From positions 1-40,344 of the forward strand of contig JAIMAT010000013.1 of assembly GCA_023511835.1 (NCBI GenBank): a DNA stretch of 40,344 bases, written 5' to 3'. This document shows, in pieces, positions 1 to 40,344 of the stretch. This DNA is from Bacillota bacterium. GTDB lineage: Bacteria > Bacillota > Sulfobacillia > JAIMAT01. The notes below the pieces were generated by a model, which made no database searches, had not been told where the DNA came from, and saw only the letters and a list, made by a program, of their open reading frames with translations. Each line of letters opens with the position of its first letter. The stretch's first letter is position 1. The position numbers were made by a program, and so were the translations under genes.

Positions 1-31
1 CCGGCGCCGGGCACGGACGAGGCAAGCGGCA

Positions 32-61
32 GGCGGGCGCCCCCCGCGGGGGGCGCCCGCC
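32..61. repeat. Perfect 30-bp GC palindrome, possible terminator
   Basis: Positions 32-45 are exactly complementary to 48-61, and the two central bases also pair, so the whole stretch is a perfect palindrome of G and C only. It lies just upstream of the first ABC transporter gene. It could be the terminator stem of a gene left of the window, but no T-run follows on either strand, so an intrinsic terminator is only a guess. Confidence 0.4.
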
Positions 62-114
62 GCGCCTTCCGGGCCGGGGGACGGTGGTAGACTGGGGCGC
101 GTGAGGCGAGGCGG

Positions 115-1911
115 GTGGAGGTCTTTCGGCCGCTCTTCCCCTTCCTGCGGCGGGAGCGATGGCACTACCTGCTGGGCGTCCTGGCGCTGGTCGCCACCGA
201 CACGCTGGGGCTGGTGGAGCCGGCGCTGATCGGCCGGGCGACCGACGCCATCGTGGGACTACGGCGGGGCGCCTCGGCAGAGCGGGCTTCCGCCATGGCC
301 TCCATCCACCTGTACGTGGCGCTGATCGCGGGGCTGGCGGTGCTGGCGGCGCTCTTCCGCTTCGTCTGGCGGCAGCAGGTGCAGGGCGCCTCGCGAAGAC
401 TGGAGTACGCGCTGCGCGACCTGCTCTTCCGGCACTTCCAGCGGATGGGACCGCGCTTCTACGCGGAGCATCGGACGGGCGAGCTGATGGCCCTGGCCAC
501 CAACGACGTGCAGGCCGTCCGCTTCGCCTTCGGCAACGGCGTCGTCAACCTGGTCGACTCCGTCTACATCACCCTGGTCACCATCGTCTGGATGGCCGCC
601 TCCATCAGCTGGCGGCTGACCGTGGTCGGGCTGCTTCCTCTGCCGCTCATCGCGCTGACGGCCTGGCTCTTCCGGCACGTGACGCGGCAGCGCTTCGCCG
701 AGGTGCAGGAGAGCTTCGGCGAGCTCTCGGAGCTGGTGCAGGAGAGCGTGGCCGGCATCCGCGTGGTCAAGGGCTTCGTGCTGGAAGCGCGCCAGGCCGA
801 GGCCTTCCGGCGGCGCTCGGAGGAGCTGCGGCGGCGGAATCTGGTCATGGCCCGCGTCCAGGCCCTCTTCCAGCCGCTGGTCCAGGTGCTGAGCGCGCTG
901 GCCACGGTCATCGTCCTGGTCTACGGTGGCTTCCTGGCGGTGACAGGGCGGATCAGCCTGGGCGAGTTCGTGGCCTTCAATCTGTACCTGGGGGCTCTGG
1001 TCTGGCCCATGATGGCCATGGGCTGGGTGGTGGGCCTCATCCAGCGCGGGCAGGCCTCCATGGAACGGATCGGCCGCATCCTGGCCGTGCGGCCCGAGGT
1101 GGCCGACGAGCCACGGACGCGGCCGGTGACCGGCCTGAGCGGTGCGTTGGAGGTGCGCGGGCTCACCTTCCGCTACGGGCCCGAGCTGCCGCCGGCGCTG
1201 GAGGAGGTCAGCTTCCGCCTCGAGCCCGGGCAGGTGCTGGGCATCCTGGGGCGGACCGGAGCGGGCAAGTCGACGCTCTGCGACCTGCTCCTCCGGCTCC
1301 ACGAGGCGCCGCCGGGGCGGATCTTCTACGACGGCGTGCCGATGGAGGAGATCCCGCTGGAGACGCTCCGCCGCGAGGTGGCCTACGTGCCCCAGGAAGC
1401 CTTTCTCTTCGCCACCACGGTGCGCGAGAACATCGCCTTTCAGCCCGAACCGGTGAGCGACGCCGAGGTGGAGCGGGCGGCGCGGCTGGCCGGGATCCAC
1501 GAGGAGATCCTGGCGCTGCCCGAGGGCTATGCCAGCGTGGTGGGCGAGCGCGGCATCAGCCTCTCCGGAGGCCAGCGCCAGCGCGTGGCCATCGCTCGCG
1601 CGCTCGTTCGGCGGCCCCGCCTGCTCGTCCTCGACGACGCCCTCTCCGCGGTGGACGCGGAGACGGAAGCGCGCATCCTCCAAGGGCTGCGCGGCGCCCT
1701 GCGCGAGTCCACCACCGTCTTCGTCTCCCATCGCGCGGCGCCGCTGCGCGACGCCGACCAGATCCTGGTGCTGGAGCGCGGCCGGGTGGTGGAGCGCGGG
1801 CGGCACGCCGAGCTCCTGGCCCGGGGCGGCCTCTACGCACGCCTCTGGGAAGAGCAGCGGCTGGAGGCGGAGCTGGCCGCAGGCGCGGGAGGCGGGGAGG
1901 TGGCGCCGTGA
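115..1911 (+). CDS. ABC exporter half-transporter, degenerate-site subunit (YheI/BmrC-like)
   Basis: A 598-residue fused permease-ATPase of the type IV (multidrug/lipid exporter) family. An N-terminal six-helix membrane domain (about residues 15-320) is followed by a nucleotide-binding domain with Walker A GRTGAGKST at 379-387, signature LSGGQ at 483-487 and Walker B LLVLDD at 503-508. The residue after the Walker B aspartate is Asp508 where a catalytic Glu is expected. Family knowledge: this is the hallmark of the degenerate-site partner in heterodimeric exporters such as BmrC/BmrD or TM287/TM288. The GTG start is preceded by a GAGGCG-rich purine stretch. The stop codon overlaps the next start (GTGA), so the two subunits are probably translated together. 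The substrate (drug, lipid or peptide) cannot be told from sequence. Confidence 0.93.
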   Translation: MEVFRPLFPFLRRERWHYLLGVLALVATDTLGLVEPALIGRATDAIVGLRRGASAERASAMASIHLYVALIAGLAVLAALFRFVWRQQVQGASRRLEYALRDLLFRHFQRMGPRFYAEHRTGELMALATNDVQAVRFAFGNGVVNLVDSVYITLVTIVWMAASISWRLTVVGLLPLPLIALTAWLFRHVTRQRFAEVQESFGELSELVQESVAGIRVVKGFVLEARQAEAFRRRSEELRRRNLVMARVQALFQPLVQVLSALATVIVLVYGGFLAVTGRISLGEFVAFNLYLGALVWPMMAMGWVVGLIQRGQASMERIGRILAVRPEVADEPRTRPVTGLSGALEVRGLTFRYGPELPPALEEVSFRLEPGQVLGILGRTGAGKSTLCDLLLRLHEAPPGRIFYDGVPMEEIPLETLRREVAYVPQEAFLFATTVRENIAFQPEPVSDAEVERAARLAGIHEEILALPEGYASVVGERGISLSGGQRQRVAIARALVRRPRLLVLDDALSAVDAETEARILQGLRGALRESTTVFVSHRAAPLRDADQILVLERGRVVERGRHAELLARGGLYARLWEEQRLEAELAAGAGGGEVAP

Positions 1912-3815
1912 GCCGGCCGGGGCTCGAAGCGGAGCCGGCCGCCGAACGGCTCGACCCGCACGTGCTGGCACGGCTGCTCCGGCTGGCACGTCCGGAGTGG
2001 AGGGGCTTCGCGCTGGCTGCGCTGCTGGTGCTCGCCTCCACCGGCGCCAGCCTGGCCCGTCCCTACATCCTCAAGGTGGCCATCGACAGCTTCATCGTGC
2101 CCGCGGCGCGGGCCACCCTGGCTCGCTCGCCCGGGGCGGCGCGCCTGGTGGAGCAGGCGACGCACGCCATCCTGCTCCTCGGCCTCCTGCTGCTGGCCGT
2201 GGTCCTCGTCCAGTTCCTGGCCGGGTGGGCGCAGACGCTCCTCCTGGCCCGCTCTACGCAGGCGCTTCTGGCGGAGCTGCGCCAGCGGCTCTTCGCTCAC
2301 CTGCTGGGGATGGAGACGGCCTTCTTCGACCGGACGCCGGTGGGCCGGCTGGTGACGCGGCTGACCAACGACGTGGAAGCGCTCAGCCAGTTCTTCAGCC
2401 AGGCGCTGGTCTCCTCGCTCAACGACCTGGCGCTGGTGGCCGGGTCGGTGCTGGTGATGCTCCGCCTGGACGCGCGCCTGGCCGCGGTGGCGCTGGCCCT
2501 GACGCCGGCGGTGGCGGCCGCGACCGCGCTCTACCAGTCGCGGGCCCGGCGCGCCTACCGGGAGGTGCGGAGCCGCCTCTCGCGGGTGAACGCGGCCGTG
2601 GCCGAGAACGTGGACGGCATGCGCACCGTGCAGATCTTCCGCCGCGAGCGGGCGCAGCACGAAACCTTCGACCGGATCAACCGCGGCTACCTCGAGGCCA
2701 ACATGCGCCAGCTGCTGGTCTTCTCGGTCTACTTCCCGGCCATCAACCTGCTCGGCTCCTGGGCCACCGCCCTTCTGTTGGCGGTGGGGGCAGCCGCCGT
2801 GCTGCGCGGCCAGGTCGACTTCGGCGTCGTCTACGCCTTCATCAACTACGTGCAACAGCTCTTCCGGCCCATCCAGGACTTCGCGGAGAAGCTCGACCTG
2901 GTCCAGTCGGCCCAGGCCGGAGCGGAGCGCATCTTCGGCCTGCTGGACAGCCCGCCCGCCCTCCCGGAGCCGGGCGTGACGGGAGCGGCCGCCGTGCGGG
3001 CGGCGGGGGAGGGCCGGGCGCGGGTCGCGGGCGGCGCGGCGGACGGCCACGGCGGCGGCGAACCCGGGCGTCGCCGGGGCGGGCAGGGCGGCGCGGCCCT
3101 TCGCTTCGAGCACGTCTGGTTCGCCTATCGGCCGGAGCGGTGGGTGCTGCGCGACGTCGACTTCGAGGTGGAGCCGGGTCGCACCGTGGCCTTCGTCGGG
3201 CCCACCGGCGCCGGAAAGAGCTCCATCATGAGCCTGGTGACGCGCCTCTACGACGTGCAGGGCGGCCGCATCCTGCTGGACGGGAGCGACATCCGCTCGC
3301 TGGACGCGGCCGAGTTGCGGCGTCGCGTGGGCGTGGTCTGGCAGGAAGTCTTCCTCTTTGAAGGAAGCATCGCCGACAACATCCGCCTGGGCGACCCCTC
3401 CGTCCGCCCGGAGCGGGTGCGGGAGGTGGCGCGGGCCGTAGGGGCCGACCGCTTCATCGAGCGGTTGCCGCGCGGTTACGAGACACACCTGGCGCCGCGC
3501 GGCACGGGCCTCTCCGCCGGCGAGCGGCAGCTGATCGCCTTCGCCCGCGCCCTCTGCCTGGACCCGCCCCTGCTCATTCTGGACGAGGCCACGGCCAACG
3601 TGGACACGGAGACGGAGCGGCAGATGCAGCAGGCCATGGCCCGCCTGGCTCGGGGCCGGACGACGTTGCTGGTGGCCCACCGCCTCTCCACCGCGCGGCG
3701 GGCCGACCGCATCTTCGTCGTCCAGGCCGGGCGCATCCGCGAGGCGGGCCGCCACGAGGAGCTCCTCGCCCTGCGCGGGCTCTACTGGCGCCTGGCGCGG
3801 CTCCAGGCATTCTGA
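1908..3815 (+). CDS. ABC exporter half-transporter, catalytic partner (YheH/BmrD-like)
   Basis: A 635-residue fused permease-ATPase, the second half of the exporter begun at 115. The GTG start at 1908 overlaps the previous stop by four bases and gives the N-terminus MSRPGLEAEP. The membrane domain spans about residues 30-340. Walker A GPTGAGKSS is at 431-439, a variant signature LSAGERQ at 535-541, and Walker B LLILDE at 555-560 with the catalytic Glu560 intact. A non-canonical signature on the partner with the intact Glu is the usual pattern of heterodimers with one degenerate ATP site. Unusually, residues about 350-397 between the two domains are a Gly/Ala/Arg-rich low-complexity linker that most family members lack. 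Upstream reading frame is open back to 159, but that part overlaps the first gene and has no homology. Confidence 0.93.
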   Translation: MSRPGLEAEPAAERLDPHVLARLLRLARPEWRGFALAALLVLASTGASLARPYILKVAIDSFIVPAARATLARSPGAARLVEQATHAILLLGLLLLAVVLVQFLAGWAQTLLLARSTQALLAELRQRLFAHLLGMETAFFDRTPVGRLVTRLTNDVEALSQFFSQALVSSLNDLALVAGSVLVMLRLDARLAAVALALTPAVAAATALYQSRARRAYREVRSRLSRVNAAVAENVDGMRTVQIFRRERAQHETFDRINRGYLEANMRQLLVFSVYFPAINLLGSWATALLLAVGAAAVLRGQVDFGVVYAFINYVQQLFRPIQDFAEKLDLVQSAQAGAERIFGLLDSPPALPEPGVTGAAAVRAAGEGRARVAGGAADGHGGGEPGRRRGGQGGAALRFEHVWFAYRPERWVLRDVDFEVEPGRTVAFVGPTGAGKSSIMSLVTRLYDVQGGRILLDGSDIRSLDAAELRRRVGVVWQEVFLFEGSIADNIRLGDPSVRPERVREVARAVGADRFIERLPRGYETHLAPRGTGLSAGERQLIAFARALCLDPPLLILDEATANVDTETERQMQQAMARLARGRTTLLVAHRLSTARRADRIFVVQAGRIREAGRHEELLALRGLYWRLARLQAF

Positions 3816-3835
3816 GAGTGGCGTCCAACGGCCGC

Positions 3836-3860
3836 CCGGCCGCAGGCCGGCCGCGTCTTT
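3836..3860 (+). terminator. Possible terminator after the ABC exporter pair
   Basis: A 6-bp GC stem (CCGGCC, loop GCA, GGCCGG) at 3836-3850 is followed within ten bases by TCTTT. It lies between two convergent genes. The stem is short, so this is tentative. Confidence 0.35.
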
Positions 3861-3934
3861 CCGTCCCCGGCGGGGCGACCCGGAGCCGCGGGGTTCCTTC
3901 CAGGGTGTACGGTGGCCCGCGGGAGGGGCTTCGA

Positions 3935-4831
3935 CTAGGCATCGGATGCGCTCTCCTGCCCGTTCGCCCGGGTCGCGGCCAGCGCCCCCCATGTCTGGTC
4001 GCCCACCCTGCCGTCCACGGTCAGCTTCCGGGCAGCCTGGAAAGCCTTGACGGCTCCCAGGGTGCCCTCGCCGAAGATGCCGTCCACCGCCAGCCTGTAG
4101 TAGCCGCGGTCGGCGAGGAGCCGCTGCAGCACCTGGACCGCAAGCCCCGTATCGCCCGCGACGAGAAGGGGCAACCCTTTCCCTGCCACGCCCTCTGCCC
4201 CCCGGATCCATGCGCGGAGCTCGGCTTCGCTCCCGGCGAACTCGTCGAGGTCGACGCGAACGCGGACGCCCGGCACGCTACCGGCGTTCGACCATTGCCA
4301 GAACGTCCAGTCCGTCCATCCGGGGACGGCGCCGGGAGCCGGGGCCGACGTGTACTCCACCAGCCACAGCGGCCAGCGCGCGAGGCGCGGCGGCGCAAGC
4401 CGCTGAGTGATGAAGGCCGGCCCGCAGTAGACGGCGACGCGCACGCCGGGGAAGGCGCTCTCGGTGGCCTCGAGGAAGGCCACCGCCCACTCCGTCATGG
4501 CCGCGCGGTCGAGCGCTCCCGCCTCCAGGTCGACCGCCAGCATGTCGGGCGGCTCGCCCGCTTTCACGACCGAGGCGAAGTACGCCGCCTCCCGCTCCGC
4601 GTCGCCGGGCGTCGCGTCCGGCCGCGCGAAGTGGTAGGCGCCTGCGACGAGGCTGGCCGAGCGCGCTCCGGCCACGTTCCGCGCGTAGGCGGGGTCCGTA
4701 TAGCCGACGCCCTCGCTGGCCTTGAGGAAGGCGAAGCTGTAGCCCGCGGCACGGACGCTCGGCCAGTCGACCGTCCCCTGCCAGCTGGAGACGTCGACGC
4801 CCCGGGCGTGGGTGCGTTGGTGTGCCTGCAC
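3935..4831 (-). CDS. GH25 lysozyme with C-terminal peptidoglycan-binding domain
   Basis: A 298-residue protein that should cleave the beta-1,4 bond between N-acetylmuramic acid and N-acetylglucosamine. The GH25 domain fills residues 9-205: RGVDVSSWQG at 10-19 carries Asp13, AVDLEAG carries the Asp101-x-Glu103 catalytic pair, and YTDPAYARN and TFWQWS are further family motifs. A PG_binding_1 domain (about 221-285, with VDGIFGEGT and FQAARKL) follows. The GTG start at 4831 is chosen because GGAGG lies 8 bases upstream; a GTG at 4840 overlaps that site. No signal peptide or membrane segment precedes the catalytic domain from either start. This suggests release by lysis (endolysin-like or mother-cell lysis) or a non-Sec route. 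No phage genes surround it. Confidence 0.9.
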   Translation of the reverse strand: MQAHQRTHARGVDVSSWQGTVDWPSVRAAGYSFAFLKASEGVGYTDPAYARNVAGARSASLVAGAYHFARPDATPGDAEREAAYFASVVKAGEPPDMLAVDLEAGALDRAAMTEWAVAFLEATESAFPGVRVAVYCGPAFITQRLAPPRLARWPLWLVEYTSAPAPGAVPGWTDWTFWQWSNAGSVPGVRVRVDLDEFAGSEAELRAWIRGAEGVAGKGLPLLVAGDTGLAVQVLQRLLADRGYYRLAVDGIFGEGTLGAVKAFQAARKLTVDGRVGDQTWGALAATRANGQESASDA

Positions 4832-5175
4832 GAGGCTCACCTCCGGAGAAAGAAGCAGGGCCGTTGGGCCCCGGTCTCGCCGGCGGCCGGCGCTCTCCGC
4901 GGGCCCGGCGCCCCGGAGAGGGGGCCGCCATGGCTGAGGGGCGGGTGACCGCCCCCCGAACAGGCTATGCTTCCACCCGTCGGGGGTGCGGTGCCGGGTC
5001 GTTTGCTTCCCGCGCCGCGGGAGGCGTTGCGCCTTGAGGGGATGGGGCGGCACGGAGGGCCCCCTTCGAAACGGAGGAGCGGGGCGGGCCACCGCCCACC
5101 CCGCTCCCGGATGAGCGACCGGGCAGGCGGCCGGGCCGGCGCATGCCGCCGCCGACGCCCGGCCCCCCCAGGCCT
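4832..5175. other. Intergenic region upstream of the lysozyme, hairpin-rich
   Basis: 344 bases with no gene. Besides the terminator-like hairpin at 5076-5107 it contains a perfect 7-bp hairpin at 4938-4955 (GGGGCGG, loop GTGA, CCGCCCC) and a 7-bp stem pairing 4893-4899 with 4914-4920. Both would sit in the 5' leader of the leftward lysozyme transcript. I could not identify a convincing promoter for the lysozyme. Confidence 0.5.
5076..5107 (-). terminator. Probable terminator of the glycolate operon
   Basis: A 9-bp perfect stem (GGAGCGGGG at 5076-5084 with CCCCGCTCC at 5099-5107) has a further GGGC/GCCC inner stem. Read leftward it is followed by a short sequence with three consecutive T residues. 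It lies about 70 bases beyond the permease stop codon. Confidence 0.45.
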
Positions 5176-6843
5176 TCAGAGTTGCATGGCGCCCGGCGCC
5201 ACGTAGCGGAAGAAGAGGCCGATCAGGATCAGGTAGGCGAGGAGCACCAGCGTCCAGCCCATGTTGTGCCGAATCACCTCGCCCTCGTTGCGCACCAGCC
5301 GGCTGGTGGAGACGCCCACGCTGGCGGTCTGCGGGGCCACCGGCTTGCCGATCTCCGAGCCCACCGAGTTGAGCGAGGGCAGGAGCAGCGGCGGGAAGTG
5401 GAGGAGGCTCCCCGCCACCGTCTGGATCTGGCCGAACATGGCGTTGGTGGAGGTGTTGCTGCCCGAGAGGGCGACGCCCACCCAGCCCAGGATCGGCGCC
5501 AGCACCACGAAGGCCGGGCCCACGCGGGCGAAGCTGTAAGCCAGCGAGGCCGCCATGCCCGAGTAGTTGAAGACGTAGGCGAGGCCGAAGATGAAGAAGG
5601 CCACCAGGAGGGCGCCCCACATCTGGCGGAAGGTGCGGGCGAAGACCTGGCCGAGCTGGCGCGCCGAGGGTCGCAGGATGGCGGTGATGACGAGCCAGCT
5701 GGCGAGGATGGCGGTGCCGCCGTTGAGGGGCGTGAAGGAGAAGGCCGAGGCCACTTCCTTGTGCGTCACCGAGGAGAGGGCCGATGTGGAGAGCTTGAAG
5801 AGCGAGAAGGAGGGCAGGTGGGACCAGGGGCCGGTCCAGGCGACCACCACCACGATCAGCACGATATAAGGAAGCCAGGCCACCAGCGCCTCGCGCGCGC
5901 CCCGCGGCGAGGCCGGCGGGTCCGGCGGGTCGACCGCCACCGCACCCGCGCCTGCGGGCGCGGCGCCCGCCACCACGGTCACCGGCCGGCCCCCGGCGCC
6001 GATGGGGAGGCCGCCGAAGCCGCGCACCACGCGCGGCCGCCAGAGGCGCAGAAAGGCGTAGAGGACCCAGAAGGAGACCAGCGAGCCGGTCAGGTCGGGC
6101 AGGAAGGGACCTACCCACTGCGAGACGGGGTACTGGCCGGCGATGTAGGAGAGCGAGGCGACCACCGCCAGCGGCCAGGCCTCGCGTAGACCCTGGCGCC
6201 CGCTGACCAGGTAGATGAGGATCCAGGGCGGCAGCAGCGCCAGGATGGCGACCAGCTTCCCCACCGAGGCGGAGAGGATGAAGGGGTCGATCTGCGTCAC
6301 CGCGCCCAGGGCCAGGATCGGGGCGCCCAGGGCGCCGTAGGAGACGGGCGCGTTGTTGGCCAGGGCGGCCACGCGGATGGCCTCCAGGTCGCTGATGCCG
6401 ATGCCCACCAGGATGGGCGCCACCACGGACCACGGGTAGCCGAAGCCCACCAGCCCCTCCAGCAGCGCCCCGAAGGACCAGGCCAGGAGGATGGTCTGCA
6501 CCCGGATGTCGGCCGTCGCCTCGGCCAGGATCCAGTTCTTGAACCGGTCGAAGGTGCCCGTCAGCACCAGCGTGTTGAAGATGACCAGCCCCCAGAAGGT
6601 GATCCAGTCGATCACCCAGGTGCCCTGCAGGGCGCCGTAGAGGTAGGCGGAGAGCGTTCCGCCCAGCGGTGCGCGCCAGACCAGGACGGCCAGGACGATG
6701 GTGACCAGGCTGCCGATCAGCGTCGCCAGCCAGGCGGTCACGCGCAGGACGGCCAGGAGAAAGAGAAGCGCCGCCAGCGGCACGAGCGCCGCGACGACGG
6801 TCAGACCCAGGCTGCCGGTGGGATTGAGGATCTGCGCGAACAC
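5176..6843 (-). CDS. Lactate/glycolate permease (LldP/GlcA family)
   Basis: A 555-residue integral membrane protein of the L-lactate permease family, with about a dozen or more hydrophobic segments and the family's usual length. Recognisable stretches include LLEGLVGFGYPWSVVAPIL and ALSGSNTSTNAMFGQIQ, which match conserved LldP/GlcA core regions. The GTG start at 6843 is preceded by a GGGGGTG purine run; the frame stays open far upstream but that part overlaps glcD. It is the last gene of the leftward operon, 20 bases beyond the glcD stop. Family members are proton symporters for lactate and glycolate. Given its three glycolate oxidase partners, glycolate import is likely, but the lutABC genes nearby make lactate equally reasonable. 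The two substrates cannot be separated by sequence. Confidence 0.92.
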   Translation of the reverse strand: MFAQILNPTGSLGLTVVAALVPLAALLFLLAVLRVTAWLATLIGSLVTIVLAVLVWRAPLGGTLSAYLYGALQGTWVIDWITFWGLVIFNTLVLTGTFDRFKNWILAEATADIRVQTILLAWSFGALLEGLVGFGYPWSVVAPILVGIGISDLEAIRVAALANNAPVSYGALGAPILALGAVTQIDPFILSASVGKLVAILALLPPWILIYLVSGRQGLREAWPLAVVASLSYIAGQYPVSQWVGPFLPDLTGSLVSFWVLYAFLRLWRPRVVRGFGGLPIGAGGRPVTVVAGAAPAGAGAVAVDPPDPPASPRGAREALVAWLPYIVLIVVVVAWTGPWSHLPSFSLFKLSTSALSSVTHKEVASAFSFTPLNGGTAILASWLVITAILRPSARQLGQVFARTFRQMWGALLVAFFIFGLAYVFNYSGMAASLAYSFARVGPAFVVLAPILGWVGVALSGSNTSTNAMFGQIQTVAGSLLHFPPLLLPSLNSVGSEIGKPVAPQTASVGVSTSRLVRNEGEVIRHNMGWTLVLLAYLILIGLFFRYVAPGAMQL

Positions 6844-6863
6844 CCGTGCACCCCCTTTGACCG

Positions 6864-8291
6864 CTAGACGGGAAGCACCTTCCCGGGATTGGCCAGGCCT
6901 TTGGGATCCCAGACCTGTCTCAGCTCCGCCTGGAAGCGGAGCTCCTCCTCGCTGTACATCCACCGCATCTCTTCGCGCTTCTCGATGCCCACGCCGTGCT
7001 CGCCGGTGATCGACCCCCCTTCCTCCACGCAGGCGCGCAGGATCTCCGAGCCGGCGCGGACGGCACGTTCGCGCTGGCCGGGCAGGCGGTCGTCGAAGAG
7101 GATCAGGGGGTGGAGGTTTCCGTCGCCGGCATGGAAGACGTTGGCGATCCGCAGGCCGAACTCGCGTCCGATGGCCTCCACGCGCCCGAGCACGCGGGGC
7201 AGCCGGCTGCGCGGGATGACGCCGTCCTGGACGTAGTAGCTGGGCGAGAGGTGGCCCATGGCGCCGAAGGCGGTCTTCCGGTTCTGCCACCAGAGGTTCC
7301 GCTCCTCCGGGGAGGCGGCGATGCGCACGTCCTGCACGCCGTTGCGGCGGCAGATGGAGGCGATCTGCTCGGCCTGTTCGTCCAGGCCCGCTTCGAGGCC
7401 GTCCACCTCGATGAGCAGGACGGCGCCGGTCCCGGCGGGATAGCCGACGCGGTAGGGCCCCCGCTCGACGCCGTCCATGGCCAGGCGGTCCATCATCTCC
7501 ATGGCCGCCGGCAGGATGCCGGCCGCGATGACGTCCGAGACGGTCTGGCTGGCCTCGTCGGGCGAGGCGAAGAGGGCCAGCACCGTCCGCACCGCCGGAG
7601 GGCGGCGGACCAGCCGGACCACCGCCTCGGTGGCCAGGCCCAGCGTCCCCTCCGATCCGACGAAGAAGGCGGTCAGGTCGTAGCCCGGCAGGTCGGGGGC
7701 GGCACCGCCCAGGCGGAGCCGTTCGCCGCGCGCCGTCACCACCTCCAGGCCGAGGACGTGGTTGGTCGTCACCCCGTACTTGAGGCAGTGGCTGCCGCCG
7801 GAGTTCTCCGCCACGTTGCCGCCGATGCTGCAGGCCACCTGGCTGGATGGGTCGGGCGCGTAGAAGAAGCCGTAGGGGGCGACCGCCTCGCTGAGCGCCA
7901 AGTTGGTCACGCCCGGCTCCACCCAGGCGCGCTCGCTCTCGGGGTCGACGCGGACCAGCCGGCGCAGGCGGACCAGGTCGACCACCACGCCGCCCCGCTC
8001 GGCCACCGCGCCGCCGGAGAGGCCGGTGCCGGAGCCGCGGGGCAGCCAGGGGACGCCGTGCCGCTCCAGGAGCCGGACGACACGCTCCGCCTCTTCGCGG
8101 TCGTGGGGAAGCACCACCGCCTGGGGACGGGCGCTGAAAACGGTGTTGCCATCGCACTCGTAGGCCAGGAGCCGGCGGGTGCCGGCGAGGACCGAGTCGG
8201 CGCCCACGATGGCGGCCAGGCCCGCCACCACCTCGGCGGGCAGGCCGGGCGGGAGGTCGGCGCACGGGGCCGCGCTATCCGGAGCGGCCAT
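6864..8291 (-). CDS. glcD: Glycolate oxidase FAD subunit GlcD
   Basis: A 475-residue FAD-linked oxidase of the GlcD/D-lactate dehydrogenase family, expected to oxidise glycolate to glyoxylate (or D-lactate to pyruvate). The FAD-binding PCMH domain contains PRGSGTGLSGG at 84-94 and GGNVAENSGG. The C-terminal substrate domain ends with the family motif ITGEHGVGIEKR. The ATG at 8291 has GAGGAGGTGAG just upstream. Its first 17 bases overlap the end of glcF, indicating translational coupling. With GlcE and GlcF it should form a membrane-associated flavin/iron-sulfur complex that passes electrons to quinone. Substrate preference is inferred from the three-subunit context and from the divergent malate synthase. 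Confidence 0.93.
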   Translation of the reverse strand: MAAPDSAAPCADLPPGLPAEVVAGLAAIVGADSVLAGTRRLLAYECDGNTVFSARPQAVVLPHDREEAERVVRLLERHGVPWLPRGSGTGLSGGAVAERGGVVVDLVRLRRLVRVDPESERAWVEPGVTNLALSEAVAPYGFFYAPDPSSQVACSIGGNVAENSGGSHCLKYGVTTNHVLGLEVVTARGERLRLGGAAPDLPGYDLTAFFVGSEGTLGLATEAVVRLVRRPPAVRTVLALFASPDEASQTVSDVIAAGILPAAMEMMDRLAMDGVERGPYRVGYPAGTGAVLLIEVDGLEAGLDEQAEQIASICRRNGVQDVRIAASPEERNLWWQNRKTAFGAMGHLSPSYYVQDGVIPRSRLPRVLGRVEAIGREFGLRIANVFHAGDGNLHPLILFDDRLPGQRERAVRAGSEILRACVEEGGSITGEHGVGIEKREEMRWMYSEEELRFQAELRQVWDPKGLANPGKVLPV

Positions 8292-9633
8292 GGTCGCTCA
8301 CCTCCTCGGCCCGGTAGGCCTCGTCCAGCAGGACAACGGGGTGGACCACGCGCAGCGCGCGCCCGCTACGCCGGGCGCCGAGCGCCATCTGAAGGGCGCA
8401 GCCGGGGTTGCCCGTGGCCACCACGTCGGCCTCCTCGGGCAGGTCCCGCATCTTCCGGTCCAGCAGGCGGAGAGACATCTCGGGATGGCCGAGGTTGTAG
8501 ACGCCGGCGCTCCCGCAGCAGCGCGCCGGGTCGCGCATCTCCGCCAGCCGGACGCCGGGGAGGGAGCGGAGGAGGGCGCGTGGCGCTTCGCGGACCCCCA
8601 TCACGTTGGCCAGGTGGCAGGACTCCTGGTAGGCGACCTGGAGCGTCCCGCCGCCCCGCCCGTCCGCGCCCGCCGGCCGGGCGCGGGGCACCTCCCAGCC
8701 GCCCCGGACGAGCAGCTGGCTGACGTCCGTCACCCTGGCAGCGAGCCGCCGCGCCGCCTCCGAGACGGCCGGGTCGTCGGCCAGGAGCTCGGGGTACTCC
8801 AGGAGCGCGGCGCCGCAGCCGCCGGCCGTGGTCACCACCCAGTCGACGCCCTCCTCGAGCGCCTCGCCGAAGACGCGCAGGTTTTGCCGGGCCAGCCGGC
8901 GGGCCGTCTCCCGGTCGCCCTCGTCGCGGTGGAGCGCCCCGCAGCAGGTCTGCTCGGACGGCACCCGCACCTCGTACCCGTTCCGCGCCAGGACCCGCAG
9001 CGCCGCCTCGTTGACGTCGGTAAAGGCCACGTCCTGCACGCAGCCGGTGAAGAGCGCCACCCGCCCCCTGCGCGGCGCGGCCGGCCACGGCTCCGCCCGC
9101 GGCGCCCGTTCGCGCAGCGTCCGCCCGGACACCTCGGGGAGGACGGCCTCGAACGCGCGCAGGTGCTCCGGAAGGAGCCCCAGCCAGCCCAGCCGCCGCG
9201 CCAGGCGGCTGAGTCCGCTGCGCTGGTAGAAGCGGACGAGGCGGGCCAGGAGCGCCCAGCGGCGGGGGTAAGGCACCAGGTGGCGAAAGAGCAGCCGCCG
9301 CCAGAAGGAGGGGCGGCGGGCGGGGCGGAGGGCGGCGCGCGCCTCCTCGATCAGGGCGCCGACGCGCACCCCCGAGGGGCAGACCACCTCGCAGGCCCTG
9401 CAGTCCAGGCAACTGTCGACGGGTTCGAGAAGGGCCGCGTCATCCGGCCCGATTCGCCCCTCGGCCGCGGCGCGCAGCAGGTAGACGCGACCGCGGGGGG
9501 AGAGCTCCTCCAGCCCCGTCTCCTGGTAGGTAGGACAGGCGGGCAGGCAGAAGCCGCAGTGGACGCAGGCCTCCCAGAGCGCGCGCCCGCCGTGCGCGCC
9601 CTCCTCCGGCGGCCTCTGCTCCCGGAGAGCCAC
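8275..9633 (-). CDS. glcF: Glycolate oxidase iron-sulfur subunit GlcF
   Basis: A 452-residue electron-transfer subunit. Two ferredoxin-type [4Fe-4S] motifs are visible: Cys23, 26, 29, 33 (CVHCGFCLPACP) and Cys75, 78, 81, 85 (CLDCRACEVVCP). They are followed by two CCG domains with TCCGALH and RCCGSAGVY, as in GlcF and heterodisulfide-reductase-like proteins. The GTG start at 9633 lies four bases beyond the glcE stop, with GGGAGGG upstream. The order glcE-glcF-glcD differs from the E. coli glcDEF order, but all three partners are present. It should carry electrons from the GlcD/GlcE flavins toward the quinone pool. Confidence 0.93.
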   Translation of the reverse strand: MALREQRPPEEGAHGGRALWEACVHCGFCLPACPTYQETGLEELSPRGRVYLLRAAAEGRIGPDDAALLEPVDSCLDCRACEVVCPSGVRVGALIEEARAALRPARRPSFWRRLLFRHLVPYPRRWALLARLVRFYQRSGLSRLARRLGWLGLLPEHLRAFEAVLPEVSGRTLRERAPRAEPWPAAPRRGRVALFTGCVQDVAFTDVNEAALRVLARNGYEVRVPSEQTCCGALHRDEGDRETARRLARQNLRVFGEALEEGVDWVVTTAGGCGAALLEYPELLADDPAVSEAARRLAARVTDVSQLLVRGGWEVPRARPAGADGRGGGTLQVAYQESCHLANVMGVREAPRALLRSLPGVRLAEMRDPARCCGSAGVYNLGHPEMSLRLLDRKMRDLPEEADVVATGNPGCALQMALGARRSGRALRVVHPVVLLDEAYRAEEVSDHGRSG

Positions 9634-9636
9634 CTT

Positions 9637-10944
9637 TCAGATCCCTCCCACAAAGCGGCCGGGATTGAGCACGCCGCGCGGGTCGAAGCGCGCCTTGACG
9701 GCGCGCATCAGGCCGATGGACGGAGGAGGCGTCCCCCACGCGGGAAAACGGGGCCGAAGCCGGTCCGGCGCCTTCTCCACCACGGCCGACCCCCCGAGCG
9801 CCTCCGCCCGGGCGCGCCAGCGCCGCAGAAAGAGCGCCCACTCGTCCAGCGCCTCGTCGTCTTCCGCCGGTGAGGCGAAGAGGCGGAGGACGCCGTGGCC
9901 GGCGCCGGCGACGCGCGCCGCCTCCAGCCCGGTCTCCAGCGAGGCGGCGAGGAGCGCCGGCAGCTCGGCCAGCGTCACGCCCGCGCGGACCACCAGGCCC
10001 GAGCCGGCCGGCAGCTCCTGGTGGAAGGCCCGCCAGAAGGCGTCGGAGGATTCCGCCTCCAGCCGCTCGAGGCCGGGCGCCGCCGCGCCGCCCGTCGCCT
10101 CGGCCGCCAGCCGGGCGATCCGCTCCCGCTGGTAGGCGACCCCGGGGGCGTCGCCCTCCAGCGCCACGGCCAGCGTGCTGCGGGCCGGCAGGCCGAGGCG
10201 TGCGGCCGCTCCCGCGTCGAGCAGCTCCACGGCGGTGGGCAGGAGCTCGGCCACGATGCGCCTGCGGCCCAGGTCCAGCGCCTCCAGGGGCCCCTCCTCG
10301 GCGAGGAGCAGCGTCTCGCGCCGGGCCGGCAGGGGACGGACGCGCAACCAGGCCTCGGTCAGGACGGCCAGGGTGCCCAGCGAGCCGATCAGGAGGCGCA
10401 TGACGTCGTAGCCGGCCACGTTCTTGACCACGCGTGCGCCGTTGTGCATCACCCGCCCGTCGGGCAGGACGAAGCGGAGCCCCGTGGTCATGTCGCGCGG
10501 CGTCCCGAAGGCGAGGCGGCGGGCGCCGGCGGCGCCCGTGGCCAGAAGGCCTCCCACGGTGGCGCCCGGCGCGGCTACCGGTTCCACCGGGAGCCACTGC
10601 CCGTGCGCTGCCAGGAAGCGGTTCAGCTCCTCCAGCGGCGTCCCCGCCAGGACGCGGACCACCAGCTCCTCGGGCGCATGCTCGACCACGCCCCGCAGGC
10701 CGGCCAGGGAGAGGACGAGGTCGCCGGCGCGGGGCGGCTCGCCCAGGCCCCACTGGCTTCCTCCGCCCCGGGGGAGGACGGCCAGGGAGGCGGCGGTGGC
10801 CTCCGCCAGCGCCCGCGCCACCTCCTCCTCGGTCGCCGGCTCGATGGTCCGGGGAGCCCGGGGAGGACCGCCGGCGGAGCCGGGGGAAGGCTCCGCCGGC
10901 CTGCCCGGCCGCTCCGGCTGCCGGTCCAGCGAAAGCTGCTCCAT
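9637..10944 (-). CDS. glcE: Glycolate oxidase FAD-binding subunit GlcE
   Basis: A 435-residue second FAD-binding (PCMH-type) subunit, first gene of the leftward operon. Visible features are the flavin-binding stretch VLPRGGGSQWG near residue 60, PGATVGGLLATGAAG in the expected place for the second FAD loop, and the C-terminal DPRGVLNPGRF typical of the family. It is longer than E. coli GlcE, with a variable proline-rich N-terminus of about 30 residues. The ATG at 10944 has only a weak GAGGGC upstream, so a slightly internal start is possible. A good sigma-A-like promoter lies about 120 bases upstream. Confidence 0.88.
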   Translation of the reverse strand: MEQLSLDRQPERPGRPAEPSPGSAGGPPRAPRTIEPATEEEVARALAEATAASLAVLPRGGGSQWGLGEPPRAGDLVLSLAGLRGVVEHAPEELVVRVLAGTPLEELNRFLAAHGQWLPVEPVAAPGATVGGLLATGAAGARRLAFGTPRDMTTGLRFVLPDGRVMHNGARVVKNVAGYDVMRLLIGSLGTLAVLTEAWLRVRPLPARRETLLLAEEGPLEALDLGRRRIVAELLPTAVELLDAGAAARLGLPARSTLAVALEGDAPGVAYQRERIARLAAEATGGAAAPGLERLEAESSDAFWRAFHQELPAGSGLVVRAGVTLAELPALLAASLETGLEAARVAGAGHGVLRLFASPAEDDEALDEWALFLRRWRARAEALGGSAVVEKAPDRLRPRFPAWGTPPPSIGLMRAVKARFDPRGVLNPGRFVGGI

Positions 10945-11310
10945 GCCCTCACGCTCCCGAGGGCCATCCGGGATGCCCGGGGATTGGCGCTTTCCGGAGG
11001 CCGGTCGCTCGCTGCAACAGGTGGGTGGACGAGCATGACGATGGAATGTGATTTCTTGCTATGCAACGCATCTTAGGCGACCGCCGGGAGGGGTGTCAAC
11101 GGGCCGGAGGCGGCGGAGAACGGTTGTCGTGGGGCGGGGCGGGCTAGACGTGCGACTTTCGTCAAAACGATGCGCATGGAATCGCTTCGCGTCGCCGGCG
11201 CGGTGGTTGCGCACCGGCGGCGCAGTCGCGGGAGGGGGCGACCGGCAGGGCGCGAATAGCTATTTTTCGGAGGAAGTTGCCATCGGGCGAAACGACAGGG
11301 GGGATGGGCG
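10945..11310. other. Divergent control region between glcE and malate synthase
   Basis: 366 bases separating the leftward glycolate operon from the rightward malate synthase gene. It carries the leftward promoter at 11070-11099. Small dyads occur here: ATGC-AAC-GCAT at 11061-11071 beside the leftward transcription start, TCGT-CAAA-ACGA near 11160, ATGCGCAT near 11170, and the palindrome AATAGCTATT at 11255-11264. Any of these could bind a shared regulator, but no regulator gene is adjacent. GGAGGAAG at 11269-11276 resembles a ribosome binding site but is too far from the malate synthase ATG to serve it. A clear rightward promoter was not found. Confidence 0.5.
11070..11099 (-). promoter_or_regulatory. 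Sigma-A-like promoter of the glycolate operon
   Basis: Read leftward, TTGACA (11094-11099) and TAAGAT (11070-11075) are separated by 18 bases. The -35 is a perfect consensus match and the -10 matches four of six positions. Transcription would begin near 11063, giving glcE a leader of about 120 bases. Confidence 0.7.
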
Positions 11311-12918
<1,608 letters not shown>

Positions 12919-12965
12919 GCGGGGCGCCCGGCGGGGCGGACGGCTGCGAGAGGAGGCGGGAGCGG

Positions 12966-13894
12966 GTGGGTGAGCGGAAGGCGGCGGCCGCCGCCGGCGG
13001 CCGCGCCGTCGATCTCTTCCCGAGCTGCATGGTGGACCTCTTCCGCCCGCAGGCGGCGGTGGCGGCCCTCCGCCTGCTGGAGCGGCGCGGCCTGCGGGTC
13101 CGTTTCCCCTGGGGGCAGACCTGCTGCGGACAGTTCGCCTTCAATGCCGGCCACGACCGGGAGGCGGCCGAGCTGGGCCGCCGCCTGGTGGAGGCCTTCG
13201 AGGAGCCGGGCGACGGGGTGCCGGTGGTGGCGCTCTCCGGCTCCTGCGCCGCCATGGTGCGCGCCGAGCTGCCCGGGCTGCTGGAGCGGGAGGCGCGGGA
13301 GCGGGGAGCCGGCGAGGCGGAGGCCCGCGCCTGGCGGGAGCGGGCGGAGCGGCTGGCGGCGCGGGTGGTGGAGCTGAGCCACTTCCTGGCGGGACCGGAG
13401 GCCGCGCAGGCGCGGGAGGGGGAGCCCGCCCCTGGAGGGCCGGCGGGCGCGGGGCTGCGCGTCGCCTACCACAACGGCTGCCACATGCGGCGCCTCCTGG
13501 GCGTGGAGGAGGCGCCGCTGCGCCTCTTGCGCCAGGAGGGCTTCGAGCCGCTGGAACCTCCGGCGGCCGACCAGTGCTGCGGCTTCGGCGGTCTCTTCTC
13601 GCTGGTGGAGCCCTCGCTTTCGGCGGCGATGGCCGACGCCAAGCTGGCTTCGCTGGAGGAGGCGCGGGAGGCCGGGGCGGTGGCGCTGGTCAGCGCCGAC
13701 CTGGGGTGCCTTCTCCACCTGGGCGGTCGCCTGCGCCGCCGCGGCGACGCCTTCCCGGTGGTCCACCTGGCCGAGGCGGCGGAGCTGGCCGAGAGCGGCC
13801 GGCTGAGCGAGGCGGCGCTGGCCCGGGCCTCCGCGCTGGCCGCGCGGGAGGCGCCGGGGAGGCCGGCGGCCGAACGGGCGGGGGGTGGCGAGGG

Positions 13895-13898
<4 letters not shown>
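12966..13898 (+). CDS. lutA: LutA-type iron-sulfur protein of the lactate oxidation complex
   Basis: A 310-residue protein with two CCG (cysteine-rich) domains, carrying TCCGQFAFNAGH and QCCGFGGLFS, as in LutA/YkgE. It should act with LutB and LutC in the three-part L-lactate dehydrogenase that converts lactate to pyruvate. It is longer than B. subtilis LutA (about 238 residues) because of Ala/Arg-rich N- and C-terminal extensions and a longer inter-domain linker (about residues 100-160). The GTG at 12966 is chosen for the GAGGAGGCGGG sequence just upstream. Its stop overlaps the lutB ATG (ATGA). Confidence 0.9.
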
Positions 13899-15336
<1,438 letters not shown>

Positions 15337-15340
<4 letters not shown>

Positions 15341-15963
15341 CGGGAGAGGAGCTGGCGCAGGCCTTCCGCGAGCGCTGGGAGGCGCTGGGCGGGAGGCTCT
15401 TCCTGGCCGGGGATGGCGCCGGGGCGGTGCGCGCCGCCTTCCGCGAGGCCGTGCTCTGGCTGGCGGGCGGCAGCGCGTCGCCCGGACCCCAGGCGCCGCC
15501 GGCCCTCCTCTGGTCGGAGGCGGAGCTGGCTCCCCTCGGCCTGGAGGAGGAACTGGCCGGCCTGGGCTTCCGGGCGGTCGCGTGGCGCCTCCTCCCCGGG
15601 GAGGCGGAGGGGGAGGGCGCGGCCCGCCTGCGCCGCCTGGCGGCCGAGGCGCCGCTGGGGGTGACCGGGGCGGCCTGGGCGGCGGCCGAGACCGGCACCC
15701 TCGCCCTCTACTCGGGGGAGGCCACGGGCCGGCTGGTCAGCCTCCTGCCCGAGGCCCACCTGGCGCTCCTGCGCCGCTCGCGGCTGGTGGCGACGCTGGC
15801 TGACGGCTTCCGGCTGCTGGCCGGGGAGGCGGGCCGGCGGGGCGACCTGCCCTCGGCGGTCAACCTGGTCAGCGGGCCCAGCCGCAGCGCCGACATCGAG
15901 GGCGAGCTGACCACCGGCGTCCACGGGCCGGCGCGGGTGGCGGTGGTGCTGGGCGAGTGGTGA
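15337..15963 (+). CDS. lutC: LutC-type LUD-domain protein
   Basis: A 208-residue protein of the LutC/YkgG family, third component of the LutABC lactate oxidation system. The LUD core is visible as GVTGAAWAAAETGTLAL, RLVSLLPEAHLALL, LPSAVNLVSGPSRSADIEGE and TTGVHGPARVAVVL. The ATG at 15337 overlaps the lutB stop by four bases. The N-terminal 100 residues are more variable and Ala/Gly-rich, as in other members. No cofactor-binding cysteines are expected or seen. Confidence 0.92.
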
Positions 15964-16005
15964 GCGGGCCGGGCCGGGCTAACATAGGGCGCGGGAGGGA
16001 TGCGC

Positions 16006-16566
16006 ATGGGCAGGCTCGACGGTCAGAGGATCGCCCTGCTGGTGGGGCCGGGCTTCGAGGACTCTGAGGCGCTTTACCCGTACTACCGCCTCCAGGAAGA
16101 GGGCGCGCGCGTCGAGGTGGTGGGCGTCGGGCGCGCGGGCGAGGTGGTCACGGGCAAGCACGGCGTCCCGCTGGCCATCGACCGCCCGGTGGACGAGGCC
16201 AGGGCGGAGGCGTACGACGGCCTGGTCCTCCCCGGCGGGCACGGCCCCGACGCCATCCGCACCCACCCGGGGGTGCTCCGCTTCACGCGCGAGTTCTTCG
16301 ACGCCGGCAAGCCGGTGGCCGGCATCTGCCACGGCCCCCAGATCCTGATCAGCGCCGACCTGGTCCGCGGCGTCCGCCTGACCGGCTATCGGAGCATCGC
16401 CCAGGACCTGAGGAACGCGGGCGCCGAGTACGAGGACCGGGAGACGGTGGTGGACGAGCGCAGGCGGCTGGTGACGGCGCGCCAGCCCTCCGACCTGCCG
16501 GCCTGGCTGCCGGCGGTGATCGAGCAATTCGCCGCACGGACGGTCGCCGGCCAGCCCGCCCGCTGA
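16006..16566 (+). CDS. DJ-1/PfpI family protein (class I glutamine amidotransferase-like)
   Basis: A 186-residue DJ-1/PfpI superfamily protein with the nucleophile elbow AGICHGPQ (Cys108-His109) and Glu18 in GPGFEDSE, the usual active-site trio. Family members include intracellular proteases, protein deglycases and glyoxalase III enzymes that turn methylglyoxal into lactate and glyoxal into glycolate. The sequence resembles the YfkM/general stress protein 18 branch. The ATG at 16006 is preferred because GGGAGGG ends six bases before it; an ATG at 16000 would be adjacent to that site. It lies 42 bases after lutC. Its place beside lactate and glycolate oxidation genes makes an alpha-oxoaldehyde detoxifying role attractive but unproven. 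Confidence 0.9.
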   Translation: MGRLDGQRIALLVGPGFEDSEALYPYYRLQEEGARVEVVGVGRAGEVVTGKHGVPLAIDRPVDEARAEAYDGLVLPGGHGPDAIRTHPGVLRFTREFFDAGKPVAGICHGPQILISADLVRGVRLTGYRSIAQDLRNAGAEYEDRETVVDERRRLVTARQPSDLPAWLPAVIEQFAARTVAGQPAR

Positions 16567-16588
16567 ACGACCGGCCGGCTTCCGTCTC

Positions 16589-16616
16589 GCGCCCCGGCCA
16601 GCCCCGGCCGGGGCGC
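16589..16616. terminator. Bidirectional terminator between converging operons
   Basis: A perfect 11-bp stem (GCGCCCCGGCC at 16589-16599 with its complement at 16606-16616) and a 6-base loop lie between the rightward PfpI gene and the leftward germination operon. No long T-run follows, but position and strength suit a shared terminator. Confidence 0.55.
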
Positions 16617-16639
16617 CCGCTTCCACGTTTCCCGGGGAA

Positions 16640-16876
16640 TCACCACCACCAGCGTTGCCCCGGGAGCGGCTCCAGCCAGCGCTCCGCCCAGCGCAGGTAG
16701 GCCGGCGGCGTCCAGTCGAGCAGCGTGGGGAGCCGGATTCCCAGCGAGACGGCCGCTCCCAGGAGGAGCGCCAGGCTCCAGAGCGCCCAGAAGCAGCGGC
16801 GCTCTGCGGCCGGCCAGCGCCGCGGCCCCGGCCACTCCCAGGCGACGAGGAAAAACATGGCCAGCGCGAAGAGCAC
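16640..16876 (-). CDS. Small two-helix membrane protein of the germination receptor operon (D-subunit-like)
   Basis: A 78-residue protein with two hydrophobic segments (about residues 1-14 and 28-48) separated by a basic stretch rich in Arg and Trp, and a Trp-rich C-terminus. The GTG start at 16876 directly follows the gerB stop (TAGCGTG) and has GGGGGAAG upstream, so it is cotranslated with the receptor genes. Small two-transmembrane D proteins are known in some gerA-family operons and modulate receptor function. Size, topology and position fit that group, but similarity at residue level cannot be judged here. This is the last gene of the operon. Confidence 0.7.
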   Translation of the reverse strand: MLFALAMFFLVAWEWPGPRRWPAAERRCFWALWSLALLLGAAVSLGIRLPTLLDWTPPAYLRWAERWLEPLPGQRWWW

Positions 16877-16877
16877 G

Positions 16878-18032
16878 CTACTTCCCCCTCTCCGGGCGGC
16901 CGTCCGGGGGGGCGCCGGCCGTGACGGCAGTCTTCCGGGACCGCCTCCGCTCCCGGAGCAGGCCTCCCGCCAGGACCGCGGCGGGCAGGAGGACGAGCCC
17001 CGCGGAGACGGCGGGCCAGACTGTGAAGAGCCAATCCTGGAACTCCACGTTGGAGCGGAACTCGACGACGGCCAGGACGCCGGTCAGGGCGGCGGCGGGC
17101 AGCGTCGCCGGCCGCGGCTGGCGGAGGTCGAAAAGGTCGGCCAGCGCCAGGACGAAGGCGAGGAAGACGAGCCCGAGCTTGGCCAGGCCCAGGGCGAGCC
17201 AGACGGCCACCGCCAGGGCGTCCAGATGGGTGAGGAACTCCGCCAGCGCGATCAACCGCGCCGCCTCGAAGACCGGCTGGGGGAACGAGGCCGCCAGCGG
17301 GCCGAAGAGGGCCACCGTGACGGCCGCGGTGAGGGCCAGAAGGAGGGCGCCCGCCCCCAGGCCGGCCAGCGCCGCCCCGTAGGCGGCGCGGCGGCCGCCG
17401 CGGAACGGGAGGACGTAGGCCAGGACGAAGGACTTGACATAGAACGAGGCGGGCGACACCGCCCCGGCCAGAAGCGGCCTCCAGCCGTGGCCGAAGAGGG
17501 GCAGCAGGTACTCCGGGTGCAGGTCGCGGGCCGAGCCCAGGAGGAGGAGCAGCAGCAGACAGAGCCCGCCGCCGACGAGAAGCTGGGCCCAGCGGGCCAT
17601 CGTCTCCAGGCCCTGCCGGGCGGCCACCACCGGCGCCCAGAGGACCAGCGCCACCACCGCGGGAAGCGGCGTCCGGGGGAGGTTCTCGGCCTGGACGGCG
17701 TCGGCCACCTCGCGCGTCACGATCGCGGCCAGAAGGCCGAAGAGCAGGGCGGCCGCGGCGGTGGCGAGACGGCCGCCCAGGGGCCCCAGCTCGGCCGCGG
17801 CCTGCTCGCCGAAGGTGGCCCCCGGACTGCGGCGGTCGAGCGCCCCCAGCGCGGCGAGCGGCAGGAGGCCGGCGGGCAGGCCCAGGAGGGCCGCCGCCCA
17901 CCCGTCCTGCCCGTCCACCCGCGCCAGGATCCGGGGCAGCGTCAGGATGGCCGTGGGGGCGACCACGGCCAAGGCGAGGAAGGCCACCTGGATCTCGTCG
18001 ACTCCCCAGTCCTCGCGCACGCCACTCCTCAC
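16878..18032 (-). CDS. Spore germination receptor permease subunit (GerAB/GerKB family)
   Basis: A 384-residue integral membrane protein of the endospore germination permease family (APC superfamily), with about ten hydrophobic segments. The start region VDEIQVAFLALAVVAPTAILTLPRI, cut by the usual loop residues, matches the family's first helix pattern. Family members bind nutrient germinants such as amino acids in the inner spore membrane. The ATG at 18032 overlaps the gerC stop by four bases. It acts with the A and C subunits encoded upstream. The nutrient recognised cannot be deduced. Confidence 0.92.
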   Translation of the reverse strand: MRSGVREDWGVDEIQVAFLALAVVAPTAILTLPRILARVDGQDGWAAALLGLPAGLLPLAALGALDRRSPGATFGEQAAAELGPLGGRLATAAAALLFGLLAAIVTREVADAVQAENLPRTPLPAVVALVLWAPVVAARQGLETMARWAQLLVGGGLCLLLLLLLGSARDLHPEYLLPLFGHGWRPLLAGAVSPASFYVKSFVLAYVLPFRGGRRAAYGAALAGLGAGALLLALTAAVTVALFGPLAASFPQPVFEAARLIALAEFLTHLDALAVAVWLALGLAKLGLVFLAFVLALADLFDLRQPRPATLPAAALTGVLAVVEFRSNVEFQDWLFTVWPAVSAGLVLLPAAVLAGGLLRERRRSRKTAVTAGAPPDGRPERGK

Positions 18033-19261
18033 CCTCCGGGCGCGGGGCGGCCACGGCCCGGGGGCAGGCTGCCCACCAGCCTGCCGGGGGAGCGGATGTC
18101 GGCCTCCACCCGCACATCGACCGGCAACGAGCGCAGCCCGGCGGGCCAGCCGCGCGCCAGGCCGCCGGCCCAGAGCCCCGGCTGTTGGCCGGCCAGGAGA
18201 TGGCCGAAGTCCCAGACGTCCGCACCCATGCGCCGCGTGGCCGCCAGAGCGGCCAAAGTACGGTGCCGCACCTCCGCGGCCAGCGCGGTGGAAAGCCGTT
18301 CCAGCGAGTCGGGCCGGTCCAACGGGAGTTCTAGCCCGGAGGCCGCCTCCAGGCTGTCGTCGACGTCGATCCGCAGGCGGATCAGCGCCTGTCCCCCGCT
18401 TCGCACGGCCCGGCTCCGGACGCCCAGCCGCTCGATGCGCAGCGTCACCGGCTGGCCGCCGTAGGCGAGGGTCACCGGGCTCCCGACGCCCTGCCCGGAG
18501 AGCCAGAGGGCGCCCTGCGCCAGGGGGGCGTCGAGCCAGCCGACTAGGCGGTCGCCCGAGAAGACGCCGGCGCCGTCCAGCACGGGCTGGGCGGCCGCCG
18601 CCACCGTCGGCGTCCCGCCCTGCGACGGGGAGGGGCGGGGGAGCCCCGGGCGGGCGACGTCTACGGCGGGCGCGAGGAAGCCCCGACCGGCCTCGCGCAG
18701 GCGGATAGCCGCCTCAAAGGCGTAGAGGCGCGGCACCCGCCCCTTCCGCAGCTCCTGGTAGAGCGTCTCGGCGGGGATGTCGCGGTAGGGCGGCGCCAGC
18801 GAGAGGAGGGGCGCGGCCGTGCCACGGGCGACCAGCAGGTCGGTCCGCAGGCGACTCTCGCGGTTCCGCACCAGGAAGTCCACCACCCCCGCGACGCCGC
18901 GCCGTGCCAGCGCCTCTCCCACCACCACCAGGCGCGTCTGCCCCCAGAAGAGACGGCCTGCCGCCTGCAGGTCCAGACGCCCGGCCGCCTCGGCCAGCGT
19001 CCGGCCTTCGGCGGAGAGGAGGGCGACGCTGGGCCGACCGCCTCCGGAGCCGCCGCCATCGCCCCCCGGTGTAGCCAGCGACTGCGGCAGGACGATCTGC
19101 ACCGCCAGCCGGTATCCGTTCGGCGCCGCGTCCACGGCGGCCGCCGCCACGAAGGCGCGGTCGATGATCTCCACCCGGTCCCAGCAGCCGGCGGCCAGGG
19201 GTAGGAGCGCCAGGAGCGCGCCGGCGAGGAGCGCCTCCCGGCTCCGGCCCGCGAGGCGCAT
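18029..19261 (-). CDS. Spore germination receptor lipoprotein (GerAC/GerKC family)
   Basis: A 410-residue lipoprotein with a hydrophobic signal and lipobox ending LAAGC, so Cys26 would be lipidated. It is followed by WDRVEIIDRAFV, the classic N-terminus of mature GerC proteins. Later stretches such as GQTRLVVVGEALARRGV and DFLVRNRESR also match the family. The ATG at 19261 follows the gerA stop after one base (TGAGATG). The protein is a C subunit exposed on the outer face of the inner spore membrane. A Gly/Pro-rich insert at about residues 210-230 (SPSQGGTPTV) is lineage-specific. Confidence 0.92.
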   Translation of the reverse strand: MRLAGRSREALLAGALLALLPLAAGCWDRVEIIDRAFVAAAAVDAAPNGYRLAVQIVLPQSLATPGGDGGGSGGGRPSVALLSAEGRTLAEAAGRLDLQAAGRLFWGQTRLVVVGEALARRGVAGVVDFLVRNRESRLRTDLLVARGTAAPLLSLAPPYRDIPAETLYQELRKGRVPRLYAFEAAIRLREAGRGFLAPAVDVARPGLPRPSPSQGGTPTVAAAAQPVLDGAGVFSGDRLVGWLDAPLAQGALWLSGQGVGSPVTLAYGGQPVTLRIERLGVRSRAVRSGGQALIRLRIDVDDSLEAASGLELPLDRPDSLERLSTALAAEVRHRTLAALAATRRMGADVWDFGHLLAGQQPGLWAGGLARGWPAGLRSLPVDVRVEADIRSPGRLVGSLPPGRGRPAPGG

Positions 19262-19262
19262 C

Positions 19263-20861
19263 TCAGCGGGGGCTCCCGGCGGTGCCCGCCGCGGCCGGCG
19301 GCTCGGGCCGCTGGCCCGGCGGCACGGCCACGGGCTCGCCCGGCTCCAGCAGCGCCGGGCGGCGGCGCGGCCACCAGTGCGGCAGACGGAGAAGCGTATC
19401 CGCCAGCGCCGCGCGCTTGAGCGGCACCAGGGGGGCCAGGTAGGGCACGCCGAGGGAACGGAGACCGCTGAGGTGGGCCAGGATCACGGCCAGGCCGACG
19501 AGGAGCCCGGGCAGCCCGAAGAGCGCGGCCAGGAGCATCAGCCCGAAGCGGAGCAGTCGGACGCCGGCGGCCATCTCCCAGCTGGGCAGGGCGAAGTTGG
19601 CGATGGCCGTGACGGAGACCACCACCACGATGGGCCAGCTGACTAGGCCCGAGGAGACGACGGCCTGGCCGATGACCAGCGCGCCCACCACCGAGAGGCT
19701 GGTGCTCAGCTTGGGCGGGAGGTGCGTGCCCGCCTCGCGCAGCGTCTCGAAGGCCAACTCCATCAGGAAGGCTTCGATGACCGCCGGGAAGGGCACGTTC
19801 AGCCTCGTCCGCGCCAGGTAGAGGGCCAGCACACCCGGCAGCATCTCCGGGTGGAAGGCGATGACCGCGATGTAGAAGGCAGGGAAGACCAGGGCGAGGA
19901 GCGTCATGCCGAAGCGCAGGAGCCGGAGGAACGAAGCGATCCAAAAGGACGTGTAGTAGTCGTCCGCCGCCTGCAGGAAGCTCCAGAACGTGGCCGGCAG
20001 GATCAGCGCCTCGGGCGAGCCGTCGACCAGGACCGCCAGCCGCCCCTCGTCCAGCGCTGCGGCCACGGTGTCCGGCCGCTCGGTGACCAGCGCGGTGGGG
20101 AAGAGGCTGAGCGGCGCGTCCGTCACCAGCTCCTCGACATAGCGGGCGTCCGGCACCTGGGAGAGGCGGATGGAACGCAGGCGGCGCCGCATCTCGTTGA
20201 CCAGCGCGTCGTCGGAAAGCCCCTGGATCCAGACGAGACAGGCGTCGCTGGCCCGGAGGCCGCCCAGCTTGAGGCGCTCCACGCGCAGACGCGGGTCGTG
20301 GACGCGGCGCCGGACCAGGGCGATGTCGTCCTTCAGGTCCTCGACGAACGCCTCCCGCGAGCCGCGGACGGCGGTCTCCTTCTGCGGTTCGCCGACGGGG
20401 CGCCGGGCGTGACCCTGCGCCGCCAGCGCGAGCGCGGCTGGGCGGCCCGGCAGGAGCACCAGCACCCGCCCTTCGCCCAGGGCGCGAACCGCCTCCTCCA
20501 CGCTCCGCGCCGGCCTGGCGTCGGCCGCGTTCCCGCCCGGGCGCCGGGCCGAGATGGCGCCGTAGATCGCCTGATCCAGAAGGCGGCTGTCCACCAGCGA
20601 GGAGAACCAGAGGAGACGCCCCTCGCCCCACCCGGGCAGGAGGATCGCCCGCTCGACGAAGTCGGCCGCCCCGGCGCCGCCCAGGAGCGTGCCCAGCAGC
20701 AGGGCGTCGGCCTCCGGTCGCCCGCTCAAGGGGCGGTGCCGGCTGAGCTCCCAGAGAAGGGCGACCTCCAGGGAGAGGGCGCGGTGCGCCAAGTCGCTCA
20801 ACTGGTGCAGCCGGACGATCTCCGCGCGCGGAGCCGTCCTCGCTCCGCCTGCCAGGGACAA
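19263..20861 (-). CDS. Spore germination receptor A subunit (GerAA/GerKA family)
   Basis: A 532-residue membrane protein, first gene of a four-gene leftward germination operon in A-C-B-D order. The soluble N-terminal half contains the family signature EPQKETAVRGSREAFVEDL; the C-terminal half has about five membrane segments including DDYYTSFWIASFLRLLRF and the conserved PAFYIAVIAFHPEMLP. A proline-rich tail follows. The start appears to be TTG at 20861, with GGTGGAG about seven bases upstream; no better start lies nearby. Such operons are normally expressed in the forespore under sigma-G, but I could not recognise a sigma-G promoter upstream. Confidence 0.92.
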   Translation of the reverse strand: MSLAGGARTAPRAEIVRLHQLSDLAHRALSLEVALLWELSRHRPLSGRPEADALLLGTLLGGAGAADFVERAILLPGWGEGRLLWFSSLVDSRLLDQAIYGAISARRPGGNAADARPARSVEEAVRALGEGRVLVLLPGRPAALALAAQGHARRPVGEPQKETAVRGSREAFVEDLKDDIALVRRRVHDPRLRVERLKLGGLRASDACLVWIQGLSDDALVNEMRRRLRSIRLSQVPDARYVEELVTDAPLSLFPTALVTERPDTVAAALDEGRLAVLVDGSPEALILPATFWSFLQAADDYYTSFWIASFLRLLRFGMTLLALVFPAFYIAVIAFHPEMLPGVLALYLARTRLNVPFPAVIEAFLMELAFETLREAGTHLPPKLSTSLSVVGALVIGQAVVSSGLVSWPIVVVVSVTAIANFALPSWEMAAGVRLLRFGLMLLAALFGLPGLLVGLAVILAHLSGLRSLGVPYLAPLVPLKRAALADTLLRLPHWWPRRRPALLEPGEPVAVPPGQRPEPPAAAGTAGSPR

Positions 20862-21051
20862 GGGGTCTCCACCTCGCCGCCCCTCACTCTCCCACGCGCC
20901 CGCCGCCCCTATGCGGCCGCCCCGGCACCTGCGGCCGCCGTGCGCGCGGGGGGCGACCCGGAAGGTGGAGCGTGGGCGGGCTCGAATCGGTACAGCACTT
21001 CACCGTCCGCCAGCGGGAGCGGCGCGGACGAGAGCACGGGAGGTGCCGCCG

Positions 21052-21540
21052 GTGCGGGGTATGGCACGGAAGGAGACGGGCGGGCTGCTGCCGGCCGCGG
21101 CGCTGGCGGCACTGCTGACGCTGGCCGCCGCGTGCGGGGGTGGGGGAGGCGGCGGGAGCGCGCCGGCCGCCACCCAGGGGGGCGCGCAGCCGGGAGCGGC
21201 GGCCGCGGCCCAGGCGGGCTCTTCCAGCCAGACCTTCACGGGGCCGCAGCAGCCGGCTGCAGGGCCGGCGGTCCACATCCTCGAGCCCTTCGCCGGCTCG
21301 ACCGTCACCTCGCCCTTCACGGTCCGCCTCGCCGTCGACCAGTTCCGGCCCGGCGCCGGCCAGGACGGCTTCGTCGTCGTCCAGCTGGACGGGAAGACGG
21401 TGGCGACCACGGACCAGCTGCAGGTGACCGTGACCGCCTCGCCGGGCAGCCACGCCCTCACCGCCATGCTTGTCGATCCCCAGAAGAAGCCGCTCTCGGG
21501 GGCGGCGGCGCTGGTCAACGAGGCCGTCACGGTCAAGTAG
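21052..21540 (+). CDS. Small secreted lipoprotein with an Ig-like domain
   Basis: A 162-residue predicted lipoprotein of unknown function. A basic N-terminus and hydrophobic run end in LTLAAAC (Cys28 lipidated), followed by a Gly-only stretch and an Ala/Gln/Ser-rich linker to about residue 75. The last 90 residues (from HILEPFAGSTVTSPFTVRL) look like a beta-sandwich resembling DUF4399 or bacterial Ig-like domains. The GTG at 21052 is chosen because GGGAGGTG ends six bases upstream; an in-frame ATG at 21061 is the alternative. It diverges from the germination operon and precedes the chemotaxis receptor, from which a hairpin separates it. A role in spores or sensing is only a neighbourhood guess. 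Confidence 0.8.
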   Translation: MRGMARKETGGLLPAAALAALLTLAAACGGGGGGGSAPAATQGGAQPGAAAAAQAGSSSQTFTGPQQPAAGPAVHILEPFAGSTVTSPFTVRLAVDQFRPGAGQDGFVVVQLDGKTVATTDQLQVTVTASPGSHALTAMLVDPQKKPLSGAAALVNEAVTVK

Positions 21541-21545
21541 ACGGA

Positions 21546-21562
21546 CGGGCGGCTCCCGCCCG
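21546..21562 (+). terminator. Hairpin after the lipoprotein gene
   Basis: A perfect 7-bp stem (CGGGCGG, loop CTC, CCGCCCG) starts five bases beyond the lipoprotein stop. It is followed by CCCCTGCTAAAC rather than a T-run. TGCTAAAC could act as an extended -10 for the chemotaxis gene, but no -35 was found. Confidence 0.4.
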
Positions 21563-21609
21563 CCCCTGCTAAACGCCCGCCTGCCGCGAGGCGATGGAGC
21601 GGGTGAGGG

Positions 21610-23625
21610 GTGAGCGCCGTGGCGGGCAAGGAGCCGGCCGCCGGAGGGGCCGCTTGGGGCGGCGGGACCGGCGGGCGCCGGTTTCGCTGGACGATGAGAG
21701 CCAAGCTGCTGGCAGCCTTCCTGGCGGTGGACCTGCTGGTCCTGCTGGTGGGGGGGATGGCGGCGGGCGGCCTCGGCGCTGAGTCGTCCGCTTACTCCCT
21801 GCTTGCGGAGCGGGCGCAGCGCGTGGAGCTGGCCGCCTGGCAGCTCAACCAGGCCGAGACGGACGCCGAGCGAGCCGTGGCCATGTACCTGCTGACGGAC
21901 GATCCCAGCTATCAGTCGGCTTTCGAGACGGCGGTCAGCCAGTCGGAGAGCGCCGCCCGCCAGATGCGCGACCTGGCCACCACGGCCGGCGAGCTGCGCC
22001 AGCTGGACGAGCTGGAGAAGATGCGGAGCGCCTACCACGCCGAGGCGGGACGGCTCTTCCAGGCGGGTACGGCCGGGCAGCGGGGCGACACGCTGGCCAT
22101 GATCGGCCAGACGTCCACCCTGCACTCGCTGCGGGTGGTCGTCAGCCAGGGGGCCGACGCCCTGGTGGGGGCCGCCACGCAGGAGGCCCAACGGCTGGAG
22201 GGCTTGGCCGAGGCGACGGCGCGACGGACGGTGCTGGCCACGCTGGCCGTGACGGCGGCGGCCATGCTGGTCGCCCTGGGGGCCGCCCTCTGGCTCTCGC
22301 GGCTCTTCTCCGCCCCCCTGCGGCGACTGGCCGAGGCCGCGGGTCGGGTCGGCCGCGGCGAACTGGAGCTGGAAGCCGACCTGGGGAAGATCGGCGGCAA
22401 CGACGAGACGGGCGACTTGGCGCGGGGCTTCGCCCGCATGGTCGAGCGCCTCGGCGCGCTCCTGGGCGGGGTGCGGAGCGGAGCGGAGCGACTGGCGGCG
22501 ACGGCCCGTGTACTGCTCGGAGCCGCCGACGAGACCGCCCGCGCGGCGGGGGCGATCGGCCAGGCGCTGACGCGGGTGGCGACCACGGCCGGCCGTCAGG
22601 CGGAGGCGGTAGAGAGGGCCGCGCGGGCGGTGGCCCAGCTGCGGGAGGCCATCGATCAGATCGCCCTGGGTGCGGAGCGGCAGGCGACACAGGTGGGCGA
22701 GGCCTCGCAGACCCTGGAGGCGCTCGGGCAGGCGCTGGCGGCGGTGGCGGAGAGCGGAGGGGAGGCGCTGGCCAGCTCGCGACGGGCCACCGCCTCGGGT
22801 CGGGAGGGCGGCGAGGCGGTGGCGGCGACGCTGGGCGACTTGGCGCGCGTGCGCGAGCTTTCCGCGGCAGCCACCGCCGCCGTGCGCGAACTGGGCGAGC
22901 GCTCCGAGGAAGTGGGGCGGATCGTGGAGACCGTGGCCGGGCTGGCCGAACAGACGAAGCTCCTGGCGCTCAACGCGGCCATCGAGGCGGCCCGCGCTGG
23001 CGAGCACGGGCGCGGCTTCGCGGTCGTCGCCCAGGAGGTGCGGGCGCTGGCTCAGCGCTCCGCGGAGGCGACGCGGGAGATCGCCGAGCTGCTGGGGCGC
23101 ATGGCCAGCGGAGTGCAGGCGACCTCCGGGGCCATCGCCCAAGTGGACGAGCGGCTCGAACGGGGGGCGGCGGGGGTCGACCGGGCGCAGGCCGCCCTGG
23201 AGGCGATCCTCGGGGCCATCCACGAGACCGACGCCGCCATCCGCTCCATCGCCGAGCGCAGCGAGGCGGCCCGGCGCCGTGCCGGCGAACTGGGCGCCGT
23301 GATGGAGGGGCTCGCGGCCACCGCAGAGGAGAACGCCTCGGCCGCCGAGGAGATGGCGGCGGGAGCCGCCGAGGTGGGCCACGTGATGGCGGCGCTGATC
23401 GCCGACAGTCAGGCTACGGCCGCCGCGGCCGAGGAGGCGGAGGCGGCGGTGGAGGAGCTGGGGGCTTCCAGCCGGGAGCTGCGGCAGACGGGGGCCGACC
23501 TGGCGCGGATGAGCGAGGCGCTGGAGGGGCAGCTGGGGCGCTTCCGCCTGGAATCCGGTCGGGGGCCGGAGCCGGCCGGCGGCCCGCCGCCGGCGCCCGC
23601 CCCGGCGGCGGCCGAGCCCGCCTGA
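21610..23625 (+). CDS. Methyl-accepting chemotaxis protein
   Basis: A 671-residue transmembrane chemoreceptor. TM1 is at about residues 31-53 and TM2 at about 207-232, framing a helical periplasmic/extracellular sensor of about 150 residues of the four-helix-bundle kind. A HAMP domain follows TM2 ([20 protein letters not shown]). The long signalling coiled coil has the near-invariant tip [19 protein letters not shown] at about 447. The C-terminus is Pro/Ala-rich with no CheR-docking pentapeptide. The GTG at 21610 is used here; a GTG at 21619 with GAGGGG eight bases upstream is an equally good start. No che or flagellar genes are in the window, so the receptor is an orphan locally. Its ligand is unknown. 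Confidence 0.93.
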
Positions 23626-23661
23626 AGTCTCTCGGTCCGCGCCGTCCCGCCGTCCCCGGCA

Positions 23662-23696
23662 GGCTTCCTCGCGCCCGCGGGGGCGAGGGGGGAGCC
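23662..23696 (+). terminator. Hairpin after the chemotaxis receptor gene
   Basis: CCTCGC at 23667-23672 pairs with GCGAGG at 23683-23688, with extra pairing inside and outside (GGCT with AGCC at the ends). It begins 37 bases after the receptor stop. No T-run follows. Confidence 0.3.
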
Positions 23697-23829
23697 CAGC
23701 GAAAATCGCCCGGAGGTGTGATGCCACCGCCCACCGGCGTGGGATCTACGCGGCGCCCGCGGCGGGCTACCCTCGGAACGGGAAGAGGGCCGGGCGGGCG
23801 TCTGCGCGCCGGCCCGGCGGGCGCCGGGG

Positions 23830-24387
23830 GTGAAGGCCGTGCAAATGGCGGCTCTCTGGCCGTGGGCGACCGGGCCGGGCGGGGACGGGGCGGGCAGTCT
23901 GGCTCCCGCGGTGGCGGCGGGCGTGGTGGTGACGTTCCTGGCGTGGGCGACGGGGCGGCTCCTGGAGCGCTCCGACGCCTCCTTCCACCAGCGCGAGCTG
24001 CGTCGCGTGGAGTCGCTGCTGGGCCAGGAACTGGTGGTGGAGCACCGCTGGGTGACCTGGAGCTACGATGGCCTCGACGAGGAGGGGCGCGCCCTCTACC
24101 GCCAGGTGCCGCGCCGCCAACAGTTCACCGGGCGGCTGCTGGCGGTGGAGATCGAGCGCTCCGACGGGCCCGGGAGCGCCGGGGGCGAGGGCGGGCCGTA
24201 CGGGCAGCGGCTGATCCTGCGCTTCGAGACCGGCGAAGGCGAGCGGACCGTCCGGGTGGAGGGCTTCGGCGGCGTGGAGGCAGGGGAGAAGAGCCTGGCC
24301 GTCCTGCAGAGCGGGGACGAGCCCTTCCTGCTCCTCCTCCGCCGGGTGCATCCGTTCTCCGGGACGCCGGCCGCGGGGCGCGGCTGA
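23830..24387 (+). CDS. Membrane-anchored protein of unknown function
   Basis: A 185-residue protein I do not recognise. One hydrophobic segment (about residues 27-44, PAVAAGVVVTFLAWATG) is followed by a soluble domain of about 140 residues with alternating beta-like stretches (RRVESLLGQELVVEHRW, GQRLILRFETGEGERTVRVEG). This suggests a bitopic protein with a small beta-rich domain. Three in-frame starts are close together: GTG at 23830, GTG at 23839 and ATG at 23845; GAAGG lies eight bases before the ATG, so the shorter form is plausible. It faces the stomatin gene and is separated from the chemotaxis gene by 204 bases in which only a hairpin was noticed. Confidence 0.6.
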   Translation: MKAVQMAALWPWATGPGGDGAGSLAPAVAAGVVVTFLAWATGRLLERSDASFHQRELRRVESLLGQELVVEHRWVTWSYDGLDEEGRALYRQVPRRQQFTGRLLAVEIERSDGPGSAGGEGGPYGQRLILRFETGEGERTVRVEGFGGVEAGEKSLAVLQSGDEPFLLLLRRVHPFSGTPAAGRG

Positions 24388-24417
24388 GCCCGGCGGGGGC
24401 CGGCCGCCGGGCTCGCC

Positions 24418-25362
24418 CTAGGACCCGCGCGGGCCGTCCGCCCCGGCCGGTCCCGCTTCGGCAGCCGTCCCGCCCGCCGGACGGCTCCGTGCCAGCAGCG
24501 GTTCCAGAAGACGCGTGAACTCCATGGGAATGACGAACTTGGTGCCCGGACCCTGGGCCATGCCGCGCAGGACGTCCAGGTACTCCAGCGTCATGGTGTT
24601 GGCGTCCACGGAGCGGGCCACGCCGTAGATGGCCTCCAGCGCCGTGGCCAGCCCCTCGGCGGCCAGGATCTGCGCCTGCTTCGATCCTTCGGCGCGCAGG
24701 ATGGCCGCCTGCTTCTCGCCCTCCGCCACCGTCACCGCCGCCTGCTTCTGGCCCTCGGCCTCGGTGATCATGGCGCGGCGTGCCCGTTCGGCGGACATCT
24801 GCCGGACCATGGCCTCCTGGACGTCGGCGGGCGGCGTGATCTCGCGGATCTCCACCCGCGTCACCTTCACACCCCAGCCCTCGGTCACCTCGTCCAGCTT
24901 CTCGGCCAGCGTCTGGTTGATGTAGTCCCGCCGCGCCAGGACGTCGTCCAGGGTGAGGTCGCCGACCACCGCGCGCAGGTTGGTGGTGGCCAACCCCGTG
25001 ACGGCGCTGGAGAAGTCGGTGATGCGGACCACCGAGCTGACGGGATCCTCCACCCGCGAGTAGACCAGGAAGTCGATGCCGATGGGCGCGTTGTCCTTGG
25101 TGATGGAGGTCTGCTTGGGGATCTCCAGGAAACGCTCGCGCAGGTCGACGGCCATCGGCCGGTCGACGACGGGGATGAGCAGGACCAGCCCCGGACCCCG
25201 GTGGCCGATGCACTTCCCCAGGCGGAAGACGACGAGCCGCTGGTACTCCGGCACGATGTGGACGGTGGCGCGCGCCACCGCGACCACCAGCACGAGGAAG
25301 ATGAGCAGCAGGATCAGGCTGCCGACCGGCACGGACCCCACCCGCCTTCCGGCCGTTCTCAC
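24418..25362 (-). CDS. Stomatin/SPFH (band 7) membrane scaffold protein
   Basis: A 314-residue slipin/stomatin-like protein. One N-terminal membrane segment (about residues 14-33) precedes the band 7 domain, with VPEYQRLVVFRLGK, GPGLVLLIPVVD, LRAVVGDLTLDDVL and the Ala/Glu-rich coiled coil containing AEGEKQAAILRAEGSKQAQ. Family members oligomerise in membrane microdomains and are typically encoded with an NfeD protease, as here. The GTG at 25362 has CAGGGAG upstream and lies 12 bases after the nfeD stop. It is the last gene of a leftward three-gene unit. Confidence 0.94.
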   Translation of the reverse strand: MRTAGRRVGSVPVGSLILLLIFLVLVVAVARATVHIVPEYQRLVVFRLGKCIGHRGPGLVLLIPVVDRPMAVDLRERFLEIPKQTSITKDNAPIGIDFLVYSRVEDPVSSVVRITDFSSAVTGLATTNLRAVVGDLTLDDVLARRDYINQTLAEKLDEVTEGWGVKVTRVEIREITPPADVQEAMVRQMSAERARRAMITEAEGQKQAAVTVAEGEKQAAILRAEGSKQAQILAAEGLATALEAIYGVARSVDANTMTLEYLDVLRGMAQGPGTKFVIPMEFTRLLEPLLARSRPAGGTAAEAGPAGADGPRGS

Positions 25363-25374
25363 GGATCTCCCTGC

Positions 25375-26808
25375 TCATTCGCCGTCCGCGCGCTGCGGGC
25401 CTGCCGGGCGCACCACCAGCGTCAGGCCGCGCACCGCCACCACCTCCACCTCGCTGCCGGGGGGGAGCGCGCCGGGCGCGGCTTCCTGCCCCGCGGGAGG
25501 CGGCGCCAGGACCGCCCGCCAGTCGCTGCCGCCGGCCCGCACCAGGCCGGCCGGCCGCTCGCCGGGCGCCCGCACCGGCTCCAGGACGCGCCCGCGGAGG
25601 CCGACAAGCCCGCCGGCACCCAGCGCCAGCGCCGGCCGCCGGCTTCGCCGGACCAGCCAGCCGACGCCGAGGCTGGCCGCCAGCGAGAGGAGCACCAGGC
25701 CCCCCACCAGCAGCGGGGCCGGGGAGGGGGCGGGGAGACCGGGGACGCCCGTCGACGGGAAGAGAAAGAGCGAGCCCAGGGCGAAGGCCAGCGCCCCGGC
25801 CGCGCTCACGAAGCCGTGCGCCTGCACCTTCAGGCCGACCAGAAAGAGCGCCAGACCAGCCAGGACCAGAAGCACGCCGACGGCGCTGGCGCTGAGCAGC
25901 TCCAGCCCGAGGAGGCCGAGGATGGCCGCGATGCCGCCGAGCACACCGCCGGCCAGGTTGGGATGGGCGAACTCCGAGACGAGGCCCCAGAAGCCCAGTG
26001 AGAGCAGGAGGAGCGACAGGTTGGGATCGGCCAGGACCTCGGCGGCCTGCGTCCACCAGGGCACGGGGATGAGGCGGACGGAGGCCCCGGCCAGGTCGAG
26101 GCGGACGCGCCGCTCGCCCTCCGCCGAGGCGACCACGACCTCGCGGCCGTCGAGTTGGCGGAGCAGCTTCTCCAGGGAGGGCGCCACGGCGTCGACCACG
26201 TGCTGGCGGAGCGCCTCCTGGGCGGGCAGGGAGGCGGCGCTGCGAACCGCCTCGGCCGCCCAGGCGGCGTTTCGCCCGTTGCGCTCGGCCCAGGCGGTGA
26301 TCATGGCCACCGCGTCGGAGGTGACCTTGGCCGCCTCCGTGGGGCTGAGCTGGCTGCCGCCGGCGCCCACCGGGCTGGCCGCGCCGATCTCGGTGCCGGG
26401 CGCCATGGCCGCGATGTGGGCGGCGTAGGCCAGGAAGGTTCCGGCCGAGGCGGCGCGGGCGCCGGAGGGGTAGACGTAGACCACCACGGGCACGCTGCTG
26501 GCGAGCATGGCCTGGGCGATCTGGCGCATGCTCTCCATGCCGCCGCCGGGCGTGTCCAGCTCCAGCACGAAGGCGGCCGCTCCGTCGCGCTCGGCCTGGC
26601 GGATGCGCGCCGTCACCAGGGCGGCGCTGACCGGCTCGACGGCGCCCCGGAAGGCGAGCACCTCCACCAGCGGCCGGGAGTCCGCCGCCCGGCTGCCGGC
26701 GGGCGCAACGGCGCTCGCCAGCAACACCCCCAGCAGGAGGGCGGCCAGGCGACGCCCCCGGCGGGGGCGGCGGGCCGCCGGGCGAGACGGGCGGGCGCCG
26801 CCGTCCAC
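25375..26808 (-). CDS. NfeD family membrane-bound ClpP-class serine protease
   Basis: A 477-residue long-form NfeD (NfeD1b) protein. A signal peptide (about residues 20-41) leads to a ClpP-class protease domain. PSGARAASAGTF carries the nucleophile Ser121, and Lys161 in TEAAKVTSDA aligns with the catalytic Lys of the archaeal PH1510 protease. Five or so membrane helices follow (about 270-400), then a soluble OB-fold NfeD domain near the C-terminus. Family knowledge: the protease cleaves the C-terminal region of its partner stomatin, whose gene is immediately downstream. The GTG start at 26808 follows the carbonic anhydrase stop by one base (TGAGGTG), so the genes are translationally coupled. 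Confidence 0.93.
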   Translation of the reverse strand: MDGGARPSRPAARRPRRGRRLAALLLGVLLASAVAPAGSRAADSRPLVEVLAFRGAVEPVSAALVTARIRQAERDGAAAFVLELDTPGGGMESMRQIAQAMLASSVPVVVYVYPSGARAASAGTFLAYAAHIAAMAPGTEIGAASPVGAGGSQLSPTEAAKVTSDAVAMITAWAERNGRNAAWAAEAVRSAASLPAQEALRQHVVDAVAPSLEKLLRQLDGREVVVASAEGERRVRLDLAGASVRLIPVPWWTQAAEVLADPNLSLLLLSLGFWGLVSEFAHPNLAGGVLGGIAAILGLLGLELLSASAVGVLLVLAGLALFLVGLKVQAHGFVSAAGALAFALGSLFLFPSTGVPGLPAPSPAPLLVGGLVLLSLAASLGVGWLVRRSRRPALALGAGGLVGLRGRVLEPVRAPGERPAGLVRAGGSDWRAVLAPPPAGQEAAPGALPPGSEVEVVAVRGLTLVVRPAGPQRADGE

Positions 26809-26809
26809 C

Positions 26810-27301
26810 TCAGACCACCCGGCGCAGGCGGCCGCTGTCGACGTCGTAGACGAGGCCGTAGACTTCTTCCTTGTAGGGAAGAAAGGGGCTGGCCTGGATG
26901 CGCGCCACCGACTGGCGCAGGTCCGCCTCGAGATCCGCGAAGGCGTCGAAGGCGAAGGGCGGCCGGATGCCCACCTCGGCCTCGATCTGCCGGCGCAGGT
27001 CGTCGTCGCGGAGGGCGAGCATGCCGCAGCCGGTGTGGTGGATGAGGAGCACCACGCGCGTCCCCAGCAGCCGCTGCGAGACGACCAGGGAGCGGATCAC
27101 GTCGTCGGTGACGACGCCGCCGGCGTTGCGGAGGATGTGCGCGTCGCCCGGGCGCAGGCCGAGCATGGCTTCCACGTCGAGGCGGGCGTCCATGCAGGTG
27201 ACCACGGCCAGCCGCCGGGCCGGCGGGGCGGCCAGCCCGCCGTGCTCGAACCGCTCGGCGTAGCGCCGGTTGGCCTCCAGGATCGCCTCGAGCTCCTCCA
27301 T
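26810..27301 (-). CDS. Beta-class carbonic anhydrase
   Basis: A 163-residue zinc enzyme interconverting CO2 and bicarbonate. Zinc ligands and catalytic residues are in place: CMDAR gives Cys36, Asp38 and Arg40, and HHTGCG gives His89 and Cys92. The short length and CMDARLD form resemble the small type of beta enzyme such as Rv1284. The ATG at 27301 is chosen because GGGAGG lies eight bases upstream; a GTG at 27310 overlaps that site. It heads a leftward unit with nfeD and stomatin genes. A link between bicarbonate supply and a membrane protease/scaffold pair is not an established pathway. Confidence 0.92.
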   Translation of the reverse strand: MEELEAILEANRRYAERFEHGGLAAPPARRLAVVTCMDARLDVEAMLGLRPGDAHILRNAGGVVTDDVIRSLVVSQRLLGTRVVLLIHHTGCGMLALRDDDLRRQIEAEVGIRPPFAFDAFADLEADLRQSVARIQASPFLPYKEEVYGLVYDVDSGRLRRVV

Positions 27302-27414
27302 GTCTCTCACCTCCCGCGGGAGCCGGCGTGCCCCGCCGGTCCCCGCGCCACGGTTCCATTCCGCGGGTCGGGCGCGCTTCCTGCGCGCCGGTAGCGGGGG
27401 CCGCCCGCCTGCCG

Positions 27415-27443
27415 TTGACGGCGGAGGCCGCCGCTCCTATGCT
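27415..27443 (+). promoter_or_regulatory. Sigma-A-like promoter for the pdxS-pdxT transcript
   Basis: TTGACG (27415-27420) and TATGCT (27438-27443) are separated by exactly 17 bases, each matching the consensus at five and four of six positions. Transcription would start near 27450, about ten bases before the FMN riboswitch begins. Confidence 0.8.
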
Positions 27444-27460
27444 CGAGGCAAATCTGCTGA

Positions 27461-27648
27461 GCCTTCGGGGCAGGGTGAGGGGGCCGGCCGGACCGGCGCC
27501 CGATTCCCGATCGGTGGTGATGCCCCCGCAGGCCTCCCCGGCAGCGGTTCAGCCGCGGCCGGAGGCGGGCGGGGGACGAGCCCATCCGCCTCAACGCGTG
27601 ATCCGGTGCGAATCCGGGGCCGACCGTACAGTCGGAGTGGGCGAAGGC
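27461..27648 (+). promoter_or_regulatory. FMN riboswitch (RFN element)
   Basis: The conserved RFN blocks occur in order. P1 5' strand GCCTTCG (27461-27467) leads into GGGGCAGGGTGA; then ATTCCCGATCGGTGGTGAT near 27513-27531, GAGCCC near 27579, ATCCGGTGCGAATCCGG near 27601, and GCCGACCGTACAGTCGGAG near 27620-27637. GGGCGAAGGC closes P1 (CGAAGGC, 27642-27648). The P1 arms are perfectly complementary. Compared with the B. subtilis ribD leader there is an extra GC hairpin inside the P2 loop (about 27481-27503) and a long variable hairpin at about 27531-27577. It binds flavin mononucleotide in known cases and normally controls riboflavin synthesis or uptake. Here the next gene is pdxS, 140 bases downstream. 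The recognition is by eye; covariance scoring would settle it. Confidence 0.9.
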
Positions 27649-27718
27649 GTCCGAGCTTCCGGAGGGGGCTTTGGACCCGCTCCGGTCCCCCGAACGCAAG
27701 CGATCCGCCGCCGCTCCG

Positions 27719-27739
27719 CCCCGGGCCTCCGGCCCGGGG
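27719..27739 (+). terminator. Terminator-like hairpin in the riboswitch expression platform
   Basis: A perfect 9-bp stem (CCCCGGGCC, loop TCC, GGCCCGGGG) is followed by TTCGCG. It lies between the FMN aptamer and pdxS and could stop transcription when FMN is bound, although the downstream T-content is low. Confidence 0.45.
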
Positions 27740-27765
27740 TTCGCGCGCCGCCCGCGCCCTGTCCC

Positions 27766-27785
27766 GGCTCGCTCGGGAGGGAGCC
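27766..27785 (+). promoter_or_regulatory. Hairpin enclosing the pdxS ribosome binding site
   Basis: GGCTC (27766-27770) pairs with GAGCC (27781-27785), placing the GGGAGG ribosome binding site of pdxS in the loop and edge of the hairpin. This suits translational control by the upstream riboswitch. The stem is only five pairs, so its role is uncertain. Confidence 0.4.
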
Positions 27786-27787
27786 CC

Positions 27788-28708
27788 ATGGGGGTCGAGG
27801 AGGCCCGGCCGGAGGCCGGCGGGCAGAAGAGCCAGGGCACGCCGCTGCTGAAGCGCGGCCTGGCGGAGATGCTGAAGGGCGGCGTCATCATGGACGTCAC
27901 CACGCCCGAGCAGGCGCGCATCGCCCAGGAGGCGGGCGCGGTGGCCGTGATGGCGCTGGAGCGCGTGCCCGCCGACATCCGCGCGGCCGGCGGAGTGGCG
28001 CGCATGGCGGATCCGGCCAGGATCAAGGCGATCATGGAGGCGGTCTCCATCCCCGTCATGGCCAAGGTCCGCATCGGCCACTTCGCCGAGGCGCAGATCC
28101 TGGAGGCTCTGGGTGTCGACTACATCGACGAGAGCGAGGTGCTCACCCCCGCCGACGAAGAGTTCCACATCGACAAGGAGCGCTTCCGCGTCCCCTTCGT
28201 CTGCGGCGCCCGCGACCTGGGCGAGGCGCTGCGCCGGATCGCCGAGGGAGCGGCCATGATCCGGACCAAGGGCGAGCCGGGGACGGGCAACGTCGTCGAG
28301 GCGGTGCGCCACCTGCGCCGCGTCAACGCCCAGATCCGGCGCCTGGTCCAGCTCCCCGAGGAGGAGCTGGTACGCGAGGCGCGCGAGCTGGGCGCGCCGC
28401 TGGAGCTGGTGCGCGAGACCCGCGAGCGGGGCCGCCTGCCGGTGGTCAACTTCGCGGCGGGCGGCGTCGCCACACCCGCCGACGCGGCGCTCCTGATGCA
28501 GCTGGGCGCCGACGGCATCTTCGTCGGCTCGGGCATCTTCAAGTCGGCCGACCCCGCCCGGCGGGCCCGCGCCATCGTCCTGGCCACCACCCACTACGAC
28601 GATCCGCAGGTGCTGGCGGAGGTCTCGCAGGAGCTGGGCGAGGCCATGCCGGGCATCGACACCGCCGCCCTGGAGCCCGCGCAGCGGATGCAGGAGCGGG
28701 GGATCTAG
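27788..28708 (+). CDS. pdxS: Pyridoxal 5'-phosphate synthase subunit PdxS
   Basis: A 306-residue synthase subunit that builds PLP from ribose 5-phosphate, glyceraldehyde 3-phosphate and ammonia. The key residues are present: Asp36 in GVIMDV, Lys93 in MAKVRIGH and Lys161 in [10 protein letters not shown], offset by exactly 12 from B. subtilis Asp24, Lys81 and Lys149. The [19 protein letters not shown] phosphate-binding region is also intact. The ATG at 27788 is set by GGGAGGG upstream and by the family's N-terminus; the frame is open further back into the riboswitch leader but has no homology there. It forms the dodecameric core that binds PdxT, encoded two bases downstream. Confidence 0.97.
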
Positions 28709-28710
28709 GC

Positions 28711-29325
28711 GTGGAGGAGAGGCTCTCGCGGCCGCCGGTGGGAGTGCTGGACCTCCAGGGCGACGTCCGCGAACACGTGCGGGCGCTGGAGCAGGCGGGC
28801 GCCGAGGTGCGCCGCGTCAAGCGCCCGGAGCAGCTGGCGGGCCTCCGCGGACTGGTCCTGCCGGGAGGCGAGAGCACCACGCTGCGCCGCTTCCTCGCCC
28901 AGGACGGCTGGGAGGGGGCGCTGCGCGCGGCCGCCGGAGCGGGGATGGGCCTCCTGGGCACCTGCGCCGGCGCCATCCTCATGGCCGAGGAGGTGGAGGG
29001 GGAGGAAGCGGGACCGCTGGCGGTCCTCCCCGTCGCGGTGCGGCGGAATGCCTACGGGCGGCAGGTGGACTCCTTCGTGGCGCGCCTGGAGCCGGCCGAG
29101 CTGGCGCCAGAGCTGGCCGGCTCGCCGCCGACGCCGCTGGAGGCGGTCTTCATCCGCGCCCCGCGCTTCGTCCGGCTGCGCCCGGGCGAGGTGCAGGTGC
29201 TGGCCCGCTGGCAGGGGGAGCCGGTCCTGGTGCGGCGGGGACGCTGGCTGGCGGCCACCTTCCATCCGGAGCTGACGGAGGACTTGCGCGTCCACCGCCT
29301 CTGGCTCGAGCTGCTCTCGGCCTGA
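28711..29325 (+). CDS. pdxT: Pyridoxal 5'-phosphate synthase glutaminase subunit PdxT
   Basis: A 204-residue class I glutamine amidotransferase that supplies ammonia to PdxS. The nucleophile is Cys85 in LLGTCAGAI and the His185-x-Glu187 pair is in TFHPELT; VLDLQGDVREH and LPGGEST are family motifs. The GTG start at 28711 lies two bases after the pdxS stop with GGAGCGGGGG upstream. It is a little longer at the N-terminus than B. subtilis PdxT. Confidence 0.96.
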   Translation: MEERLSRPPVGVLDLQGDVREHVRALEQAGAEVRRVKRPEQLAGLRGLVLPGGESTTLRRFLAQDGWEGALRAAAGAGMGLLGTCAGAILMAEEVEGEEAGPLAVLPVAVRRNAYGRQVDSFVARLEPAELAPELAGSPPTPLEAVFIRAPRFVRLRPGEVQVLARWQGEPVLVRRGRWLAATFHPELTEDLRVHRLWLELLSA

Positions 29326-29363
29326 GCGCCGGACGGAGGTAGGATGGCCCCGGGGGTGGCGGG

Positions 29364-29954
29364 ATGACGGCGGGCGGCCTCGTCGATCTGGTCGTCCTGC
29401 TCTTTCTCGTGCTGCAGGCGGCCTCCGGTCTCCAGGCCGGCTTCCTGCTGGCCGCCTCCGGGCTGGCCGGCCGGCTCCTGGGACTCTACCTGGCCTGGAG
29501 GCTGGCGCCGGTCCTGGCCGGCGGCGGTGCCGGCCAGTCGGCGGCCGCGCGCCTGGCGGCCTGGCTGGAGAGCCAGCTGGGCGGACTGGTGGCGGCCCAG
29601 GCGGGGCAGGCCGCCCGCTTCCTCGTCTGGATCTTCGCCTTCGCCCTGGTGCTGGTCGTGGTGGAGCTGGTGGTGGAGGTGGTCGGCCGCCTCCTGCACG
29701 GGACGGTGGGGCGGCTGCCGGGCTTCTCCCTGCTGGACCGGGTGGGCGGCGCGGCGCTCCAGCTGGCGGGCGCCGCGGTGATGGTGGCGGTCCTGGCCGA
29801 CCTGGCGCTGCAGGCGGCCGGCCCGCTCCACCTCGCCGGCCTGTCGGCGGCGCTGCGCCACTCGCAGGTGGTGCAGGTGCTGGCCCCCCTCGGCCACAGC
29901 CTCCTCTCCCTCGGCCCGCAGCAGGCGCTGGATGCCTTCCGCCTTCTCCCCTGA
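29364..29954 (+). CDS. CvpA family membrane protein
   Basis: A 196-residue integral membrane protein with four hydrophobic segments (about residues 5-30, 33-50, 84-108, 125-150), the arrangement of the CvpA/colicin V production family. The first segment, LVDLVVLLFLVLQAASGLQAG with its following Gly-rich helix, is characteristic. In other bacteria such proteins affect cell-envelope homeostasis, but no biochemical activity is established. The ATG at 29364 lies 38 bases after pdxT and may share its transcript. Confidence 0.85.
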   Translation: MTAGGLVDLVVLLFLVLQAASGLQAGFLLAASGLAGRLLGLYLAWRLAPVLAGGGAGQSAAARLAAWLESQLGGLVAAQAGQAARFLVWIFAFALVLVVVELVVEVVGRLLHGTVGRLPGFSLLDRVGGAALQLAGAAVMVAVLADLALQAAGPLHLAGLSAALRHSQVVQVLAPLGHSLLSLGPQQALDAFRLLP

Positions 29955-30012
29955 GCCGCTGAGCCGCCCCTGAGCCGCGCGCGGGAAGGGGAGGGCGACC
30001 TCGCCGGCTAAG

Positions 30013-30029
30013 CCCTCCTGGCGGGAGGG
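30013..30029 (+). promoter_or_regulatory. Hairpin sequestering the amidohydrolase ribosome binding site
   Basis: CCCTCC (30013-30018) is perfectly complementary to GGAGGG (30024-30029) across a five-base loop. The right arm is the ribosome binding site of the gene starting at 30030, so the site would be hidden when the hairpin forms. Confidence 0.4.
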
Positions 30030-31358
30030 ATGTTCTTGTCGTCCGAGGCCGGGAAGGTGGTCATCCGCGGCGGGCGTCTCGTCGACACGCGCGCCGGCAG
30101 GGTGCTCGAGGGCTGGGGAGTGGTGCTGGACGCCGCCAGCGGGCGGATCGAGGCGGCGGGACCGCTGGCTGCGCTCCGCTACCCGGAGGGCGCGCAGGTC
30201 CTGGAGGCGGGCGAGGCCACGCTCCTCCCGGGGCTGATCGACGCCCACGTCCACCTGACCGCCACCGCGGAGGCCGGGCCGGCGGCGCTCCTGGCCGAGA
30301 TGCGGCGGAGCGTGCCCCAGCTGACGCTCCTGGCGGCCGAGAACGCGCGGAAGACGGTGGAAGCAGGCTTCACCACCGTCCGCGACGCCGGCGACGCGGC
30401 CGGCGTGGTGGTCCACGCCATCCGGGACGCCGTCGAGGAGGGCCGTCTTCCGGGGCCGAGGATCCGCTCCTCAGGCTACCCCCTCTCCATCACCGGCGGG
30501 CACGGCGACATCGCCAACGGCTGGCCGGAGGACGTGCTCTTTCTGCGACGGCGCGTGGCCGACGGCGTCGACGAGGTGCGGAGGGCGGCGCGCGAGGAGC
30601 TCCGGCGCGGCGCGGACCAGTTGAAGCTGATGGCCTCCGGCGGCGTCATGTCCGAGGGCGACAGCCCGCGGGCGCGGGGCTTCACGGAGGAGGAGATGCG
30701 CGCCGCGGTGGAGGAGGCGCACAACGTGGGCAAGCCGGTGATGGCGCACGCCCAGGCCACTGGCGGCATCCGCAACGCCCTCCGCGCCGGCGTCGACTCG
30801 GTGGAGCACGGCTTCTTCTTCGACGACGAGTGCGTCGAACTGTTGCAGGCGCGGGGCGCCTGGCTGGTGCCCACGCTGGTGGCGGTCCGCCGGATCCTGG
30901 AGCACGGCGAGCGGGGCGGCATCCCCGCCGCCAACGTGGCCAAGGCGCGCCTGGGGGCCGAGGCGCACCTGGAGAGCTTCCGCCGCGTCCGCGAGGCGGG
31001 CGGGCGCATCGCGTTGGGCACCGACGCCGGCACGCCCTTCAACCCGAACGGTGCCAACGCCGCGGAGCTCGGCCTCATGGTGGAGGCCGGGATGACGCCC
31101 ATGGAGGCGCTGGTGGCGGCGACGCGCAGCGGCGCGGAGCTGCTCGGGGTGGAGGCGGGCATTCTGGAGCCGGGGCGGTGGGCGGACGTGCTGGTGGTGC
31201 GCGGCGACCCGCTGGCCGACATCCGCCTTCTGGAAGATCGCTCCAACATCCTGGCGGTCTTCAAGGCCGGGCGGCCGGTCTTCCTGCGCGACGTGGAGCT
31301 CCGGCCGGCCGGGGCGCCGGGCGGCGGGCCGCAGGTGGCGGCCGGCCGGGGGGCGTGA
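30030..31358 (+). CDS. Metal-dependent amidohydrolase (imidazolonepropionase/prolidase-like)
   Basis: A 442-residue amidohydrolase-superfamily enzyme of the COG1228 type, which includes Xaa-Arg/Xaa-Lys prolidases. Metal-site motifs appear in order: LIDAHVHL, the probable carboxylated Lys in LKLMASGGVM, PVMAHAQ, VEHGFFFDD and LGTDAGTPFNPNG. The composite beta-sandwich is formed by both ends (VIRGGRLVDTRAG and WADVLVVRGDPL). ATG at 30030 is used, but GGGAGGG ends directly before it, so TTG at 30036 may be the true start. The stop overlaps the next gene's GTG, linking it to a permease. The substrate, possibly a dipeptide or cyclic amide, cannot be assigned. Confidence 0.9.
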   Translation: MFLSSEAGKVVIRGGRLVDTRAGRVLEGWGVVLDAASGRIEAAGPLAALRYPEGAQVLEAGEATLLPGLIDAHVHLTATAEAGPAALLAEMRRSVPQLTLLAAENARKTVEAGFTTVRDAGDAAGVVVHAIRDAVEEGRLPGPRIRSSGYPLSITGGHGDIANGWPEDVLFLRRRVADGVDEVRRAAREELRRGADQLKLMASGGVMSEGDSPRARGFTEEEMRAAVEEAHNVGKPVMAHAQATGGIRNALRAGVDSVEHGFFFDDECVELLQARGAWLVPTLVAVRRILEHGERGGIPAANVAKARLGAEAHLESFRRVREAGGRIALGTDAGTPFNPNGANAAELGLMVEAGMTPMEALVAATRSGAELLGVEAGILEPGRWADVLVVRGDPLADIRLLEDRSNILAVFKAGRPVFLRDVELRPAGAPGGGPQVAAGRGA

Positions 31359-32800
31359 GATCCGCGCGCGCGCGGGCGCGGCCGGCCGAGGGCACGGGCC
31401 GCGCCCTGGCCAGCCTGCTGGCGGCGCTCCTGGTCGGGCTGGCGGTGGCGGCCTGGCCCGGCCTGCCGGGTGGCGCCGGCAGGCCGGCGCTGGCGGTGGC
31501 CGCCGGGGCGGTCCTCCTCTGGACCGCCCTGCCCGTGCCGCTGCCGGTGGCGGCGCTGCTGGTGGTGGTGGCGCTGGTCCTGAGCGGCGCCGCCCAGCCG
31601 GCGTTGGCCTTCAGCGGCTTCGCCTCCGAGGCGACCATCCTGCTCATCGGCGGCATGCTGATGGCGCGCGGCGTGGAGCTCTCCGGCCTGGCGCGGCGGG
31701 TGGCGCTGGGGCTGGCCTGGCGGACGGGCGCATGGCGCGGCGGCACCCTATGGGGGCTGCTTCTCCTCCCCCAGGTGCTGGCCTGGGGCGTGCCCGCCAA
31801 CGCGGTCCGCTCCCAGCTGATGCTGCCCGTGGTGGAGGCGATGCTCGAACGCGGGCGGGAGACGGGCGCCCCGCCCGAGGCCGAGCGGGCCTGGCGGCGC
31901 CAGTGGATGCTGGCGCTCGCCTTCGGCGGCAACGTCTCCAACACAGGGCTGCTGCCGGCCGCGGTGGGCAACATCCTGACCGTCGCCGTCCTGGCACGGA
32001 CGGCAGGACTCCACGTGGGCTATTTCACCTGGCTGGGGGGCGCCTGGCCGGTCTGGCTGGGCGGCATGCTGGCGGCGATTCCCGCCATCCGCCGCGCGGC
32101 TCCAGCCCCCGAGCCGCCAAGCGACTTCCGGCGGCGCTTGCAGGCGGAGGTCGAGGCGCTGGGCCCGCTGGCGCCGGAAGAGCGGCGCGCGGCCGCCTGG
32201 GTGCTGCTGGCCGTCCTCCTCTGGGCGACGGGAAGCCAGACGGGTATCCCCCTCTCCGTCAGCGCCCTCCTGGCCGGCGTGGCCATGGCTCTGCCCGGCG
32301 TCGGCGTGGGTCCGTGGCGGGAGATCGCCCGCATCGACTGGGGGACGGTGGTGACCGTCGCCGGAACCATCGGGCTGGGTAACGCCCTGACCGACACGGG
32401 CGCCGCCGCCTGGGTCGCCCGCGGTCTGGCCGGCGGTCCCCTCTCGGCCGTCCTGGACCGCCAGGGGTGGGACGTGCTGACGGTCGCCCTCCTCACCCAC
32501 CTGCTCCACTTGGTGCTGAGCAACGTCTCCAGCGAGGTGGTGGTGCTGGCGCCGCTGGTCGTCTCGCTGGCGCGTGCTCACGGCGCGGACCCCCTGGCCT
32601 GGGGGATGGCGCTGGCGCTGGCCGCCGACAACGGCTACTTCCTGGCCGTCCAGACCGTCTCCAACATGGTCGCCGTCACCCAGGGCGGTCTCCTCCAGAA
32701 AGAGATGTGGCGTCCCGGCCTCTGGCTGACGGCGGCCAACGTCCTGCTGGTGGTCGCCGCCGCTCTGCTCTGGTGGCCGCGCCTGGGGATCGGCCGCTGA
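31355..32800 (+). CDS. SLC13/DASS-like anion permease
   Basis: A 481-residue membrane protein with about 11-13 hydrophobic segments, of the divalent anion:sodium symporter/ArsB-NhaD type. Family-like pieces are SEATILLIGGMLMARGVE, the repeat-1 NVSNTGLLPAA and the repeat-2 LSNVSSEVVVLAPL, which correspond to the two SNT substrate motifs; the second is altered (SNVS). A basic Arg/Ala-rich N-terminus of about 18 residues precedes the first helix. The GTG at 31355 overlaps the amidohydrolase stop, so the pair is cotranslated and may import the hydrolase's substrate or export its product. Confidence 0.85.
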   Translation: MRSARARARPAEGTGRALASLLAALLVGLAVAAWPGLPGGAGRPALAVAAGAVLLWTALPVPLPVAALLVVVALVLSGAAQPALAFSGFASEATILLIGGMLMARGVELSGLARRVALGLAWRTGAWRGGTLWGLLLLPQVLAWGVPANAVRSQLMLPVVEAMLERGRETGAPPEAERAWRRQWMLALAFGGNVSNTGLLPAAVGNILTVAVLARTAGLHVGYFTWLGGAWPVWLGGMLAAIPAIRRAAPAPEPPSDFRRRLQAEVEALGPLAPEERRAAAWVLLAVLLWATGSQTGIPLSVSALLAGVAMALPGVGVGPWREIARIDWGTVVTVAGTIGLGNALTDTGAAAWVARGLAGGPLSAVLDRQGWDVLTVALLTHLLHLVLSNVSSEVVVLAPLVVSLARAHGADPLAWGMALALAADNGYFLAVQTVSNMVAVTQGGLLQKEMWRPGLWLTAANVLLVVAAALLWWPRLGIGR

Positions 32801-32870
32801 GCGCGGACGCGCGCAGGAGTCCCTCCCGACCGGGCGAATCCAACGGAAACGCTACAGGGAGGGGCGAAAA

Positions 32871-34199
32871 ATGTCGGAACTCGCGGCATCGGTGCAGCGC
32901 AAGCGGATGCTGCGCATCATCCCCTACGTCTTCCTCCTGTACATCGTCGCCTACCTGGACCGGGTCAACGTGGGCTTCGCGGCGCTGGAGATGAACAAGG
33001 CGCTGGGCTTCGACCCGGCCGTCTTCGGCCTGGGCTCCGGCATCTTCTTCTTCGGGTATTTCATCCTGGAGATCCCGTCCACGGTGATGGTGGAGCGCTG
33101 GAGCGCGCGGCGCTGGATCGCCCGGATCCTGGTCACCTGGGGGGTCGTCGCCATCCTGATGGCCTTCATCCGGACGCCCTGGCAGTTCTACCTGGTCCGC
33201 TTCGTCCTGGGTCTGGCGGAGGCGGGCTTCTTCCCGGGGATCATCCTCTACCTGACGCACTGGTTCCGCCAGGAAGAGCAGGCGCGAGCGGTGGCGCTCT
33301 TCATGAGCGCGCTCGCCGTCTCCAACATCGTGGGCGCACCCGTCAGCGGCTACATTCTCCAGCATGTCCACTGGCTCGGCCTGGCCGGCTGGCAGTGGGT
33401 CTACATCCTGGAAGGGCTGCCCGCCGTGGTTCTCGGGTTCCTGAACATCTGGCTGATGGCCGACCGTCCCGCCGAGGCGCGCTGGCTGACCGACCAGGAG
33501 AAGCGCTGGCTTGAGGGCGAGCTGGAGCGCGAGACGGCCGCCGTCCGCCAGCGCCATCAGCTGACGCTCTGGCAGGGTCTCCTGCGCTGGGACACCTGGC
33601 GGCTGGCGCTGATCTACTTCTTCTGGATCACCGGCTTCTACGGCTTCGGCATCTGGTTCCCCACGATCCTCAAGCACATCACCACCTCGCAGAACGACCT
33701 GCTGGTGGGCCTCCTGACGGCCGCCGCCTACATCCCCGCGCTGGTCGCCATGATCCTGGCGGGCCGGCACTCCGACCGGACGGGCGAGAGGAAGTTCCAC
33801 CTGTTCACGGCCATCGTCGCGGGGGCGGCAGCGCTGCTGATCAGCGCGCTGGCCGGTGGCCAGGTGGTCCTCGCCTTCGCCTTCTTCACGCTGGCCGCCA
33901 TCGGCATCTACAGCGCCTTCGGGCCCTTCTGGTCGCTGCCTTCCACCTTTCTCACCGACGACGCCCGCGCGGCGGGCATCGGGCTGGTCAACTCGGTGGG
34001 CAACCTGGGCGGCTTCGTCGGCCCCTTCGCGGTGGGTTACCTGAACAAGGCGACCGGCCAGTTCCTGAGCGGCCTCCTCTTTCTCATCGCCAGTCTGCTG
34101 GTGGCCGGTCTGCTGGTGTTGACGCTGCGCCGCGAGCCGGAGGCGGCGGCTGCGGCCGCAGCCGCGGGCGGCTGGCCGGGTCGGAGCGAGGGCGCCTGA
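32871..34199 (+). CDS. MFS permease, anion:cation symporter (ACS) family
   Basis: A 442-residue twelve-helix major facilitator protein. YLDRVNVGFAALEMNKALG in the first helix, GFFPGIILYLTHWFRQEEQ and the loop WLMADRPAEARWL are typical of the ACS family (phthalate, tartrate, glucarate and other organic anion carriers). A second motif GRHSDRTGERK is in the middle loop region. The C-terminus is Ala-rich. The ATG at 32871 has AGGGAGGGG eight bases upstream. It lies 70 bases after the DASS-like permease, so it may be transcribed separately. It converges on dnaE2 with only 19 bases between the stop codons. Confidence 0.93.
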   Translation: MSELAASVQRKRMLRIIPYVFLLYIVAYLDRVNVGFAALEMNKALGFDPAVFGLGSGIFFFGYFILEIPSTVMVERWSARRWIARILVTWGVVAILMAFIRTPWQFYLVRFVLGLAEAGFFPGIILYLTHWFRQEEQARAVALFMSALAVSNIVGAPVSGYILQHVHWLGLAGWQWVYILEGLPAVVLGFLNIWLMADRPAEARWLTDQEKRWLEGELERETAAVRQRHQLTLWQGLLRWDTWRLALIYFFWITGFYGFGIWFPTILKHITTSQNDLLVGLLTAAAYIPALVAMILAGRHSDRTGERKFHLFTAIVAGAAALLISALAGGQVVLAFAFFTLAAIGIYSAFGPFWSLPSTFLTDDARAAGIGLVNSVGNLGGFVGPFAVGYLNKATGQFLSGLLFLIASLLVAGLLVLTLRREPEAAAAAAAAGGWPGRSEGA

Positions 34200-34218
34200 G
34201 CCGGGGGCCGGGCTCGCC

Positions 34219-37200
34219 TCAACGGGCGGGCAGCCCCCGCTCCCGCGCCGTCCCGGCCGCGGTCCGGGGGGAGAGACCGTCGGCGCGCAGCTCCCCGATC
34301 CACTCGGCCACCACGGCGAGGCCCAGGCCGCGTCGCTGGAGACGGCCCACCACCCGCAGGGGGGGCGTCTCCGGGCCGAAGAGCAGGTGCCCGTAGCGCT
34401 GGTACGTCCCTTCGAAAACCGTGACGTCGGTCAGCCCGGTCTCGTCCTCCAGCGAGAGAAAGACCACGGTCCTCCCGCTCCGCGTGGGCGGGCGGTGGGG
34501 GCGGACCGGCAGGCCGGCCACCCGGACGAGGCGACCATCCGCCACCCGCTCCAGCTCCCGCCGGCTCAGGTAGCCCTCGCGGCGCAGCCGGTCGCGCCAG
34601 AGGTGCATGGGGTGCCCCTGCGCGCTCATGCCCAGCACCTGGTACTCGAGGAGGAGCCGCTCCTCCGGCGTGAAGTCGGGGCCGGCCTCGGCCGGCTCGA
34701 TCGCCAGCGGTTGCTGGACGCCCGCGGGACCCGACGGTCCGGCCGCGGGCGGGAGCCAGGCGAGGAGCGCCCGCCGGTTGGGGTGGAGCGCGTCGAAGGC
34801 GCCGGCCAGGATCAGCCGCTCCAGCGTCTCCCGCTCCACCCGGGTGCGCCGCCGGAAGTCGGCGAAGGAGGTGAAGGGGGCCGCCCGGCGGGCCTCCAGG
34901 ATGGAGCCCAGCTCCGCCTGCCGGATCCCCTTCACCCGGGCGAGGGGGATGCGGATCGCCTCCCGGCCGTCGCGCCCCTCCACCGCGAAGCGCTCGCCGC
35001 TCCGGTTGACGTCCAGTCCCAGGAAGCGGACGCCGCGGTTGCGCGCCTCGTTGACCAGCGTCGCCGGCGCGTAGAAGCCCATCGGCTGGTTGTTCAAGAG
35101 TGCGGCGAAGAAGTGCGCGGGGTGATGGGCCGAGAGGTAGGCCGTCCAATAGCTGGTGGTGGCGAAGGCGGCGGCGTGCGCCTCGCAGAACCCGTAGCTG
35201 GCGTAGCCCTCCAGAGAGGCGAAGACCTGGCGGGCCGTCGCCTCGCCGACGCCCCGGGCGACCGCGCGGCGGACGAACTCCTCGCCCATCGCGCGCATCT
35301 CCTGGCGCGAGCGGGCATGCGTCATCAGCCTGCGGAGCCGGTCGGCCTCGCCGGGGGTGAAGCCGGCCAACTCGGTGGCGATGGCGATCACCTGCTCCTG
35401 GAAGAGGACGACCCCGTAGGTCTTCTCCAGGATCGGCGCCAGCGCAGGGTGGGGGAAGGTGACCGGCTCCCGCCCCTGCCGCCGGGCGACGTAGGGGTCG
35501 ACCATGTTCCCCTTGATGGGGCCTGGGCGGATGAGGGCGAGGCTGGCCACCACGTCCTCCAGGCGCTCGGCCCCCAGGCGCGCCTGGAGCGCCCGCTGGG
35601 CGGGGCTCTCCAGCTGGAAGACGCCGACGGTCTGCCCCTTTCGGAGGAGCCGGTAGGTGGCCGGGTCGTCCAGGGGCAGCGCTTCGTAGCGGAAGCCCGG
35701 GCGCTTCCGCAAGAGGTCCGCGGCGGCGTCCTCCAGCAGGCTGAGCGCCTTGAGCGAGAGGAGGTCGACCTTGACCAGGTTGAGCTCCTCCACGTCGTCG
35801 CGGTCGAACTGGGCGATCTGCACCCTCTTGGCCGCCCACTGGAGCGGCGTCACCTCCCGGACAGGCTCGCCGCTGATCACGAGGCCCCCCAGGTGCGTGC
35901 CGAGGAAACGGGGGAGGCCGGCCAGGCGGGCGCTGGCCTCCAGGAGGGGCCGGTAGCGCTCCTCCCTCCAGGGACCGCGGCGCAGCTCCGGGAAGCGCTC
36001 CAGCGCCTCGGGGATGGCGTCGGCGGGGAGGTGGGGGAGGCTCTTGGCCAGCGCGTCGACCTCCTCCGCCGGATAGCCCAGCACCTTGCCCATGTCGCGC
36101 ACCGCCGAGCGCGCCTGGTAGGTGACGTAGGTGGCGACCGCGGCCACGTGCTCCTGCCCGTAGCGGGCGATCACCCGCTCAGCCACCCGGTCCCGGTAGC
36201 GGGCGTCGAAGTCGAGGTCGATGTCCGGCTTCTCCGCCCGCTCCAGGCTCAGAAAGCGCTCGAAGGGCAGGTTGCGCGCGATGGGGTCGACCTCGGTGAG
36301 GCGGAGGCAGTAGGCGAGCGCGCTGGCGCCGGCCGAGCCGCGGCCGGAGTGGCGGATCCCCTCCCGGCGGGCGTCCTCCACCACCTGCCAGGCGGTCAGG
36401 AAGTAGTCGGCGTAGCCCAGCCTCTCCACCACCCGGAGCTCCCGCTCCAGCCGCTCGCGGACAGCCGGCGTCAGGCGGCCGTACCGTTCGCGGGCGCCGG
36501 CCAGCGCCAGGCGGCGGAGATAGCCGTCGGCGCTCTCGCCTTCGGGCACCGGGAAGCGCGGGTAGCGGCGCCGGGCTGGATCCAGCGCCGGTTGGCAGAG
36601 CCGGGCGATCTCCCAGGCGTGCTCCAGCGCCTCCGGCGCCCAGGCGAAGCGGCGGGCCATGACGGCCGGGTCGTGCAGGCTCAGGTCGTCGTTGAGCGGG
36701 CGCTCGGGGTGCGCCTCCTCGACGGGGATGCCCAGGCGGACGCAGCTGAGCAGGTCGTGCGTCCGGAAGCCCTCCCGCGTCGCGTAGTGGACGTCGTGGG
36801 TGGCCACCAACGGGATGCCGAGGCGCTCGCCCAACTCCTGCAGGTGGCGGTTCAGGAAGCGGTCCCCGGGGAGGAGCGATTCCTGCACCTCGAGGTAGAA
36901 GCGCTCCCCCCAGAGCAAGCGGTAACGGCGCGCGGCCTCCAGCGCGCCGGCGAAGTCGCGGCGGAGGAGGCGGCGGGCGATCTCCCCGCGCCGGCAGCCG
37001 GAGAGGGCGATCAGCCCCTGGCGATGGGCCTCCAGGTCCTGCCAGCGCACCCGCGGCCGCCCGCGCGGGTGGTTCAGGTGGGCCTCGGAGAGCAGCCGAC
37101 AGAGGCGGGCGTACCCCGCCGGCCCCGTGGCCAGCAGGGTGAGGTGGTAGCCCCCCTCCAGCGTCACCTCGGCGCCCTGGATCGGCTGGATGCCGGCGGC

Positions 37201-37374
37201 CCGGGCCGCCCGCGCGAAGCGGACCGCGCCGCTGACGTTGTCGTGGTCGGTGAGCGCCAGCGCGGGCATGCCCAGCTCGGCGGCGCGCCGCACCAGCTCT
37301 TCGGGCGAGCTGGCGCCGTCCAGGAAGGAGAAGTAGGAATGGACGTGCAGGTGGACGAACGGCGGGCGGTTCAC
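34219..37374 (-). CDS. dnaE2: Error-prone DNA polymerase III alpha subunit, DnaE2/ImuC type
   Basis: A 1051-residue C-family DNA polymerase. The PHP domain begins with HLHVHSYFSFLDG and ALTDHDN; the catalytic palm has KPDIDLDFD with Asp384 and Asp386, and VKVDLLSLKAL supplies the third Asp region. RHSGRGSAGAS and IRPGPIKGNMVDPY are further family blocks. An OB domain near the end contains SGRTVVFLSLEDETGL, and the protein stops there without the tau-binding tail of replicative DnaE1. Length and C-terminus fit DnaE2 (ImuC), which makes mutagenic translesion patches. The GTG start at 37374 has GGAGAGGGAG upstream. It follows an ImuB-like fragment and a DUF6504 gene in one leftward unit. Confidence 0.93.
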   Translation of the reverse strand: MNRPPFVHLHVHSYFSFLDGASSPEELVRRAAELGMPALALTDHDNVSGAVRFARAARAAGIQPIQGAEVTLEGGYHLTLLATGPAGYARLCRLLSEAHLNHPRGRPRVRWQDLEAHRQGLIALSGCRRGEIARRLLRRDFAGALEAARRYRLLWGERFYLEVQESLLPGDRFLNRHLQELGERLGIPLVATHDVHYATREGFRTHDLLSCVRLGIPVEEAHPERPLNDDLSLHDPAVMARRFAWAPEALEHAWEIARLCQPALDPARRRYPRFPVPEGESADGYLRRLALAGARERYGRLTPAVRERLERELRVVERLGYADYFLTAWQVVEDARREGIRHSGRGSAGASALAYCLRLTEVDPIARNLPFERFLSLERAEKPDIDLDFDARYRDRVAERVIARYGQEHVAAVATYVTYQARSAVRDMGKVLGYPAEEVDALAKSLPHLPADAIPEALERFPELRRGPWREERYRPLLEASARLAGLPRFLGTHLGGLVISGEPVREVTPLQWAAKRVQIAQFDRDDVEELNLVKVDLLSLKALSLLEDAAADLLRKRPGFRYEALPLDDPATYRLLRKGQTVGVFQLESPAQRALQARLGAERLEDVVASLALIRPGPIKGNMVDPYVARRQGREPVTFPHPALAPILEKTYGVVLFQEQVIAIATELAGFTPGEADRLRRLMTHARSRQEMRAMGEEFVRRAVARGVGEATARQVFASLEGYASYGFCEAHAAAFATTSYWTAYLSAHHPAHFFAALLNNQPMGFYAPATLVNEARNRGVRFLGLDVNRSGERFAVEGRDGREAIRIPLARVKGIRQAELGSILEARRAAPFTSFADFRRRTRVERETLERLILAGAFDALHPNRRALLAWLPPAAGPSGPAGVQQPLAIEPAEAGPDFTPEERLLLEYQVLGMSAQGHPMHLWRDRLRREGYLSRRELERVADGRLVRVAGLPVRPHRPPTRSGRTVVFLSLEDETGLTDVTVFEGTYQRYGHLLFGPETPPLRVVGRLQRRGLGLAVVAEWIGELRADGLSPRTAAGTARERGLPAR

Positions 37375-37482
37375 GGCCGGACTCCCTCTCCTGTCCTTCG
37401 CGTTCCTCCGCGGCCGGGGCCGGGTGCTCCGCGGCGACGGCGCGGCCTGGGCGGCGCAGCCGGCCCCCCTCCGCGGGCGCCT

Positions 37483-37731
37483 TCAGTCGTAGAGCCGGTA
37501 GAGGTGCCAGGAAGAGGCGGCCCCGGAGTCGCGATAGATCTCCCAGAGCGCGCCGTCGGCGGTCTGGAGGCGGAAGAAGAGCTTGGGCGGCTCGCCCGCC
37601 CACCAGCGCCCGACGTCCCTCCAACGCTCCAGGACGGCCTCCACCGGGTAGCGGCGCCCGCGCCAGAGGAGAAGCCTCGGCCGGCCGGAGGGCGTGCAGA
37701 GGACGCGCAGGGGACGGCCCACGCCGCTCAC
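37483..37731 (-). CDS. DUF6504 family protein
   Basis: An 82-residue protein matching DUF6504, a small family commonly encoded between Y-family polymerase-like genes and dnaE2 in damage-inducible cassettes. Visible core: RPLRVLCTPSGRPRLLLWRG, PVEAVLERWRDVGRWW and FFRLQTADGALWEIYRD. The GTG at 37731 overlaps the stop of the upstream little-finger gene (GTGA); a second GTG at 37722 with GGGGAG eight bases upstream is also possible. dnaE2 starts 108 bases downstream. No function has been established for the family that I know of; its context suggests a mutasome accessory role. Confidence 0.8.
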   Translation of the reverse strand: MSGVGRPLRVLCTPSGRPRLLLWRGRRYPVEAVLERWRDVGRWWAGEPPKLFFRLQTADGALWEIYRDSGAASSWHLYRLYD

Positions 37732-38237
37732 TCCCCGTCCCGGCCGCCGCCGCGGAGCGGATCGTAGAAGGCGAGCATCCTCTCCCGCCGGGCGGCGGAG
37801 CCCGTCCCGGCCGAGGCACCTCCCCGCAGGACGGCCAGCGGGTAGCGGCGGTTGACCTCCCGGAGCGCCGCCTCCAGGCGGTGCTCGCGGTCGGCGTGGC
37901 GGCCTCCCGTCAGGTCGAGTTGGGCGAAGGCCAGCGGCATCAGGCGCGCGGCCCGGAGCGCGAGGTGCTCCGCCGGACCGGGCAGCGGCCACGTCTCAAG
38001 GAGCCGGGCGACCGCGGAGGGCAGGCCGGCCGGCGGCGCCTGGAGCGGGAGGAGGGTGGAACGCGTCCGCTCCCGCCCCGCGGCGCGGAGACGGACCTGC
38101 ACCTCCTGCCAGGCCAGGCCGCGCTCCTCGAGCTCCCTGGCGAGCCGTTCGGCCAGCTGGCGGGCGAGGGCCACCAGCCGTTCGCGCGAGTCGACCTCCT
38201 CCAGCGCGAGCGATTCCACCAGCGATTCATCCGGCAC
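37728..38237 (-). CDS. Stand-alone Y-family polymerase little-finger protein (ImuB C-terminal-like)
   Basis: A 169-residue protein whose body matches the little-finger region of ImuB/DinB polymerases: a helix (LVALARQLAERLARELEERG), a strand block (WQEVQVRLRAAG), TRSTLLPLQAPP, a second helix (AVARLLETWPLPG), LALRAARLMPLAFAQLDL, and the closing helix EHRLEAALREVNRRYPLAVLRG. FYDPLR near the end also recalls ImuB tails. The palm, fingers and thumb are absent. The frame stays open upstream but that stretch is antisense to the S24 gene and has no polymerase motifs. The GTG at 38237 is preceded by AAGGTGG five bases away. It sits exactly where imuB sits in imuB-DUF6504-dnaE2 cassettes. It may be a natural catalytic-domain-less adaptor or a decayed ImuB. 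Confidence 0.75.
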   Translation of the reverse strand: MPDESLVESLALEEVDSRERLVALARQLAERLARELEERGLAWQEVQVRLRAAGRERTRSTLLPLQAPPAGLPSAVARLLETWPLPGPAEHLALRAARLMPLAFAQLDLTGGRHADREHRLEAALREVNRRYPLAVLRGGASAGTGSAARRERMLAFYDPLRGGGRDGE

Positions 38238-38261
38238 GGTTTCCACCTTCCCCGGAAGAGT

Positions 38262-38278
38262 GTTCCCACTTCGTGAAC
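38262..38278. promoter_or_regulatory. Candidate S24 repressor operator, leftward promoter side
   Basis: GTTCCCACTTCGTGAAC is a 17-bp imperfect inverted repeat of GTTC/GAAC half-sites, 25 bases upstream of the little-finger gene start. It matches the site at 38350-38366 at 11 of 17 positions in the same orientation, including GTGAAC at the right end. Operator function is inferred. Confidence 0.55.
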
Positions 38279-38326
38279 GGAAAAAGGCGTGCGAGGCCCG
38301 GTGCGGATCCGGAGGCCTTGTTGAGA

Positions 38327-38356
38327 TTGCAAGACCGGGTGCGCCCAGTGTACACT
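38327..38356 (+). promoter_or_regulatory. Sigma-A-like promoter of the S24 repressor gene
   Basis: TTGCAA (38327-38332) and TACACT (38351-38356) are separated by 18 bases. The -10 lies within the inverted repeat at 38350-38366, so a repressor bound there would block transcription. Confidence 0.6.
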
Positions 38357-38366
38357 CGAAGTGAAC
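38350..38366. promoter_or_regulatory. Candidate S24 repressor operator, rightward promoter side
   Basis: GTACACTCGAAGTGAAC is a 17-bp inverted repeat (six of eight arm positions pair) overlapping the -10 box of the repressor promoter. It shares its layout with the site at 38262-38278, 88 bases away centre to centre. Confidence 0.6.
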
Positions 38367-38441
38367 AGCCGTCAACGGCGGAGGGCGGAGGCGCCGCGGG
38401 GCCCGCGGCGGGCGGCCGGGCCGCTCCGGGGAGGCCGGAGG

Positions 38442-39359
38442 ATGGGGAAGAGGGCGGAGAAGGGGACGGCGGAGAAGGAGAGACGGGGGCGGCAGCCCGG
38501 GACGGGCAGCGCGGCGCTGGGCGGCCTCCTGGCTGCCCTGCGCCTCTCGCGGGGCCTCTCGTTGCGCGAGCTGGGGCGGCGGATCGGCAAGGCGGCCTCG
38601 ACCGTCCAGGCCTGGGAGCAGGGCCGGCGGATGCCCGGGCTCGACGACCTGATGGTCCTCGCCCACGAGCTCGGATACGAGCTGGAGGAGCTGGTCCGTC
38701 TGGCCGCCGCGCCCCGCCGGCAGCTGAGGCAGGAGCTGGCCGCCACCCGAAGGGAGCTGCGGCGGCTGGAGCCGGGAGGGCGTCCGGGCGTCGCGGAGGG
38801 GGAGCCGTCGCGGCGGCGGCTGGAGCTGGAGCGGCGCCGGGCCTTCCTGGAGCGCCTCCTGGCCGCCAGCGAGGCGGCGGGAGGCGAGCGGGACGGCGCC
38901 GGCGCGGCACTCCCCGAACTGGCGCGCCTCGGCGCGCTTCCCGCGCGCCGCCTGCCCGTGGCGGGCGAGATCGCGGCGGGCCGGCCGCGCTTCGCCCTGG
39001 AGGAGGCGGGCGACTTCGTCGACGTCCCTCCGGGGATGGCGGCCGCCTATGCGCTCCGGGTGGTGGGCGACAGCATGGTAGGGGCGGGCATCGATCCGGG
39101 CGACGTGGTGCTGGTGCGGAGCGAGGAGGCCGCGGAGCCCGGTGCGGTGGTGGTGGCGCTGCTGGGCGGGCAGGAGGTGACCGTCAAGCACTTGGTCCGC
39201 GTGGGTGAGCGGTACTTCCTGCGCGCCAACAACCCGGCGCGCGACTACGCGGACATCCCCCTGGGACCGGAGGACCGCCTGCTGGGGGTCGTGGAGGGCG
39301 TCCTGAAGCGCCCGGGGCCGCCTCCGAAGGAGGGGCGGGCGCGATGGGCGAGATCCTGA
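38442..39359 (+). CDS. XRE-S24 self-cleaving repressor (LexA/cI-like)
   Basis: A 305-residue regulator. An XRE helix-turn-helix (about residues 28-86, LSLRELGRRIGKAASTVQAWEQG) is joined by a charged coiled-coil-like linker (about 90-150) to an S24 peptidase domain. The cleavage site is probably Ala174-Gly175 in PVAGEIAAG, the nucleophile is Ser211 in GDSMVGAGIDPGD, and the Lys is Lys249 in VTVKHL. Such proteins cut themselves when RecA filaments form, releasing damage-response genes. The ATG at 38442 is chosen because GGGGAGG lies seven bases upstream; an in-frame GTG at 38361 falls inside an operator. It diverges from the dnaE2 cassette and overlaps the DUF72 gene by 16 bases. The DNA-binding part is XRE, not LexA's winged helix. 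Confidence 0.9.
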   Translation: MGKRAEKGTAEKERRGRQPGTGSAALGGLLAALRLSRGLSLRELGRRIGKAASTVQAWEQGRRMPGLDDLMVLAHELGYELEELVRLAAAPRRQLRQELAATRRELRRLEPGGRPGVAEGEPSRRRLELERRRAFLERLLAASEAAGGERDGAGAALPELARLGALPARRLPVAGEIAAGRPRFALEEAGDFVDVPPGMAAAYALRVVGDSMVGAGIDPGDVVLVRSEEAAEPGAVVVALLGGQEVTVKHLVRVGERYFLRANNPARDYADIPLGPEDRLLGVVEGVLKRPGPPPKEGRARWARS

Positions 39360-40165
39360 TCGGCACCTCGGGGTACAGCTACAAGGACTGGATCGGCCCC
39401 TTCTACCCGCCCGGCCTGCCGGAGCGGAGGATGCTGGAGTTCTACGCCCGGCGCTTCCCCTTCACCGAGGTGAACGCCACCTACTACCGGTTGCCCGCGG
39501 CCCGGACCTTCGAGAGCATGGCACGCCGCGTGCCGCCCGGCTTCCTCTTCGCGGTCAAGGGCTACCGCGGGCTGACCCACGAGCGGAGCGAGGCTTCGGA
39601 GCGCGAGGCGCGTCTCTTCCGTGAGGCGCTGGAGCCGCTGCGGGCCGGGGGGCGCCTGGGGGCGGTCCTCCTCCAGTTCCCCTACGCCTTCCGCAACCGG
39701 GAGGAGGAACGCGCCTGGCTCGGCCGCCTCCGCCGCTGGCTGGACGGGCTGCCCCTGGTGGCGGAGTTCCGGCACGAGGGATGGTTCCGGCCGGCGACCT
39801 ACGCCTGGCTCCGGGAGCTGGGCGTGGGCCTGGTCTGCGTCGACGCGCCGAGGCTGCCCGGGCTTCCTCCGCCCGTGGCCGAGCGGACCGCCCCCGTCGC
39901 CTACGTCCGCTTCCACGGGCGGAACGCCTCGCGCTGGTGGAGCCACGAGGAGGCCTACGAGCGGTACGACTACCTCTACCGGACGGCCGAGCTGGAGGAG
40001 TGGGTGCCGCGGTTGCGCGCGCTGGCCGCCGGGGAGGGTCGCCTCTTGGTCGCCTTCAACAACCACTACCAGGGCCAGGCGGTGGTCAACGCGCGCATGC
40101 TCGCCCGTCTGCTGGGCGTGGAGCCGGCAGGCGAGGGGCCGCCGGAGGGCGAACCGCCTCGCTGA
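39344..40165 (+). CDS. DUF72 (YecE-like) TIM-barrel protein
   Basis: A 273-residue DUF72 family protein. Characteristic stretches are ILIGTSGYSYKDWIGPFYPP at the start, FTEVNATYYRLP, FLFAVKGYRGLTH, AVLLQFPYAF, VAEFRHEGWF, YVRFHGRN and the C-terminal AFNNHYQGQAVVNA. The family adopts a TIM-barrel fold and its activity is unknown. The ATG at 39344 lies inside the last codons of the S24 repressor gene, so the two are translationally coupled and probably induced together. That association makes a DNA-damage role worth considering, but it is inference only. Confidence 0.92.
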   Translation: MGEILIGTSGYSYKDWIGPFYPPGLPERRMLEFYARRFPFTEVNATYYRLPAARTFESMARRVPPGFLFAVKGYRGLTHERSEASEREARLFREALEPLRAGGRLGAVLLQFPYAFRNREEERAWLGRLRRWLDGLPLVAEFRHEGWFRPATYAWLRELGVGLVCVDAPRLPGLPPPVAERTAPVAYVRFHGRNASRWWSHEEAYERYDYLYRTAELEEWVPRLRALAAGEGRLLVAFNNHYQGQAVVNARMLARLLGVEPAGEGPPEGEPPR

Positions 40166-40199
40166 GATCGCTTCGCGGCGGGCGGGAGGTGGGGGGAGC

Positions 40200-40344
40200 A
40201 TGGCGGTGAGGGAGGCGCCGGCGGCCCGGGGGAGGACTTCCCCCTCCTGGCTGGCCGAGCTGGAGCGGGAGCTTCCGCGGGAGCGGCTCTTGGCGGAGCC
40301 GGGGGAGCTGGCGGTCTACGGCTACGACGCGACGGGGGAGGCGG
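40200..40344 (+). CDS. FAD-linked oxidase (GlcD-like), N-terminal part, cut by the window edge
   Basis: The first 48 codons of a gene that continues beyond the window. The ATG at 40200 has GGGAGGTGGGGGGAG immediately upstream. The translation WLAELERELPRERLLAEPG followed by AVYGYDATGEA matches the N-terminus of GlcD-type FAD oxidases (helix, then the YxYDATG motif before the PCMH domain). It would be a second GlcD-like protein in addition to the one at 6864-8291. Substrate and partners are unknown because the rest is missing. Confidence 0.7.
   Translation, partial: MAVREAPAARGRTSPSWLAELERELPRERLLAEPGELAVYGYDATGEA

Follow-up and report, generated by a model that had tools for sequence, protein, structure and literature searches.

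The locus described here raises the question of how far a mutasome adaptor can be reduced: at the imuB position of an imuB-DUF6504-dnaE2 cassette lies a gene for a protein of only 169 residues, which the initial annotation, made from sequence alone, read as a free-standing Y-family polymerase little finger (LF) with a short tail and proposed as a minimal adaptor that had not arisen by random deletion. We refer to the whole stretch of 40,344 nucleotides analyzed as the window, and to genes of this kind as LF-only. In AlphaFold models, DnaE2 is bound at its PHP domain by ImuB-C and is also contacted by the thumb (PMC12926913), and the most reduced ImuB in a published survey still has LF, thumb and ImuB-C; because fragments below 200 aa were discarded there (PMC12926913), the survey would miss LF-only proteins. 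The RecA-NT of mycobacterial ImuB has been shown experimentally to bind ImuA' (PMC11791113), and the clamp has been crystallised in complex with an isolated LF of Pol IV (PMC4564189). No free-standing LF was reported in the open-licence literature that we searched (main texts without supplementary files).

Identity of the Little-Finger Gene

The 169-aa gene (37728–38237, minus strand) encodes a Y-family little finger, and its assignment as an LF-only ImuB/iPolY rests on the open reading frame, homology, Pfam, AlphaFold and Foldseek. Residues 6–97 (37947–38222, minus strand) form the beta-alpha-beta-beta-alpha-beta fold of the domain; Pfam matches IMS_C over residues 14–109 at 24.8 bits, above its cut-off of 20.7 bits, the AlphaFold model, built from an input of 48 related sequences, is predicted with a pLDDT of ~95–98 over residues 11–100, and the best 50 Foldseek matches of this model among solved structures are all Y-family polymerases, with the best crystal structures agreeing to ~1.5 Å over 96 columns. 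Pfam matches to YAcAr/SLOG and FlgO fell below cut-off and were taken as chance.

The protein derives from ImuB and not from DinB, since it matches the ImuB profile and carries a segment, RRExxLxFxDPxR, that LF-only proteins share with the full-length ImuBs of the same cassette and that is absent from the window genome's own DinB. LF-only proteins align to the C-terminal part of the cassette-ImuB profile (positions ~237–397 of 397), the window protein matching model positions 239–397 of the full-length ImuBs of its relatives. Their start falls at model position 237–252, and the thumb lies upstream of that. The little-finger domain expected of a Y-family DNA polymerase is therefore all that remains of the polymerase: the palm and fingers with the D-DE catalytic triad are absent, no body lies upstream, and the inactivated body with thumb that is a feature of ImuB is missing. 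With the thumb gone, the LF-only variant is reduced beyond thumb plus LF, the smallest form published.

The initial annotation's mention of a short tail held only in part, as the tail carries a clamp-like motif, a RecA-NT-like helix and the stretch of the protein where conservation is highest. A clamp-binding-like motif, QLDLT, occupies residues 106–110 (37908–37922, minus strand) and is assigned as a sequence motif without binding data. Its Q106 is invariant among nine aligned LF-only proteins, and several members, with QLSLF or QLALF, fit the clamp consensus, QLSFF being found as well; within the window genus the motif reads QLDLT, QLDLA or QMDLA, ending in T or A, and in G018 it is degenerate (QHTLC). 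Stretches resembling QQPLAI in DnaE2 were considered as a compensating clamp motif in the LF-only clade, but they vary and do not decide the matter. Residues 114–138 (37824–37898, minus strand) form a RecA-NT-like helix and strand that line up in register with the N-termini of RecA proteins; the hhalign score of 18.8 exceeds the maximum of 16.9 in 60 column shuffles, with a probability of only 22%, and we regard this weak profile match as no more than suggestive. The C-terminal motif RRERMLAFYDPLR at residues 150–162 (37752–37790, minus strand) was identified by conservation: E152, D159 and R162 are invariant in 48 proteins, RRE-L-F-DP-R is invariant in the nine LF-only proteins, and 8 of the 15 columns invariant among these nine fall inside its 13 residues.

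Cassette Partners and Related Systems

The LF-only gene is followed by DUF6504 and then DnaE2. Starting with GTG, it overlaps DUF6504 (82 aa; 37483–37731, minus strand; Pfam 44 bits, cut-off 24.2) by GTGA, the junction reading GA-GTGA-GC. We identify DUF6504 as a free-standing ImuB-C domain because a scan of the canonical ImuB of Methylocella returns IMS, IMS_C and DUF6504, the last as its C-terminal domain. The error-prone C-family polymerase DnaE2 (34219–37374, minus strand) has the PHP, alpha NTPase, finger and HhH domains, and its catalytic motif PDIDLDF is intact. At DnaE2 residues 349–350 (36325–36330), which are palm positions, the LF-only clade reads GRGSAGAS, and nearly all other DnaE2s have AD (A in 77/79, D in 75/79). 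A second class of DUF6504 genes lies away from ImuB and DnaE2 (L099, L112, L114, L118, L142 and L146).

Judging by its parts and their order, the window cassette would correspond to the DnaE2X-type module known from Kyrpidia tusciae, which consists of an inactive PolY, a free-standing ImuB-C and DnaE2, together with RecA (PMC6511836, PMC12926913). The operon order and parts are the same, there is no imuA in the operon, and a lexA-type gene is often adjacent, as in the window. The ImuA-free, RecA-alone state of the module also holds for G000, G001, G002 and G018, each of which has one PF00154 gene at E ≤ 1e-10, though a very diverged ImuA is not excluded. The window's class carries the module with a full-length inactive PolY, whereas in the LF-only cassette PolY is cut to LF plus tail, with no full inactive PolY elsewhere in the genome, and an apparently dedicated XRE-S24 repressor takes the place of classical LexA. 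Canonical ImuB systems (tuberculosis, Caulobacter) combine LF, clamp motif, RecA-NT and ImuB-C; the LF-only cassette follows this linear order with its LF, clamp-like and RecA-NT-like segments and ImuB-C, but splits them over two coupled genes, and its LF protein lacks the polymerase body. The E. coli Pol IV fragment on the beta clamp (PMC4564189) indicates that an isolated LF with a C-terminal clamp motif is enough to bind the clamp in a crystal; that was a laboratory fragment, whereas the window holds a natural gene. UmuC/DUF4113 likewise has, after its LF, a helix and strand similar to the N-terminus of RecA (the RecA-NT motif), but in the LF-only protein profile support is weak, there is no UmuD, and the segment is attached to an LF only.

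Distribution and Origin

LF-only genes beside DUF6504-DnaE2 were found in ten species of five families and two classes, with four members in the window's class (G000, G001, G002 and G018) and six in another (G428, G542, G334, G528, G310 and G536). Matches in G030 and G461 are cut by contig ends and were excluded from this count. The other 62 cassette ORFs at DUF6504 loci in the window's class are full-length ImuBs, and as none of them (0/62) keeps the catalytic residues, all are inactivated.

The LF-only clade has a single origin. Nine LF-only rows form one clade in the DnaE2 tree (UFBoot/SH-aLRT 100/99), a single change to the LF-only state is recovered in 100% of 200 bootstrap trees, and a quick tree of 87 DnaE2 rows, eight of them LF-only, agrees. 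The DnaE2 fragment of G001 was too short and was left out of the DnaE2 tree; its cassette has the same layout as the window and its LF is 73% identical. G536 is the basal member of the clade, and the window genus and G018 nest among sequences of the other class, which suggests transfer of the cassette between classes, a possibility inferred from the tree. The reduction looks stepwise, since the ImuB of the sister of the clade, L225, lacks the first ~60 positions yet keeps part of the palm, the thumb and the LF. ImuBs starting at model position ~62–77, without the first part of the palm, occur at L223, L224, L225, L227, L228, L230, L231, L233 and L234, and these relatives in the phylum may represent an intermediate stage.

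Sharing of the truncated form by ten species rules out a local deletion or assembly gap, which bears out the initial annotation's argument against a random deletion; its statement that ImuB is already catalytically dead holds in the window's class. It had named two findings that would refute it, no match to Y-family little fingers and full-length ImuB in all relatives, and neither came true: the profile search and the structure prediction it proposed both matched Y-family little fingers, and the proposed search for the truncated form in other genomes found these ten species. A body encoded upstream in another frame can also be set aside, as the upstream DNA is taken by the divergent LexA-like gene; at most other LF-only loci a stop codon 2–46 codons ahead of the start closes the reading frame.

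Several other loci deserve mention. G039 was rejected as an LF-only case: at L085 (7656–12053) a full ImuB is split by a ~3 kb transposon-like insertion with integrase-like and ATPase ORFs, and DnaE2 is frameshifted, as in a decaying cassette. L138 (G095, 4895–7465) has two head-to-head ImuB ORFs, possibly an inverted duplication or an assembly artefact. On a Thermus brockianus plasmid (L208, 2679–4010), an S24 gene, a gene for a PolY-like protein of 443 aa whose C-terminus resembles ImuB-C, and dnaE lie in a row, possibly a fused counterpart of the window cassette. A Thermomicrobium roseum plasmid (L207, 1206–6671) carries a recA-like gene, DnaE2 and a 416-aa protein with IMS_C and no IMS match, which could be a further reduced ImuB candidate. 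One scan for phage or viral carriage found none.

Absence of an ImuB Body and Selection on the Gene

A missing body encoded elsewhere in the genome was ruled out by searches of the LF-only genomes with PF00817 and with an ImuB-body profile (A3). This profile, which detects both ImuB and DinB in control genomes, found only DinB and no ImuB body in G000, G001, G002 and G018, each of which has one intact DinB elsewhere, and in the other LF-only genomes it matched only marginally, only at the level of DinB, or not at all. PF00817 (IMS) has zero matches in G428, G334, G528 and G310, of which G528 is a single contig, so the LF cannot work with any recognizable Y-family polymerase there.

The LF-only gene is under purifying selection. 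Its dN/dS by the Nei-Gojobori method is ~0.32–0.47 within the window genus and 0.20 for G528/G310, and by YN00 0.17–0.29 and 0.24, respectively. Values for DnaE2 are lower, and the LF evolves faster.

Control Region

The control region of the operon faces a divergent gene for an XRE-HTH and peptidase S24 LexA-like repressor (38442–39359, plus strand, open frame from 38361; Pfam), and the initial annotation's reading of the gene as having its own start, GTGA coupling and a divergent control region held throughout. Homologous divergent genes are present at eight LF-only loci (the window, G001, G002, G018, G428, G542, G334 and G528), with the S and K of the S24 dyad kept; the upstream DNA of G310 is cut by a contig end, and the partner is absent at the G536 locus. 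No full-length homologue was found at the other cassettes fetched, where L091 and L178 gave partial matches only. As G000 encodes a classical LexA at another locus, the divergent gene looks like a dedicated repressor. A promoter, TTGACG-N17-TACACT (38347–38375, minus strand), faces the LF operon, and the operator palindrome TGTTCACTTCGAGTGTACA overlaps its spacer and -10. A palindrome of the type TGTTCAC-N5-GTGTACA lies between a TTGA(C/T) -35 and a TA(C/A)A(C/A)T -10, facing the LF operon, at all eight such loci (8/8); zero occurrences of the combined pattern are expected by chance in the window, and the operator in the window is its only exact copy in the genome. A second, weaker operator-like palindrome, identified by sequence, lies at 38261–38279 (CGTTCACGAAGTGGGAACA on the minus strand), and boxes resembling it occupy the corresponding position in G001, G002, G018 and G528. 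Induction of the LF operon by DNA damage is inferred from the S24 dyad.

Discussion

The likely reading of these results is that the LF-only protein is an ImuB-type adaptor without palm, fingers and thumb, consisting of LF, clamp-like motif, RecA-NT-like helix and docking tail, which would deliver DnaE2 through ImuB-C supplied in trans. Upon DNA damage, RecA would stimulate self-cleavage of the dedicated LexA-like repressor and the LF-DUF6504-DnaE2 operon would be derepressed; the LF protein would then sit on the beta clamp via its LF and QLxLF, its RecA-NT helix would engage RecA at the free end of the filament, and its RRExxLxFxDPxR tail would hold the free-standing ImuB-C, which in turn would grip the DnaE2 PHP domain and place the error-prone polymerase at the lesion. 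The fold, homology, operon, single origin, purifying selection, lack of an ImuB body in trans and conserved operator are shown; every protein-protein contact of the LF protein is inferred, with no binding data. The minimal adaptor of the initial annotation is thus supported as the best reading, its function still an inference, and that annotation had contained neither the tail motifs, nor the identity of DUF6504 as ImuB-C, nor the spread beyond the genus with a dedicated repressor and operator.

Some observations count against this adaptor reading. The last residue of the clamp motif is T or A within the window genus, the motif is degenerate in G018, profile comparison gives only a weak match to RecA-NT, the basal G536 lacks the LexA-like partner, and sequence change is faster in the LF than in DnaE2. 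Canonical systems are assumed to use the thumb for contact with DnaE2, and a complex that has lost it could be weakened instead of preserved.

Part of this evidence could be read as decay, with the body lost, the LF fragment drifting to extinction and DnaE2 acting with ImuB-C alone, as some actinobacterial DnaE2-ImuB-C systems reportedly do. The faster evolution of the LF and its weakened or degenerate clamp motifs would fit, and a decayed cassette does exist in G039. This seems very unlikely, however, for a gene that is open and conserved in ten species after one origin, with a dN/dS of ~0.20 (G528/G310) to 0.47, invariant columns that cluster at the C-terminus, translational coupling to the next gene and a control region kept across loci. 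Use of DinB as a partner, by cooperation or by a swap of the LF protein onto it, or a split ImuB with the LF protein as one half, finds support only in the intact DinB of G000, G001, G002 and G018, and is all but excluded by the lack of a second IMS or ImuB body in these four and of any IMS gene in G428, G334, G528 and G310.

A less remote alternative, though still an unlikely one, is that the LF protein is an effector that occupies the clamp or caps RecA filaments, displacing the replicative polymerase or stopping recombination, while ImuB-C alone recruits DnaE2. The clamp-like and RecA-NT-like segments are kept but the thumb, to which the models assign one of two contacts with DnaE2 (PMC12926913), is missing, and in M. 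xanthus ImuA reportedly inhibits repair that depends on RecA (cited in PMC11791113). Against this, the C-terminal motif is the most conserved part and full-length homologues have it too, pointing to a docking role common to both, and linkage to ImuB-C and DnaE2 in one operon is strict.

The adaptor reading can be taken further, to a version that we favor by a narrow margin: one autonomous domain-plus-tail protein alone would supply the clamp and RecA functions of ImuB, and its cassette, which also includes ImuB-C, DnaE2 and a dedicated SOS-type repressor, would move between classes and persist in genomes without any other Y-family fold. As LF-only proteins do without the thumb, its contact with DnaE2 would then be dispensable.

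Why mutasomes retain a dead polymerase is an open question, for which the LF-only gene is a natural deletion experiment. Beyond the LF itself, only two short motifs and a conserved tail remain and all else can go, which names the parts to test; LF-only proteins are also small candidates for solving how the mutasome assembles.
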